A DNA stretch of 33,722 nt, from the IMG/VR virus record IMGVR_UViG_3300042564_000639, positions 1 through 33,722 of that record; one strand, 5' to 3'. Below are positions 1 through 33,722 of the stretch, in pieces. The position numbers and the translations under genes were made by a program. The stretch comes from a virus. The notes below the pieces were generated by a model. That model saw only the letters and a list, made by a program, of their open reading frames with translations, ran no database searches and had not been told where the DNA came from. The first letter of the stretch is position 1; each line of letters opens with the position of its first letter.

Positions 1-118
1 ACTTGCCCTTCTCAAATGCGATACCGACAAGCAAAATACTTATGCCAGCTGCGACTATTCCTAATGGCAGGATGAACAAACCTAGACCTATTGAGATTGT
101 TGCTAGACCAACCACTTG
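1..118. repeat. 118-bp direct terminal repeat, left copy
   Basis: Bases 1-118 are identical to 33605-33722. The repeat lies inside a gene that is only intact if the two ends are joined, so the molecule was read as a circle and the repeat is most simply an assembly overlap. The length is near a typical de Bruijn k-mer size. A true short direct terminal repeat of the virion DNA cannot be excluded from sequence alone, but the interrupted gene argues against it. Confidence 0.9.
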
Positions 119-136
119 CAGGATAGACGGTATCAA
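1..136 (-). CDS. small membrane protein between TerL and portal (45 aa, crosses the circle junction)
   Basis: A TTG start at 136-134 follows an AGGAG Shine-Dalgarno with 5 bases spacing, just after the TerL stop. The frame stays open to the left window edge. On the circle it finishes with TAA made of base 1 plus 33604-33603, so the last A of the stop is the A of the portal ATG (TAATG). The product is 45 aa and almost entirely hydrophobic: one or two membrane segments between about residues 5 and 40, ending in FEKGK. A competing frame at 12-203 lacks this fit with its neighbours. Function unknown. Its tight coupling to TerL and portal suggests co-translation with packaging genes. Confidence 0.75.
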   Translation of the reverse strand, partial: MIPSILQVVGLATISIGLGLFILPLGIVAAGISILLVGIAFEKGK

Positions 137-144
137 CGCAACTC

Positions 145-1659
145 CTAGAAACTAAAGAACTGGGGTACAACGGGTTCTTCTCTTGAAACAGTTGCCCTAT
201 CAAATCCTATGATACTAGCAACTGCCGCATCTATCTTTCGTGGCGAGCCGCGATGTTCTTTGACAATTCTTGGGCCTAGCCGATCAGTCTTAACTACGGC
301 GTTTTGTAGGTGTCTGAGCAATAGGGGGTTGCCGTCATGCGTGAGCTTGTTAGATACAACTGCATCATAGAATTTGGCACAGGCTGGAACCATACGAGCC
401 GGGGAAGTAGACGGCCATTCAACAATGGGAAAGCCTGCATCATCTAGCACTTGCATTGTTCGTTGCCAACGGAATGGGTCACAGGCAATTTCTTTAACGT
501 TGTGAGTTGAGCAGAATTCAATGATTGTGTTTTCTACATCCATAATGTCTACGCGCCATTCGTCATCATCTTCTGGCTGCTTTTCCCAAGCCTTGACCAT
601 AAAGACATAGGGCTGTTCTTCTACCGTTACGCCAATGATTACAGAAGCATCACCGCTAAACGAGCCGTCAAAGCCTAAGACCACTGGGGTATCTGGCAAA
701 ATCTCACGCTGAATCTCTAGCTGTTCCCAAGCACCGTTAGGTAGCCAAGCGGTCTGACTGCTCACCCACTGGTTACAACGCTTGGTTCTAAACTCTGCTT
801 CAGGGGTTCGCTTGACCATAGCTTCAAAATCTTTAGGGTCGTTGAGATCACCAAAGGCAGGGTTTGCTTGTTTCCAAGTTTCTAATAAGTGGTGGTCTGC
901 ATCTGGTTGCGCTTCCCACCAAGCCATGAAGAATGTTGGATCATCTATTTCTTTTTGAGCTACACGCTTGCCATACTGATAAAGGCTGTATGCGATTGAG
1001 TCTTGACCAGATGAATCTGCTTTTACTCCGGCTGTGGTTAAAGCAATCAAAATTGGCGATCTACGCGCACCCATACCAAGTTGCATAACATCAAAGAGTT
1101 CACGATTAGGTGAAGCGTGAATTTCATCGAATAGAACTGCGGTTGGGGAAAGGCCTTCTTTTGAGTAGCTTTCACTTGATAGAACTCGGTACACAGAACC
1201 AGTTGAAGGCACTTCAATAGCATCACGATAAACCTTGCAAAGTTCTGACAGTTCAGGTTCTGCTTCAATCATCTTCTTAGCATCACCAAAAACAATTCTT
1301 GCTTGCTCTTTATCTGCTGCACAGGAATAAACTTCACCACCGTTAGGCCCCATGATTAAAGACCAAAGACCAATGCCAGAACCTAATGCTGATTTGCCGT
1401 TCTTTCGAGCCATACCAATTAGGGCTGTGCGGTGTCTAAACTTTCCATCTGCACCTACTGCAAACAAGTGGCGCATCAGTTCGTGTTGCCATTCTCGCAG
1501 TTGCATCTTGTCACCTGAGAAACCTGCAACAGTTTCCTTAGTCTGAATAGCAAAAGTATCTATGAACTCTGAAACTTCCCACCCACGAGATTTGTTAAGT
1601 GCAGCTTTGTTTACAGGAGTCAGCCAAGTTGGTGGCCAAGATTCAATTTGAGTTGGCAC
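145..1659 (-). CDS. terL: terminase large subunit (TerL)
   Basis: This is the packaging motor ATPase and nuclease that drives DNA into the prohead at the portal. At 504 aa it is full length for the HK97/P27-type (Terminase_1) family. The ATPase domain shows a deviant Walker A MARKNGKS (83-90), Walker B AVLFDEI with D178 and E179, and coupling motif ALTTAG (206-211). The nuclease domain shows three acidic positions in the expected order: D331 in LGFDGS, D394 in ACDPF and D477 in KIDAAV. The start overlaps the TerS end by 17 bases, as is usual for co-translated terminase subunits. No interruption seen. Confidence 0.97.
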   Translation of the reverse strand: MPTQIESWPPTWLTPVNKAALNKSRGWEVSEFIDTFAIQTKETVAGFSGDKMQLREWQHELMRHLFAVGADGKFRHRTALIGMARKNGKSALGSGIGLWSLIMGPNGGEVYSCAADKEQARIVFGDAKKMIEAEPELSELCKVYRDAIEVPSTGSVYRVLSSESYSKEGLSPTAVLFDEIHASPNRELFDVMQLGMGARRSPILIALTTAGVKADSSGQDSIAYSLYQYGKRVAQKEIDDPTFFMAWWEAQPDADHHLLETWKQANPAFGDLNDPKDFEAMVKRTPEAEFRTKRCNQWVSSQTAWLPNGAWEQLEIQREILPDTPVVLGFDGSFSGDASVIIGVTVEEQPYVFMVKAWEKQPEDDDEWRVDIMDVENTIIEFCSTHNVKEIACDPFRWQRTMQVLDDAGFPIVEWPSTSPARMVPACAKFYDAVVSNKLTHDGNPLLLRHLQNAVVKTDRLGPRIVKEHRGSPRKIDAAVASIIGFDRATVSREEPVVPQFFSF

Positions 1660-2092
1660 GAGATTTCAGCTCCTCTAGCTTTGACTGACGTTTAACCTCA
1701 GCCACACCTAGCCGTGAGCGATCTGTTGGGGTGAATCCTAGAAGCGACAAGTTAGCAACTAACTGACGGTCTAGATCGCGCAGGGCTTTTCTTTCGTCTG
1801 GTCTGTTGTTTTGCAAAACCTGAATGCGCAAGTTACGGCGTTCATCCAGTAGCTCGCAAGTCATAAGCAGAATCTCAATGTCAGTCAGTGGACTTAACCA
1901 AGTTTGACCCATGCCCCAGATGCGTTCCCAAAGTTCTGTGCCTGCACTACCAAGTGGGCGGTTAGGTTCTGGAATGTCGTAAGCAGACGGCAACAGGACA
2001 AGTTCTTTTTGGTCTGGCAATGTACGTTTGCCGGGGTTGCCAGTAAGCCGTTTCTGTTCAATCGGTTTTGGTGGTCTGCCACGCGGAGCCAT
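1643..2092 (-). CDS. terS: terminase small subunit, P27 family (TerS)
   Basis: It recognises the phage DNA end and delivers it to TerL. The 149-aa protein begins with the family signature of P27-type small terminases: basic RGRPPKP followed by RLTGNPGKRTLP (about residues 5-26). The rest is predicted helical, with a C-terminal part rich in Lys, Arg and Glu. It lies directly upstream of TerL with a 17-base overlap and downstream of a ParB-like gene and an HNH gene. This order is common in HK97-like phages of Gram-positive bacteria. The short basic N-terminus is likely the DNA-binding arm (family knowledge). Confidence 0.93.
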   Translation of the reverse strand: MAPRGRPPKPIEQKRLTGNPGKRTLPDQKELVLLPSAYDIPEPNRPLGSAGTELWERIWGMGQTWLSPLTDIEILLMTCELLDERRNLRIQVLQNNRPDERKALRDLDRQLVANLSLLGFTPTDRSRLGVAEVKRQSKLEELKSRANSN

Positions 2093-2094
2093 AG

Positions 2095-2568
2095 TTATTC
2101 CTTAATTAGAGAACCGCAAGTTGGACAAACTTTATCCTCATTGAATTTTAACGGTTCATCACTTTGTTCACCTAATGGTGGTTGCAAAGATTCAAAACCT
2201 AGTTGTTCAAGTTCCCAACCATTAGCATCAAGTTCAAGTAACTGATCTGCAAGAACCTTGTCATCCCATTCTGCAAGTTCAGCAGTGCGATTGTCAGCAA
2301 GTGCAAAGGCGCGTATCTGCTCCCAAGTCCAACCAACCGGAGTGCGAGCAATTACAATCTCAGTCCAACCTAAAGACTTCGCAGCTTCTAGTGTTCCGTT
2401 GCCAGCAACAACGATTGAGTCAGGCGTTACGCAAATTGGTTTACGTTGCCCAAACTTTTCTAGTGAGTGAGCTATTGCCTGCAAGTTTTTGCCGTCATGC
2501 TTTCGTGCATTAGCCGGGTCAGGGGTCAAGCTGTTTACGTTTACGGTTTCGATGCGCAGTTCAGTCAT
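2095..2568 (-). CDS. ParB/sulfiredoxin-fold nuclease-like domain protein
   Basis: The protein has 157 aa from the ATG at 2568-2566. The frame also opens at a GTG at 2640, but the conserved fold begins at the ATG (MTELRIETVNVNSLTPDP), so the shorter form is preferred. A ParB-like core covers residues 5-75: the LTPDPANARKH turn, then VAGNGTLEAAKSLG, which replaces the GERR box of partition ParB. The C-terminus holds a CPTCGSLI zinc-knuckle-like pair. Phage proteins of this type sit beside methyltransferases or terminases. A role in DNA recognition or nicking near the packaging site is possible but unproven. No HTH typical of a partition ParB is visible. Confidence 0.8.
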   Translation of the reverse strand: MTELRIETVNVNSLTPDPANARKHDGKNLQAIAHSLEKFGQRKPICVTPDSIVVAGNGTLEAAKSLGWTEIVIARTPVGWTWEQIRAFALADNRTAELAEWDDKVLADQLLELDANGWELEQLGFESLQPPLGEQSDEPLKFNEDKVCPTCGSLIKE

Positions 2569-2698
2569 GCAAACCAGTCTACGCAAAAACCGCGCAAACA
2601 TTGAATTTTCAAAAATCGGGAATTTCGCGGAACTCTGCACCGTGCTAGGTCGGGGTTCAGGGTGGGGTGTGTGTGCCAGAATCCGACCCGCCCCCCGG
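2569..2698 (-). other. GC-rich non-coding gap, candidate cos/packaging region
   Basis: This is one of the few non-coding gaps of this length. The 60 bases at 2641-2700 are about 70 % G+C by direct count, far above the surrounding genes, with runs of C (CCGCCCCCC near 2688-2696) and GGGGTT/GGTGGGG blocks. It lies between an HNH gene and the ParB-like/TerS/TerL block, where cos sites occur in HNH-containing siphophages. I see no convincing promoter in it. The cos assignment is inference from position and composition. Confidence 0.4.
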
Positions 2699-3004
2699 TC
2701 ATACGGTAGGGGGTGTGTTTCCCCTGCGACTGTTGCACGACCTGTGAGCTGCGATCAACGGACTTGTTGGATCGCTTGGGTAGTAGTGGTCAGCCGTAAA
2801 GGGGTCATCCAGCCTGCGACCTTGCCCACATAGCCAACAGACAGTAGCGGTATCTCTGACTATCTTTGCTTGCTTGGCATAATTACCTTTGTAATGAGGT
2901 CTATTGGCGTTACGGGTGGCATCGGCTAGGCGTTGGCAACTGTCACATAGTGACGAGTTACGGTGCAGGGTCTTGCACTTCAAGCAAGGTTTCTTAAACG
3001 CCAT
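2699..3004 (-). CDS. HNH endonuclease (packaging-associated)
   Basis: This 101-aa protein has two Cys pairs at the start (CLKCKTLH, CDSCQ), then CWLCGQGRRLDD followed by FTADHYYP and HRSCNSRRG. The ADHYYP His with the downstream HRSCN makes a ββα-metal HNH site, and CWLC plus HRSC can coordinate structural zinc. HNH proteins encoded next to TerS/TerL are needed for specific cos cleavage in HK97-type phages (family knowledge). The start overlaps the preceding gene by 11 bases. It is one of two HNH genes in the genome; the other lies at 4066-4347. Confidence 0.87.
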   Translation of the reverse strand: MAFKKPCLKCKTLHRNSSLCDSCQRLADATRNANRPHYKGNYAKQAKIVRDTATVCWLCGQGRRLDDPFTADHYYPSDPTSPLIAAHRSCNSRRGNTPPTV

Positions 3005-3554
3005 TGCTTACAATTATCTTTCCATTCGTGTAACTCTTGAACTGGTTGATAGTTCCCCGTGTGTTGGGGTCGTGCATACTAGCCCCCTCCATCGCTCTTA
3101 AAGCTGAAAGATCGTGATTCTTATTCCAGTCTGGTTTGTATTGTTTGTCAGATAATGAACCAAGTGCTAGCTCTGCGCCTGTACCTATTGCCCAGTAAGG
3201 CTTGGCTGTTAGTACGCTTAGGTTCTCGCTGATCATAAAGGCTTGACCATGTGTGATGAGCAGGGCTTCTGCTTCCATCTCGGTATCTTTAACAGTGTCA
3301 TCTATTAGTGGGATCACCTTAGTAACGAGCCACTTCATCCACTCACCAGACTTAACTACTTCTGCCGGTGGCTTAGGGTACTCAATGGAGTATTGGAGTT
3401 GGTCGCATACTCTTGCGCTACCTGCTACACCGATTAGCCATGTGTCTTGCTGAACGATCTTGTGCATGTCAGGGTGAATAAGGTTTGATGTTATCCCTTG
3501 ATCTGCCGTGAGCGTGGCAAAGTTGTTGCCTGTTGTTGTAATGATCGTGGTCAT
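2994..3554 (-). CDS. proteasome/HslV-like Ntn-hydrolase (putative peptidase)
   Basis: The 186-aa protein begins MTTIITTTGNN. Removal of Met would expose Thr1, as in HslV (TTIVSV...). Numbering from that Thr, D17 (LTADQG) falls exactly at the HslV D17 position and K31 (DMHKIV) lies close to catalytic K33. Further family features follow: WLIGVAGSARV after the lysine, EAEALLI in the middle, and AIGTGAELALGSL, which matches the AIGSGGxYA segment of HslV. It starts with an ATGA overlap with the upstream gene, which fixes the start and the exposed Thr. No unfoldase partner (HslU, Mpa) is encoded here. The substrate is unknown; host or virion protein processing are possibilities. Confidence 0.75.
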   Translation of the reverse strand: MTTIITTTGNNFATLTADQGITSNLIHPDMHKIVQQDTWLIGVAGSARVCDQLQYSIEYPKPPAEVVKSGEWMKWLVTKVIPLIDDTVKDTEMEAEALLITHGQAFMISENLSVLTAKPYWAIGTGAELALGSLSDKQYKPDWNKNHDLSALRAMEGASMHDPNTRGTINQFKSYTNGKIIVSNGV

Positions 3555-3847
3555 AGCTTGATTCCGTCTGTTAGGTGTACGCCGTATCTAACTAGGTCAG
3601 CTGCTGATTGCATCCCGGCTAAGTATTCATTGGTAATAGATGAGTCACCCAGTACGCGATAGGCAGCCATTGCTTCTATCTCTGCATCTAACACGGATGC
3701 TATTGCCATGCGAGTAATGCCTACGCTTAGGCTCATACGCTTGATGCTGGCTTCTAGCTTGTCAATGTCTGCTTCTGGTTTATTCTTTAACGCTGAACGC
3801 ACAAGGTCATTGTGAATCGTCACGCCAACAGTATCTGTCCAGTTCAT
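3551..3847 (-). CDS. hypothetical protein, helical (98 aa)
   Basis: I do not recognise a family. The protein is mostly helical and alternates charged and hydrophobic residues (for example DKLEASIKRMSLSV and VLDAEIEAMAAYRVLG). It has no cysteines, signal peptide or membrane segment. It is coupled to the Ntn-hydrolase downstream by an ATGA overlap, so the two are probably made together. A role as partner or regulator of the peptidase is conceivable but is only positional inference. Confidence 0.75.
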   Translation of the reverse strand: MNWTDTVGVTIHNDLVRSALKNKPEADIDKLEASIKRMSLSVGITRMAIASVLDAEIEAMAAYRVLGDSSITNEYLAGMQSAADLVRYGVHLTDGIKL

Positions 3848-3859
3848 GCGCTTAGTCTA

Positions 3860-4066
3860 TTAAGGTCTAAGACTTGTTTTATCTATTGACACGTTGGCAG
3901 CCTGTAAGCATTCCCAGTAACTCTCGTGATCTTGTGTATCACAACCAGCGCGACAAACTGTTTGTGCTATTGGCACACTGCACATAGGGCAAACCCAAGC
4001 ATTGTTACGAAAGATAATTGCAGGCACTCCACAATCACAATTAAAGTCCACTTTCTCTTTTGCCAT
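3860..4066 (-). CDS. small zinc-ribbon protein (68 aa)
   Basis: This 68-aa protein carries CDCGVPA and CPMCSVP spaced as a classic two-knuckle zinc ribbon (about residues 10-34), followed by a second Cys group (VCRAGCDT, WECL). The ATG at 4066 shares its A with the stop of the upstream HNH gene (TAATG). Function unknown. Such ribbons in phage early regions usually bind nucleic acid or host proteins. Confidence 0.75.
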   Translation of the reverse strand: MAKEKVDFNCDCGVPAIIFRNNAWVCPMCSVPIAQTVCRAGCDTQDHESYWECLQAANVSIDKTSLRP

Positions 4067-4347
4067 TAGTCATCCCAACTGTTCTTTAACCAGCCCTCAG
4101 CTTTGCCGATTGCGGGGTTCTGCGTTATGTAAGTGTGGCAAGGTCTGCACAACAGCGCAAGGTTTGCCCGGTCTGTGATGCTTCCACCTCTAGCCCTTGT
4201 CTTGATTTCGTGTACGTCTGTTGCATAAGCGATAGAGCAACGCTGACAAGCAGGGAAGTCCCGTAGCAACTCTTTAACCAACTTACGGCGTTCAGTTGCG
4301 TACAGGCTTTCCATCTTCTTAGAGCGTGGTCTTATTGGCTTAGTCAT
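4066..4347 (-). CDS. HNH endonuclease
   Basis: The 93-aa HNH protein has CQRCSIA, then the catalytic DVHEI, then the LALLCRPCH segment with the second zinc Cys pair and the last His, a standard ββα-metal layout. The N-terminus is basic (PIRPRSKKM). Unlike the HNH at 2699-3004 it sits among SSB and zinc-finger genes, not at the terminase. It may be a free-standing homing-type or recombination nuclease. It overlaps its upstream neighbour by 8 bases. Confidence 0.88.
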   Translation of the reverse strand: MTKPIRPRSKKMESLYATERRKLVKELLRDFPACQRCSIAYATDVHEIKTRARGGSITDRANLALLCRPCHTYITQNPAIGKAEGWLKNSWDD

Positions 4348-4609
4348 TGAACGGTAAGTCCCTAACTGTTGAGATACACCTTTGTTTCATTACTTGCATT
4401 GCAACGTGTAGCGCAGGCTCTTGGTCAGTTATCTTAATAGCTTCTAGGGCTTCAATAATTGTGTCGCGGTAAGCAATCAGGCTTTTGTTCCTGTAACAAC
4501 TAGGGCATAGATCATAGACAGTTGGTGGGTCTGTCTTGTAGTTATGGACTGCCCACCAGCCATCCCCAATAGAGGATGACCGGGGGCAAACACCACACTT
4601 ACTTGTCAT
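4340..4609 (-). CDS. hypothetical zinc-binding protein (89 aa)
   Basis: The N-terminal CGVC and the later LCPSC (around residue 35) form a likely zinc site separated by a Trp-rich stretch (GDGWWAVHNY). The C-terminal half is helical (EALEAIKIT, ALHVAMQVM). No known family recognised. It overlaps the membrane-protein gene upstream by 11 bases and the HNH gene downstream by 8, so it belongs to the same polycistronic unit. Confidence 0.75.
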   Translation of the reverse strand: MTSKCGVCPRSSSIGDGWWAVHNYKTDPPTVYDLCPSCYRNKSLIAYRDTIIEALEAIKITDQEPALHVAMQVMKQRCISTVRDLPFND

Positions 4610-4814
4610 CGGTAAACGGCTTAGTTAGTTCTTCTGTGTAAGCGTATTCACGATCTAGCTTTGCAAAGATTGGCTCCATTGAGTCAGTCTGACCGTTTAA
4701 GTAATCAAGCCAAGCAATGTGTTGTTGGGCTTTGTGATGTAACGCTAAACGATACCCGGCAAAGAACACCAAGATAGTCGTAGATACTACTGAAAGAATT
4801 AGGGCGATAATCAT
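4599..4814 (-). CDS. small single-pass membrane protein (71 aa)
   Basis: A hydrophobic N-terminal segment (MIIALILSVVSTTILVFFAG, residues 1-20) is followed by a polar, acidic tail of about 50 residues, so it is likely a signal-anchor protein. A longer frame would start at a TTG at 4820, but the ATG at 4814 forms an ATGA overlap with the SSB stop and is the better start. Function unknown. Confidence 0.75.
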   Translation of the reverse strand: MIIALILSVVSTTILVFFAGYRLALHHKAQQHIAWLDYLNGQTDSMEPIFAKLDREYAYTEELTKPFTDDK

Positions 4815-5185
4815 AACCAAGGGTCACTTTCTGTTGCTGTTACTTTTGCTTTGGATGCTTTAACTACCGCTGCAATTTCGTCAGCTGTAATCTCTAAGGT
4901 TGTACGCTCAACGCCGTTCTTGTCCTCGTACTTTACAACTTTGCACTTACCGACTACTAGGATCGGCTGACCTTTCTTGAAGGTATCTGCTGCTGCATCT
5001 GCTAGACCACGCCACAAAACAATGTCGAAGTAGCTTGTTTCGCCGTCTTGCCATGTGCCGTCTTGATTCTTACGGCGTTCGTTGCATGCAATGCGCATCT
5101 TGCAACGGCTTACGCCTGACTGGGTAACTTGGAAGTCTGGCTCAAAGACCAAGTTCCCGGTTGCTGTGATTGTTGGTAGTGCCAT
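4811..5185 (-). CDS. ssb: single-stranded DNA-binding protein (SSB)
   Basis: The 124-aa OB-fold SSB opens with LPTITATGNLVFEPDF. It contains CKMRIACNERRK, the SYFDIVLWRGLADAA strand, and KKGQPILVVGKCKVVKYED, all standard SSB elements. The C-terminus ends SDPWL, an acidic, aromatic tip of the type that recruits partner proteins, after a very short linker. It coats ssDNA during phage replication and recombination and probably works with the annealing protein at 6361-6924 and RusA at 5510. The ATG shares a base with the stop of the WhiB gene upstream (TAATG). Confidence 0.95.
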   Translation of the reverse strand: MALPTITATGNLVFEPDFQVTQSGVSRCKMRIACNERRKNQDGTWQDGETSYFDIVLWRGLADAAADTFKKGQPILVVGKCKVVKYEDKNGVERTTLEITADEIAAVVKASKAKVTATESDPWL

Positions 5186-5517
5186 TAGATTGCTCCTGCT
5201 TCTCTTTGTCGCTCACGGTATGTGCGCGAATTCTTAGCTTCATTTGTTTCTGTGTATAGCCGTCTTTTGTATTCTTCATCTATCCTTATTGGCGTGATCT
5301 TGAAGAACCTGCGTAGTTCTACACGCTTTGTTTCTGTTGTTCCTGCCCAGTAACCATTGACCTTGACCTTTAACGCATAGTCAAGGCAACTATCAAATAC
5401 CGCGCAACTCATACAAATACGCTTGAGCGTTGCTTCCGTGCTTGGTGCTATTGCGCCAGTGGGAAAAAACAGTTCTGGGTCTACGCCTAAGCAATTAGCC
5501 TGCGAAGTATCAAACAT
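5185..5517 (-). CDS. WhiB-like transcriptional regulator (divergent)
   Basis: This 110-aa protein has the four WhiB cysteines C9, C35, C38 and C44 (CxxC-x5-C for the last three), expected to bind a [4Fe-4S] cluster. The turn GYWAGTT (55-61) replaces the usual G[V/I]WGG, and a basic C-terminal region (RVELRRFF, YKRRL, YRERQRE) can contact DNA. WhiB proteins bind the principal sigma factor to redirect transcription (family knowledge). It is the second WhiB in this genome. It overlaps the RusA gene by 8 bases and the SSB gene by 1. Confidence 0.88.
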   Translation of the reverse strand: MFDTSQANCLGVDPELFFPTGAIAPSTEATLKRICMSCAVFDSCLDYALKVKVNGYWAGTTETKRVELRRFFKITPIRIDEEYKRRLYTETNEAKNSRTYRERQREAGAI

Positions 5518-5929
5518 CTTGCACCTCGCTTGCTATCACTTGACAGCCAACACGATCTGTGGCGTATTGCTTTGATGCACTTACAGCTATAACTAAGGCA
5601 TCGTCTGTGTAAAGTCCACCAGTTGTGAGTCCGTCAAATGTGCTGCGAATCAGTTTGTCTAAGTCAGGCTTAACGCTTGGCCACTTACGGCTAACGGTCT
5701 TAGGTCTTGGCAAGTGAAACACAAGAGCGATCTCTACCGGGGTAGTAATTGTCCATTGTTCTGCGTTGGGCCATTTGCTAGCTCGATACTCTTGCGTTTG
5801 AGTTGCAACGGCTTCGCGCCAAGGCTTAACTTTTTTGCTTGACTCAACCATTACTACGCGACCATTCTTCACAAAGCCATTCTTAGAACCTTGTGGTGCT
5901 GGTTCACCTTCTATGAAGTAACTAATCAC
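5510..5929 (-). CDS. rusA: RusA-like Holliday junction resolvase
   Basis: RusA family proteins cleave four-way DNA junctions as dimers. Visible features: GEPAPQGSK at the start, KVKPWREAV, the HLPRPKT strand, then KPDLDKL with D89 and D91, STFDGL with D99, and YTDDALV with D109 and D110, which are the expected catalytic acids. I use a GTG start at 5929, giving 139 aa; it overlaps the upstream stop as GTGA and gives a typical RusA N-terminus (MISYFIEGEP). A TTG at 5941 is the alternative. It probably resolves junctions made by annealing-based recombination before packaging. Confidence 0.92.
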   Translation of the reverse strand: MISYFIEGEPAPQGSKNGFVKNGRVVMVESSKKVKPWREAVATQTQEYRASKWPNAEQWTITTPVEIALVFHLPRPKTVSRKWPSVKPDLDKLIRSTFDGLTTGGLYTDDALVIAVSASKQYATDRVGCQVIASEVQDV

Positions 5930-6225
5930 ACGCCTATCCAAACTGCGTGAACTGAACCGTGTGACTCTTTGCGTTTCGCTGTTGCATAACCCACCTTGCG
6001 GATAATGCCAGCCTTAGCAGCTTTGTTCATCACTGCGCCTGATGCGTTGTTTTTGTTCATGCCTACGCCACCTGACGGCAACCCGGTAAGAGCTAAAACA
6101 TCCTCGCTAGTGAATTCAACCTTGCGACTTGCTAACAGTTTGATTGCTTCAAATGCTTGCTCTGACCAGACTGGTTGTGCATCTAAAGCCAGTTGCATTC
6201 CGTATTGTTTTAAGTCACTCATCAT
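5926..6225 (-). CDS. winged-helix-like hypothetical protein (99 aa)
   Basis: The pattern (FTSEDVLALTGLPSGG, then ASGAVMNKAAKAGIIRKVGY, then ESHGSVHAVWIGV) resembles small winged-helix phage proteins that commonly neighbour RusA and SSB genes. The helix-turn-helix would cover about residues 38-80 and the wing the C-terminus. A DNA-binding or accessory role in recombination is inferred from context. It overlaps the small membrane gene upstream by 11 bases. Confidence 0.72.
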   Translation of the reverse strand: MMSDLKQYGMQLALDAQPVWSEQAFEAIKLLASRKVEFTSEDVLALTGLPSGGVGMNKNNASGAVMNKAAKAGIIRKVGYATAKRKESHGSVHAVWIGV

Positions 6226-6364
6226 CTACAACCAATCTCAGCTGCGCTACTAAAGCATCATGCTGTTCTTGTATCTGTCGTGGTAACGATTGCGCGAAAG
6301 CCATAATCAACATGCCAAAGAAACCACCTAGCAGGAATAACACTGCTCCTAATACAAAGCTCAT
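6215..6364 (-). CDS. small membrane protein, DUF3789-like (49 aa)
   Basis: A short open frame starts at an ATG at 6364 with an ATGA overlap with the annealing-protein stop, and ends at 6215 inside the next gene. Residues 2-23 form a Gly-rich membrane helix (VLGAVLFLLGGFFGMLIMAF), followed by a charged tail (RQIQEQHDALVAQ). The helix looks like the small DUF3789 family of phage membrane proteins. Function unknown. The double overlap with its neighbours is the main evidence that it is real. Confidence 0.72.
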   Translation of the reverse strand: MSFVLGAVLFLLGGFFGMLIMAFAQSLPRQIQEQHDALVAQLRLVVDDE

Positions 6365-6924
6365 GCGCCTAACTCAACTTTCTTGTTGTCAAAGATAAGC
6401 CGTAGGTTGCGCTTTTCTGCATCTGTAAAGGCTCCACCTTGAATCAGTGGCACTACCTCAGTTAGTTCGATTAGTGAACCAGCGTTACCGATTCGTTCAA
6501 TCATCTTCTGAGTAGCTGTGCTTAGTTCTTTAGTTGCTTTCGGTGCAGGTTTTGTTTCAACCGGTGCTTCCTTAGCCCAAAGATCAAGAGCTACGCCGAA
6601 TCTCATACTTGCTGTCCTGAGGGCGTTAGAAATCGCTCCCTTGCAGGCATCGAACTTATCTCTGCCCTGTGGTTCACCGTAGCCGTAACGAGTAACGCCA
6701 CAAACAGTAAGTTTTATCCAGAGTCCACCGTTGCTATCAAACTTAGGCAAACCATCAGCATCAAATGCAACTGGTTCCCAAGTCCACAATGGGTCTACTT
6801 GTAGTAAACGATCTGTTACCCAAGCGTGGCTGACGTAATCTAGTTGCAAACCGCCAGTTGGCAGCTTCTGAATCTGCTCTTTAGCAAACGGTGCGCGTAA
6901 CGCATCTTGTTGTTCTTGTTTCAT
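6361..6924 (-). CDS. Rad52/22-like single-strand annealing protein
   Basis: The 187-aa protein has the Rad52-type annealing core: YVSHAWVTDRLLQVDPLWTW near residues 30-50, the GLWIKLTVCGVTRYGYGE strand pair, then CKGAISNALRTASMRFGVAL, matching the conserved KRAAxxFG helix. It would promote ssDNA annealing and recombination-dependent replication. SSB, RusA and HNH in the same unit support this. The C-terminal third (ELSTATQKMIERIG onward) is helical and variable. Start and end both use ATGA overlaps. Confidence 0.85.
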   Translation of the reverse strand: MKQEQQDALRAPFAKEQIQKLPTGGLQLDYVSHAWVTDRLLQVDPLWTWEPVAFDADGLPKFDSNGGLWIKLTVCGVTRYGYGEPQGRDKFDACKGAISNALRTASMRFGVALDLWAKEAPVETKPAPKATKELSTATQKMIERIGNAGSLIELTEVVPLIQGGAFTDAEKRNLRLIFDNKKVELGA

Positions 6925-7142
6925 GCTTTGTTCCTGTTCTCTTGAATGTTTTGAAGCTTGCCTACGAGTGTGTAGAAGTCTTGACGGCTCATCTTGGTTG
7001 TGTCAAAAGGTTTATCAAGTAAGGCTGACATAAACTCAACCTGATGCGCTGGATGCGTGATGCCTATGTATTCCAGCATCTTTCTAATCTTGTGCTTTTC
7101 ATCTAGTGATGCGCGTTCCATCCCAAAAGGTACATAGCCCAT
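6921..7142 (-). CDS. hypothetical protein (73 aa)
   Basis: No family recognised. Charged, helical sequence (SLDEKHKIRKMLEYIG, then SRQDFYTLVGKLQNI). A good Shine-Dalgarno AGGTGG precedes the ATG, which shares its A with the previous stop (TAATG). It lies directly upstream of the annealing protein with an ATGA overlap, so a recombination accessory role is possible. Confidence 0.72.
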   Translation of the reverse strand: MGYVPFGMERASLDEKHKIRKMLEYIGITHPAHQVEFMSALLDKPFDTTKMSRQDFYTLVGKLQNIQENRNKA

Positions 7143-7264
7143 TAGTTACCACCTAAAGCAAACCAAGTGCCAACAAATAAAACGTAACCAATACCGACAA
7201 CGGCGATTGCTTGCAAGAGTGTGCCAATCATCTTGGCGCGTGGTGTCCAGTTCCAGTCACGCAT
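7142..7264 (-). CDS. small membrane protein (40 aa)
   Basis: The frame is open from 7375, but its first 37 codons overlap a better-supported gene in another frame. The ATG at 7264 has a GGAG Shine-Dalgarno 7 bases upstream and overlaps the preceding stop by 8 bases, giving a 40-aa protein. It has a charged start (MRDWNWTPRAK) and one membrane helix (IGTLLQAIAVVGIGYVLFVG). Function unknown. Confidence 0.65.
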   Translation of the reverse strand: MRDWNWTPRAKMIGTLLQAIAVVGIGYVLFVGTWFALGGN

Positions 7265-7406
7265 TGTGCAACTCCACCAATCTGTCATTGGCAAGCAAGT
7301 ATTCTGCTTTATCAACTGCAATCGGTAGCCACCTAAAAGAGCGTGGATACATAATGTAAGCGCGTTTAATGCCATAACTTGTAACAGTAAATTTAATAGT
7401 AGACAT
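7257..7406 (-). CDS. small hypothetical protein (49 aa)
   Basis: A short gene whose ATG at 7406 shares a base with the stop of the preceding 52-aa gene (TAATG); it ends inside the next gene. The product is basic and aromatic (MSTIKFTVTSYGIKRAYIMY, then PRSFRWLPIAVDKAEYLLAN). It has the look of a small β-hairpin plus helix protein. The N-terminal ITFKF/IKFTV motif resembles the gene before it, so the two may be related duplicates. Function unknown. Confidence 0.68.
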   Translation of the reverse strand: MSTIKFTVTSYGIKRAYIMYPRSFRWLPIAVDKAEYLLANDRLVELHNA

Positions 7407-7564
7407 TATGCGTTCACCTCTACTACCCAACCAAGACCGTCTACTTCGTAGATGTTTAGATCGGATTCAGCAGTCTTAAAGATTTGCACTCTGCGTGAGT
7501 AAAAATCCCGCGCTTGCTTTTCTGTGTAGAACTTAAATGTAATTAGTTCTTTTTGCTTTGTCAT
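7406..7564 (-). CDS. small hypothetical protein (52 aa), first gene after a regulatory gap
   Basis: The ATG at 7564 follows AAAGGA with 8 bases spacing. The 52-aa product is polar and mixed β/α (KELITFKFYTEKQARDFYSR, then VDGLGWVVEV), with no cysteines. It is the first gene downstream of the 127-bp gap that carries inverted repeats and an A-rich element, so it likely leads an early operon running down through the annealing protein, RusA, WhiB and SSB genes. Confidence 0.7.
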   Translation of the reverse strand: MTKQKELITFKFYTEKQARDFYSRRVQIFKTAESDLNIYEVDGLGWVVEVNA

Positions 7565-7691
7565 GTCTTTGTTCCTTTGCTTCTCTCAGAACCTGTGTGG
7601 TTCTTCCTTATGTGTATAACAATACACGAATCAAGCTAGTTGTCTAGCCCATTTTGCAAGTTTTTTTAATTATTTTTTTCCTACATTTGTT
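7565..7691 (-). promoter_or_regulatory. regulatory gap with three inverted repeats and an A-rich element
   Basis: On the minus strand, an A/T-only block (7662-7680) is followed by GCTAG-ACAA-CTAGC (7648-7635), GTGTAT-TGTT-ATACAC (7627-7612) and AGAACC-ACACA-GGTTCT (7604-7588), all perfect arms, then the ribosome binding site of the 52-aa gene. TAGACA and TATTGT, 16 bases apart, could be -35 and -10 boxes (TATTGT fits TANNNT). The A-rich block would sit where an UP element does. The third repeat would be a hairpin in the 5' leader. The promoter call is inference; the repeats are direct observation. Confidence 0.55.
7641..7654 (-). repeat. 14-bp motif AAATGGGCTAGACA, copy 1
   Basis: This motif is identical to 21701-21714, and in both places it lies just upstream of a gene start on the minus strand. 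It includes the TAGACA box proposed as -35 and one arm of the inverted repeat at 7635-7648. Confidence 0.6.
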
Positions 7692-8030
7692 CTAATTTGT
7701 GTAGGCAAAAACCCTTAAGAATCGGCGTTTCTCTAGTTTGTCCTTTGGAACCTTGCCAGACTTAGATAACTTCTGGCGTTCGATTGGATCCAATCCACCC
7801 CACATGCCCCACTTTTCGTCTAAGCCAATCTCTAGGCAGAAGCCCACAACTGGGCATTCCTCGCAAAGTCTTTTGGCTATCGCAAATAGATGCGGTTCGT
7901 CATTCTCAGGAAAGCAAGTGTCAGGGTGGGCATCTCTACAAGCAGCGGAATACATCCACGAATCTGGCGCAGTGCAGATCAAGCACATTCCTGAATCTAG
8001 CCACGCTTCATGGTCGCAATCTTTGAGCAT
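7692..8030 (-). CDS. whiB: WhiB-like transcriptional regulator (canonical)
   Basis: The 112-aa protein has C31, C56, C59 and C65 as cluster ligands and the diagnostic turn GMWGG (75-79), followed by a basic tail (KDKLEKRRFLR) for DNA contact. Upstream of the WhiB domain is an extra Cys group (C5, C16, C19), possibly a zinc knuckle. WhiB proteins occur only in Actinobacteria and their phages, so this is the strongest host clue. It sits directly before the regulatory gap at 7565-7691. The Shine-Dalgarno is weak, so the exact start is less certain than the domain. Confidence 0.94.
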   Translation of the reverse strand: MLKDCDHEAWLDSGMCLICTAPDSWMYSAACRDAHPDTCFPENDEPHLFAIAKRLCEECPVVGFCLEIGLDEKWGMWGGLDPIERQKLSKSGKVPKDKLEKRRFLRVFAYTN

Positions 8031-8037
8031 CCATCCA

Positions 8038-8379
8038 TTATGGTCGCTTGAGTCCTAGTTCCACCAATTTGGCTCGCACATCATCTGGCATTCCTTGTGA
8101 CCTAGGACTTGAGCCAATAGCTCGCACATTGTCTATTTCGTGTTGGCGTGATCTGTGAGCAGTCCACATTGCGTTGAGGTGAGCCGGCATTAAAGTTTCT
8201 GTTGCTGATTTGTAATGCTTGCCAACTGCATCACGCGCAAACTCAAAGTCCATAGCTTCGCTTAGTGCTAATGACCAGCCTTCGACTTTTGCCCTAAACG
8301 CTGATTCGTCAGCTGCACCAAGTCGGGCATCTATCGCCATTGCGACTGCTAACACTTTGCCTACATCTGCTTTGTTCAC
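8038..8379 (-). CDS. putative replication accessory / helicase-loader-like protein
   Basis: The 113-aa helical protein has the pattern FEFARDAVGKHYKSATETLMPAHLN, which is typical of small actinophage proteins encoded right after the replication initiator. These are thought to act as helicase loader or initiation accessory. It is joined to the initiator by an ATGA overlap. The remaining sequence is helical and polar with no ATPase motif. The loader role is a contextual inference. Confidence 0.6.
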   Translation of the reverse strand: MNKADVGKVLAVAMAIDARLGAADESAFRAKVEGWSLALSEAMDFEFARDAVGKHYKSATETLMPAHLNAMWTAHRSRQHEIDNVRAIGSSPRSQGMPDDVRAKLVELGLKRP

Positions 8380-9152
8380 TGTTCTAGTTCCTTTGTGTCG
8401 TTCTCTAGGTTCTTTAGCCAGTCCATTGTCTTGGTGAACTTGCTTTGCTTGTTACCTCGCTGTGCTGCAAGTCGTAACTGGTCGTATTGCTTGCGCAACT
8501 TACCGGGACTCATAATGTTGCCACGCCAAAAGTCATCTGCTTGACACCACTCAATAGCTTTAGTGATCTGTTCCCAACTGCGTTCGTCAATCCTGTTAAG
8601 TCGTTCCATGTCACTTAGCCACTTTTGATTAACAGTTGGTCTGCGTGAACCATTGGCTTGAATTAGGTCAGCCAGCAAATTGCAAGCCCTATGATTCTCA
8701 GCACCGTAGGTGCGAGTATTAAGTTCATTGGTTCTTAGTTCTATATGGTTATTAGTTAGTTCACCACTGGTGGGTATAGGGGTATCCCCACTGGTGGGTA
8801 TAGGTCTATCCACTGATGAGTATAGGTATCTGCAATTAACAAGGCTAGATGTGTGCAAGTGATACAAGTTAGAAGTCCAATCACCGTCTTTATTTTTACG
8901 GTTGATCTGGCACAGTGCGCCCATGTCAATTAGTTCTTTCTTAGCTCTGTCCATTGTGTTTGTAGACGTGCCTAATTGCTCTGCCAATTTCTTACGCGAC
9001 CAAAAACTAACACCGCGTTTGTTATCCCCGTTCTTGCGCAGCACTAGGTATAACTTGATGGCCGTAGCTGAAACATCCGACTCAAACACCCAGTTAGGTA
9101 TCTGTTGGAATGGTAAAGGATCAACGTGAATTTCTGCTTTGTCGTTTTCCAT
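8376..9152 (-). CDS. replication initiator, lambda-O-like (winged-helix)
   Basis: The 258-aa protein has an N-terminal winged helix-turn-helix (about residues 18-90, with SRKKLAEQLGTSTNTMDRAK as recognition region). A low-complexity middle (109-130) encodes the PIPTSG repeats. The C-terminal domain has WLSDMERLNRIDERSWEQI and DDFWRGNIMSPGKLRKQYDQL, typical of phage replisome organisers that recruit the host helicase. The DNA of the middle part holds three direct repeats (8764-8826), the same architecture as lambda O with ori inside the gene. No polymerase or helicase gene is present, so the host replisome must be recruited. Confidence 0.85.
   Translation of the reverse strand: MENDKAEIHVDPLPFQQIPNWVFESDVSATAIKLYLVLRKNGDNKRGVSFWSRKKLAEQLGTSTNTMDRAKKELIDMGALCQINRKNKDGDWTSNLYHLHTSSLVNCRYLYSSVDRPIPTSGDTPIPTSGELTNNHIELRTNELNTRTYGAENHRACNLLADLIQANGSRRPTVNQKWLSDMERLNRIDERSWEQITKAIEWCQADDFWRGNIMSPGKLRKQYDQLRLAAQRGNKQSKFTKTMDWLKNLENDTKELEQ
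8764..8826. repeat. three 17-bp iterons, candidate origin of replication
   Basis: Copies on the plus strand: 8764-8780 and 8788-8804 are CCACTGGTGGGTATAGG, and 8810-8826 is CCACTGATGAGTATAGG (two changes). Spacing is 24 and 22 bases, about two helical turns. Each holds the dyad CCAC-N2-GTGG, the third imperfectly. An A/T-rich stretch lies next to them (about 8715-8762). They fall inside the initiator gene between its two domains, as iterons do in lambda O. Confidence 0.7.
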
Positions 9153-9457
9153 TACAGATTTTCTTGGAACTCGACTTTAGACCATTTCAAGCGCAAGGCT
9201 TCTGCTACTGCTTGACGTTCTATCTCTGGCAAGTTAGCGATCTCGTCAAGGCTAACTTCTACCATCTCAGAGCCACACAAGAACTCTAGAACTGCAACTA
9301 TTACTAGCTGATGTTCGTCAAACTCTGGCTCATCTATGTTGTCAATAACTTCCCAGACCTTAGCCCAATCAACCGGGGTAACTGCATCGTGATTTGCAAA
9401 TAGTTTGTGGTCTGCCATCCAAGTTGTTTGGACTAACTGCTCGCTTGGTGTTCTCAT
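9152..9457 (-). CDS. hypothetical acidic protein (101 aa)
   Basis: The frame is open from 9532, but the ATG at 9457 (MRTPSEQLVQ) forms an ATGA overlap with the upstream small gene and has GGAG 7 bases before it, so the shorter form is used. The product is strongly acidic in the middle (EVIDNIDEPEFDEHQL). It is helical and has no recognised motif. It is linked to the initiator by TAATG. An accessory role in replication control is possible. Confidence 0.72.
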   Translation of the reverse strand: MRTPSEQLVQTTWMADHKLFANHDAVTPVDWAKVWEVIDNIDEPEFDEHQLVIVAVLEFLCGSEMVEVSLDEIANLPEIERQAVAEALRLKWSKVEFQENL

Positions 9458-9612
9458 TGTTTTGCTCCTGTCATTAGTTCTATTGCTGACCTGATTACTT
9501 GACTTACGTTTGCGTTGTGTTGGTGCGCCCATTGTCTAACTGCAAGCATTTGCTCATTGTTAAGCCGCAATGCAATTAGATTCTCTTTTGTTTCTTTCTG
9601 TTCGTCAGCCAT
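9454..9612 (-). CDS. ribbon-helix-helix-like small regulator (52 aa)
   Basis: The ATG at 9612 is preceded by AGGAAGGG, 6 bases away. The 52-aa product starts polar (MADEQKETKE) and continues NLIALRLNNEQMLAVRQWAH, then NANVSQVIRSAIELM. This is the β-strand/helix/turn/helix pattern of CopG/Arc-type repressors. It overlaps the methyltransferase end by 8 bases and the next gene by 4. A DNA-binding regulator of this operon is likely. Its operator could be one of the inverted repeats listed elsewhere (inference). Confidence 0.72.
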   Translation of the reverse strand: MADEQKETKENLIALRLNNEQMLAVRQWAHQHNANVSQVIRSAIELMTGAKQ

Positions 9613-10246
9613 TGCTAACCCTTCCTAGTTGTTGTCCTATTGACTCAATTACGTTTACTGTTACAGCGTTTCCCATTTGTCGGTATCGCTGTGAGTCTGA
9701 TTGTGTTTCAGTCCAGCCATCTGGGAAACCTTGTAAGCGTTCACACTCCATAGGAGTTAGGCGGCGTACTTGTAATGGTTCAGCTATAAAAGTTTGCGCG
9801 TGATGTGACTGGACACTTGGTTGTAATGCTTGCAATGCTCTCGCCTGTTCTATTTCTGTTGCACTGAAATTGTTTGCTGTTGCATCTTCACGAATTGAGT
9901 AAGCAATAGCAGGAACATTGCCACCGCCAGTTCCCCAGCGTTGAATAACAGTCTGCATAATTTCATCGTCTGTCACGCGAACATCATTTACTCTCGTTCC
10001 GTCAATAATTAAAACAGATGGCATAGATGTTAAACCCCCACAAGATCGTAAAGTTTGAAAATTTTTATTATTTATTGCTGCGTTATATACATCAACAGAT
10101 AAAACCAAAACCGTTGCCCTACTTTCGCCACCGTTATCAAATGCGTTCAAAGTCGTGCAAACCCCCCCCTGCTTCCAAGTTTCATCATCGTCTTCGTTCT
10201 GCGCTCTACGAGCTTTAACAAACCACAATTTTGTTATCTCCGACAT
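9605..10246 (-). CDS. C5 cytosine methyltransferase, C-terminal part (motifs IX-X)
   Basis: The 213-aa frame carries the end of the target-recognition region (TWKQGGVCTTLNAFDNGGES, then AYSIREDATANNFSATEIEQ and LQPSVQSHHAQTFIAEP). It also has motif IX (RRLTPMECERLQGFPDGW, 161-178) and motif X (YRQMGNAVTVNVIESIG, 188-204). It lacks the catalytic motifs, which are in the gene at 10304-11032. The ATG at 10246 has only a weak, distant ribosome site (AAGGGA 12 bases away), so independent translation is uncertain. It is in the same frame as the N-terminal part, but stop codons separate them. A two-subunit enzyme like M.AquI is one reading; a disrupted gene is the other. Confidence 0.85.
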   Translation of the reverse strand: MSEITKLWFVKARRAQNEDDDETWKQGGVCTTLNAFDNGGESRATVLVLSVDVYNAAINNKNFQTLRSCGGLTSMPSVLIIDGTRVNDVRVTDDEIMQTVIQRWGTGGGNVPAIAYSIREDATANNFSATEIEQARALQALQPSVQSHHAQTFIAEPLQVRRLTPMECERLQGFPDGWTETQSDSQRYRQMGNAVTVNVIESIGQQLGRVSNG

Positions 10247-10303
10247 ACTGATTGCTTATCCCTTTTGAATCACTAGCGCATAAAGTTCCGACAAGTTCCG
10301 AAC
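10247..10303 (-). pseudogene. out-of-frame methyltransferase segment between the two halves
   Basis: Read in the frame reached by adding one G to the nine-G tract, the bases from about 10331 to 10221 encode RLTASPVLGSELVGTLCASD followed by KGISNQYVGDNKIVV. This is clearly conserved methyltransferase target-recognition sequence. That frame then meets TAA near 10220. Removing one T from the GTTTG at about 10223-10227 would join it to VKARRAQNEDDDETW of the C-terminal part. So two opposite single-base shifts, about 110 bases apart, separate an otherwise full-length enzyme. Confidence 0.7.
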
Positions 10304-11032
10304 CTAAGACTGGACTAGCAGTGAGTCGCTGCCCCCCCCCAATGCACCGCCAGAAACGGTTAGGGTTGATACTCTTCCTTCTCGGTATCCTGCAAAGCTA
10401 GATTCGCCGTAGACTCCAACGCTGTTTGCAGAGGTGCTGGAAGTTGTTTGCCCCTCTTGTTGGCTCGCCTTAAAATTCCTTGTGCTGCTTTCGCACTTAG
10501 AAAGTATTTCTCTAAAGGGTTTTGTTCCAACACTTGCGATAACAAAGACTCTTCTACGGCGTTGGGGGACTCCGAAGAATTGCGAATCAAGCAAACGCCA
10601 TTCGATGTTGCTATACCCTGAGTCGGCCAATGCAGTGAGGACTGCTCCGAAGTCGCGACCTTGATTGCTTGAAAGAAGTCCAGGCACATTCTCCAAGAGG
10701 ATAGTTTCTGCTTTGGTATGCGTTGCGAAACGCAAAGCATCGTAGAAAAGTCCACTTCGTTTGCCAGATAAGCCAGCTCGCTTTCCTGCAACAGAGAGGT
10801 CTTGGCAGGGGAATCCTCCGCAAACAAGGTCAATGTTTCCTGTAAGTCCAATTTCATCAGCCCAATCTATTGCCGTCGTTACGTCATCATGTTTTGGTAC
10901 GTTAGGGAACTGCAACTCAAGCACAGACCTAGCGTGTTTATCTATTTCAACTTGACCAACGCAAGTATGACCTGAGCGTTCTAGCCCTAGATCGAATCCA
11001 CCTACGCCAGCGAATAAGGATACAAACTTCAT
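10304..11032 (-). CDS. C5 cytosine methyltransferase, N-terminal part (motifs I-VIII)
   Basis: The 242-aa frame has the AdoMet site FAGVGG (7-12), motif IV GGFPCQDLS with catalytic Cys76, motif VI ENV (114-116) and motif VIII QRRRR (157-161). It ends soon after a nine-G tract (SGGALGGGS then SDSLLVQS-like tail, stop at 10304). Motifs IX and X are in the next frame at 9605-10246. No restriction enzyme is nearby, so it would be a solitary, protective methyltransferase. It follows a terminator-like hairpin (11081-11112) and a TATAAC box, so it may start its own transcript. Confidence 0.9.
   Translation of the reverse strand: MKFVSLFAGVGGFDLGLERSGHTCVGQVEIDKHARSVLELQFPNVPKHDDVTTAIDWADEIGLTGNIDLVCGGFPCQDLSVAGKRAGLSGKRSGLFYDALRFATHTKAETILLENVPGLLSSNQGRDFGAVLTALADSGYSNIEWRLLDSQFFGVPQRRRRVFVIASVGTKPFREILSKCESSTRNFKASQQEGQTTSSTSANSVGVYGESSFAGYREGRVSTLTVSGGALGGGSDSLLVQS
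10332..10340 (-). repeat. nine-G homopolymer tract in the methyltransferase
   Basis: Nine C on the plus strand (nine G in the gene). With ten G the frame continues into conserved methyltransferase sequence; with nine it stops at 10304. A second tract of eight G lies in the C-terminal part (10162-10169). Tracts of this length are typical slippage sites. Confidence 0.8.
10360..10857 (-). other. 165-codon open frame embedded in the methyltransferase gene (+1 frame)
   Basis: A second frame on the same strand is open for 165 codons across motifs IV-VIII of the methyltransferase. It reads MKLDLQETLTLFAEDSPAKT at the start and KYFLSAKAAQGILRRANKRG near the end. The EDSPAKTS part is simply the +1 reading of the conserved GGFPCQDLS, so its protein-like look can be a by-product. 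However, I recall similar +1 translations (KYFLS.KA..GILRRA..RGK) recurring in phage protein lists, which would fit real dual coding. No strong ribosome site is visible. Treated as uncertain. Confidence 0.3.
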
Positions 11033-11070
11033 AGGCTGAGGTTATACAGTCTGTCTAACAAACGCAAATA
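11033..11070 (-). promoter_or_regulatory. possible promoter before the methyltransferase
   Basis: The minus strand reads TTAGACAGACTGTATAACC (11060-11042), then 9 bases to the ATG at 11032. TATAAC is a fair -10 box. A TTTGCG lies 16 bases upstream of it as a weak -35. ACAG-A-CTGT forms a small dyad just before the -10. The TAGACA-N5-TATAAC spacing is the same as in the gap before 21670. Confidence 0.4.
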
Positions 11071-11080
11071 GGCAAAGTAA

Positions 11081-11112
11081 ATGCCACCCGACAAAGCATA
11101 AGCAGGTGGCAT
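11081..11112 (-). terminator. hairpin terminator after the 73-aa gene
   Basis: Perfect 8-bp arms ATGCCACC and GGTGGCAT flank a 16-base loop. On the minus strand the stem is followed by TTTACTTTG. It lies 18 bases after the stop of the gene at 11131-11352 and before the methyltransferase promoter candidate. The T tract is short, so termination may be partial. Confidence 0.55.
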
Positions 11113-11130
11113 CTACGGTCTAGGGATCGC

Positions 11131-11352
11131 CTAGAGCTGCGCAAGTTTCCCTAACCTAGCACGAAGATGCGCCAAATACACAATCGCATCATCCAGTTCT
11201 TCAAGGGTTTCTAAAACAATCTGCTCGCCTGATTTGGTTTCAATGCTTTGCTCAGTACCCCGGCTGTATTGCTCGTCACCTGTACCCATAATCCGTGAGC
11301 GCAAAGACTCAACGCACCGCGTAACTTGGTCAGCTAGTTCTTCACTTGTCAT
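11131..11352 (-). CDS. hypothetical protein (73 aa), DEQYS family
   Basis: A helical protein with the pattern RIMGTGDEQYSRGTEQSIET followed by LEELDDAIVYLAHLRARL. This arrangement recurs in short actinobacterial and phage proteins of unknown function; the acidic EELDDAIVYL helix recalls small MazG-like bundles, but no full catalytic set is present. It overlaps the zinc-ribbon gene upstream by 11 bases and is followed by a hairpin. Confidence 0.72.
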   Translation of the reverse strand: MTSEELADQVTRCVESLRSRIMGTGDEQYSRGTEQSIETKSGEQIVLETLEELDDAIVYLAHLRARLGKLAQL

Positions 11353-11446
11353 GGACTAACCGCACTTCACTGCACAAGCGACACGTTTCATAATCGCCCT
11401 CTGTTGATTTAACGTATAGCCAATCGTGGCTACAAGATTTTGGCAT
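11342..11446 (-). CDS. tiny zinc-ribbon protein (34 aa)
   Basis: The ATG at 11446 follows AGGTGGG; a second ATG at 11449 is directly before it. The product reads MPKSCSHDWLYVKSTEG then DYETCRLCSEVRL. It has one zinc knuckle (CSH) and one CxxC, so it could bind a single zinc ion. It overlaps the metallophosphoesterase end by 17 bases and the next gene by 11. Short Cys/His proteins like this, with DW and a CxxC, are frequent in actinophages. Function unknown. Confidence 0.7.
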   Translation of the reverse strand: MPKSCSHDWLYVKSTEGDYETCRLCSEVRLVHDK

Positions 11447-12608
11447 CATCCCACCTACCGTTTCCTACTGTTAGTGTCAGCATTCCTGCTGGTGCAGCTT
11501 GCCCTGATGAGTTCTCAAACCAAGTTGAGCCACCGTCTAGTGCTGGTGCTTGCATCCAAGTCTTGCGCCCTGACTGTTCAATTCGCAAATGGTGATAGTG
11601 ACCAGTCAGTAGCAAGGTAGCTTCGCCAATGTCTTGCTGCCCGTGTGCCATGTTCTTCCACCAGTCCACTGCCTTGCCCCGGCACTGATGCCCGTGAGCT
11701 AGACCAACAACTGTGCCAGCCATGTCTAGAGTGACTGTAAGTGTGTCGTATTTAGGGAACACAAAACTAACGTGCTTGTAATCGGGATGATCTTCAAGCG
11801 CATCAGCTACGGCAGAAGCTGCATCGAGTGCAAACGAATCCGTGTAAGTAGTTGCCATTGAGTTTCCAACGCGCACCGCTTCATCGTGATTACCGGGAAC
11901 GCAAGGCACAATAAGGCGGTCAGCCAGTGGCGCAAATGTTTTCACCATGTGCAATAGCAAACGGCGATAGACACGAATCTGTGAGGTTAGGTCTAGGTCT
12001 GTGCGCCAGATGTGCTTGCCACCTTGTGAGTTCATGCCCTCGATACAGTCACCGAGTTGTGGAATGTAGATAGTCCCAATGTCACGCCCTGCCTTGCGTA
12101 GCTCTTTGAGTCTGGCAACGGCTAAATCGGTCTTGTGTAATACATTCTTGATGATTTCTTCAGAACCACCACCGTCAATCTTTCCAACTTGGGTGTCTGC
12201 AAGTACCACAACATAGGCTAAAGAGCCTGAGCGTGGCTCTGTGGGCTTCCTAGAGGTATTGCTTGGCTTCCACTTCCCTACTATTTCCAGTAGGTCATCT
12301 ATGGGAACGTGCAACGCGCCACTGGTAGGCACGAACGTAGCCCTAAATGACTCAAGCCATTCACCATCCCAACGCTGCCACTTGCTACGGCGCAGACCTG
12401 TGATGCGCCACTTGGCAGGGTCAAGCTCGAACTCAGCTAGTAGTTCAGCATGATCTGGTTCATCGCCTGCTGGTCTAGGTACAGAACGCAGAACGCCACC
12501 GCTTGAGTCGTACTCAATGCCGGGTTCAAAGCCCTTGGGTATTTCCTTAGCAACGCGCTTGCGCTGTTCGTCATCGCCTAGCTTTGAAAGATCATCTGCA
12601 AGACTCAT
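11430..12608 (-). CDS. calcineurin-like metallophosphoesterase
   Basis: The 392-aa protein has all metallophosphoesterase motifs in order: LADTQ (D138, Q140 in place of the usual His), QLGDCIE (G186, D187), PGNHDE (239-243), AHGHQ (305-308) and GHYHH (336-340). Residues 1-125 form an extra N-terminal region with Trp-rich GLRRSKWQRWDGEWLESFRA. The enzyme is probably a two-metal nuclease or phosphatase. In actinophages such genes are common in the replication half. It starts with an ATGA overlap with the HTH gene. Confidence 0.88.
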   Translation of the reverse strand: MSLADDLSKLGDDEQRKRVAKEIPKGFEPGIEYDSSGGVLRSVPRPAGDEPDHAELLAEFELDPAKWRITGLRRSKWQRWDGEWLESFRATFVPTSGALHVPIDDLLEIVGKWKPSNTSRKPTEPRSGSLAYVVVLADTQVGKIDGGGSEEIIKNVLHKTDLAVARLKELRKAGRDIGTIYIPQLGDCIEGMNSQGGKHIWRTDLDLTSQIRVYRRLLLHMVKTFAPLADRLIVPCVPGNHDEAVRVGNSMATTYTDSFALDAASAVADALEDHPDYKHVSFVFPKYDTLTVTLDMAGTVVGLAHGHQCRGKAVDWWKNMAHGQQDIGEATLLLTGHYHHLRIEQSGRKTWMQAPALDGGSTWFENSSGQAAPAGMLTLTVGNGRWDDAKIL

Positions 12609-12847
12609 TTACAAACACAACCTGTATCTTTAACGCCCCTAGCCCTGTGCCTGTTAATGGTTTGACGGCTTACCGGGTAGCCATTTTTAGTTAGGACTCT
12701 TGCAAGGCTTGTGGCTGAGTTCTCTAAATCGTCTATTGCTTTGCTTAGTGCTTGTGATTCTTTTGCTGGTAACTTTTTTAGGATGCGACTAATACCGCAT
12801 TCGTAACTGCTTTTGCCAACAGTTTCTAGATCGTCAAGTAAGGTCAC
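12605..12847 (-). CDS. helix-turn-helix DNA-binding protein (80 aa)
   Basis: A GTG at 12847 is chosen because AAAGGTGG lies 5 bases before it. The frame also opens at a GTG at 12856, but that codon sits inside the ribosome site. The product has a helix-turn-helix near the C-terminus (LTKNGYPVSRQTINRHRARG) and ends CVCK. The start codon lies inside a perfect palindrome (12842-12854), and a double TCTAGA site lies just upstream, so self-regulation is possible. The gene is coupled to the metallophosphoesterase by ATGA. Confidence 0.72.
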   Translation of the reverse strand: MTLLDDLETVGKSSYECGISRILKKLPAKESQALSKAIDDLENSATSLARVLTKNGYPVSRQTINRHRARGVKDTGCVCK

Positions 12848-12878
12848 GGTGACCACCTTTCGTCTAGATAAGTCTAGA
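12842..12878 (-). promoter_or_regulatory. operator-like palindromes at the HTH gene start
   Basis: GGTCAC-G-GTGACC (12842-12854) is a perfect 13-bp palindrome covering the GTG start. TCTAGA-TAAG-TCTAGA on the plus strand (12863-12878) is a symmetric pair just upstream. Together they look like operators for an HTH protein. Binding is inferred, not shown. Confidence 0.45.
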
Positions 12879-12889
12879 GCGCAAGTGTG

Positions 12890-13168
12890 TCAGGTTGTTG
12901 TTTTTTTGGTGCGTGTCGGCTTTGTAACGTGGTTCTCTACGGCAACAAGTCGTTCATCAACTTCAGTTAGCTTGACCTCAATGCGGTTTACTGTTTGCGC
13001 TACATCGCTAAGGCTGCGGCCACCGTTGGATTCTGGGTGGATTGGGTAAGTGGCTAAATCTATGTACGCCTTAATGGGCTTGACGATTGCCCACTTGATA
13101 GCCATGCCCACAAGTATTGCAATCGCGGTTAAAGCTCCTGCGTATTGCCCTATTTCAATTAGTCCCAT
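12890..13168 (-). CDS. holin-like membrane protein with C-terminal coiled coil (92 aa)
   Basis: The ATG at 13168 shares its base with the preceding stop (TAATG) and is preferred over a GTG at 13183. One membrane helix (YAGALTAIAILVGMAIKWAIV) is followed by a polar loop, a heptad-like coiled coil (DVAQTVNRIEVKLTEVDERL, AVENHV) and a basic tail (KPTRTKKTTT). This layout is common for the second small membrane protein of actinophage lysis cassettes. It is the last gene of the lysis block. Confidence 0.65.
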   Translation of the reverse strand: MGLIEIGQYAGALTAIAILVGMAIKWAIVKPIKAYIDLATYPIHPESNGGRSLSDVAQTVNRIEVKLTEVDERLVAVENHVTKPTRTKKTTT

Positions 13169-13626
13169 TACGGTTGCCACCACTTAAACTGTCGCTCATC
13201 TGAATAACACTTACCGCCTACAACTTTATACTGCGCCACGATTGGGTAAGTAGTTTTGGACTCCCACCACATAGTGCCTTGCCAGTCTTTAGTTGTTTCG
13301 TCTGTAAATGAAAACGTGGTTGTGCCAGTTGTGTCGCGCTTACCGTCAGGAAGTAACCGAGCTAAACGCAACTTGACGTACTTAGGTCGCTTCTCGCAGT
13401 TAATGTGCAGCTGAACAAAGAACAAAGAACGCTCACCGCCAAGAACAAATGGGTCACAGTTCTTAAACGTCTGCCACTTGCCTGTAACGCTTTGATTGGA
13501 TTCAACCTTGCACAGCCCAGACTTTTTAGCCATAGGAACTAGGTAAGGTTCAACCGCTTCAGCGTGAACTTGTGACGTAAAGACTAAAGATAAAGCGATA
13601 GCGCAGGCTGCTAATCGCCTACGCAT
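13168..13626 (-). CDS. secreted protein with signal peptide (152 aa)
   Basis: The N-terminus is a clear Sec signal peptide (MRRRLAACAIALSLVFTSQV, cleavage likely after VHA at about residue 22). The mature part of 130 residues has four Cys (GLCKVE, KNCDP, INCEKR, GKCYSD), which could form two disulfides, and is rich in β-strand patterns (VKLRLARLLPDG, TTFSFTDET). No family recognised. It directly follows the endopeptidase gene, which suggests a role at the cell envelope during lysis, or in modifying infected cells. The signal peptide is too short to be a holin. Confidence 0.75.
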   Translation of the reverse strand: MRRRLAACAIALSLVFTSQVHAEAVEPYLVPMAKKSGLCKVESNQSVTGKWQTFKNCDPFVLGGERSLFFVQLHINCEKRPKYVKLRLARLLPDGKRDTTGTTTFSFTDETTKDWQGTMWWESKTTYPIVAQYKVVGGKCYSDERQFKWWQP

Positions 13627-14024
13627 TACTTCGCTAAGATCGCAGCTGGATCGAGTCCGCCACCCTTTTTCCAGCCCGGGCCTTTTTGCAATTCCATGTG
13701 AAGATGTGGCCCGGTTACGTTTCCGTCACGACCCACCTCAGCGATATGCATTCCAGTAGTAACCTTTTGACCGACCTTGACAAGGGCTTTAGAGCAATGA
13801 GCAAATAGAAGATGCCCACCTTCAACCTTTAGCAAGACTGAGTTCTGTCCAAATGCAGCACCCCAACATTGTCCGACCTTTACAACTGTGCCATCGCAAG
13901 GTGCAAGAATGTCAGTGCCAACAGGTGCAGCAATGTCAATGCCTTCATGCCTACCGCTTGACCATAATTTCCCCTTGACTCCAAAGGGCGTACTTACAGG
14001 GTGTCCTTTTATTGGCATTGCCAT
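13626..14024 (-). CDS. M23-family endopeptidase (endolysin)
   Basis: A 132-aa LytM/M23 domain with the zinc site HEGID (H26, D30) and PHLHMEL (H107, H109); H76 in FAHCS is the usual extra catalytic His. The flanking patterns STPFG near the start and GTVVKVG in the middle are also typical. M23 enzymes cut peptide cross-links in peptidoglycan. It has no signal peptide or cell-wall binding domain, so it needs a holin to reach the wall. It lies 3 bases after the 59-aa membrane protein. Confidence 0.92.
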   Translation of the reverse strand: MAMPIKGHPVSTPFGVKGKLWSSGRHEGIDIAAPVGTDILAPCDGTVVKVGQCWGAAFGQNSVLLKVEGGHLLFAHCSKALVKVGQKVTTGMHIAEVGRDGNVTGPHLHMELQKGPGWKKGGGLDPAAILAK

Positions 14025-14027
14025 AAT

Positions 14028-14207
14028 CTAATCCTCATCATCTTGTCTTAAAGGCAATGTTACCAGCCACACCAAAGCACCAATAAGAATCAACAAACCA
14101 GTAACCCGTTTAGCTGACCCGTCAAGGGTGAAGTAAGCAGTCAATAAACCTACAAACGTGTATGTTTCAGCAGTGATCTCACGCAGGTATGTCTTTAACC
14201 ATTTCAT
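14028..14207 (-). CDS. two-helix membrane protein, holin candidate (59 aa)
   Basis: The ATG at 14207 directly follows the stop of the secreted protein gene. The product has two hydrophobic stretches (about 15-28 and 36-51: TYTFVGLLTAYF and VTGLLILIGALVWLVTLP) with a short polar turn (DGSAKR). The N-terminus is basic (MKWLKTYLRE) and the tail is RQDDED. This is a classic small holin layout, immediately before the endopeptidase. Confidence 0.72.
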   Translation of the reverse strand: MKWLKTYLREITAETYTFVGLLTAYFTLDGSAKRVTGLLILIGALVWLVTLPLRQDDED

Positions 14208-15320
14208 TTATTTCATCCTTCTAGGTAGTGCGAGTTGAGTAACAATTACGGCAGCCACTACGACTGACTGCGATTCTTCGCGTTCTTCTGGTGTCATGTC
14301 TGAGCCAATGTTCATAAACGCTTCAGCAGCTTCAAAGACTGCAACGATTCCCGGCACACTTGCCAAAGCACTAGGCACTTCTAGAATCACAACTTGTTCA
14401 TTTACAGGCTCTGGGGTTGGCTCAGGTGTTGGCTCTAAATTTGGCACTAAATCTGATGCGATAGGGCTTGGCTCTACGACAGGCACAGGAGCAGCCTCAG
14501 ACACTTCTGGCGTAGGTTCAGGTTCAGGTACTACTAAGGGAATTGGTGTAGGCTCTGGTGCTTGTGTGGCTTCGATTGTGGGTTCTGGCGTTGGCAGTAA
14601 CGTATCTGTCGGCTCTGGCGTTGGCGTTGCAGTTTGACTAGGTTCAGGCGTTGGCGTTGGCTCTGGGTTCAGGCTTGGTACAACGCTTGGGATTGGTTCA
14701 GGGCTAGGTTCTAAGGTCGGAATAACTGGCGGTTCTGTAAAGCTACTAGGAACTGGTGCAGGTTCGACTTCAATAGGAACGCCACCATCACCAACATCAA
14801 ATGCCCCGGCAATAGTTACAACTGGCTCACCTTGACCGTAGCGAATACCGCGCCTTAGATTCTCAGGCAACCAACCAAAAGTAGTAACCTCACCATGCCA
14901 AGTCCCATTAGGGTACTTGTTAATCACTAGACGTATCTGTGTTAGATCACCTTGCGACTGTGGGTATGGGCGCAAACTCCACTCCACGCATAAGGTGCTA
15001 TCAGTTGAGCCAAAGGAAACATAAGCACCCTGTCCCCATGTCACCCAGTCATAACCTGCAACGCTGACACTTGGGGTCTGTGGGTAATCGTGAAACGTTG
15101 CATCAGGCTGACCAAAGGTAAGAGTTCCGTTAGTAGTTACAAAGACGTTCTCGTATTCCGTCAGCCCTAGCTTTAGAGTGAACGGCAAATTGGCAGGGTA
15201 AGCCGTGTCATCGTGACCCGTGTAAGTGTAGGTATTGCAGACAACATTTGCCTGAACAGGCGTTGCCAGCATAAAGCCACCAACTAAGAGCGCAGTTACA
15301 GCTAGACGTAACCGCTTCAT
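14208..15320 (-). CDS. secreted protein with Pro/Glu/Thr repeat stalk (370 aa)
   Basis: A Sec signal peptide (MKRLRLAVTALLVGGFMLAT, cleavage after VQA near residue 24) is followed by a β-rich domain of about 160 residues. That domain has two Cys and VFVTTNGTLTFG and YVSFGSTDSTLC patterns resembling nidogen-like extracellular domains. Residues about 185-310 are a low-complexity stalk of PEPTPTPEP-type repeats. The C-terminus is acidic, then hydrophobic (SQSVVVAAVIVTQLALPRRMK), a possible membrane anchor with basic stop. This looks like a surface-exposed host-cell protein, unusual in a lysis block. It may act at the envelope, for example against superinfection; that is speculation. Confidence 0.8.
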   Translation of the reverse strand: MKRLRLAVTALLVGGFMLATPVQANVVCNTYTYTGHDDTAYPANLPFTLKLGLTEYENVFVTTNGTLTFGQPDATFHDYPQTPSVSVAGYDWVTWGQGAYVSFGSTDSTLCVEWSLRPYPQSQGDLTQIRLVINKYPNGTWHGEVTTFGWLPENLRRGIRYGQGEPVVTIAGAFDVGDGGVPIEVEPAPVPSSFTEPPVIPTLEPSPEPIPSVVPSLNPEPTPTPEPSQTATPTPEPTDTLLPTPEPTIEATQAPEPTPIPLVVPEPEPTPEVSEAAPVPVVEPSPIASDLVPNLEPTPEPTPEPVNEQVVILEVPSALASVPGIVAVFEAAEAFMNIGSDMTPEEREESQSVVVAAVIVTQLALPRRMK

Positions 15321-15563
15321 TTATTTCTTGCCGTTAGCCTTACCAAAAGCATCGTTGATTTCTGCTTCATCAAGTTTGCCGTCTGCAATGTAGGCACGCG
15401 CTAGACCCTCAAGCACAATAGCCACACCAAGGATCGCAGCCATACTTGCTGACTTCCACAACTCAACACCGATGATCGAACCAGCACCGATTGTTCCCAT
15501 AACAGATGCAACAACTACTGCGACCATACGGGTAATAATGTCTTTGACTTGCTTGCGCTTCAA
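15321..15563 (-). CDS. holin candidate (80 aa)
   Basis: A TTG start at 15563 is preceded by GGAG, 5 bases away. After a basic start (KRKQVKDIITRM) come two membrane helices (VAVVVASVMGTIGAGSIIGV and SMAAILGVAIVLEGLARAYI) with a short turn, then an acidic, soluble tail (DGKLDEAEINDAFGKANGKK). This matches small actinophage holins. It is the first gene of the lysis block. Confidence 0.75.
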   Translation of the reverse strand: MKRKQVKDIITRMVAVVVASVMGTIGAGSIIGVELWKSASMAAILGVAIVLEGLARAYIADGKLDEAEINDAFGKANGKK

Positions 15564-15604
15564 TGTAACTCCAAAAGATTTAAGCGCAGGATGTTAGAAC
15601 AAGT

Positions 15605-15715
15605 TTACTCGCCTAAAGGTGCAGGTGCGTTTGCTTGAATTTCTTCGAAGGCTGCAAATTCCTCGTCAGTCATTTCGCGTACCTGATCATCTATTTGAAT
15701 TAGTGGGTTTGGCAT
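15605..15715 (-). CDS. micro-protein after fibre protein 2 (36 aa)
   Basis: The ATG at 15715 is 3 bases after the stop of the fibre gene. The sequence MPNPLIQIDDQVREMTDEEF is a near copy of the micro-protein at 16418-16537. The acidic VREMTDEEF core recalls small tail-fibre assembly or chaperone-like proteins. A function as partner of the preceding fibre is inferred from the repeated gene pair. Confidence 0.75.
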   Translation of the reverse strand: MPNPLIQIDDQVREMTDEEFAAFEEIQANAPAPLGE

Positions 15716-15718
15716 TTG

Positions 15719-16411
15719 TTAAACTCCGTATCCGTAAACGTAAATAGTTCCGCCAGTCCATGTGCCTGTGTTAGTTGTAAAAGTTATTGCAGTGTATGAA
15801 GTGGTATCGTTCAAAAATCCCGATCCACTTTCCACAATGCCACCGCCTGCATATTGCTTGGTTTGATAATCGATGCCAGTCGGTTTAGACAAAAAAGGTC
15901 CAATCAAATCAATGTTACAATTCAAAGCACTTGTGCTGCCTTTAAGTTGTCCAACCCAAGAGGTGCTTGCCGAATAACCAGCACCAGCAACGGTGTTATC
16001 GGAATATGAACCGTACCAAGATTTTTGACTGTAACCAGTGGCTGTTGAACCCAAAGTAGTCAAAGAATAATTACCAGTGCTTGCAACTCCACCAGAAACT
16101 AAAATTTTGTAATTTTCATAAGTCGCACTAAATGCACTAGTTACTGTGACAGATGAAACACCAGATCCAATAGTCTGCTTCTTAATTAACTGCAAACCTG
16201 ACATGCCAATCCAGTTAGCACCATCATAAGATTCGATCTGCTGTGTATCTGTGCGATATGTAGTCATACCCTCAGACGGAGTAGGAATAGCAGATGAACG
16301 TGCAGCCGTACCACCAAAGACCATAACGGATTGCTCCATTAGGTATGTGTTCACATCACTAGCAGTTAATACTTCACCTGCTGTGAATGTCTTTTTACCA
16401 GCACCAGCCAT
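15719..16411 (-). CDS. tail fibre / receptor-binding protein 2 (230 aa)
   Basis: Residues 1-70 form an N-terminal part with TFTAGEVLTASDVNTYLMEQ and GMTTYRTDTQQIESYDGANW, a common start of actinophage fibre tips. From residue 72 it resembles the protein at 16537-17163: LQLIKKQTIGSGVSSVTV, SAFSATYENYKILVSGG and a terminal GGTIYVYGY. The C-terminal part is Gly/Ser/Thr-rich β-structure. Likely a receptor-binding fibre paralog. Confidence 0.78.
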   Translation of the reverse strand: MAGAGKKTFTAGEVLTASDVNTYLMEQSVMVFGGTAARSSAIPTPSEGMTTYRTDTQQIESYDGANWIGMSGLQLIKKQTIGSGVSSVTVTSAFSATYENYKILVSGGVASTGNYSLTTLGSTATGYSQKSWYGSYSDNTVAGAGYSASTSWVGQLKGSTSALNCNIDLIGPFLSKPTGIDYQTKQYAGGGIVESGSGFLNDTTSYTAITFTTNTGTWTGGTIYVYGYGV

Positions 16412-16417
16412 TTTGTT

Positions 16418-16537
16418 TTACTCCTGTGTTGTTTCTAAGTTTAGTTGATTTGCAGATGCAATTACTTCTTGAAATTCCGCAAATTCTTCGTCTGTCATTT
16501 CACGAACTTCATCGTCAATTTGAATTAGTGGTTTCAT
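16418..16537 (-). CDS. micro-protein after fibre protein 1 (39 aa)
   Basis: The ATG at 16537 shares its base with the stop of the fibre gene (TAATG). The sequence MKPLIQIDDEVREMTDEEFA parallels the 36-aa product at 15605-15715 over its first 20 residues. The tail differs (QLNLETTQE). The gene ends just before the next fibre gene. Confidence 0.78.
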   Translation of the reverse strand: MKPLIQIDDEVREMTDEEFAEFQEVIASANQLNLETTQE

Positions 16538-17163
16538 TAAATTGTCCTATATCCAAACACATAAACTGTGCCAGCAGTCATTGTTGAAGTTGAAATTAGT
16601 TGAAATCCAGTAAATGAATTAACGTCTTTATGAATTCCAGCCGTTGCTCCACCTAATGTAGAACCTGCTGGATTAGCGTGAAAAGTTGCATAAGTTGTTA
16701 AGAACGGATTCACAATATCAAAGTTTGCACTTTTACCATTTCCAGCGTGACAATAGCCAACGAAAGAAACTGACGCTACATCTGAACCTCTAGCCATTTG
16801 CGGTGTAGTACCTGTGTAGTCACCATAAACCATCGTGTAGGAAAAGTTATTGCCTGAGCCAGTTAGTTTTACACTGATGTTATCTGTTCCTGATGAAGTT
16901 CCACCTGCAACAATGATTTTATAGGCATTGTATGTTGCATTGAAAGCATCGGATACAGTTACAGTATTGACAGCAGTTCCAATAGTCTGTGTCTTTAGTA
17001 GAACAAGACCTGCTCTGCCAGCACCATTCAAAATGTAATCTTCAACGGCTTCAATCGCATCGTTGGCGTTTGCGTGTTGCGTTGAATGTGAAGGCAGGTT
17101 TAAAGAATCGTTGGCAGTAGGGTTCGTGAAGTTATCTACTGATGTCGGAAAGTTAGTCGGCAT
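16537..17163 (-). CDS. tail fibre / receptor-binding protein 1 (208 aa)
   Basis: The N-terminus has LNLPSHSTQHANANDAIEAV, a short helical element seen at the start of actinophage tail-fibre proteins. From residue 52 it is clearly paralogous to the protein at 15719-16411 (LVLLKTQTIGTAVNTVTVSD, YKIIVAGGTSS, terminal GTVYVFGY). Different N-termini suggest different attachment points. It lies immediately downstream of the minor tail protein. Confidence 0.78.
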   Translation of the reverse strand: MPTNFPTSVDNFTNPTANDSLNLPSHSTQHANANDAIEAVEDYILNGAGRAGLVLLKTQTIGTAVNTVTVSDAFNATYNAYKIIVAGGTSSGTDNISVKLTGSGNNFSYTMVYGDYTGTTPQMARGSDVASVSFVGYCHAGNGKSANFDIVNPFLTTYATFHANPAGSTLGGATAGIHKDVNSFTGFQLISTSTMTAGTVYVFGYRTI

Positions 17164-17171
17164 TTTTCACC

Positions 17172-18479
17172 TTAGAAAGCAAGTATGTATCCAAATTCTT
17201 CTTGTCCATCGTATCGTACAAGGTCATCATCGTACGAAGCAGTGATTGCATCGTATAACGGCAACGAGCCACCAAGTCTGCCGTAGATAGGGTCATCAAG
17301 AACAATAGGGAAGTCCTGAACCGAACCAAAGTCAAACGTGACTGTATGAGTGTCAATCCCAATGGTGTGCTTAATGCCTGTGACTAAGCCGTATCGCTCA
17401 ATGGCTGGCGGTATTCCGTTAGGGGTAAACACAATCTTGATTACGTCTTGGATTTCAACGGCTAGAAGTTCTGCCTGATCTCCGGTGTTCTTATCGTGCA
17501 GGGTTACGTTTAAGCTGCTAAAGCGTAGCTCTGGTTGGTCGTAGCGACCTAGCAAATAGTCAGCCAGAATAAGTGAATCAGCATCGCTGGTTAGTAACAG
17601 CCCGTCTAGAGATAAAGTCTGTACGCCGTAAATGTCTTGGGATAAAAGATTGTCAGCTACCTGTGGCGTTCCACCCTCACGAGTAATTACCACGCGGTTG
17701 TAAAGGTTCTCTGACCCATAGATAACGGCAATGTTGTTATAGCCTACGGATTCTGCTCTACCATCGTCAGCAAAGATAAGGGTGTCCACAAGCGGTGGCA
17801 CTGTGATTCGGTCACGGAATGTAAGCGCACCTGACTTAGACATAAACAATGCGCCGGGTTCTGTGGACTCAACCAGCTGCAGGTATTGCAGGGCGTTGGT
17901 GTTCTCTGGCACAACGTCTGCTTGCAGGGTTTCTTGTCCCGGGTCAATGTCGCGCTCACCAGCAGGCCAAGCTACTTCTGGGCGGTTAATAATTGTTTCA
18001 ATACGTTCACCAGATAACTGAGCTACGTTTGTAAATGAGTCAATCTGAGTAGCCGATAACTGCAAGAAACCATCCACGCAGCTGATCGAAGCAAAAGACT
18101 TACCGCCTAGCTCGTAACTTAAATCCCAGTCATCTATGTAGCCGGTGAATTGACGGATGCCGTTGGTTTCAATAACCACTTGCTTTCTAGGCAAAATCTG
18201 GGAACGGTACGGGCTGTCCTCGTAGAACGGGTCAAAGGTTCTATCGTCATTGTGCAGGGTAACTGATGCGTTGCCTGCGGTGAAGCGGTCTAGCTCCCGT
18301 GACTTGCCCCGTGAAATAGAAGCACTAGCGACATAGTTAGTAACATCAACCAGAACATCGCCACCAAGAACATAGTCGCTATCAAGAACGCCACGAACTG
18401 GATCATCAAGCGCAAAGAACGAACCACCTGATGCTGTGAGGTCAAACGCAATGTAGACCTTAGTTTCTGGATTAGACAT
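17172..18479 (-). CDS. minor tail protein (baseplate/hub-like, 435 aa)
   Basis: A 435-aa protein in the position after the tape measure where the tail-tip hub of siphophages is found. It has SASISRGKSRELDRFTAGNA near residue 53, a pattern of distal-tail proteins, then GYIDDWDLSYELGG and later β-rich sequence (SLNVTLHDKNTGDQAELLAV, VTGIKHTIGIDTHTVTFDFG). No enzymatic domain is visible. It probably links the tail tube to the fibres encoded next. Confidence 0.82.
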   Translation of the reverse strand: MSNPETKVYIAFDLTASGGSFFALDDPVRGVLDSDYVLGGDVLVDVTNYVASASISRGKSRELDRFTAGNASVTLHNDDRTFDPFYEDSPYRSQILPRKQVVIETNGIRQFTGYIDDWDLSYELGGKSFASISCVDGFLQLSATQIDSFTNVAQLSGERIETIINRPEVAWPAGERDIDPGQETLQADVVPENTNALQYLQLVESTEPGALFMSKSGALTFRDRITVPPLVDTLIFADDGRAESVGYNNIAVIYGSENLYNRVVITREGGTPQVADNLLSQDIYGVQTLSLDGLLLTSDADSLILADYLLGRYDQPELRFSSLNVTLHDKNTGDQAELLAVEIQDVIKIVFTPNGIPPAIERYGLVTGIKHTIGIDTHTVTFDFGSVQDFPIVLDDPIYGRLGGSLPLYDAITASYDDDLVRYDGQEEFGYILAF

Positions 18480-20936
18480 TTATGCGCTCGCAAATACCGG
18501 GCCACTGGTGCGCTCATATCTCTTAATGGCATCCACAATGTCACGACCAATAGAAGCACCGTCTGCGCCCATACCTGCATTCACGTTAATTGTGATCTGG
18601 CTTCCTAGCCCACCTGCGTTGCGACCTGACAAAGGCACAACGGCTTCTGGCCCGGCTTCACCAATAAGTGCAAGTGTTGGCCCAGTGACAATGCCACCCT
18701 TAGCAAAGGCAGGAACTTCAACACCAAGAGATGCAGCCAAGTCCATGATTGACTGGCGTTCACCCTTAGAAATCTTTGTGCCACTCTTTGATTTCTTACC
18801 TCTGGCTTTAGCGATAGCAGAATTAACTTGATCTATACCAGCCTGATTGACAATGCTTCCAGTAGCTGTGACCGATAGACCAGCAGCAGCAATGGCTGCC
18901 TTAACGCCGTCTACAAGAGCTTGACCAGCAGCAACGCCTGCGGAGTAGAACTGGGTAGCAGCTGACTCACCAACAGCATCGGCTACGGACTGAGTTGCAG
19001 AAGTCAGGGTATTGACTTGATCTACAACAGTTGCGCCACCGGCAATGATCTCATCGGCAATCTTTGTACCAGCATCCGCGCCTGCTTGCAGTACCTGACC
19101 AATGGCAGTTTCAGATAGCCCCATGCTAATAAGGGTTTTCACCTTGTCAGAGAACTGAGATGCTAAAGATGCCTGATCTTGCAACACTTGCAGGAATGTC
19201 TTACGGTTTGTCACCGAATCAGTTGCAGCCTTTTGAGCATCTTGCAAACTCTTTAGTGCTTCCTCTTGGGCTTCAATATTGTCAGTCTTTAGTGCCTTGT
19301 CGTAGTTCTCTTGTGCCTTAACTAAATCAAGCTGTGCTTCCTTAGCCTTAGTAATGGAGTCAGTAGAACTATTTTGCGCAGAACCAAAGTTTACGATTTG
19401 ACTAATTGAAGTGGATACAGAACTTGCGTAATCCTTGAACTTTTGTTGAGCATCTTGCAAAATTCCATTTGCCCCAGTTAATGCTTCACCAAACTTAGCA
19501 ATCTTTTCAGCAGCAGACTTGCTTGCTCCACCAACGGACTTTTTAGAACCACCACCACCGCCACCGCCACCCGGAGTGTCAATAGCTTCTGAAAGTTTTT
19601 TAGCTTCATTTGCGATATCAGAAAGATTAGATTGTTCTTCCTTTAGTTGCTTGCTGAAATTGCCATAAGCTACGCCAGCACTATCTATGCCCTTAATCAA
19701 GAAATCAAGATTTCCCACTTCCTTGATTACATCGCCACTTTCTAAAACTCTCTGAAAGGCGTTGTATCCCTTGATGAGGATGTTAGTTGCAGCTGATACT
19801 GCGTTTCCTACTTGAACAAAAGCAATAACTACGCCACGAATAGTCTTGAAAATTGCTTGACCCCAAGACATGGTGGCATCAGTACCTTTAACGAATGCAG
19901 CAATGATTAACAGAATCACAGTCGGGATAAGCACTACACGCTTTACTAAGAACTGGAATGCAGTAGCAAGACCTTGCACCATCTTGATCATGTATCCAAC
20001 AGCAACCATTGCTGGGCCAAGTGCAGCAGCAAAGAAACCAATCTGAATGGCAGTAACTACGGCTTCTGGTGAAAGAGTCTTAAAGGCTTCGATAAATCTC
20101 TGCATAACTGGCAAGACTTGGTTACGAATAACGCCAACCACGTTGATCATAATTGGCATAAGCACTGCGCCAAATGAACCAGATAAATCCTCTATCTGTG
20201 CGCCTAAGAATTTCTTTTGGTTAGCAAGACCGCCAGCAGTACGAGCTACGTCACCTTGCTGTAAAGCAGTATCCCTAAGAATAAGTGCGTAAGCAGCTTG
20301 GGACTTTTGAGCAACTGTCAAAACGCCTTGACCGTTGTAGATACCTAAGTTCAGTGCTTCCTGACGTAAACGCACATCATTAAGAGCAACACCGAAACGC
20401 TTTAGCGGTTCTGTTTCCCCGGATAGACCAGAGCGCAATGCGGTTAAAGCATCGTCAATAGGCACGTTGTTAAAGGAAGCCATGTCAGCTGCAAGTTCAA
20501 CCAAGCGCATAGACATTTTTGCAGACTCAGCCTGACCAATGCCAAAGGCTTGGAACAAGTTGCCGTAAGTACCAGCAGCTTCTAAAGCAGCTCGTGTTGA
20601 TACACCTAGAGAAGCAGAGGTTGTTTTAGACCACTTAGCAAGTTCGCCTGCCTGTGTCTTGAACACGGCATTAACTTTGGCTTCTGCTTCTGCAAGATTA
20701 GAAGCATCTGTAACGGTCTTGTTCATTACAACGCCAAGACCTGCAAGTGGCAGGGTTACGTTTCTAGTAAGGCTCTGACCTGTGCTTATGAAACTCTTAC
20801 TAATGGATTGAGTAATACCACCAAAGGTATTGCCCATTGCTCTGCCGTGTTTTTCAATGTCCTTGAAAGACTTAGTTAAGCCAGCAGTGTTGCCAATAAA
20901 TTTGACTTCATAGCTTTTGCTTGCTGTGGCTGCCAC
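18480..20936 (-). CDS. tape measure protein (818 aa)
   Basis: The GTG start at 20936 follows AGGAG. The N-terminus has coiled, Gln/Ser-rich sequence. A hydrophobic block (about residues 305-350, VVLIPTVILLIIAAFV) is followed by a long helical middle. A poly-Gly linker (eight Gly, about residue 455, coded by GGT/GGC repeats at 19553-19571) divides the protein. The C-terminus carries FAKGGIVTGPTLALIGEAGP, a hallmark of tape measures. Its length sets a fairly short tail, near 120 nm at 1.5 Å per residue (rule of thumb). Confidence 0.93.
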   Translation of the reverse strand: MAATASKSYEVKFIGNTAGLTKSFKDIEKHGRAMGNTFGGITQSISKSFISTGQSLTRNVTLPLAGLGVVMNKTVTDASNLAEAEAKVNAVFKTQAGELAKWSKTTSASLGVSTRAALEAAGTYGNLFQAFGIGQAESAKMSMRLVELAADMASFNNVPIDDALTALRSGLSGETEPLKRFGVALNDVRLRQEALNLGIYNGQGVLTVAQKSQAAYALILRDTALQQGDVARTAGGLANQKKFLGAQIEDLSGSFGAVLMPIMINVVGVIRNQVLPVMQRFIEAFKTLSPEAVVTAIQIGFFAAALGPAMVAVGYMIKMVQGLATAFQFLVKRVVLIPTVILLIIAAFVKGTDATMSWGQAIFKTIRGVVIAFVQVGNAVSAATNILIKGYNAFQRVLESGDVIKEVGNLDFLIKGIDSAGVAYGNFSKQLKEEQSNLSDIANEAKKLSEAIDTPGGGGGGGGSKKSVGGASKSAAEKIAKFGEALTGANGILQDAQQKFKDYASSVSTSISQIVNFGSAQNSSTDSITKAKEAQLDLVKAQENYDKALKTDNIEAQEEALKSLQDAQKAATDSVTNRKTFLQVLQDQASLASQFSDKVKTLISMGLSETAIGQVLQAGADAGTKIADEIIAGGATVVDQVNTLTSATQSVADAVGESAATQFYSAGVAAGQALVDGVKAAIAAAGLSVTATGSIVNQAGIDQVNSAIAKARGKKSKSGTKISKGERQSIMDLAASLGVEVPAFAKGGIVTGPTLALIGEAGPEAVVPLSGRNAGGLGSQITINVNAGMGADGASIGRDIVDAIKRYERTSGPVFASA

Positions 20937-20944
20937 TAAGACTC

Positions 20945-21670
20945 CTAAGTGGCAGAAGCACCTGCCATTAACTCTAAGAATTCACGGAGCATATCTGCCC
21001 GTACTTCCTTTTGACTCATTCCATTGTACCTAGATAAGTCAATGTCCTTAAATTCTATTTCACATTTAGTGCATACTTTGCTGAGTGTGCATCTGCATTC
21101 CCAGTGGTCTACTGGTCTTTGTGACTCACGCCTTGTAACGGTTACAGGTGGTCGGTCTGTATAGCGGTGTTCAGGTGCTTGCATGATTTCGCCATTGCCA
21201 CGAATGGTCTGGTGATCTGCATTAGGTGCGTGTTGTGGTGCAAAGAAAATACGGGCTGGGTCGCTGGTCTGTGGATCGCCAACAATGTCTAGGAACTCGT
21301 GCATCTGTTTCCAGACTGAATACCATTCGTGGCTAGGCACAGGTTCAGCAAACGGGATAACAATGTGCCAGTGCTGGTCATCAGGTGCGTGGCTGTAAGT
21401 CGTGTAGGCAATGAACTCAAAGCCTTGCAGTTTGTCTAACGTATTGTTTAAGGCTTCGCCGTCTAGATCAGCAACGAATGCGTTGATAGCAATTACGTTC
21501 TTGTTACCTCTAAAGCCGTTCTCAACGTAGGTCACGGGGCTGTATAGATGCCCCTTGTATTTGTCCTCACGCTGGGCGTGATGCGAGAGCAGGCTTACAA
21601 AGCTAGCCCAATCATCTGCGTATGGCTTAGGTCGGTTATCTTTGACTGACCACCATTTAACTGCGTACAT
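20945..21670 (-). CDS. primase-like (AEP-type) protein encoded in the tail region
   Basis: The 241-aa protein shows an AEP-like pattern: FVADLDG with D68 and D70, then SHAPDDQHWHIVIPFAEPV with H100 and H102, then SDPARIFFAPQHAPN with D137 and R140. This order (DxD, sxH, then acidic/Arg) is that of archaeo-eukaryotic primase catalytic sites. Downstream lies a Cys cluster (C192, C194, C200, C203) that could bind zinc. It sits between tail genes, separated from upstream genes by a gap with its own possible promoter. Primase activity is a prediction; a replication or DNA-modification role would be odd at this site. Confidence 0.6.
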   Translation of the reverse strand: MYAVKWWSVKDNRPKPYADDWASFVSLLSHHAQREDKYKGHLYSPVTYVENGFRGNKNVIAINAFVADLDGEALNNTLDKLQGFEFIAYTTYSHAPDDQHWHIVIPFAEPVPSHEWYSVWKQMHEFLDIVGDPQTSDPARIFFAPQHAPNADHQTIRGNGEIMQAPEHRYTDRPPVTVTRRESQRPVDHWECRCTLSKVCTKCEIEFKDIDLSRYNGMSQKEVRADMLREFLELMAGASAT

Positions 21671-21714
21671 AGGTCAGACGATAGCACTTGTTATACGCTA
21701 TGTCTAGCCCATTT
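21671..21714 (-). promoter_or_regulatory. possible promoter with 14-bp shared motif, before the primase-like gene
   Basis: The minus strand reads AAATGGGCTAGACA (21714-21701), identical to the motif at 7641-7654, then TAGCGTATAAC with the -10-like TATAAC at about 21695. GCTA-GACA-TAGC forms a small dyad. An alternative -10 is TATCGT, 17 bases after TAGACA. The gap is 42 bases and ends at the gene ATG. Function is inferred from recurrence. Confidence 0.45.
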
Positions 21715-22222
21715 AGAGCTTGTAAAGTATGCGTTCTAAGGCTCTTAGGTATTCCCTGTTAATCGTTGGGGACATGGCTTCAATGGTTGGCCAGAACCAA
21801 TAACCCCTATTGCCTGAGCCTAATCTAGGGGAACGCTTAGGGAATTGACTCAATCTGTCAGAACCAAATTCAGAGCCAAAGAATACGTCACCTCTAGTGA
21901 CTTTAGTTTTACGCCTACGGTTAGGGCGCGATTTAGATACGAACGCAGCAGAGCCATTTAATCTAACGACTGGCACACGGTCAGGTCTAGCCCTAAAGCC
22001 CTTAGCAACTTCCATAGCTTGTCTTGGCTTCTCGGCATAGGTTGCGTGAGATTGAACCTCTGTAACCACTTTGCCAATTAGGTTTACAGATGCCTTGCGA
22101 ATCTCTTGATTGAACTCAGGGTCTTGCTTCGCCCAGCGAGCTAGTGACGGGTACAACCCGGCAATCTGAATCTCAACCTGAGCGTAGCCAGCACGACCAC
22201 TTAGAAACTCTGACTTAGCCAT
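21713..22222 (-). CDS. HK97-gp10-like minor structural protein (169 aa)
   Basis: A basic protein with FVSKSRPNRRRKTKV and the conserved end FPKRSPRLGSGNRGYWFWPT, a pattern found in actinophage gp10-like tail/head-tail proteins. The N-terminal half is helical. It lies directly after the GT chaperone frame and before the primase-like gene, later than the usual gp10 position before the tail tube. Assignment by motif is moderate. Confidence 0.6.
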   Translation of the reverse strand: MAKSEFLSGRAGYAQVEIQIAGLYPSLARWAKQDPEFNQEIRKASVNLIGKVVTEVQSHATYAEKPRQAMEVAKGFRARPDRVPVVRLNGSAAFVSKSRPNRRRKTKVTRGDVFFGSEFGSDRLSQFPKRSPRLGSGNRGYWFWPTIEAMSPTINREYLRALERILYKL

Positions 22223-22623
22223 TTAGTTCCCCTGACTGTTTCGCCAGCGCAGATACATACCCATAGTGAAAAGCATACGTTCAGATTCTTCCATTAAAAC
22301 TGATGGAGCAATACCAGTTTCAACGGATAGATAAGCCAGATACCAGTGTTGGGATGAGTCACCCAACCCAGTTATTTTGGGCTTTCTTCACTCGCTTCAA
22401 TAGTGTCTACTTCATCGCACCATTCCTCGAACGAAAGGTTAGTCTTACCCTTACGTTCTAGCCAGTGCCACGCAAGCCATAATAAGTCGGTAATCCGAAA
22501 ATCTGCTTCTAGTGAAGCAACACTTTTAGTGAACTTGTCCTCGAATGCAACAAGGTCACGAGCAGTGGCAGAAACTTCCTCTACCGTCTTATCTTCAAAA
22601 GTAACGCGCAGGTTGATCTTCAT
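22223..22623 (-). CDS. tail assembly chaperone GT (frameshift product, 133 aa)
   Basis: The G frame (22623-22372) ends at TAA. A -1 shift on CCCAAAA (22381-22375) continues as ITGLGDSSQHWYLAYLSVET and so on for 50 more residues to a stop at 22225-22223, next to the ATG of the following gene. The tail part has the HWYLAYLSVETGIAPSVLME pattern of GT extensions. Seven bases after the slippery site, GTTGGG and CCCAAC (22367-22348) can form a hairpin around an 8-base loop. Siphophages need a fixed G:GT ratio to load the tape measure. Confidence 0.88.
22348..22381 (-). promoter_or_regulatory. -1 ribosomal frameshift site (slippery heptamer plus hairpin)
   Basis: The slippery heptamer CCCAAAA occupies 22381-22375 with codons CCA AAA followed at once by TAA (22374-22372). 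The 6-bp hairpin GTTGGG/CCCAAC starts 7 bases downstream. Position, spacing and the coding downstream frame all fit programmed -1 frameshifting. Confidence 0.85.
22372..22623 (-). CDS. tail assembly chaperone G (83 aa)
   Basis: The unshifted product is an acidic α/β protein with LLWLAWHWLERKGKTNLSFE near the end, a typical G-chaperone pattern. It lies between the tail tube gene and the structural genes that precede the tape measure. Translation ends at TAA directly after the slippery site. It is made in excess over the frameshifted GT form (family knowledge). Confidence 0.85.
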   Translation of the reverse strand: MKINLRVTFEDKTVEEVSATARDLVAFEDKFTKSVASLEADFRITDLLWLAWHWLERKGKTNLSFEEWCDEVDTIEASEESPK

Positions 22624-22624
22624 A

Positions 22625-23035
22625 CTATGCAGACGTTCCGCGAACGATTGTGCCTGATGTTGGCCAAGTTACAGAAAGGGTAGCAATGTCACCAACGCTG
22701 GATGCAAATGGTGTGTAGCTGTTCACTAGGCAAGTTGCTGTGTAGCTTGGGTTAGTTGAATTAACAGTTCCTGATGTTGGAACGATTACAACAGTAGCCA
22801 AAGTGTTTAGCAATGGGAATAGGGTTGCATCTACTGAGGATGAACCAAAGTCCTGCATGAACTGCAAGGTGATTGAGCCAGACTTTAGACCACCAACACG
22901 GGTGCGGAAATCGCCACCAAATGCAGTTGTTTCTAGATCGTCTGATTCAATAGCGAGTTCAACGCTGTTTAGGTTTGTCGAGAAGTTTGTGCCGTTGATT
23001 GTTACCTTGTAATCGGTGGCTGCGAATTTCGCCAT
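22625..23035 (-). CDS. major tail protein (tail tube, 136 aa)
   Basis: The compact β-rich protein has a tube-subunit pattern: KVTINGTNFSTNLNSVELAI near the start, then SGSITLQFMQDFGSSSVDAT and a Thr/Ser-rich end (VTWPTSGTIVRGTSA). The size is usual for short siphophage tube proteins. It lies directly before the G/GT chaperones and after the tail completion gene. Confidence 0.88.
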   Translation of the reverse strand: MAKFAATDYKVTINGTNFSTNLNSVELAIESDDLETTAFGGDFRTRVGGLKSGSITLQFMQDFGSSSVDATLFPLLNTLATVVIVPTSGTVNSTNPSYTATCLVNSYTPFASSVGDIATLSVTWPTSGTIVRGTSA

Positions 23036-23049
23036 TGTGTGTTGCTCCC

Positions 23050-23457
23050 TTAGTCTGCGTAGCAGAGAACTAGGAACTCTGCTGCTAAATAGTTTACTTC
23101 ACCGACTGAGATCGTGGCATACGCTCTCATATCGGTAACTCTTAAATCATACACTTTCCCACCAAGTGTTTTATCTCGCTCAATAGCCAACTTGATACTT
23201 GATGCCCCGGTGCTGGAACAGAAAGCATCTATGGCATTTTGGGCTGATCGTTCAGCTACACGACCAACTAAGACAATGACGGTAAACGTATAAGTCTGCA
23301 TTCCTCTTTGGAATGTGTCATCGTAGTTAATCGAATCAGGCTGAACTATTGCTATCGGTGGACTTGGGTTATCAGGCATAACGGCTGCTGTGCGTAGCCC
23401 AGTAATGCTGGCAAGGTTAGTGGCAATCCCTGTGCGGATTTCAGATAGTTGAGCCAT
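23050..23457 (-). CDS. tail completion / terminator-like protein (135 aa)
   Basis: An α/β protein with LSEIRTGIATNLASITGLRT then PDNPSPPIAIVQPDSINYDD and YTFTVIVLVGRV. Proteins with this pattern in front of the tail tube gene act as tail terminators or completion proteins. It shares one base with the connector gene upstream. Confidence 0.7.
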   Translation of the reverse strand: MAQLSEIRTGIATNLASITGLRTAAVMPDNPSPPIAIVQPDSINYDDTFQRGMQTYTFTVIVLVGRVAERSAQNAIDAFCSSTGASSIKLAIERDKTLGGKVYDLRVTDMRAYATISVGEVNYLAAEFLVLCYAD

Positions 23458-24062
23458 TAGGCAAAGTTTCTCATACGGCGATAAGGCGAAACCAACTGTG
23501 CAACGTCTGGGTCAATGTCCCTAGTAACAGAGATCGCGCCAAGATCGCCGAAGCCAGCTACGCCAAGCGGCGAGTCTAAACGCTTAAAGATACGGCTGGC
23601 CTGAATGATGCAAGCCTGAGTGATAGCGATTGGCACAGATGAGTAACCAAAGACGGCTGTTAGTTTGATAAGTGCTTGACCTGACTCAACCGGGAACAAG
23701 TAATTCTCGACAGCACGAATGCGTGTGTAAGGAACTTGTAGACCATCTACGTTGCCGTTAAGTGGTTCTAGTTGATAGTCACCCACGGCCCAAGTCGTAT
23801 CAAATACGCCATCGCCAGCAGAAGAACTTTGTAGGGTTATTGCTGTACCAGAGATATCGTCAATCTGGGTAATGTAAGAATCGTCAGCTGCGTAGTAGCG
23901 CGTGGCTGTACCAGATGAATAAAAGTAACGCCCAGCGTGTCCGTCAATAGCTCGTGATGCGGACTCAACAGCCATCTCTAACAGGCTGTCATCTACGGTG
24001 TCTTGAATTCTAAGTGCGGCTTTGAGCTGCGCTAAAGTTGCGTATCCGTTGTTTATTGCCAA
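23457..24062 (-). CDS. head-tail connector (gp6-like, 201 aa)
   Basis: A TTG start at 24062 follows AGGAG with 5 bases spacing. The N-terminal YATLAQLKAALRIQDTVDDS and the VESASRAIDGHAGRYF helix are hallmarks of HK97-gp6-like connectors. The C-terminus (DPDVAQLVSPYRRMRNF) is also typical. It forms the ring under the portal. Upstream lies the sugar cassette instead of the capsid gene. Confidence 0.82.
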   Translation of the reverse strand: MAINNGYATLAQLKAALRIQDTVDDSLLEMAVESASRAIDGHAGRYFYSSGTATRYYAADDSYITQIDDISGTAITLQSSSAGDGVFDTTWAVGDYQLEPLNGNVDGLQVPYTRIRAVENYLFPVESGQALIKLTAVFGYSSVPIAITQACIIQASRIFKRLDSPLGVAGFGDLGAISVTRDIDPDVAQLVSPYRRMRNFA

Positions 24063-24087
24063 AGTAACTCCTAAGTCTAGGTCTATT

Positions 24088-24948
24088 CTACTTGCGTTCT
24101 ACTAATGCCCTACGGATACCTTCACGCAAACTAATCTGAGGTTTGAAGTAGTGATGTGACTGATAAGGATTACCAACACGATACTGAACACCAACTGGCG
24201 CAGTAAGTATGTGGTTGAAGATTGGTTTGAGTTCTGCTTCCTCGCAGACCATTTGAGCCAAGTCATTAAAACTCGTAGGAACTCCAGAGCATAGATTCCA
24301 AGTACCGTCATACCCAGTCTGAACGTGCCAAAGCACAGCCTGAACAATGTCCTCAATGTGGATGAAGTCGCGTACCTGCTCACCGTCACCCCAAATGTCA
24401 AAGACTTCAACCCCGGCTAATGCGCGGTCAATGAAACTAGGGAACGGATAATCGGCATCTTGGTCTGAGCCGTAGCCGCTAAACGGTCTAAAGATAAACA
24501 TCTTCGAATCAGTGACAAACTGGGAAAGGTACTCCCCGGTTAATTTTGCCCAGCCGTAAGTTAGGTCAGGATTACTAACAGCATCTAAGCGAATGTCTGA
24601 CTCTGCTAAACGGTATCTGTGTTCTGGCTTTTGTAGCTCGATTGGGTAAGCAGCCGAGCTAGAGAAGTAGACCACGTTCTTAGGCTTAGTCTTTTGCACC
24701 CAGTTAAAGAACTCCGCATCTATGGATAAGTCTGTGGCTACGCTAAGTGGCTCACCTTCGATAGTTGCCCGACCACCAACAATGGCTGCTAAGTGAATTA
24801 CTAGATCAAACTGTTCTGCATTTTCCTTAAAGAAATCCCTGCAATCGTTGCCGTCTTTCAAGTCAATGCCGGTTATGTCGCTATCAGGCAAAGCCTTAAC
24901 AAAGTTGCGACCAACAAAACCCTTATGCCCAGTAATAAGTATCTTCAT
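24088..24948 (-). CDS. NAD-dependent epimerase/dehydratase (nucleotide-sugar)
   Basis: The 286-aa short-chain (extended SDR) enzyme has the Rossmann motif TGHKGFVG (G7, G10, G13), a conserved SSSAAYP strand, and the catalytic YGWAK (Y131, K135). The later WGDGEQVRDFIHIEDIVQAV segment is typical of GDP-fucose or UDP-sugar epimerases. The ATG at 24948 shares its base with the preceding stop (TAATG). It would supply an activated sugar for the three glycosyltransferases upstream. The substrate cannot be told from sequence. Confidence 0.87.
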   Translation of the reverse strand: MKILITGHKGFVGRNFVKALPDSDITGIDLKDGNDCRDFFKENAEQFDLVIHLAAIVGGRATIEGEPLSVATDLSIDAEFFNWVQKTKPKNVVYFSSSAAYPIELQKPEHRYRLAESDIRLDAVSNPDLTYGWAKLTGEYLSQFVTDSKMFIFRPFSGYGSDQDADYPFPSFIDRALAGVEVFDIWGDGEQVRDFIHIEDIVQAVLWHVQTGYDGTWNLCSGVPTSFNDLAQMVCEEAELKPIFNHILTAPVGVQYRVGNPYQSHHYFKPQISLREGIRRALVERK

Positions 24949-25622
24949 TACCAAGCCTTGACGTTCTCAACATCGTTAGCAAATTCTGTGGCTAGGTACT
25001 CAGCAAAGATAGCCTGATCGCCGTTGTGCATTTCTACGGTGTTTACAGCTGCGTATCTTTCATCGTGTTCAGCCTTACCGTTTGTGTAGTGCAAATGTTC
25101 AATAATTACCTCTGGCAAGTAGTTCACGTTCTCTAGAGCGTTGCCCATAGCAAGCCAATAGTTATCTAAGAACAAATGCTTTAGGGCTGGCGGTGACATA
25201 AAGCCAGTAGCCCTAATGATCTTGCTAGACATAACTACGGCAGTTGGCAGGTTCTCGCCTTGCAGTAAATCGTTGCCATAAGCAATGCCCGGCTCTGTGC
25301 CAATAGCTTCTGCAAGTTTTGTATCCCATCCACCAGTGCGCGGTAAGTGGTCATCACCCATAAAACAGATGTAGTCATAGTCAGGAGCAAACCACAAAGC
25401 CCAGTGATTAAGAGTGCCGTTCATTCCCATACGGTCAGCAATGCAAACCTTGACGTTATTCAAGCCAGCAGTTTCTGCCATCAAGCCATTGTAAGTTTTA
25501 ACATCATCAGCATCTATGGCAAAGACAACCTCTGTAAAGTCTGCCGTTGCGTTAATGGCTTCAAATAATCTAATGGCGTTATCGTTGCGCCCTCTTGTCG
25601 GAATGATTGTAAGCATTCTCAT
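24948..25622 (-). CDS. glycosyltransferase, GT-A type
   Basis: The ATG at 25622 forms an ATGA overlap with the previous gene and gives 224 aa. The protein opens MLTIIPTRGRND, a GT2-like start, and has CFMGDDHLP with D90 and D91 for the metal/UDP-sugar site. VVFAIDADD and NGTLNHWALWF complete the core. It is the third gene of the cassette. Glycosylation of a virion protein is the likely role (inference). Confidence 0.82.
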   Translation of the reverse strand: MRMLTIIPTRGRNDNAIRLFEAINATADFTEVVFAIDADDVKTYNGLMAETAGLNNVKVCIADRMGMNGTLNHWALWFAPDYDYICFMGDDHLPRTGGWDTKLAEAIGTEPGIAYGNDLLQGENLPTAVVMSSKIIRATGFMSPPALKHLFLDNYWLAMGNALENVNYLPEVIIEHLHYTNGKAEHDERYAAVNTVEMHNGDQAIFAEYLATEFANDVENVKAW

Positions 25623-26422
25623 TGCTGCACCAGTTTCCAAAATGTATCGCCTGCCTTATCTACCATGTGGCGCAGTGCATCTGCATCGTGCCAATCCTCA
25701 ACGCTTGTAATTCCTACGTTGTCGTTAGTGTGAATCCTGCAACCTGAAAGCACCGCTTCCATAACTGCCCTGCATTCTGACTCAAAGGCTAATGGTAAAT
25801 GCACAAACCATTCCACCCTTGCCATTGCATCTAGTACCTGTTCACGCGGTACGTCTGTTAGAGCTTTGAACTCATAGCCTGCTTGTGCTGCCCAAGCATG
25901 AGCGCGTAGCTGACCTTTTAAGGGGTGATTCCTAGCAGCCCATAATGCTATTGGTTTCTTATCCATGTGGTCATAGCACTTAATGGTATCGAAGTAGCTT
26001 AGAACCTGCGCCGTCTTGGGTGGCTTTGTCCAAGATAATTCTCTGCGCATGTGTGCCGGGGTATGGGTTACGAATAAGCGAGAGCCACGAATTAGTGAGT
26101 TAAGTCCTGCGCGTGGAGTTTGTAAGTGATGAACAAATACGAACGGGTCATACTCTGAAAGTCTGTATAACTGTTCATCTGTGAACGCATCTGTTCCCGT
26201 GACAATGACTGAATCGAATTGGTGTATGTCGTGTGTATCAAATGTCTGTGGAGTGACAATCTCAATGTCGTAGTCCAAGGGTGCTTGCAAGCGGTATTCG
26301 TAGTCTGACATTTCTGCCCCACCTGCAAACTGCCCCGTGAATAGCCCTGTGGGACTCACAGAGCCACCCAGAGCCACGTTAGGCGCATTCTCTATGTGAT
26401 GCGTGTACCAGCCTATTTTCAT
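25619..26422 (-). CDS. glycosyltransferase, GT-B type
   Basis: The 267-aa protein has a GT-B-like end: ALWAARNHPLKGQLRAHAW, then FESECRAVMEAVLSG with E214 and E222 as EX7E. The N-terminal half (MKIGWYTHHIENAP, GGAEMSDYEYR) is compact, and the whole is shorter than typical GT4 enzymes. It starts 2 bases after the previous gene and ends in an ATGA overlap. Acceptor unknown. Confidence 0.8.
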   Translation of the reverse strand: MKIGWYTHHIENAPNVALGGSVSPTGLFTGQFAGGAEMSDYEYRLQAPLDYDIEIVTPQTFDTHDIHQFDSVIVTGTDAFTDEQLYRLSEYDPFVFVHHLQTPRAGLNSLIRGSRLFVTHTPAHMRRELSWTKPPKTAQVLSYFDTIKCYDHMDKKPIALWAARNHPLKGQLRAHAWAAQAGYEFKALTDVPREQVLDAMARVEWFVHLPLAFESECRAVMEAVLSGCRIHTNDNVGITSVEDWHDADALRHMVDKAGDTFWKLVQQ

Positions 26423-26424
26423 GC

Positions 26425-27600
26425 TTATAGTCGCTTGTAGGCTTTAGTGTCTAACACGGCTAGGGCTGGCTTCCAATGCTCCTCAAATACGGTATCGGCG
26501 TTATACGCCTTGGCAAACTCCTGCGCCTTTTCTGATCTGCCACGACCACGCTGGTATGCCTGCTCTAGCGCATCAACAATGCCGGGAACGCTAGGCATGT
26601 GGAACCATGAGGATTGCGGTGCATCCCATAGTGGCTGACCCTCGATTAACCAACCATCACCTAGTAGCTCGGTTGAAGCTGCAAAGTCGCTAATGATTAC
26701 AGGTGTGCCACAGGCTTGGGCTTCTATGGTTGGAATTCCAAAGCCTTCGCCATAAGAAACTGCAAGTAATACATCCATAGCTGTATAGATAGTCGCTAAG
26801 GTTTGCTGGTCAATGCCAGTGCGATAAACGTAAGGATCAACAAACTTAAACTTGTCCTCTGGTACTCCACAGGATTGAAGCAGTTGCAATAACTTGATTC
26901 CACCTAGTGCGCCCATTTGATCTGTGTGCAAATACAGAACTACGTCATCGTGCTTTTGAGCAAACATAGAGAACGCAAGAATGTTCTCACCGAATGCCTT
27001 GCGGTTAGGACTTACGCCTTTGTTGGCTGCGTTCATTCCAACAACAAACTTGTCCTCACCAACGCCTATGTAATCTCTGCCAGTAGTTCCCTTGTGGCGT
27101 TTCATTGGCTTAAAGACTGACTCAATACCGTGTGGCACATAAAGGGACTCAATGCCTACGTTCTCAATCATTGCCTGACCGTATTGGCTCATAGCAATAG
27201 GAGTTACGAAATCTTGTGCAAGCCACTTAGTTACTTCTGGCGGTGCAGGGATGTGATCTATTGGAACCCAACTTGCTACGTTCCAGTCAGCCCACCTTGG
27301 GCCTTTGAACACCCAAACGTCATAAAGAGTAAAAAGGATGTGACCTTGCTTAGGGTGGCGTGAAGTCCAGTCGTGCATGTGTGCTGGCACTACATCGTTT
27401 GAATACATGTCTGCGCCACGCTGATAAACGGGAATCCCGTTCCATTCGTTGTTGCTTCCCTCTAGTCCGTAGTTGCTAAAGATTGCAACATCGTGACCAA
27501 TCTCTTTTAGTCGCTGAGTTACTTGCGCTGTTTGAGTTCCATAACCAGTTGCAGCCCAAGGCGCGTTACTGTTCCAACCGATTGCTAATTGCTTTGACAC
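26425..27600 (-). CDS. glycosyltransferase, GT4-like
   Basis: A GTG start at 27600. The 391-aa protein opens MSKQLAIGWNSNAPWAATGY, has the GMNAANKGVSPNRKA loop in the donor half, and a clear EX7E (E285-E293, SYGEGFGIPTIEAQACGTP). It is the first gene of the sugar cassette and lies directly after the terminator of the capsid gene. The cassette is separately delimited on its upstream side, so it may be an acquired unit. Confidence 0.88.
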   Translation of the reverse strand: MSKQLAIGWNSNAPWAATGYGTQTAQVTQRLKEIGHDVAIFSNYGLEGSNNEWNGIPVYQRGADMYSNDVVPAHMHDWTSRHPKQGHILFTLYDVWVFKGPRWADWNVASWVPIDHIPAPPEVTKWLAQDFVTPIAMSQYGQAMIENVGIESLYVPHGIESVFKPMKRHKGTTGRDYIGVGEDKFVVGMNAANKGVSPNRKAFGENILAFSMFAQKHDDVVLYLHTDQMGALGGIKLLQLLQSCGVPEDKFKFVDPYVYRTGIDQQTLATIYTAMDVLLAVSYGEGFGIPTIEAQACGTPVIISDFAASTELLGDGWLIEGQPLWDAPQSSWFHMPSVPGIVDALEQAYQRGRGRSEKAQEFAKAYNADTVFEEHWKPALAVLDTKAYKRL

Positions 27601-27660
27601 AGGGAGTTCCTTTATTCGCAGGTGCTTTGACCTTACATTAAAACATAGTGAAACAAAAGC

Positions 27661-27696
27661 AGAACCCCACCAAGCCTGCGCTCCCGGTGGGGTTCT
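27661..27696 (-). terminator. strong hairpin terminator after the capsid gene
   Basis: Perfect 11-bp arms AGAACCCCACC and GGTGGGGTTCT around a 14-base loop, followed on the minus strand by GCTTTTGTTTC. It lies 20 bases downstream of the capsid stop. Confidence 0.85.
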
Positions 27697-27715
27697 ACGT
27701 TTTGGGGTTCCCTAA

Positions 27716-28909
27716 TTAGGAAGCTGCTCCAGCAAAATACTTCACATGTGAAGTCTGGATTAGGTTTCCATCCACGCGCATTGTGGCGCGGAAGGTAATT
27801 AGGTCGTTCTGGAATGCGTAATCGTCTGAACGATCTAGGCGTAATCCACCAACGGTGCGAGCAAAGTAACTTGGCAAGTGACCAAAGATTACTGACTTCG
27901 CGCTTGTTGCTGGAGCTGCCATTGCTGGGTTCTCAAAGATTGGGTAGCCAAGCAATAGATCACGAGCATCAGCAGATAGGGATGGGCTGAACAGGTACTG
28001 TCCGGCTGAATCCTTTAGCTTACGAACGGCAGCGATTGACTGAGCGTTCATTTGCCATCCTGTACCCGGTAGGGTGCGACCTGCGGTATCAACGCTGTAA
28101 ACCAAGTCAATTAGGTTGTCAGCAGTGAATGCGCCTGTTACGCCAGTTCCACCAGTGATGCCTGAACCAGCAGCAGTTACGATGCCTGTTGGCTGTACTG
28201 TTCCTGTTCCAGTTGTTAGTGCGCCATTGACTGCATAGCCAAGTGCGTTACCGGTCTGAGTTGCAAGGAATCCAAGAATGTCCACGCCTGCATCTTCAAC
28301 CATTTCACGGCTGATCTGAGTTAGGAACGAGTACTTGTATGCACCAAGGGTCTTGAATGCATTGAATGTTGGATCGCTTTCACCAATAGCAGCAGCTTCG
28401 GAAGAAACTGTGCCTGTGCTGTATGCGCTCAAGCTAGGAATCTGCAAGTTCTCGCCACCAGCGGTGTTAAGAATTGTTGAAGTTTCTAGCATTGGGCCAA
28501 CGTGACGAGCAAGCATGATTACCTGATCGTAGAAAGAGGTCGGTACTGGTGCGCCAGTTGAACCCTTTGTTACATCGCGCTTCTCGAACGAGTGGGAACG
28601 AATCTCACCACGAGCTAGGGAACGGATTAGTTCAGCTTCGTTGATTTCTGGAACAGATGCAACGGCTGGCTTAACTTGTGCTTCAAAACCCTTCATGGCT
28701 TCAGCAGCGCGGTTTTCGCGTTCTGCCTGAGCGTTCATGGTTTCAATTACCTGTGAACGTGAATCAAGGTCAGCCATGATGCGGTCATAGGTTTGGTTTT
28801 CTTCTGCGGATAGATCGCGCTTTTCAGCTGCTGCTGAGTCAAGAAGAGCCTTTGCTTCTTCCCAAGCCTTTGCACGAGCTTCTGCTTGCTGACGAATGTA
28901 GTCAGACAT
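27716..28909 (-). CDS. major capsid protein, HK97 fold (397 aa)
   Basis: The ATG at 28909 follows AGGAG with 5 bases; a longer open frame from 28978 lacks a ribosome site. Residues 1-75 are a coiled-coil delta (scaffold) region rich in Ala, Glu and Lys. The body follows with SFYDQVIMLARHVGPMLETS, EAAAIGESDPTFNAFKTLGA and REMVEDAGVDILGFLATQTG, all typical of HK97-type capsids. The protease at 29071-30576 would remove the delta region. The gene is bounded by terminators on both sides, so its expression may be set independently. Confidence 0.95.
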   Translation of the reverse strand: MSDYIRQQAEARAKAWEEAKALLDSAAAEKRDLSAEENQTYDRIMADLDSRSQVIETMNAQAERENRAAEAMKGFEAQVKPAVASVPEINEAELIRSLARGEIRSHSFEKRDVTKGSTGAPVPTSFYDQVIMLARHVGPMLETSTILNTAGGENLQIPSLSAYSTGTVSSEAAAIGESDPTFNAFKTLGAYKYSFLTQISREMVEDAGVDILGFLATQTGNALGYAVNGALTTGTGTVQPTGIVTAAGSGITGGTGVTGAFTADNLIDLVYSVDTAGRTLPGTGWQMNAQSIAAVRKLKDSAGQYLFSPSLSADARDLLLGYPIFENPAMAAPATSAKSVIFGHLPSYFARTVGGLRLDRSDDYAFQNDLITFRATMRVDGNLIQTSHVKYFAGAAS

Positions 28910-29021
28910 GTGAACTCCTAAAGTGTTTGATTGGATTGGTCTTACAGTTTCTGCGTGGCTCCACGACAGTTGCAGCAACGGCGGCTCCGCACAATGCTTA
29001 TCTAATTATGGCACAAATAAA
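28910..29021 (-). promoter_or_regulatory. capsid leader with three tandem inverted repeats
   Basis: In the 112-base leader three perfect inverted repeats follow each other: GCGG-AG-CCGC (28990-28981), GTTGC-T-GCAAC (28979-28969) and CGTGG-AG-CCACG (28965-28954). The rest holds the ribosome binding site. A promoter must lie downstream of the terminator at 29022-29057. An AT-rich ATAATTAG at about 29008 may be a -10, with no clear -35. Confidence 0.5.
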
Positions 29022-29057
29022 AACAGACCCAGATGCTTCCCCACATCTGAGCCTGTT
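29022..29057 (-). terminator. strong hairpin terminator after the protease gene
   Basis: On the minus strand, arms of 14 bases (AACAGGCTCAGATG and CATCTGGGTCTGTT, with two G-U pairs) flank an 8-base loop and are followed by TTTATTTG. It lies 13 bases after the protease stop. Confidence 0.85.
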
Positions 29058-29070
29058 CTTTGAATTTAGA

Positions 29071-30576
29071 TTAGAACGCTTTAAGCATTAAATCAAGTTG
29101 CTTGCGCTTGATCTCTAGCATGTCTGCTTCTGCTGGTTTGTCAGCGCGTAACTTCTGCACTACTTCACTAATCAAGTCAGCGTGGTTAGCATCTAGAGTT
29201 TCCCCGGCTTCTAGCTTTAAGATCGCATCGCTTAGAGCATCAACATCAACGGCGGTACGTTCTGCCAGAATGTTTAACGAACGAACACTTGCAGTTGTTG
29301 CTTCATAGGCTGGGAATCCAGTAACGATAGAAACTTCGTGCAAACGAACCTGATGCAGTTCACGGGTTGCGCCATCGCTTGACCAAGCATCACCCTTTGG
29401 TGGAACGCTAAAGCCGAATGACATTGACGAAACATCGCCACGCTTCATAAGAACCGATAGATCGCGCCCTGCGCTAGTGTCTGGCAATTCAGCCTGAGCA
29501 AGTAGACCGCGTGAATCCTCAGATAGTTTCAAAGTTCCAGCGCGTGTAGAGCCTAGAACTACGTCTGTGTTGTGGTTCATAAATAGCTTGATCTCGTTGC
29601 GTGACTTTAAGGAACGCTTAAACGCACCCTCACGGATTACTTCTGTGAACGGTAGTGGCTCTGACGGGCTGTTAAACACGGCTGCATAGCCAGTGAAACT
29701 CATGCCATCGCTAGATGCTTCCCCATTACGAACATCAAATTCAACGGTATTAACACGGCGTTCTACATTGGTGGTCATTGACTGCCTTTCATCCTTGTTT
29801 AAGTTTAGCGCGATACTTCGCCATTTCTCGTTTTGTAAATCGTTAGCGGTACGTTCCTCAGCCCGGATACGTTCCACAACACCTTGCGCATAATCTAAAG
29901 CGCGTTGCGCCTGTCGCTTGGTCGGGCCACTTCCCCAAAGTAAATGCGCTACAACTCCTGCGCTTGGGTAGTTATCAGAGTCAGGGTTTGCATCTGGTGA
30001 ATCTAGATCGCCTAAGTGACGAGCAATCCAAGCAGCAGTCCGAATCCACTTATCATCTGAAACTTGACCATCTGCCATAAGACGGGCTTCACGGATAGTG
30101 CGCTCAACTAAGCCATCGCCACCTAGACCCTCAGCGTTGTATTCAAGTCCACGCCTAGCAGCTGACCTCATGTAAGCAGGTGCATCTTGATTTATAGCGC
30201 GTAGATCATCTTCATCTTGATCCATGTCATCCAAATCATCATCTGACTGCCAAGCGTTGCAGTAGTAACCACCATCAACAAATTCATCCCACTTACGGCA
30301 ATAAGCCTTAGTGCCATCTTCGCTAACTACGTCATCGTCATAAAAGAAACAGTTGCCACAGGCGCGACCTTCTGGAACATCTTGCGCTAGTGCTGGGCGA
30401 TAGTTGTCAGGCAAGGCGCGTTCACCGCCGGGTTCCATATCCTCAGCTACTGATACGGCAACCATTTGATCTATCGCATCTTGCTTAGTTGTATGACAGC
30501 CGATAACTTCGCCGTCATCTTTAATAGTTGCCCAACCTGAGCAACCTTCTGCGCTATCTGTTATGAAGTACGGCAT
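29071..30576 (-). CDS. prohead protease fused to Cys-cluster and second conserved domain (501 aa)
   Basis: Domain 1 (about 70-110) has four Cys (C73, C76, C93, C106: RACGNCFFYD, AYCRKWDEF, YYCNAW), a HiPIP-like phage motif. Domain 2 (about 137-240) has RSAARRGLEYNAEGLGGDGL and WIARHLGD, a conserved phage region of unknown role. Domain 3 (from about 268) is an S78 prohead protease with His335 in LFMNHN and a Ser in SSMSFGF (383-389). An in-frame ATG (29778, MTTNVERRVN) with AAAGG 6 bases before it could also yield the protease alone. The protease removes the capsid delta region. Confidence 0.88.
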   Translation of the reverse strand: MPYFITDSAEGCSGWATIKDDGEVIGCHTTKQDAIDQMVAVSVAEDMEPGGERALPDNYRPALAQDVPEGRACGNCFFYDDDVVSEDGTKAYCRKWDEFVDGGYYCNAWQSDDDLDDMDQDEDDLRAINQDAPAYMRSAARRGLEYNAEGLGGDGLVERTIREARLMADGQVSDDKWIRTAAWIARHLGDLDSPDANPDSDNYPSAGVVAHLLWGSGPTKRQAQRALDYAQGVVERIRAEERTANDLQNEKWRSIALNLNKDERQSMTTNVERRVNTVEFDVRNGEASSDGMSFTGYAAVFNSPSEPLPFTEVIREGAFKRSLKSRNEIKLFMNHNTDVVLGSTRAGTLKLSEDSRGLLAQAELPDTSAGRDLSVLMKRGDVSSMSFGFSVPPKGDAWSSDGATRELHQVRLHEVSIVTGFPAYEATTASVRSLNILAERTAVDVDALSDAILKLEAGETLDANHADLISEVVQKLRADKPAEADMLEIKRKQLDLMLKAF

Positions 30577-30851
30577 CAGTCCTGCTTAATCACTAGCACT
30601 TGAATTTCTACTGCGTTTGTATCTGACACAGCCCAAAGATCATCACCCGGGCCAATAGTAATCATAGAAGTTTGAGTTGCCACAGCGTGAATACCTGTTG
30701 AAGTTGTAACACCTGAATTGCCAATGTAGATTTCACTATTCTGCGAGTGTTCGTGATTGTGAATGCAAACGTGTTGATTCATGCGATCAGGTGGCACTAT
30801 CTGGCGCGGTGTGTTTGCAGTTAGTGTGAACTGCGCTGTTGAGATTGGCAT
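30576..30851 (-). CDS. hypothetical structural protein (91 aa)
   Basis: A small β-rich protein with NSEIYIGNSGVTTSTGIHAV then TIGPGDDLWAVSDTNAVEIQ. Similar short phage proteins (IYIGNSGVTT, GPGDxLxA) lie near head genes and may decorate the capsid. No enzymatic motif. It overlaps the protease start by one base. Confidence 0.72.
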   Translation of the reverse strand: MPISTAQFTLTANTPRQIVPPDRMNQHVCIHNHEHSQNSEIYIGNSGVTTSTGIHAVATQTSMITIGPGDDLWAVSDTNAVEIQVLVIKQD

Positions 30852-30859
30852 TCAAATCC

Positions 30860-31681
30860 TTAGAGCATTAGAAGCAAGTCTGCTTCATCTTCTAGTATTG
30901 ACCATTCTACTTGCGCTTGAACGCTCATAGAGAATGCTGGACTTAGTGCAGAAGTCGTAGCCGTAATTGTTGCAGGCATTCTTACAGGTCGCGCTGGTGG
31001 TGTTTCTACAATTACAGGCGTTGGTGGTTGCGGTAGTGGCTCAACCTTTGGCTGGCGTATTGGTGGCGCAGGGTATGGGCGATTAGAACCGTAACCTGCT
31101 TTCTCTGGTTCTGGCGGTGTCGGCGATATAACAGTTGCATTAGCCGTAGCTTGTAGTTCACCAAGAGAACCCATAAATACGGGTTTGATTGTTGGCAGGC
31201 TGTTTGCCGTTGAAGTCATTGCACCTAGCTCAGATGCAGCCGTTGCAATGTGTGTAACTGTTGCACTTGCAGCGTTAGCAAGATCACCAAGCGGAGCATC
31301 TAATACAGGCAGAATTTGTGGAATAGTTGTAGCTGTGGAATTTATAGACCCTAGCAATGCAGTGGATGAAGCCGTGTGGCTTACCCCTGAAATGCTTGAA
31401 CTGGTCAATGCTCCTAAAGCACTAGATGCAGAAACTACGACATTTGGCGTAGATGCAATGCTTGCGCTTAGACCATTTAGACTTGCTGAACTTCTAGCCA
31501 ACTGAGTAAACGTGCCGTCATAGGTAGATACGGCTGAGTCATAAACTAAGTCATTTGCTGAATAGGCAGACTTGCCACCTACGGCTGATGAATCTAAAGC
31601 GCGTTGATCTAAGACCATCTGCGCAAGTCGCGCTAGACGGTCAAGGTTTAATTCAAAGTCATTGAGTTCTGATGAACTCAT
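30860..31681 (-). CDS. repeat-containing structural protein (273 aa)
   Basis: After a helical start (ELNLDRLARLAQMVLD) the middle (about 65-190) contains about six degenerate repeats of 20-23 residues with core LGxLxSxAxS, for example ELGAMTSTANSLPTIKPVFM. A Pro-rich segment follows (about 190-235: PPIRQPKVEPLPQPPTP), then a β-rich C-terminus and an acidic tail. Low complexity makes the family unclear; position suggests a head or neck component. Confidence 0.7.
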   Translation of the reverse strand: MSSSELNDFELNLDRLARLAQMVLDQRALDSSAVGGKSAYSANDLVYDSAVSTYDGTFTQLARSSASLNGLSASIASTPNVVVSASSALGALTSSSISGVSHTASSTALLGSINSTATTIPQILPVLDAPLGDLANAASATVTHIATAASELGAMTSTANSLPTIKPVFMGSLGELQATANATVISPTPPEPEKAGYGSNRPYPAPPIRQPKVEPLPQPPTPVIVETPPARPVRMPATITATTSALSPAFSMSVQAQVEWSILEDEADLLLML

Positions 31682-31684
31682 GTC

Positions 31685-32068
31685 TTAGCTCGCTAGTGTA
31701 AGCGAAGTTGTAAATGATCCTGATGAGATCGTGTAAGTATCGCCTGCGGTGTAGGGATTACCTGTGATCGTTCCAGAGAACAAGAAACTTCCATCAGTTA
31801 GTGCATCCCAAGCGGTAAAGAATGTTGCATCTTGTGAACCGCTAATGTTTGTCCACGAAACGTCAGCATCAGAAACAATAGACCCAGTAGATGCGCCAGC
31901 AAATGAAACAGCCTTGCGAGTAGTTTCAGTTGCGCCGTTGGCTGTGCCAGCAGCACCGGGATCGCCTATGTGTAGTTGCACATAAACGTTTGTTACGGCG
32001 TATGCGGTGTTATTGCCCAAAGCATTTAACAAGCTATTCGCTAAGTGTGCGCTCATTCCAGTAGCCAT
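31685..32068 (-). CDS. putative structural protein, LHxGDPG family (127 aa)
   Basis: The pattern YVQLHIGDPGAAGTANGATE then RKAVSFAGASTGSIVSDADV is that of a widespread actinophage family often named minor tail or fibre protein. The C-terminal half alternates β-strands (GSFLFSGTITGNPYTAGDTY). It shares a base with the portal stop (TAATG). The exact role is not established. Confidence 0.72.
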   Translation of the reverse strand: MATGMSAHLANSLLNALGNNTAYAVTNVYVQLHIGDPGAAGTANGATETTRKAVSFAGASTGSIVSDADVSWTNISGSQDATFFTAWDALTDGSFLFSGTITGNPYTAGDTYTISSGSFTTSLTLAS

Positions 32069-33603
32069 TAGCCCTCAACTCTTTCAGTAACAGTAACAAT
32101 CTTGCCATCGTCATCACGTTCAACGGTTCTAATGGTTGTGCGCTGGTGCGGTGCTTCAACAGTGATGTTAGGCGGTGCGACATTTATCACGGCTGGCGGT
32201 ACATTCACAACTGTTTCAGGCATCTGCACGCTTACATCGTGTGTACGTTGTACGTCATAAACAGACTCAGGGTTTTCTGGGTCAATCTGTGAAATCGGTT
32301 GCAACTGGGTAGTTGGCAAGCCTGTATGAGTAATTGCTGGCAAGCCTAGAGCAGATAGAACGCTAGCAGGATCGAACCCAGAATAGATAAGTTTCTGAGC
32401 CATCGTGACACGCTTGTCGGTTTCAACGAGTGAAGCAGCACCCAGATCCACGTTAGCCAAAGGAACGCGATAAACGTCACCACCTGTAACAGGTCGCAAA
32501 TCTTCGAATCTTCTAATGTCATTGACTGAATAGAATCCTGCCTGTGAACCGATTGAGTAACCATTCATTCTGGTAGCAAAGTCACCGCGAAGTAGACCGT
32601 CTACATTAAAACGAATAAACGCACTATCTGGTAGCAGTGCGCTGTAAGCATCTTCAATCTTAGCGATGTATGGGCGCAAGGTATGGGTTACAAAGTTAAT
32701 GCTGTTCTGCTCAACTGATGCGTAAGACATTGCACCCGGTGTTGTAACGCCGATCATGTGCGGTGGTACGCGGAAGATTCTTGCAACTTCCTCAATGGCT
32801 AGCTTGCGACTGTCAAGCATCTGTGCTTCATCAGGGTTAATGCCAGTCTTTACAAACTTTGCGCCACCTGTAAGCAGACCAGTTTTGTGTGCCTTACGGA
32901 AACCATCGTGACGGTTGCTAAAGCTATCAACCAGTTGCTTGGCTTGATCGCTCTTTAGGTCTTGTGGGGTTTCAATAATTCCCTGAGTAGTTGCACCCTG
33001 ACCAAAGAAACGTGAAGCGAAAGACTGCAAAGCACTAGAAAGACCAAGATTGTCTTTCATCTCTGTAACACGCGACATACCGCGTAGATCGCCAGCCTTG
33101 CGTAGCTCGGTAATTTGTAGCATGTCGCGCTTGCTAACTGGAACGTCTTGGTTATCGTCAATAATGTATTCGATTTCACGAGTGCGAATGTTGCGCACTA
33201 CCTGCACACGATTAGGTGCGATACAAACTAGGTTAACTACATCGCCACGATTGTCACGGAATACACGGATAAAAGCGTTGCCGTCTAGCAATAGGGAAAT
33301 AAGAACTTGCTGGTAATGCTCGGAGCGCAGTAGGTCTACATCTGGCTTCTGAATCCAGCTAGGTTGTGGGCGGAAAGGTACGCGGTCACCATCACGGCGA
33401 ATGAAACAATCAACTGGCAGAGTGCTAATGGTGTCAGAGATCAAAAGCACACAAGCGTAAAAAGCATTTATCTTCATTGCCTGTGTTTGATCTATGTTCG
33501 TTCCTGCTTCTGTTGTGAAAGCAAACGAATCGCCAGAACCCCAGATAGACTGGAAGCTAATTGCGCGTTCCTCTTTATTACCGCCGGTCAAATTACCAAG
33601 CAT
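32068..33603 (-). CDS. portal protein, HK97 type (511 aa)
   Basis: The portal is the dodecameric ring through which DNA enters the head. The 511-aa protein has the family signature RVPPHMIGVTTPGAMSYASV followed by NFVTHTLRPYIAKIEDAYS. The N-terminal half (AFYACVLLISDTISTLPVD, LISLLLDGNAFIRVFRD) also fits. Its ATG is shared with the stop of the small membrane protein across the junction. The C-terminus is Pro/Val-rich (NVPPAVINVAPPNITVEAP), an extension beyond the usual core. Confidence 0.96.
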   Translation of the reverse strand: MLGNLTGGNKEERAISFQSIWGSGDSFAFTTEAGTNIDQTQAMKINAFYACVLLISDTISTLPVDCFIRRDGDRVPFRPQPSWIQKPDVDLLRSEHYQQVLISLLLDGNAFIRVFRDNRGDVVNLVCIAPNRVQVVRNIRTREIEYIIDDNQDVPVSKRDMLQITELRKAGDLRGMSRVTEMKDNLGLSSALQSFASRFFGQGATTQGIIETPQDLKSDQAKQLVDSFSNRHDGFRKAHKTGLLTGGAKFVKTGINPDEAQMLDSRKLAIEEVARIFRVPPHMIGVTTPGAMSYASVEQNSINFVTHTLRPYIAKIEDAYSALLPDSAFIRFNVDGLLRGDFATRMNGYSIGSQAGFYSVNDIRRFEDLRPVTGGDVYRVPLANVDLGAASLVETDKRVTMAQKLIYSGFDPASVLSALGLPAITHTGLPTTQLQPISQIDPENPESVYDVQRTHDVSVQMPETVVNVPPAVINVAPPNITVEAPHQRTTIRTVERDDDGKIVTVTERVEG

Positions 33604-33722
33604 TACTTGCCCTTCTCAAATGCGATACCGACAAGCAAAATACTTATGCCAGCTGCGACTATTCCTAATGGCAGGATGAACAAACCTAGACCTATTGAGA
33701 TTGTTGCTAGACCAACCACTTG
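33603..33722 (-). CDS. C-terminal part of the 45-aa membrane protein (second copy, truncated by the window edge)
   Basis: This is the right-end copy of the gene at 1-136. It contains the stop codon TAA (33605-33603) that overlaps the portal ATG, but lacks the TTG start, which is seen only at 136-134 in the left copy. The two together define the intact gene on the circle. Confidence 0.75.
   Translation of the reverse strand, partial: QVVGLATISIGLGLFILPLGIVAAGISILLVGIAFEKGK
33605..33722. repeat. 118-bp direct terminal repeat, right copy
   Basis: This copy is identical to 1-118 and supports a circular assembly of 33,604 unique bases. Confidence 0.9.

Follow-up and report, generated by a model that had tools for sequence, protein, structure and literature searches.

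Glycosylation of the capsid and tail-tube proteins is established in mycobacteriophages, and glycosylated virions are described for Che8, Corndog and Myrna (Freeman et al. 2023, via PMC12363180 and PMC12619734). In Corndog, an O-methyltransferase and three transferases are encoded inside the virion operon (PMC4351075). The locus described in this study resembles these systems in that it appears to belong to an actinobacteriophage and encodes its own glycosyltransferases (a GT4 enzyme, a second GT-B enzyme and a GT-A-like enzyme); the virion proteins of Corndog are glycosylated. The Corndog transferases lie between portal and protease, whereas those described here lie between capsid and connector. 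Mycobacteriophage glycans are reported at C-termini (PMC12619734, citing Freeman 2023), whereas our candidate acceptor is an internal loop residue. We found no description of empty sites or of acceptor covariation for the mycobacteriophage systems, and tblastn searches with the three transferases returned no mycobacteriophage among the matches at the limits used.

The DNA analysed is the 33.7-kb virus record IMGVR_UViG_3300042564_000639, whose full length of 33,722 nucleotides is called the window. Its nearest relative in culture belongs to the Microbacteriaceae phages rather than to the mycobacteriophages. Pontimonas phage phiPsal1 (MG835450) has a homologous capsid (46% identity) and a GT4 (44% identity) in the same slot before the neck gene. 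The partners of GT4 in that slot, a reverse-strand methyltransferase and another GT2, differ from those in the window, and the genome paper (PMC6106888) discusses neither the phage nor the function of the slot. Microcystis phage Mae-JY09 (PP395641) carries a GT4 of 39.5% identity and a relative of the epimerase between its capsid and head-tail adaptor genes, along with a short protein with weak transferase matches. It differs in having a cyanobacterial host, and its other proteins are unrelated or weakly similar; the matches to the window capsid did not include its capsid protein. Because the same slot is thus occupied beside two different capsid proteins, the function of these genes is probably tied to the head. 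A Streptomyces phage homologue of the GT-A-like gene is located near an endolysin gene, not beside an annotated capsid gene.

Gene order and contents of the capsid-connector slot

In the window the virion genes are on the minus strand, in the order portal, protease, HK97 capsid, four sugar genes, connector, tail terminator, tail tube and tape measure (Table 1). The original prediction had placed four co-directional sugar genes between capsid and connector at 24088-27600, and this arrangement was borne out, all four being on the minus strand. The overlaps that it described were also found by direct reading: the second GT-B gene overlaps the GT-A gene in ATGA, and the GT-A gene overlaps the epimerase gene in TAATG. 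The GT4 and second GT-B genes are separated by 2 nt. The GT-A and capsid genes probably start at 25622 and 28909, respectively, the mechanical list of open reading frames being overlong for both. WhiB is reported as restricted to Actinobacteriota (PMC10202952, PMC6802176), and the two WhiB genes in the record therefore point to an actinobacterium as the host. The host is placed to phylum only, by these two genes, since a scan of genome contigs gave no useful relative of the window. Two adjacent ORFs (10304-11032 and 9605-10246, region 9605-11032) match different parts of phrog_116 and represent a DNA methyltransferase.

Table 1. Coordinates of the features discussed in the text (positions in the window)
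Feature	Position	Strand	Evidence or remark
Major capsid protein, HK97 fold, proposed glycan acceptor	27716..28909	-	PF05065 E=1.8e-56; start codon and AGGAG upstream
Capsid Ser249 codon TCA (alignment position 248), top candidate O-glycan acceptor	28163..28165	-	S/T covariation with GT4
Capsid Thr335 codon ACA (alignment position 334), weaker second candidate	27905..27907	-	Raw S/T association
Hairpin terminator after capsid gene, loop CGCAGG (27675-27680)	27659..27698	-	16 pairs and T run; conserved with compensated stems
CCTGCG, complementary to hairpin loop, just upstream of GT4 ribosome-binding site	27617..27622	-	
GT4-family glycosyltransferase (GT-B), proposed initiating enzyme	26425..27600	-	PF13692 1.3e-10; phrog_2170 2.4e-37; invariant EX7E pair
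Second GT-B glycosyltransferase	25619..26422	-	AlphaFold model; invariant EX7E pair
GT-A/GT2-like glycosyltransferase, exchangeable module	24948..25622	-	phrog_14945 8.2e-58; invariant GDD motif
NAD-dependent nucleotide-sugar epimerase/dehydratase, extended SDR, exchangeable module	24088..24948	-	PF01370 1.4e-30
Head-tail connector, downstream edge of slot	23457..24062	-	phrog_442 4e-16; PF05135
WhiB-like regulators, two in one small phage	5185-5517 and 7692-8030		

Relatives were gathered by capsid and by GT4, and the slot statistics refer to 118 distinct loci in which capsid and connector are both present. GT4 is present in the slot of 108 of these loci, GT2 alone in 2, and the slot is empty in 7; by its own annotation, Mae-JY09 is one further GT4-bearing case beyond the 108. 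In the 7 cassette-free loci, whose gene order it had been proposed to compare, the connector follows the capsid after a gap of 78-91 bp, in agreement with the expectation that the connector usually stands directly behind the capsid. At least 15 gene sets occupy the slot among the 118 loci, mostly sugar-related or sugar-decoration enzymes. Their building blocks are GT4, GT2-like, GT17 and TOD1-like transferases, epimerases, methyltransferases including FkbM, a cytidylyltransferase and a radical-SAM protein. The capsid-connector interval ranges from 78 to 5220 bp (sd 1068), against sd 16 for connector-terminator and sd 41 for terminator-tube; the portal-protease and protease-capsid intervals are also variable (sd 626 and 449). 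The slot is a hotspot.

In the window's clade the stable core is GT4 and the second GT-B enzyme. The third position holds the GT-A and epimerase genes, the same pair with a methyltransferase between them, or either of two other GT2-like enzymes. The window and locus L015 share 92% DNA identity through the end of the second GT-B gene, are then unrelated, and become alike again from the last epimerase codons; the module exchange is precise and occurs at gene edges. Among phages bearing the second GT-B gene, the terminal module requires 14 changes on the capsid tree, and for GT-A versus the rest at least 8 changes are forced by well-supported branches. As to whether the cassette is swapped between phages, it is mainly the distal module that is exchanged, and GT4 and the second GT-B stay in place in this clade.

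Other genes were observed around the slot. Small genes lie between epimerase and connector in several relatives (L012 8470-8868, L066 14587-15247, L037 4991-5341 and others), and one family of 115-116 aa is found on either side of the cassette, depending on the phage. A cytidylyltransferase-like gene (PF01467) is present in the slot of many relatives (L153-L170, e.g. L170 5498-5923), hinting at a CDP-linked donor for their glycans. Two relatives have a radical-SAM/SPASM protein in the slot (L158 5653-6594), which is unusual among sugar enzymes.

The four enzymes

The first two enzymes are of the GT-B type. GT4 has this fold by its Pfam match, and its EX7E pair is the invariant E285/E293. The second enzyme had no sequence-family match, and a profile-profile comparison with GT4 was uninformative (probability 1.4). 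Its fold is settled by the structure model: the AlphaFold model (pLDDT 89.9) aligns with HepE over 242 residues (Z 20.0, rmsd 2.8), and its invariant EX7E pair is E214/E222. The third enzyme belongs to phrog_14945 and has an invariant GDD motif as a possible DXD-like motif; its model is weak (pLDDT 63), and the fold matches do no more than suggest the GT-A type. The epimerase has the NAD-binding motif GHKGFVG (GxxGxxG) and the YxxxK motif YGWAK of extended SDR proteins. Its product cannot be named, since its nearest relatives in the PDB include both GDP-mannose 3,5-epimerase and GDP-fucose synthase. The original prediction called the cassette self-contained, and this does not hold: one epimerase cannot supply the donor sugars without host metabolism, and these must be largely host-supplied.

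The capsid residue associated with GT4

The analysis started from a comparison of capsids with and without the cassette, which gave three leads, and two further scans brought the later-fetched loci. The strongest association is at alignment position 248, which corresponds to Ser249 of the window capsid (numbered from Met1; sequence context AAGSGITGG), an internal loop residue. Ser or Thr is found at this position in 214 of 227 GT4-bearing phages and in none of 34 empty-slot phages; 13 GT4-bearing phages have Ala. Position 248 ranked first among 3402 raw column-by-class tests and also first of 783 tree-corrected tests on independent pairs, with about 5.6 of 6 contrasts in the expected direction and none opposed. 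With six independent contrasts, the sign test gives p of about 0.03 before allowing for the scan. The later-fetched loci, which are related to the first-fetched ones, show the same pattern (S/T in 98% of 65 GT4-bearing versus 0 of 26 empty-slot phages). The residue tracks GT4 in particular, because the GT2-only phages (L243, L252 and L279) have Glu at this position. Ser249 is therefore, from the covariation, a candidate O-glycan acceptor on the capsid.

Position 334 (Thr335) is a weaker second candidate: its raw association (S/T in 205/223 versus 3/34) was weak once tree-corrected, and the later-fetched loci gave 85% versus 12%. Capsid columns 172, 335 and 390 were also associated with the cassette. 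Position 251, one of the three first leads, failed on the later-fetched loci, where 81% of the new empty-slot phages have S/T. The second-ranked position 172 was rejected as a general S/T site, being Ala or Gly in many GT4-bearing phages including the window.

It is possible, though unlikely, that another virion protein such as the tail tube is glycosylated and that the change in the capsid residue is indirect. Tail-tube glycosylation is reported in mycobacteriophages (PMC12619734), and column 106 of the tail tube is raw-associated with the cassette (S/T 90/96 versus 8/23). After tree correction, however, the best tail-tube column nets 3.1 out of 5 contrasts, no S/T column there exceeds 2.6, and the capsid position is much stronger. 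No comparable column was found in any of the three other virion proteins, the best net contrasts being 3.1 for the tail tube, 2.7 for the connector and 3.1 for the tail terminator. Glycan decoration of the capsid or tail had been predicted. A decorated virion is indeed the reading with the best support, and the capsid is favoured over the tail, since one capsid residue covaries with cassette presence and no residue of these three proteins does so to a comparable degree.

We regard it as quite improbable that the link between residue and cassette is hitchhiking, that is, that capsid 3' ends move between phages along with the adjoining cassette without being functionally linked to it. The two do adjoin, and column 390 near the C-terminus is associated as an aromatic residue. 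However, there is no increase in association with proximity to the cassette, and trees from aa 1-200 and from aa 256-396 both preserve it. Moreover, what changes across deep divergence is specifically whether Ser/Thr is gained or lost.

Modification of the host surface during infection, which would exclude other phages or ease release as in serotype conversion, likewise has a low probability. Phage glycosyltransferases can alter the host wall, as proposed for the freshwater actinophages E7 and F5 (PMC10202952), and frequent module exchange is also compatible with such a role. Against this, the genes stand among virion genes behind the capsid, and the capsid residue would be left unexplained. 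In gtrABC-type serotype conversion a membrane flippase and membrane-anchored transferases are expected; no flippase, membrane-anchored component or membrane-spanning stretch was found among the four proteins (highest 19-residue hydropathy mean 1.1).

Glycosylation of hydroxylated phage DNA bases against nucleases, though proposed for other freshwater actinophages (PMC10202952) and in line with the similarity of the second GT-B fold to the DNA alpha-glucosyltransferase of phage T4, is very improbable: that fold match is common to many GT-B enzymes, and the capsid residue is again left unexplained. The record contains no thymidylate-synthase-like enzyme (PF00303), and the PHROG scan of its larger ORFs gave no base-modifying family, although other routes or missing sequence may play a part.

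We consider it likely, from the covariation and the enzyme families, that the phage uses the cassette to assemble an O-linked glycan on its own capsid. Acting in the host cytoplasm, GT4 would place the first sugar on capsid Ser249 (Ser/Thr); the second GT-B enzyme would extend the glycan, and the GT-A-like enzyme would finish it with a terminal sugar that the epimerase has produced or modified. Exchange of the terminal module would then give different sugar coats on otherwise similar virions. This catalytic order, the linkage and the exposure of the glycan on the surface we infer, as we do the benefit, which would likely lie in the stability of the particle or in a changed exterior, to which hosts, grazers or particles bind differently.

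The post-capsid hairpin and the meaning of the locus

The strong terminator that the original prediction placed before the cassette is real (27659-27698), but it is not a feature of the cassette. Nearly all relatives have it behind the capsid gene, and because these include empty-slot phages, it marks the end of that gene. Its stems have many different sequences with pairing kept. Only sub-threshold Rfam matches were obtained at the hairpin, and a promoter scan gave fewer sites than in shuffled sequences. In L048 (1525-2079, minus strand), L053, L111 and others, small reverse-strand genes lie between the hairpin and GT4, one of them encoding a 184-aa protein with an HExxH-like HELAHH motif. 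Because of these intervening genes, GT4 probably has its own promoter in such relatives.

In 113 of 195 GT4-bearing cases, 6 nt or more of the hairpin loop are complementary to the region where GT4 starts, versus 8% in dinucleotide shuffles; a loop-target match was found in 0 of 26 empty-slot phages. Loop and target covary: the window has CGCAGG/CCTGCG, other phages have TTGTAGGTTG/CAACCTACAA or TCTAGGTTG/CAACCTAGA, and there are more pairs in single loci. A long-range RNA pairing of the loop with the GT4 start region (window 27617-27698) is thus probable, and the covariation suggests that it affects GT4 translation, the direction of such control being presumptive.

A more specific reading, to which we give somewhat less than an even chance, is that the slot is a capsid "serotype locus", in which a set of sugar enzymes, modular and often exchanged, O-glycosylates one capsid Ser/Thr and GT4 translation is tuned by the terminator-loop pairing. 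Its logic would be comparable to that of bacterial O-antigen loci.

In the openly readable literature we found no description of a swappable slot, of acceptor covariation or of the RNA contact. What seems to be new is a glycan locus between capsid and connector that is swappable and naturally empty in some phages, together with a candidate acceptor residue and an RNA contact that both covary. Two empty-slot records (L241 and L264) have no GT4 or GT2 model match anywhere in the records, whose completeness is uncertain. When phages encode glycosyltransferases, the enzymes are often presumed, on a guess, to modify DNA or the cell wall, E7 and F5 being examples (PMC10202952). Here the natural presence and absence of the cassette points to one specific residue as the proposed acceptor and one specific enzyme as the proposed initiator, and provides relatives that lack the cassette; the question is now directly experimental. 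If the proposed reading is true, variable capsid glycans would be common among aquatic actinophages.
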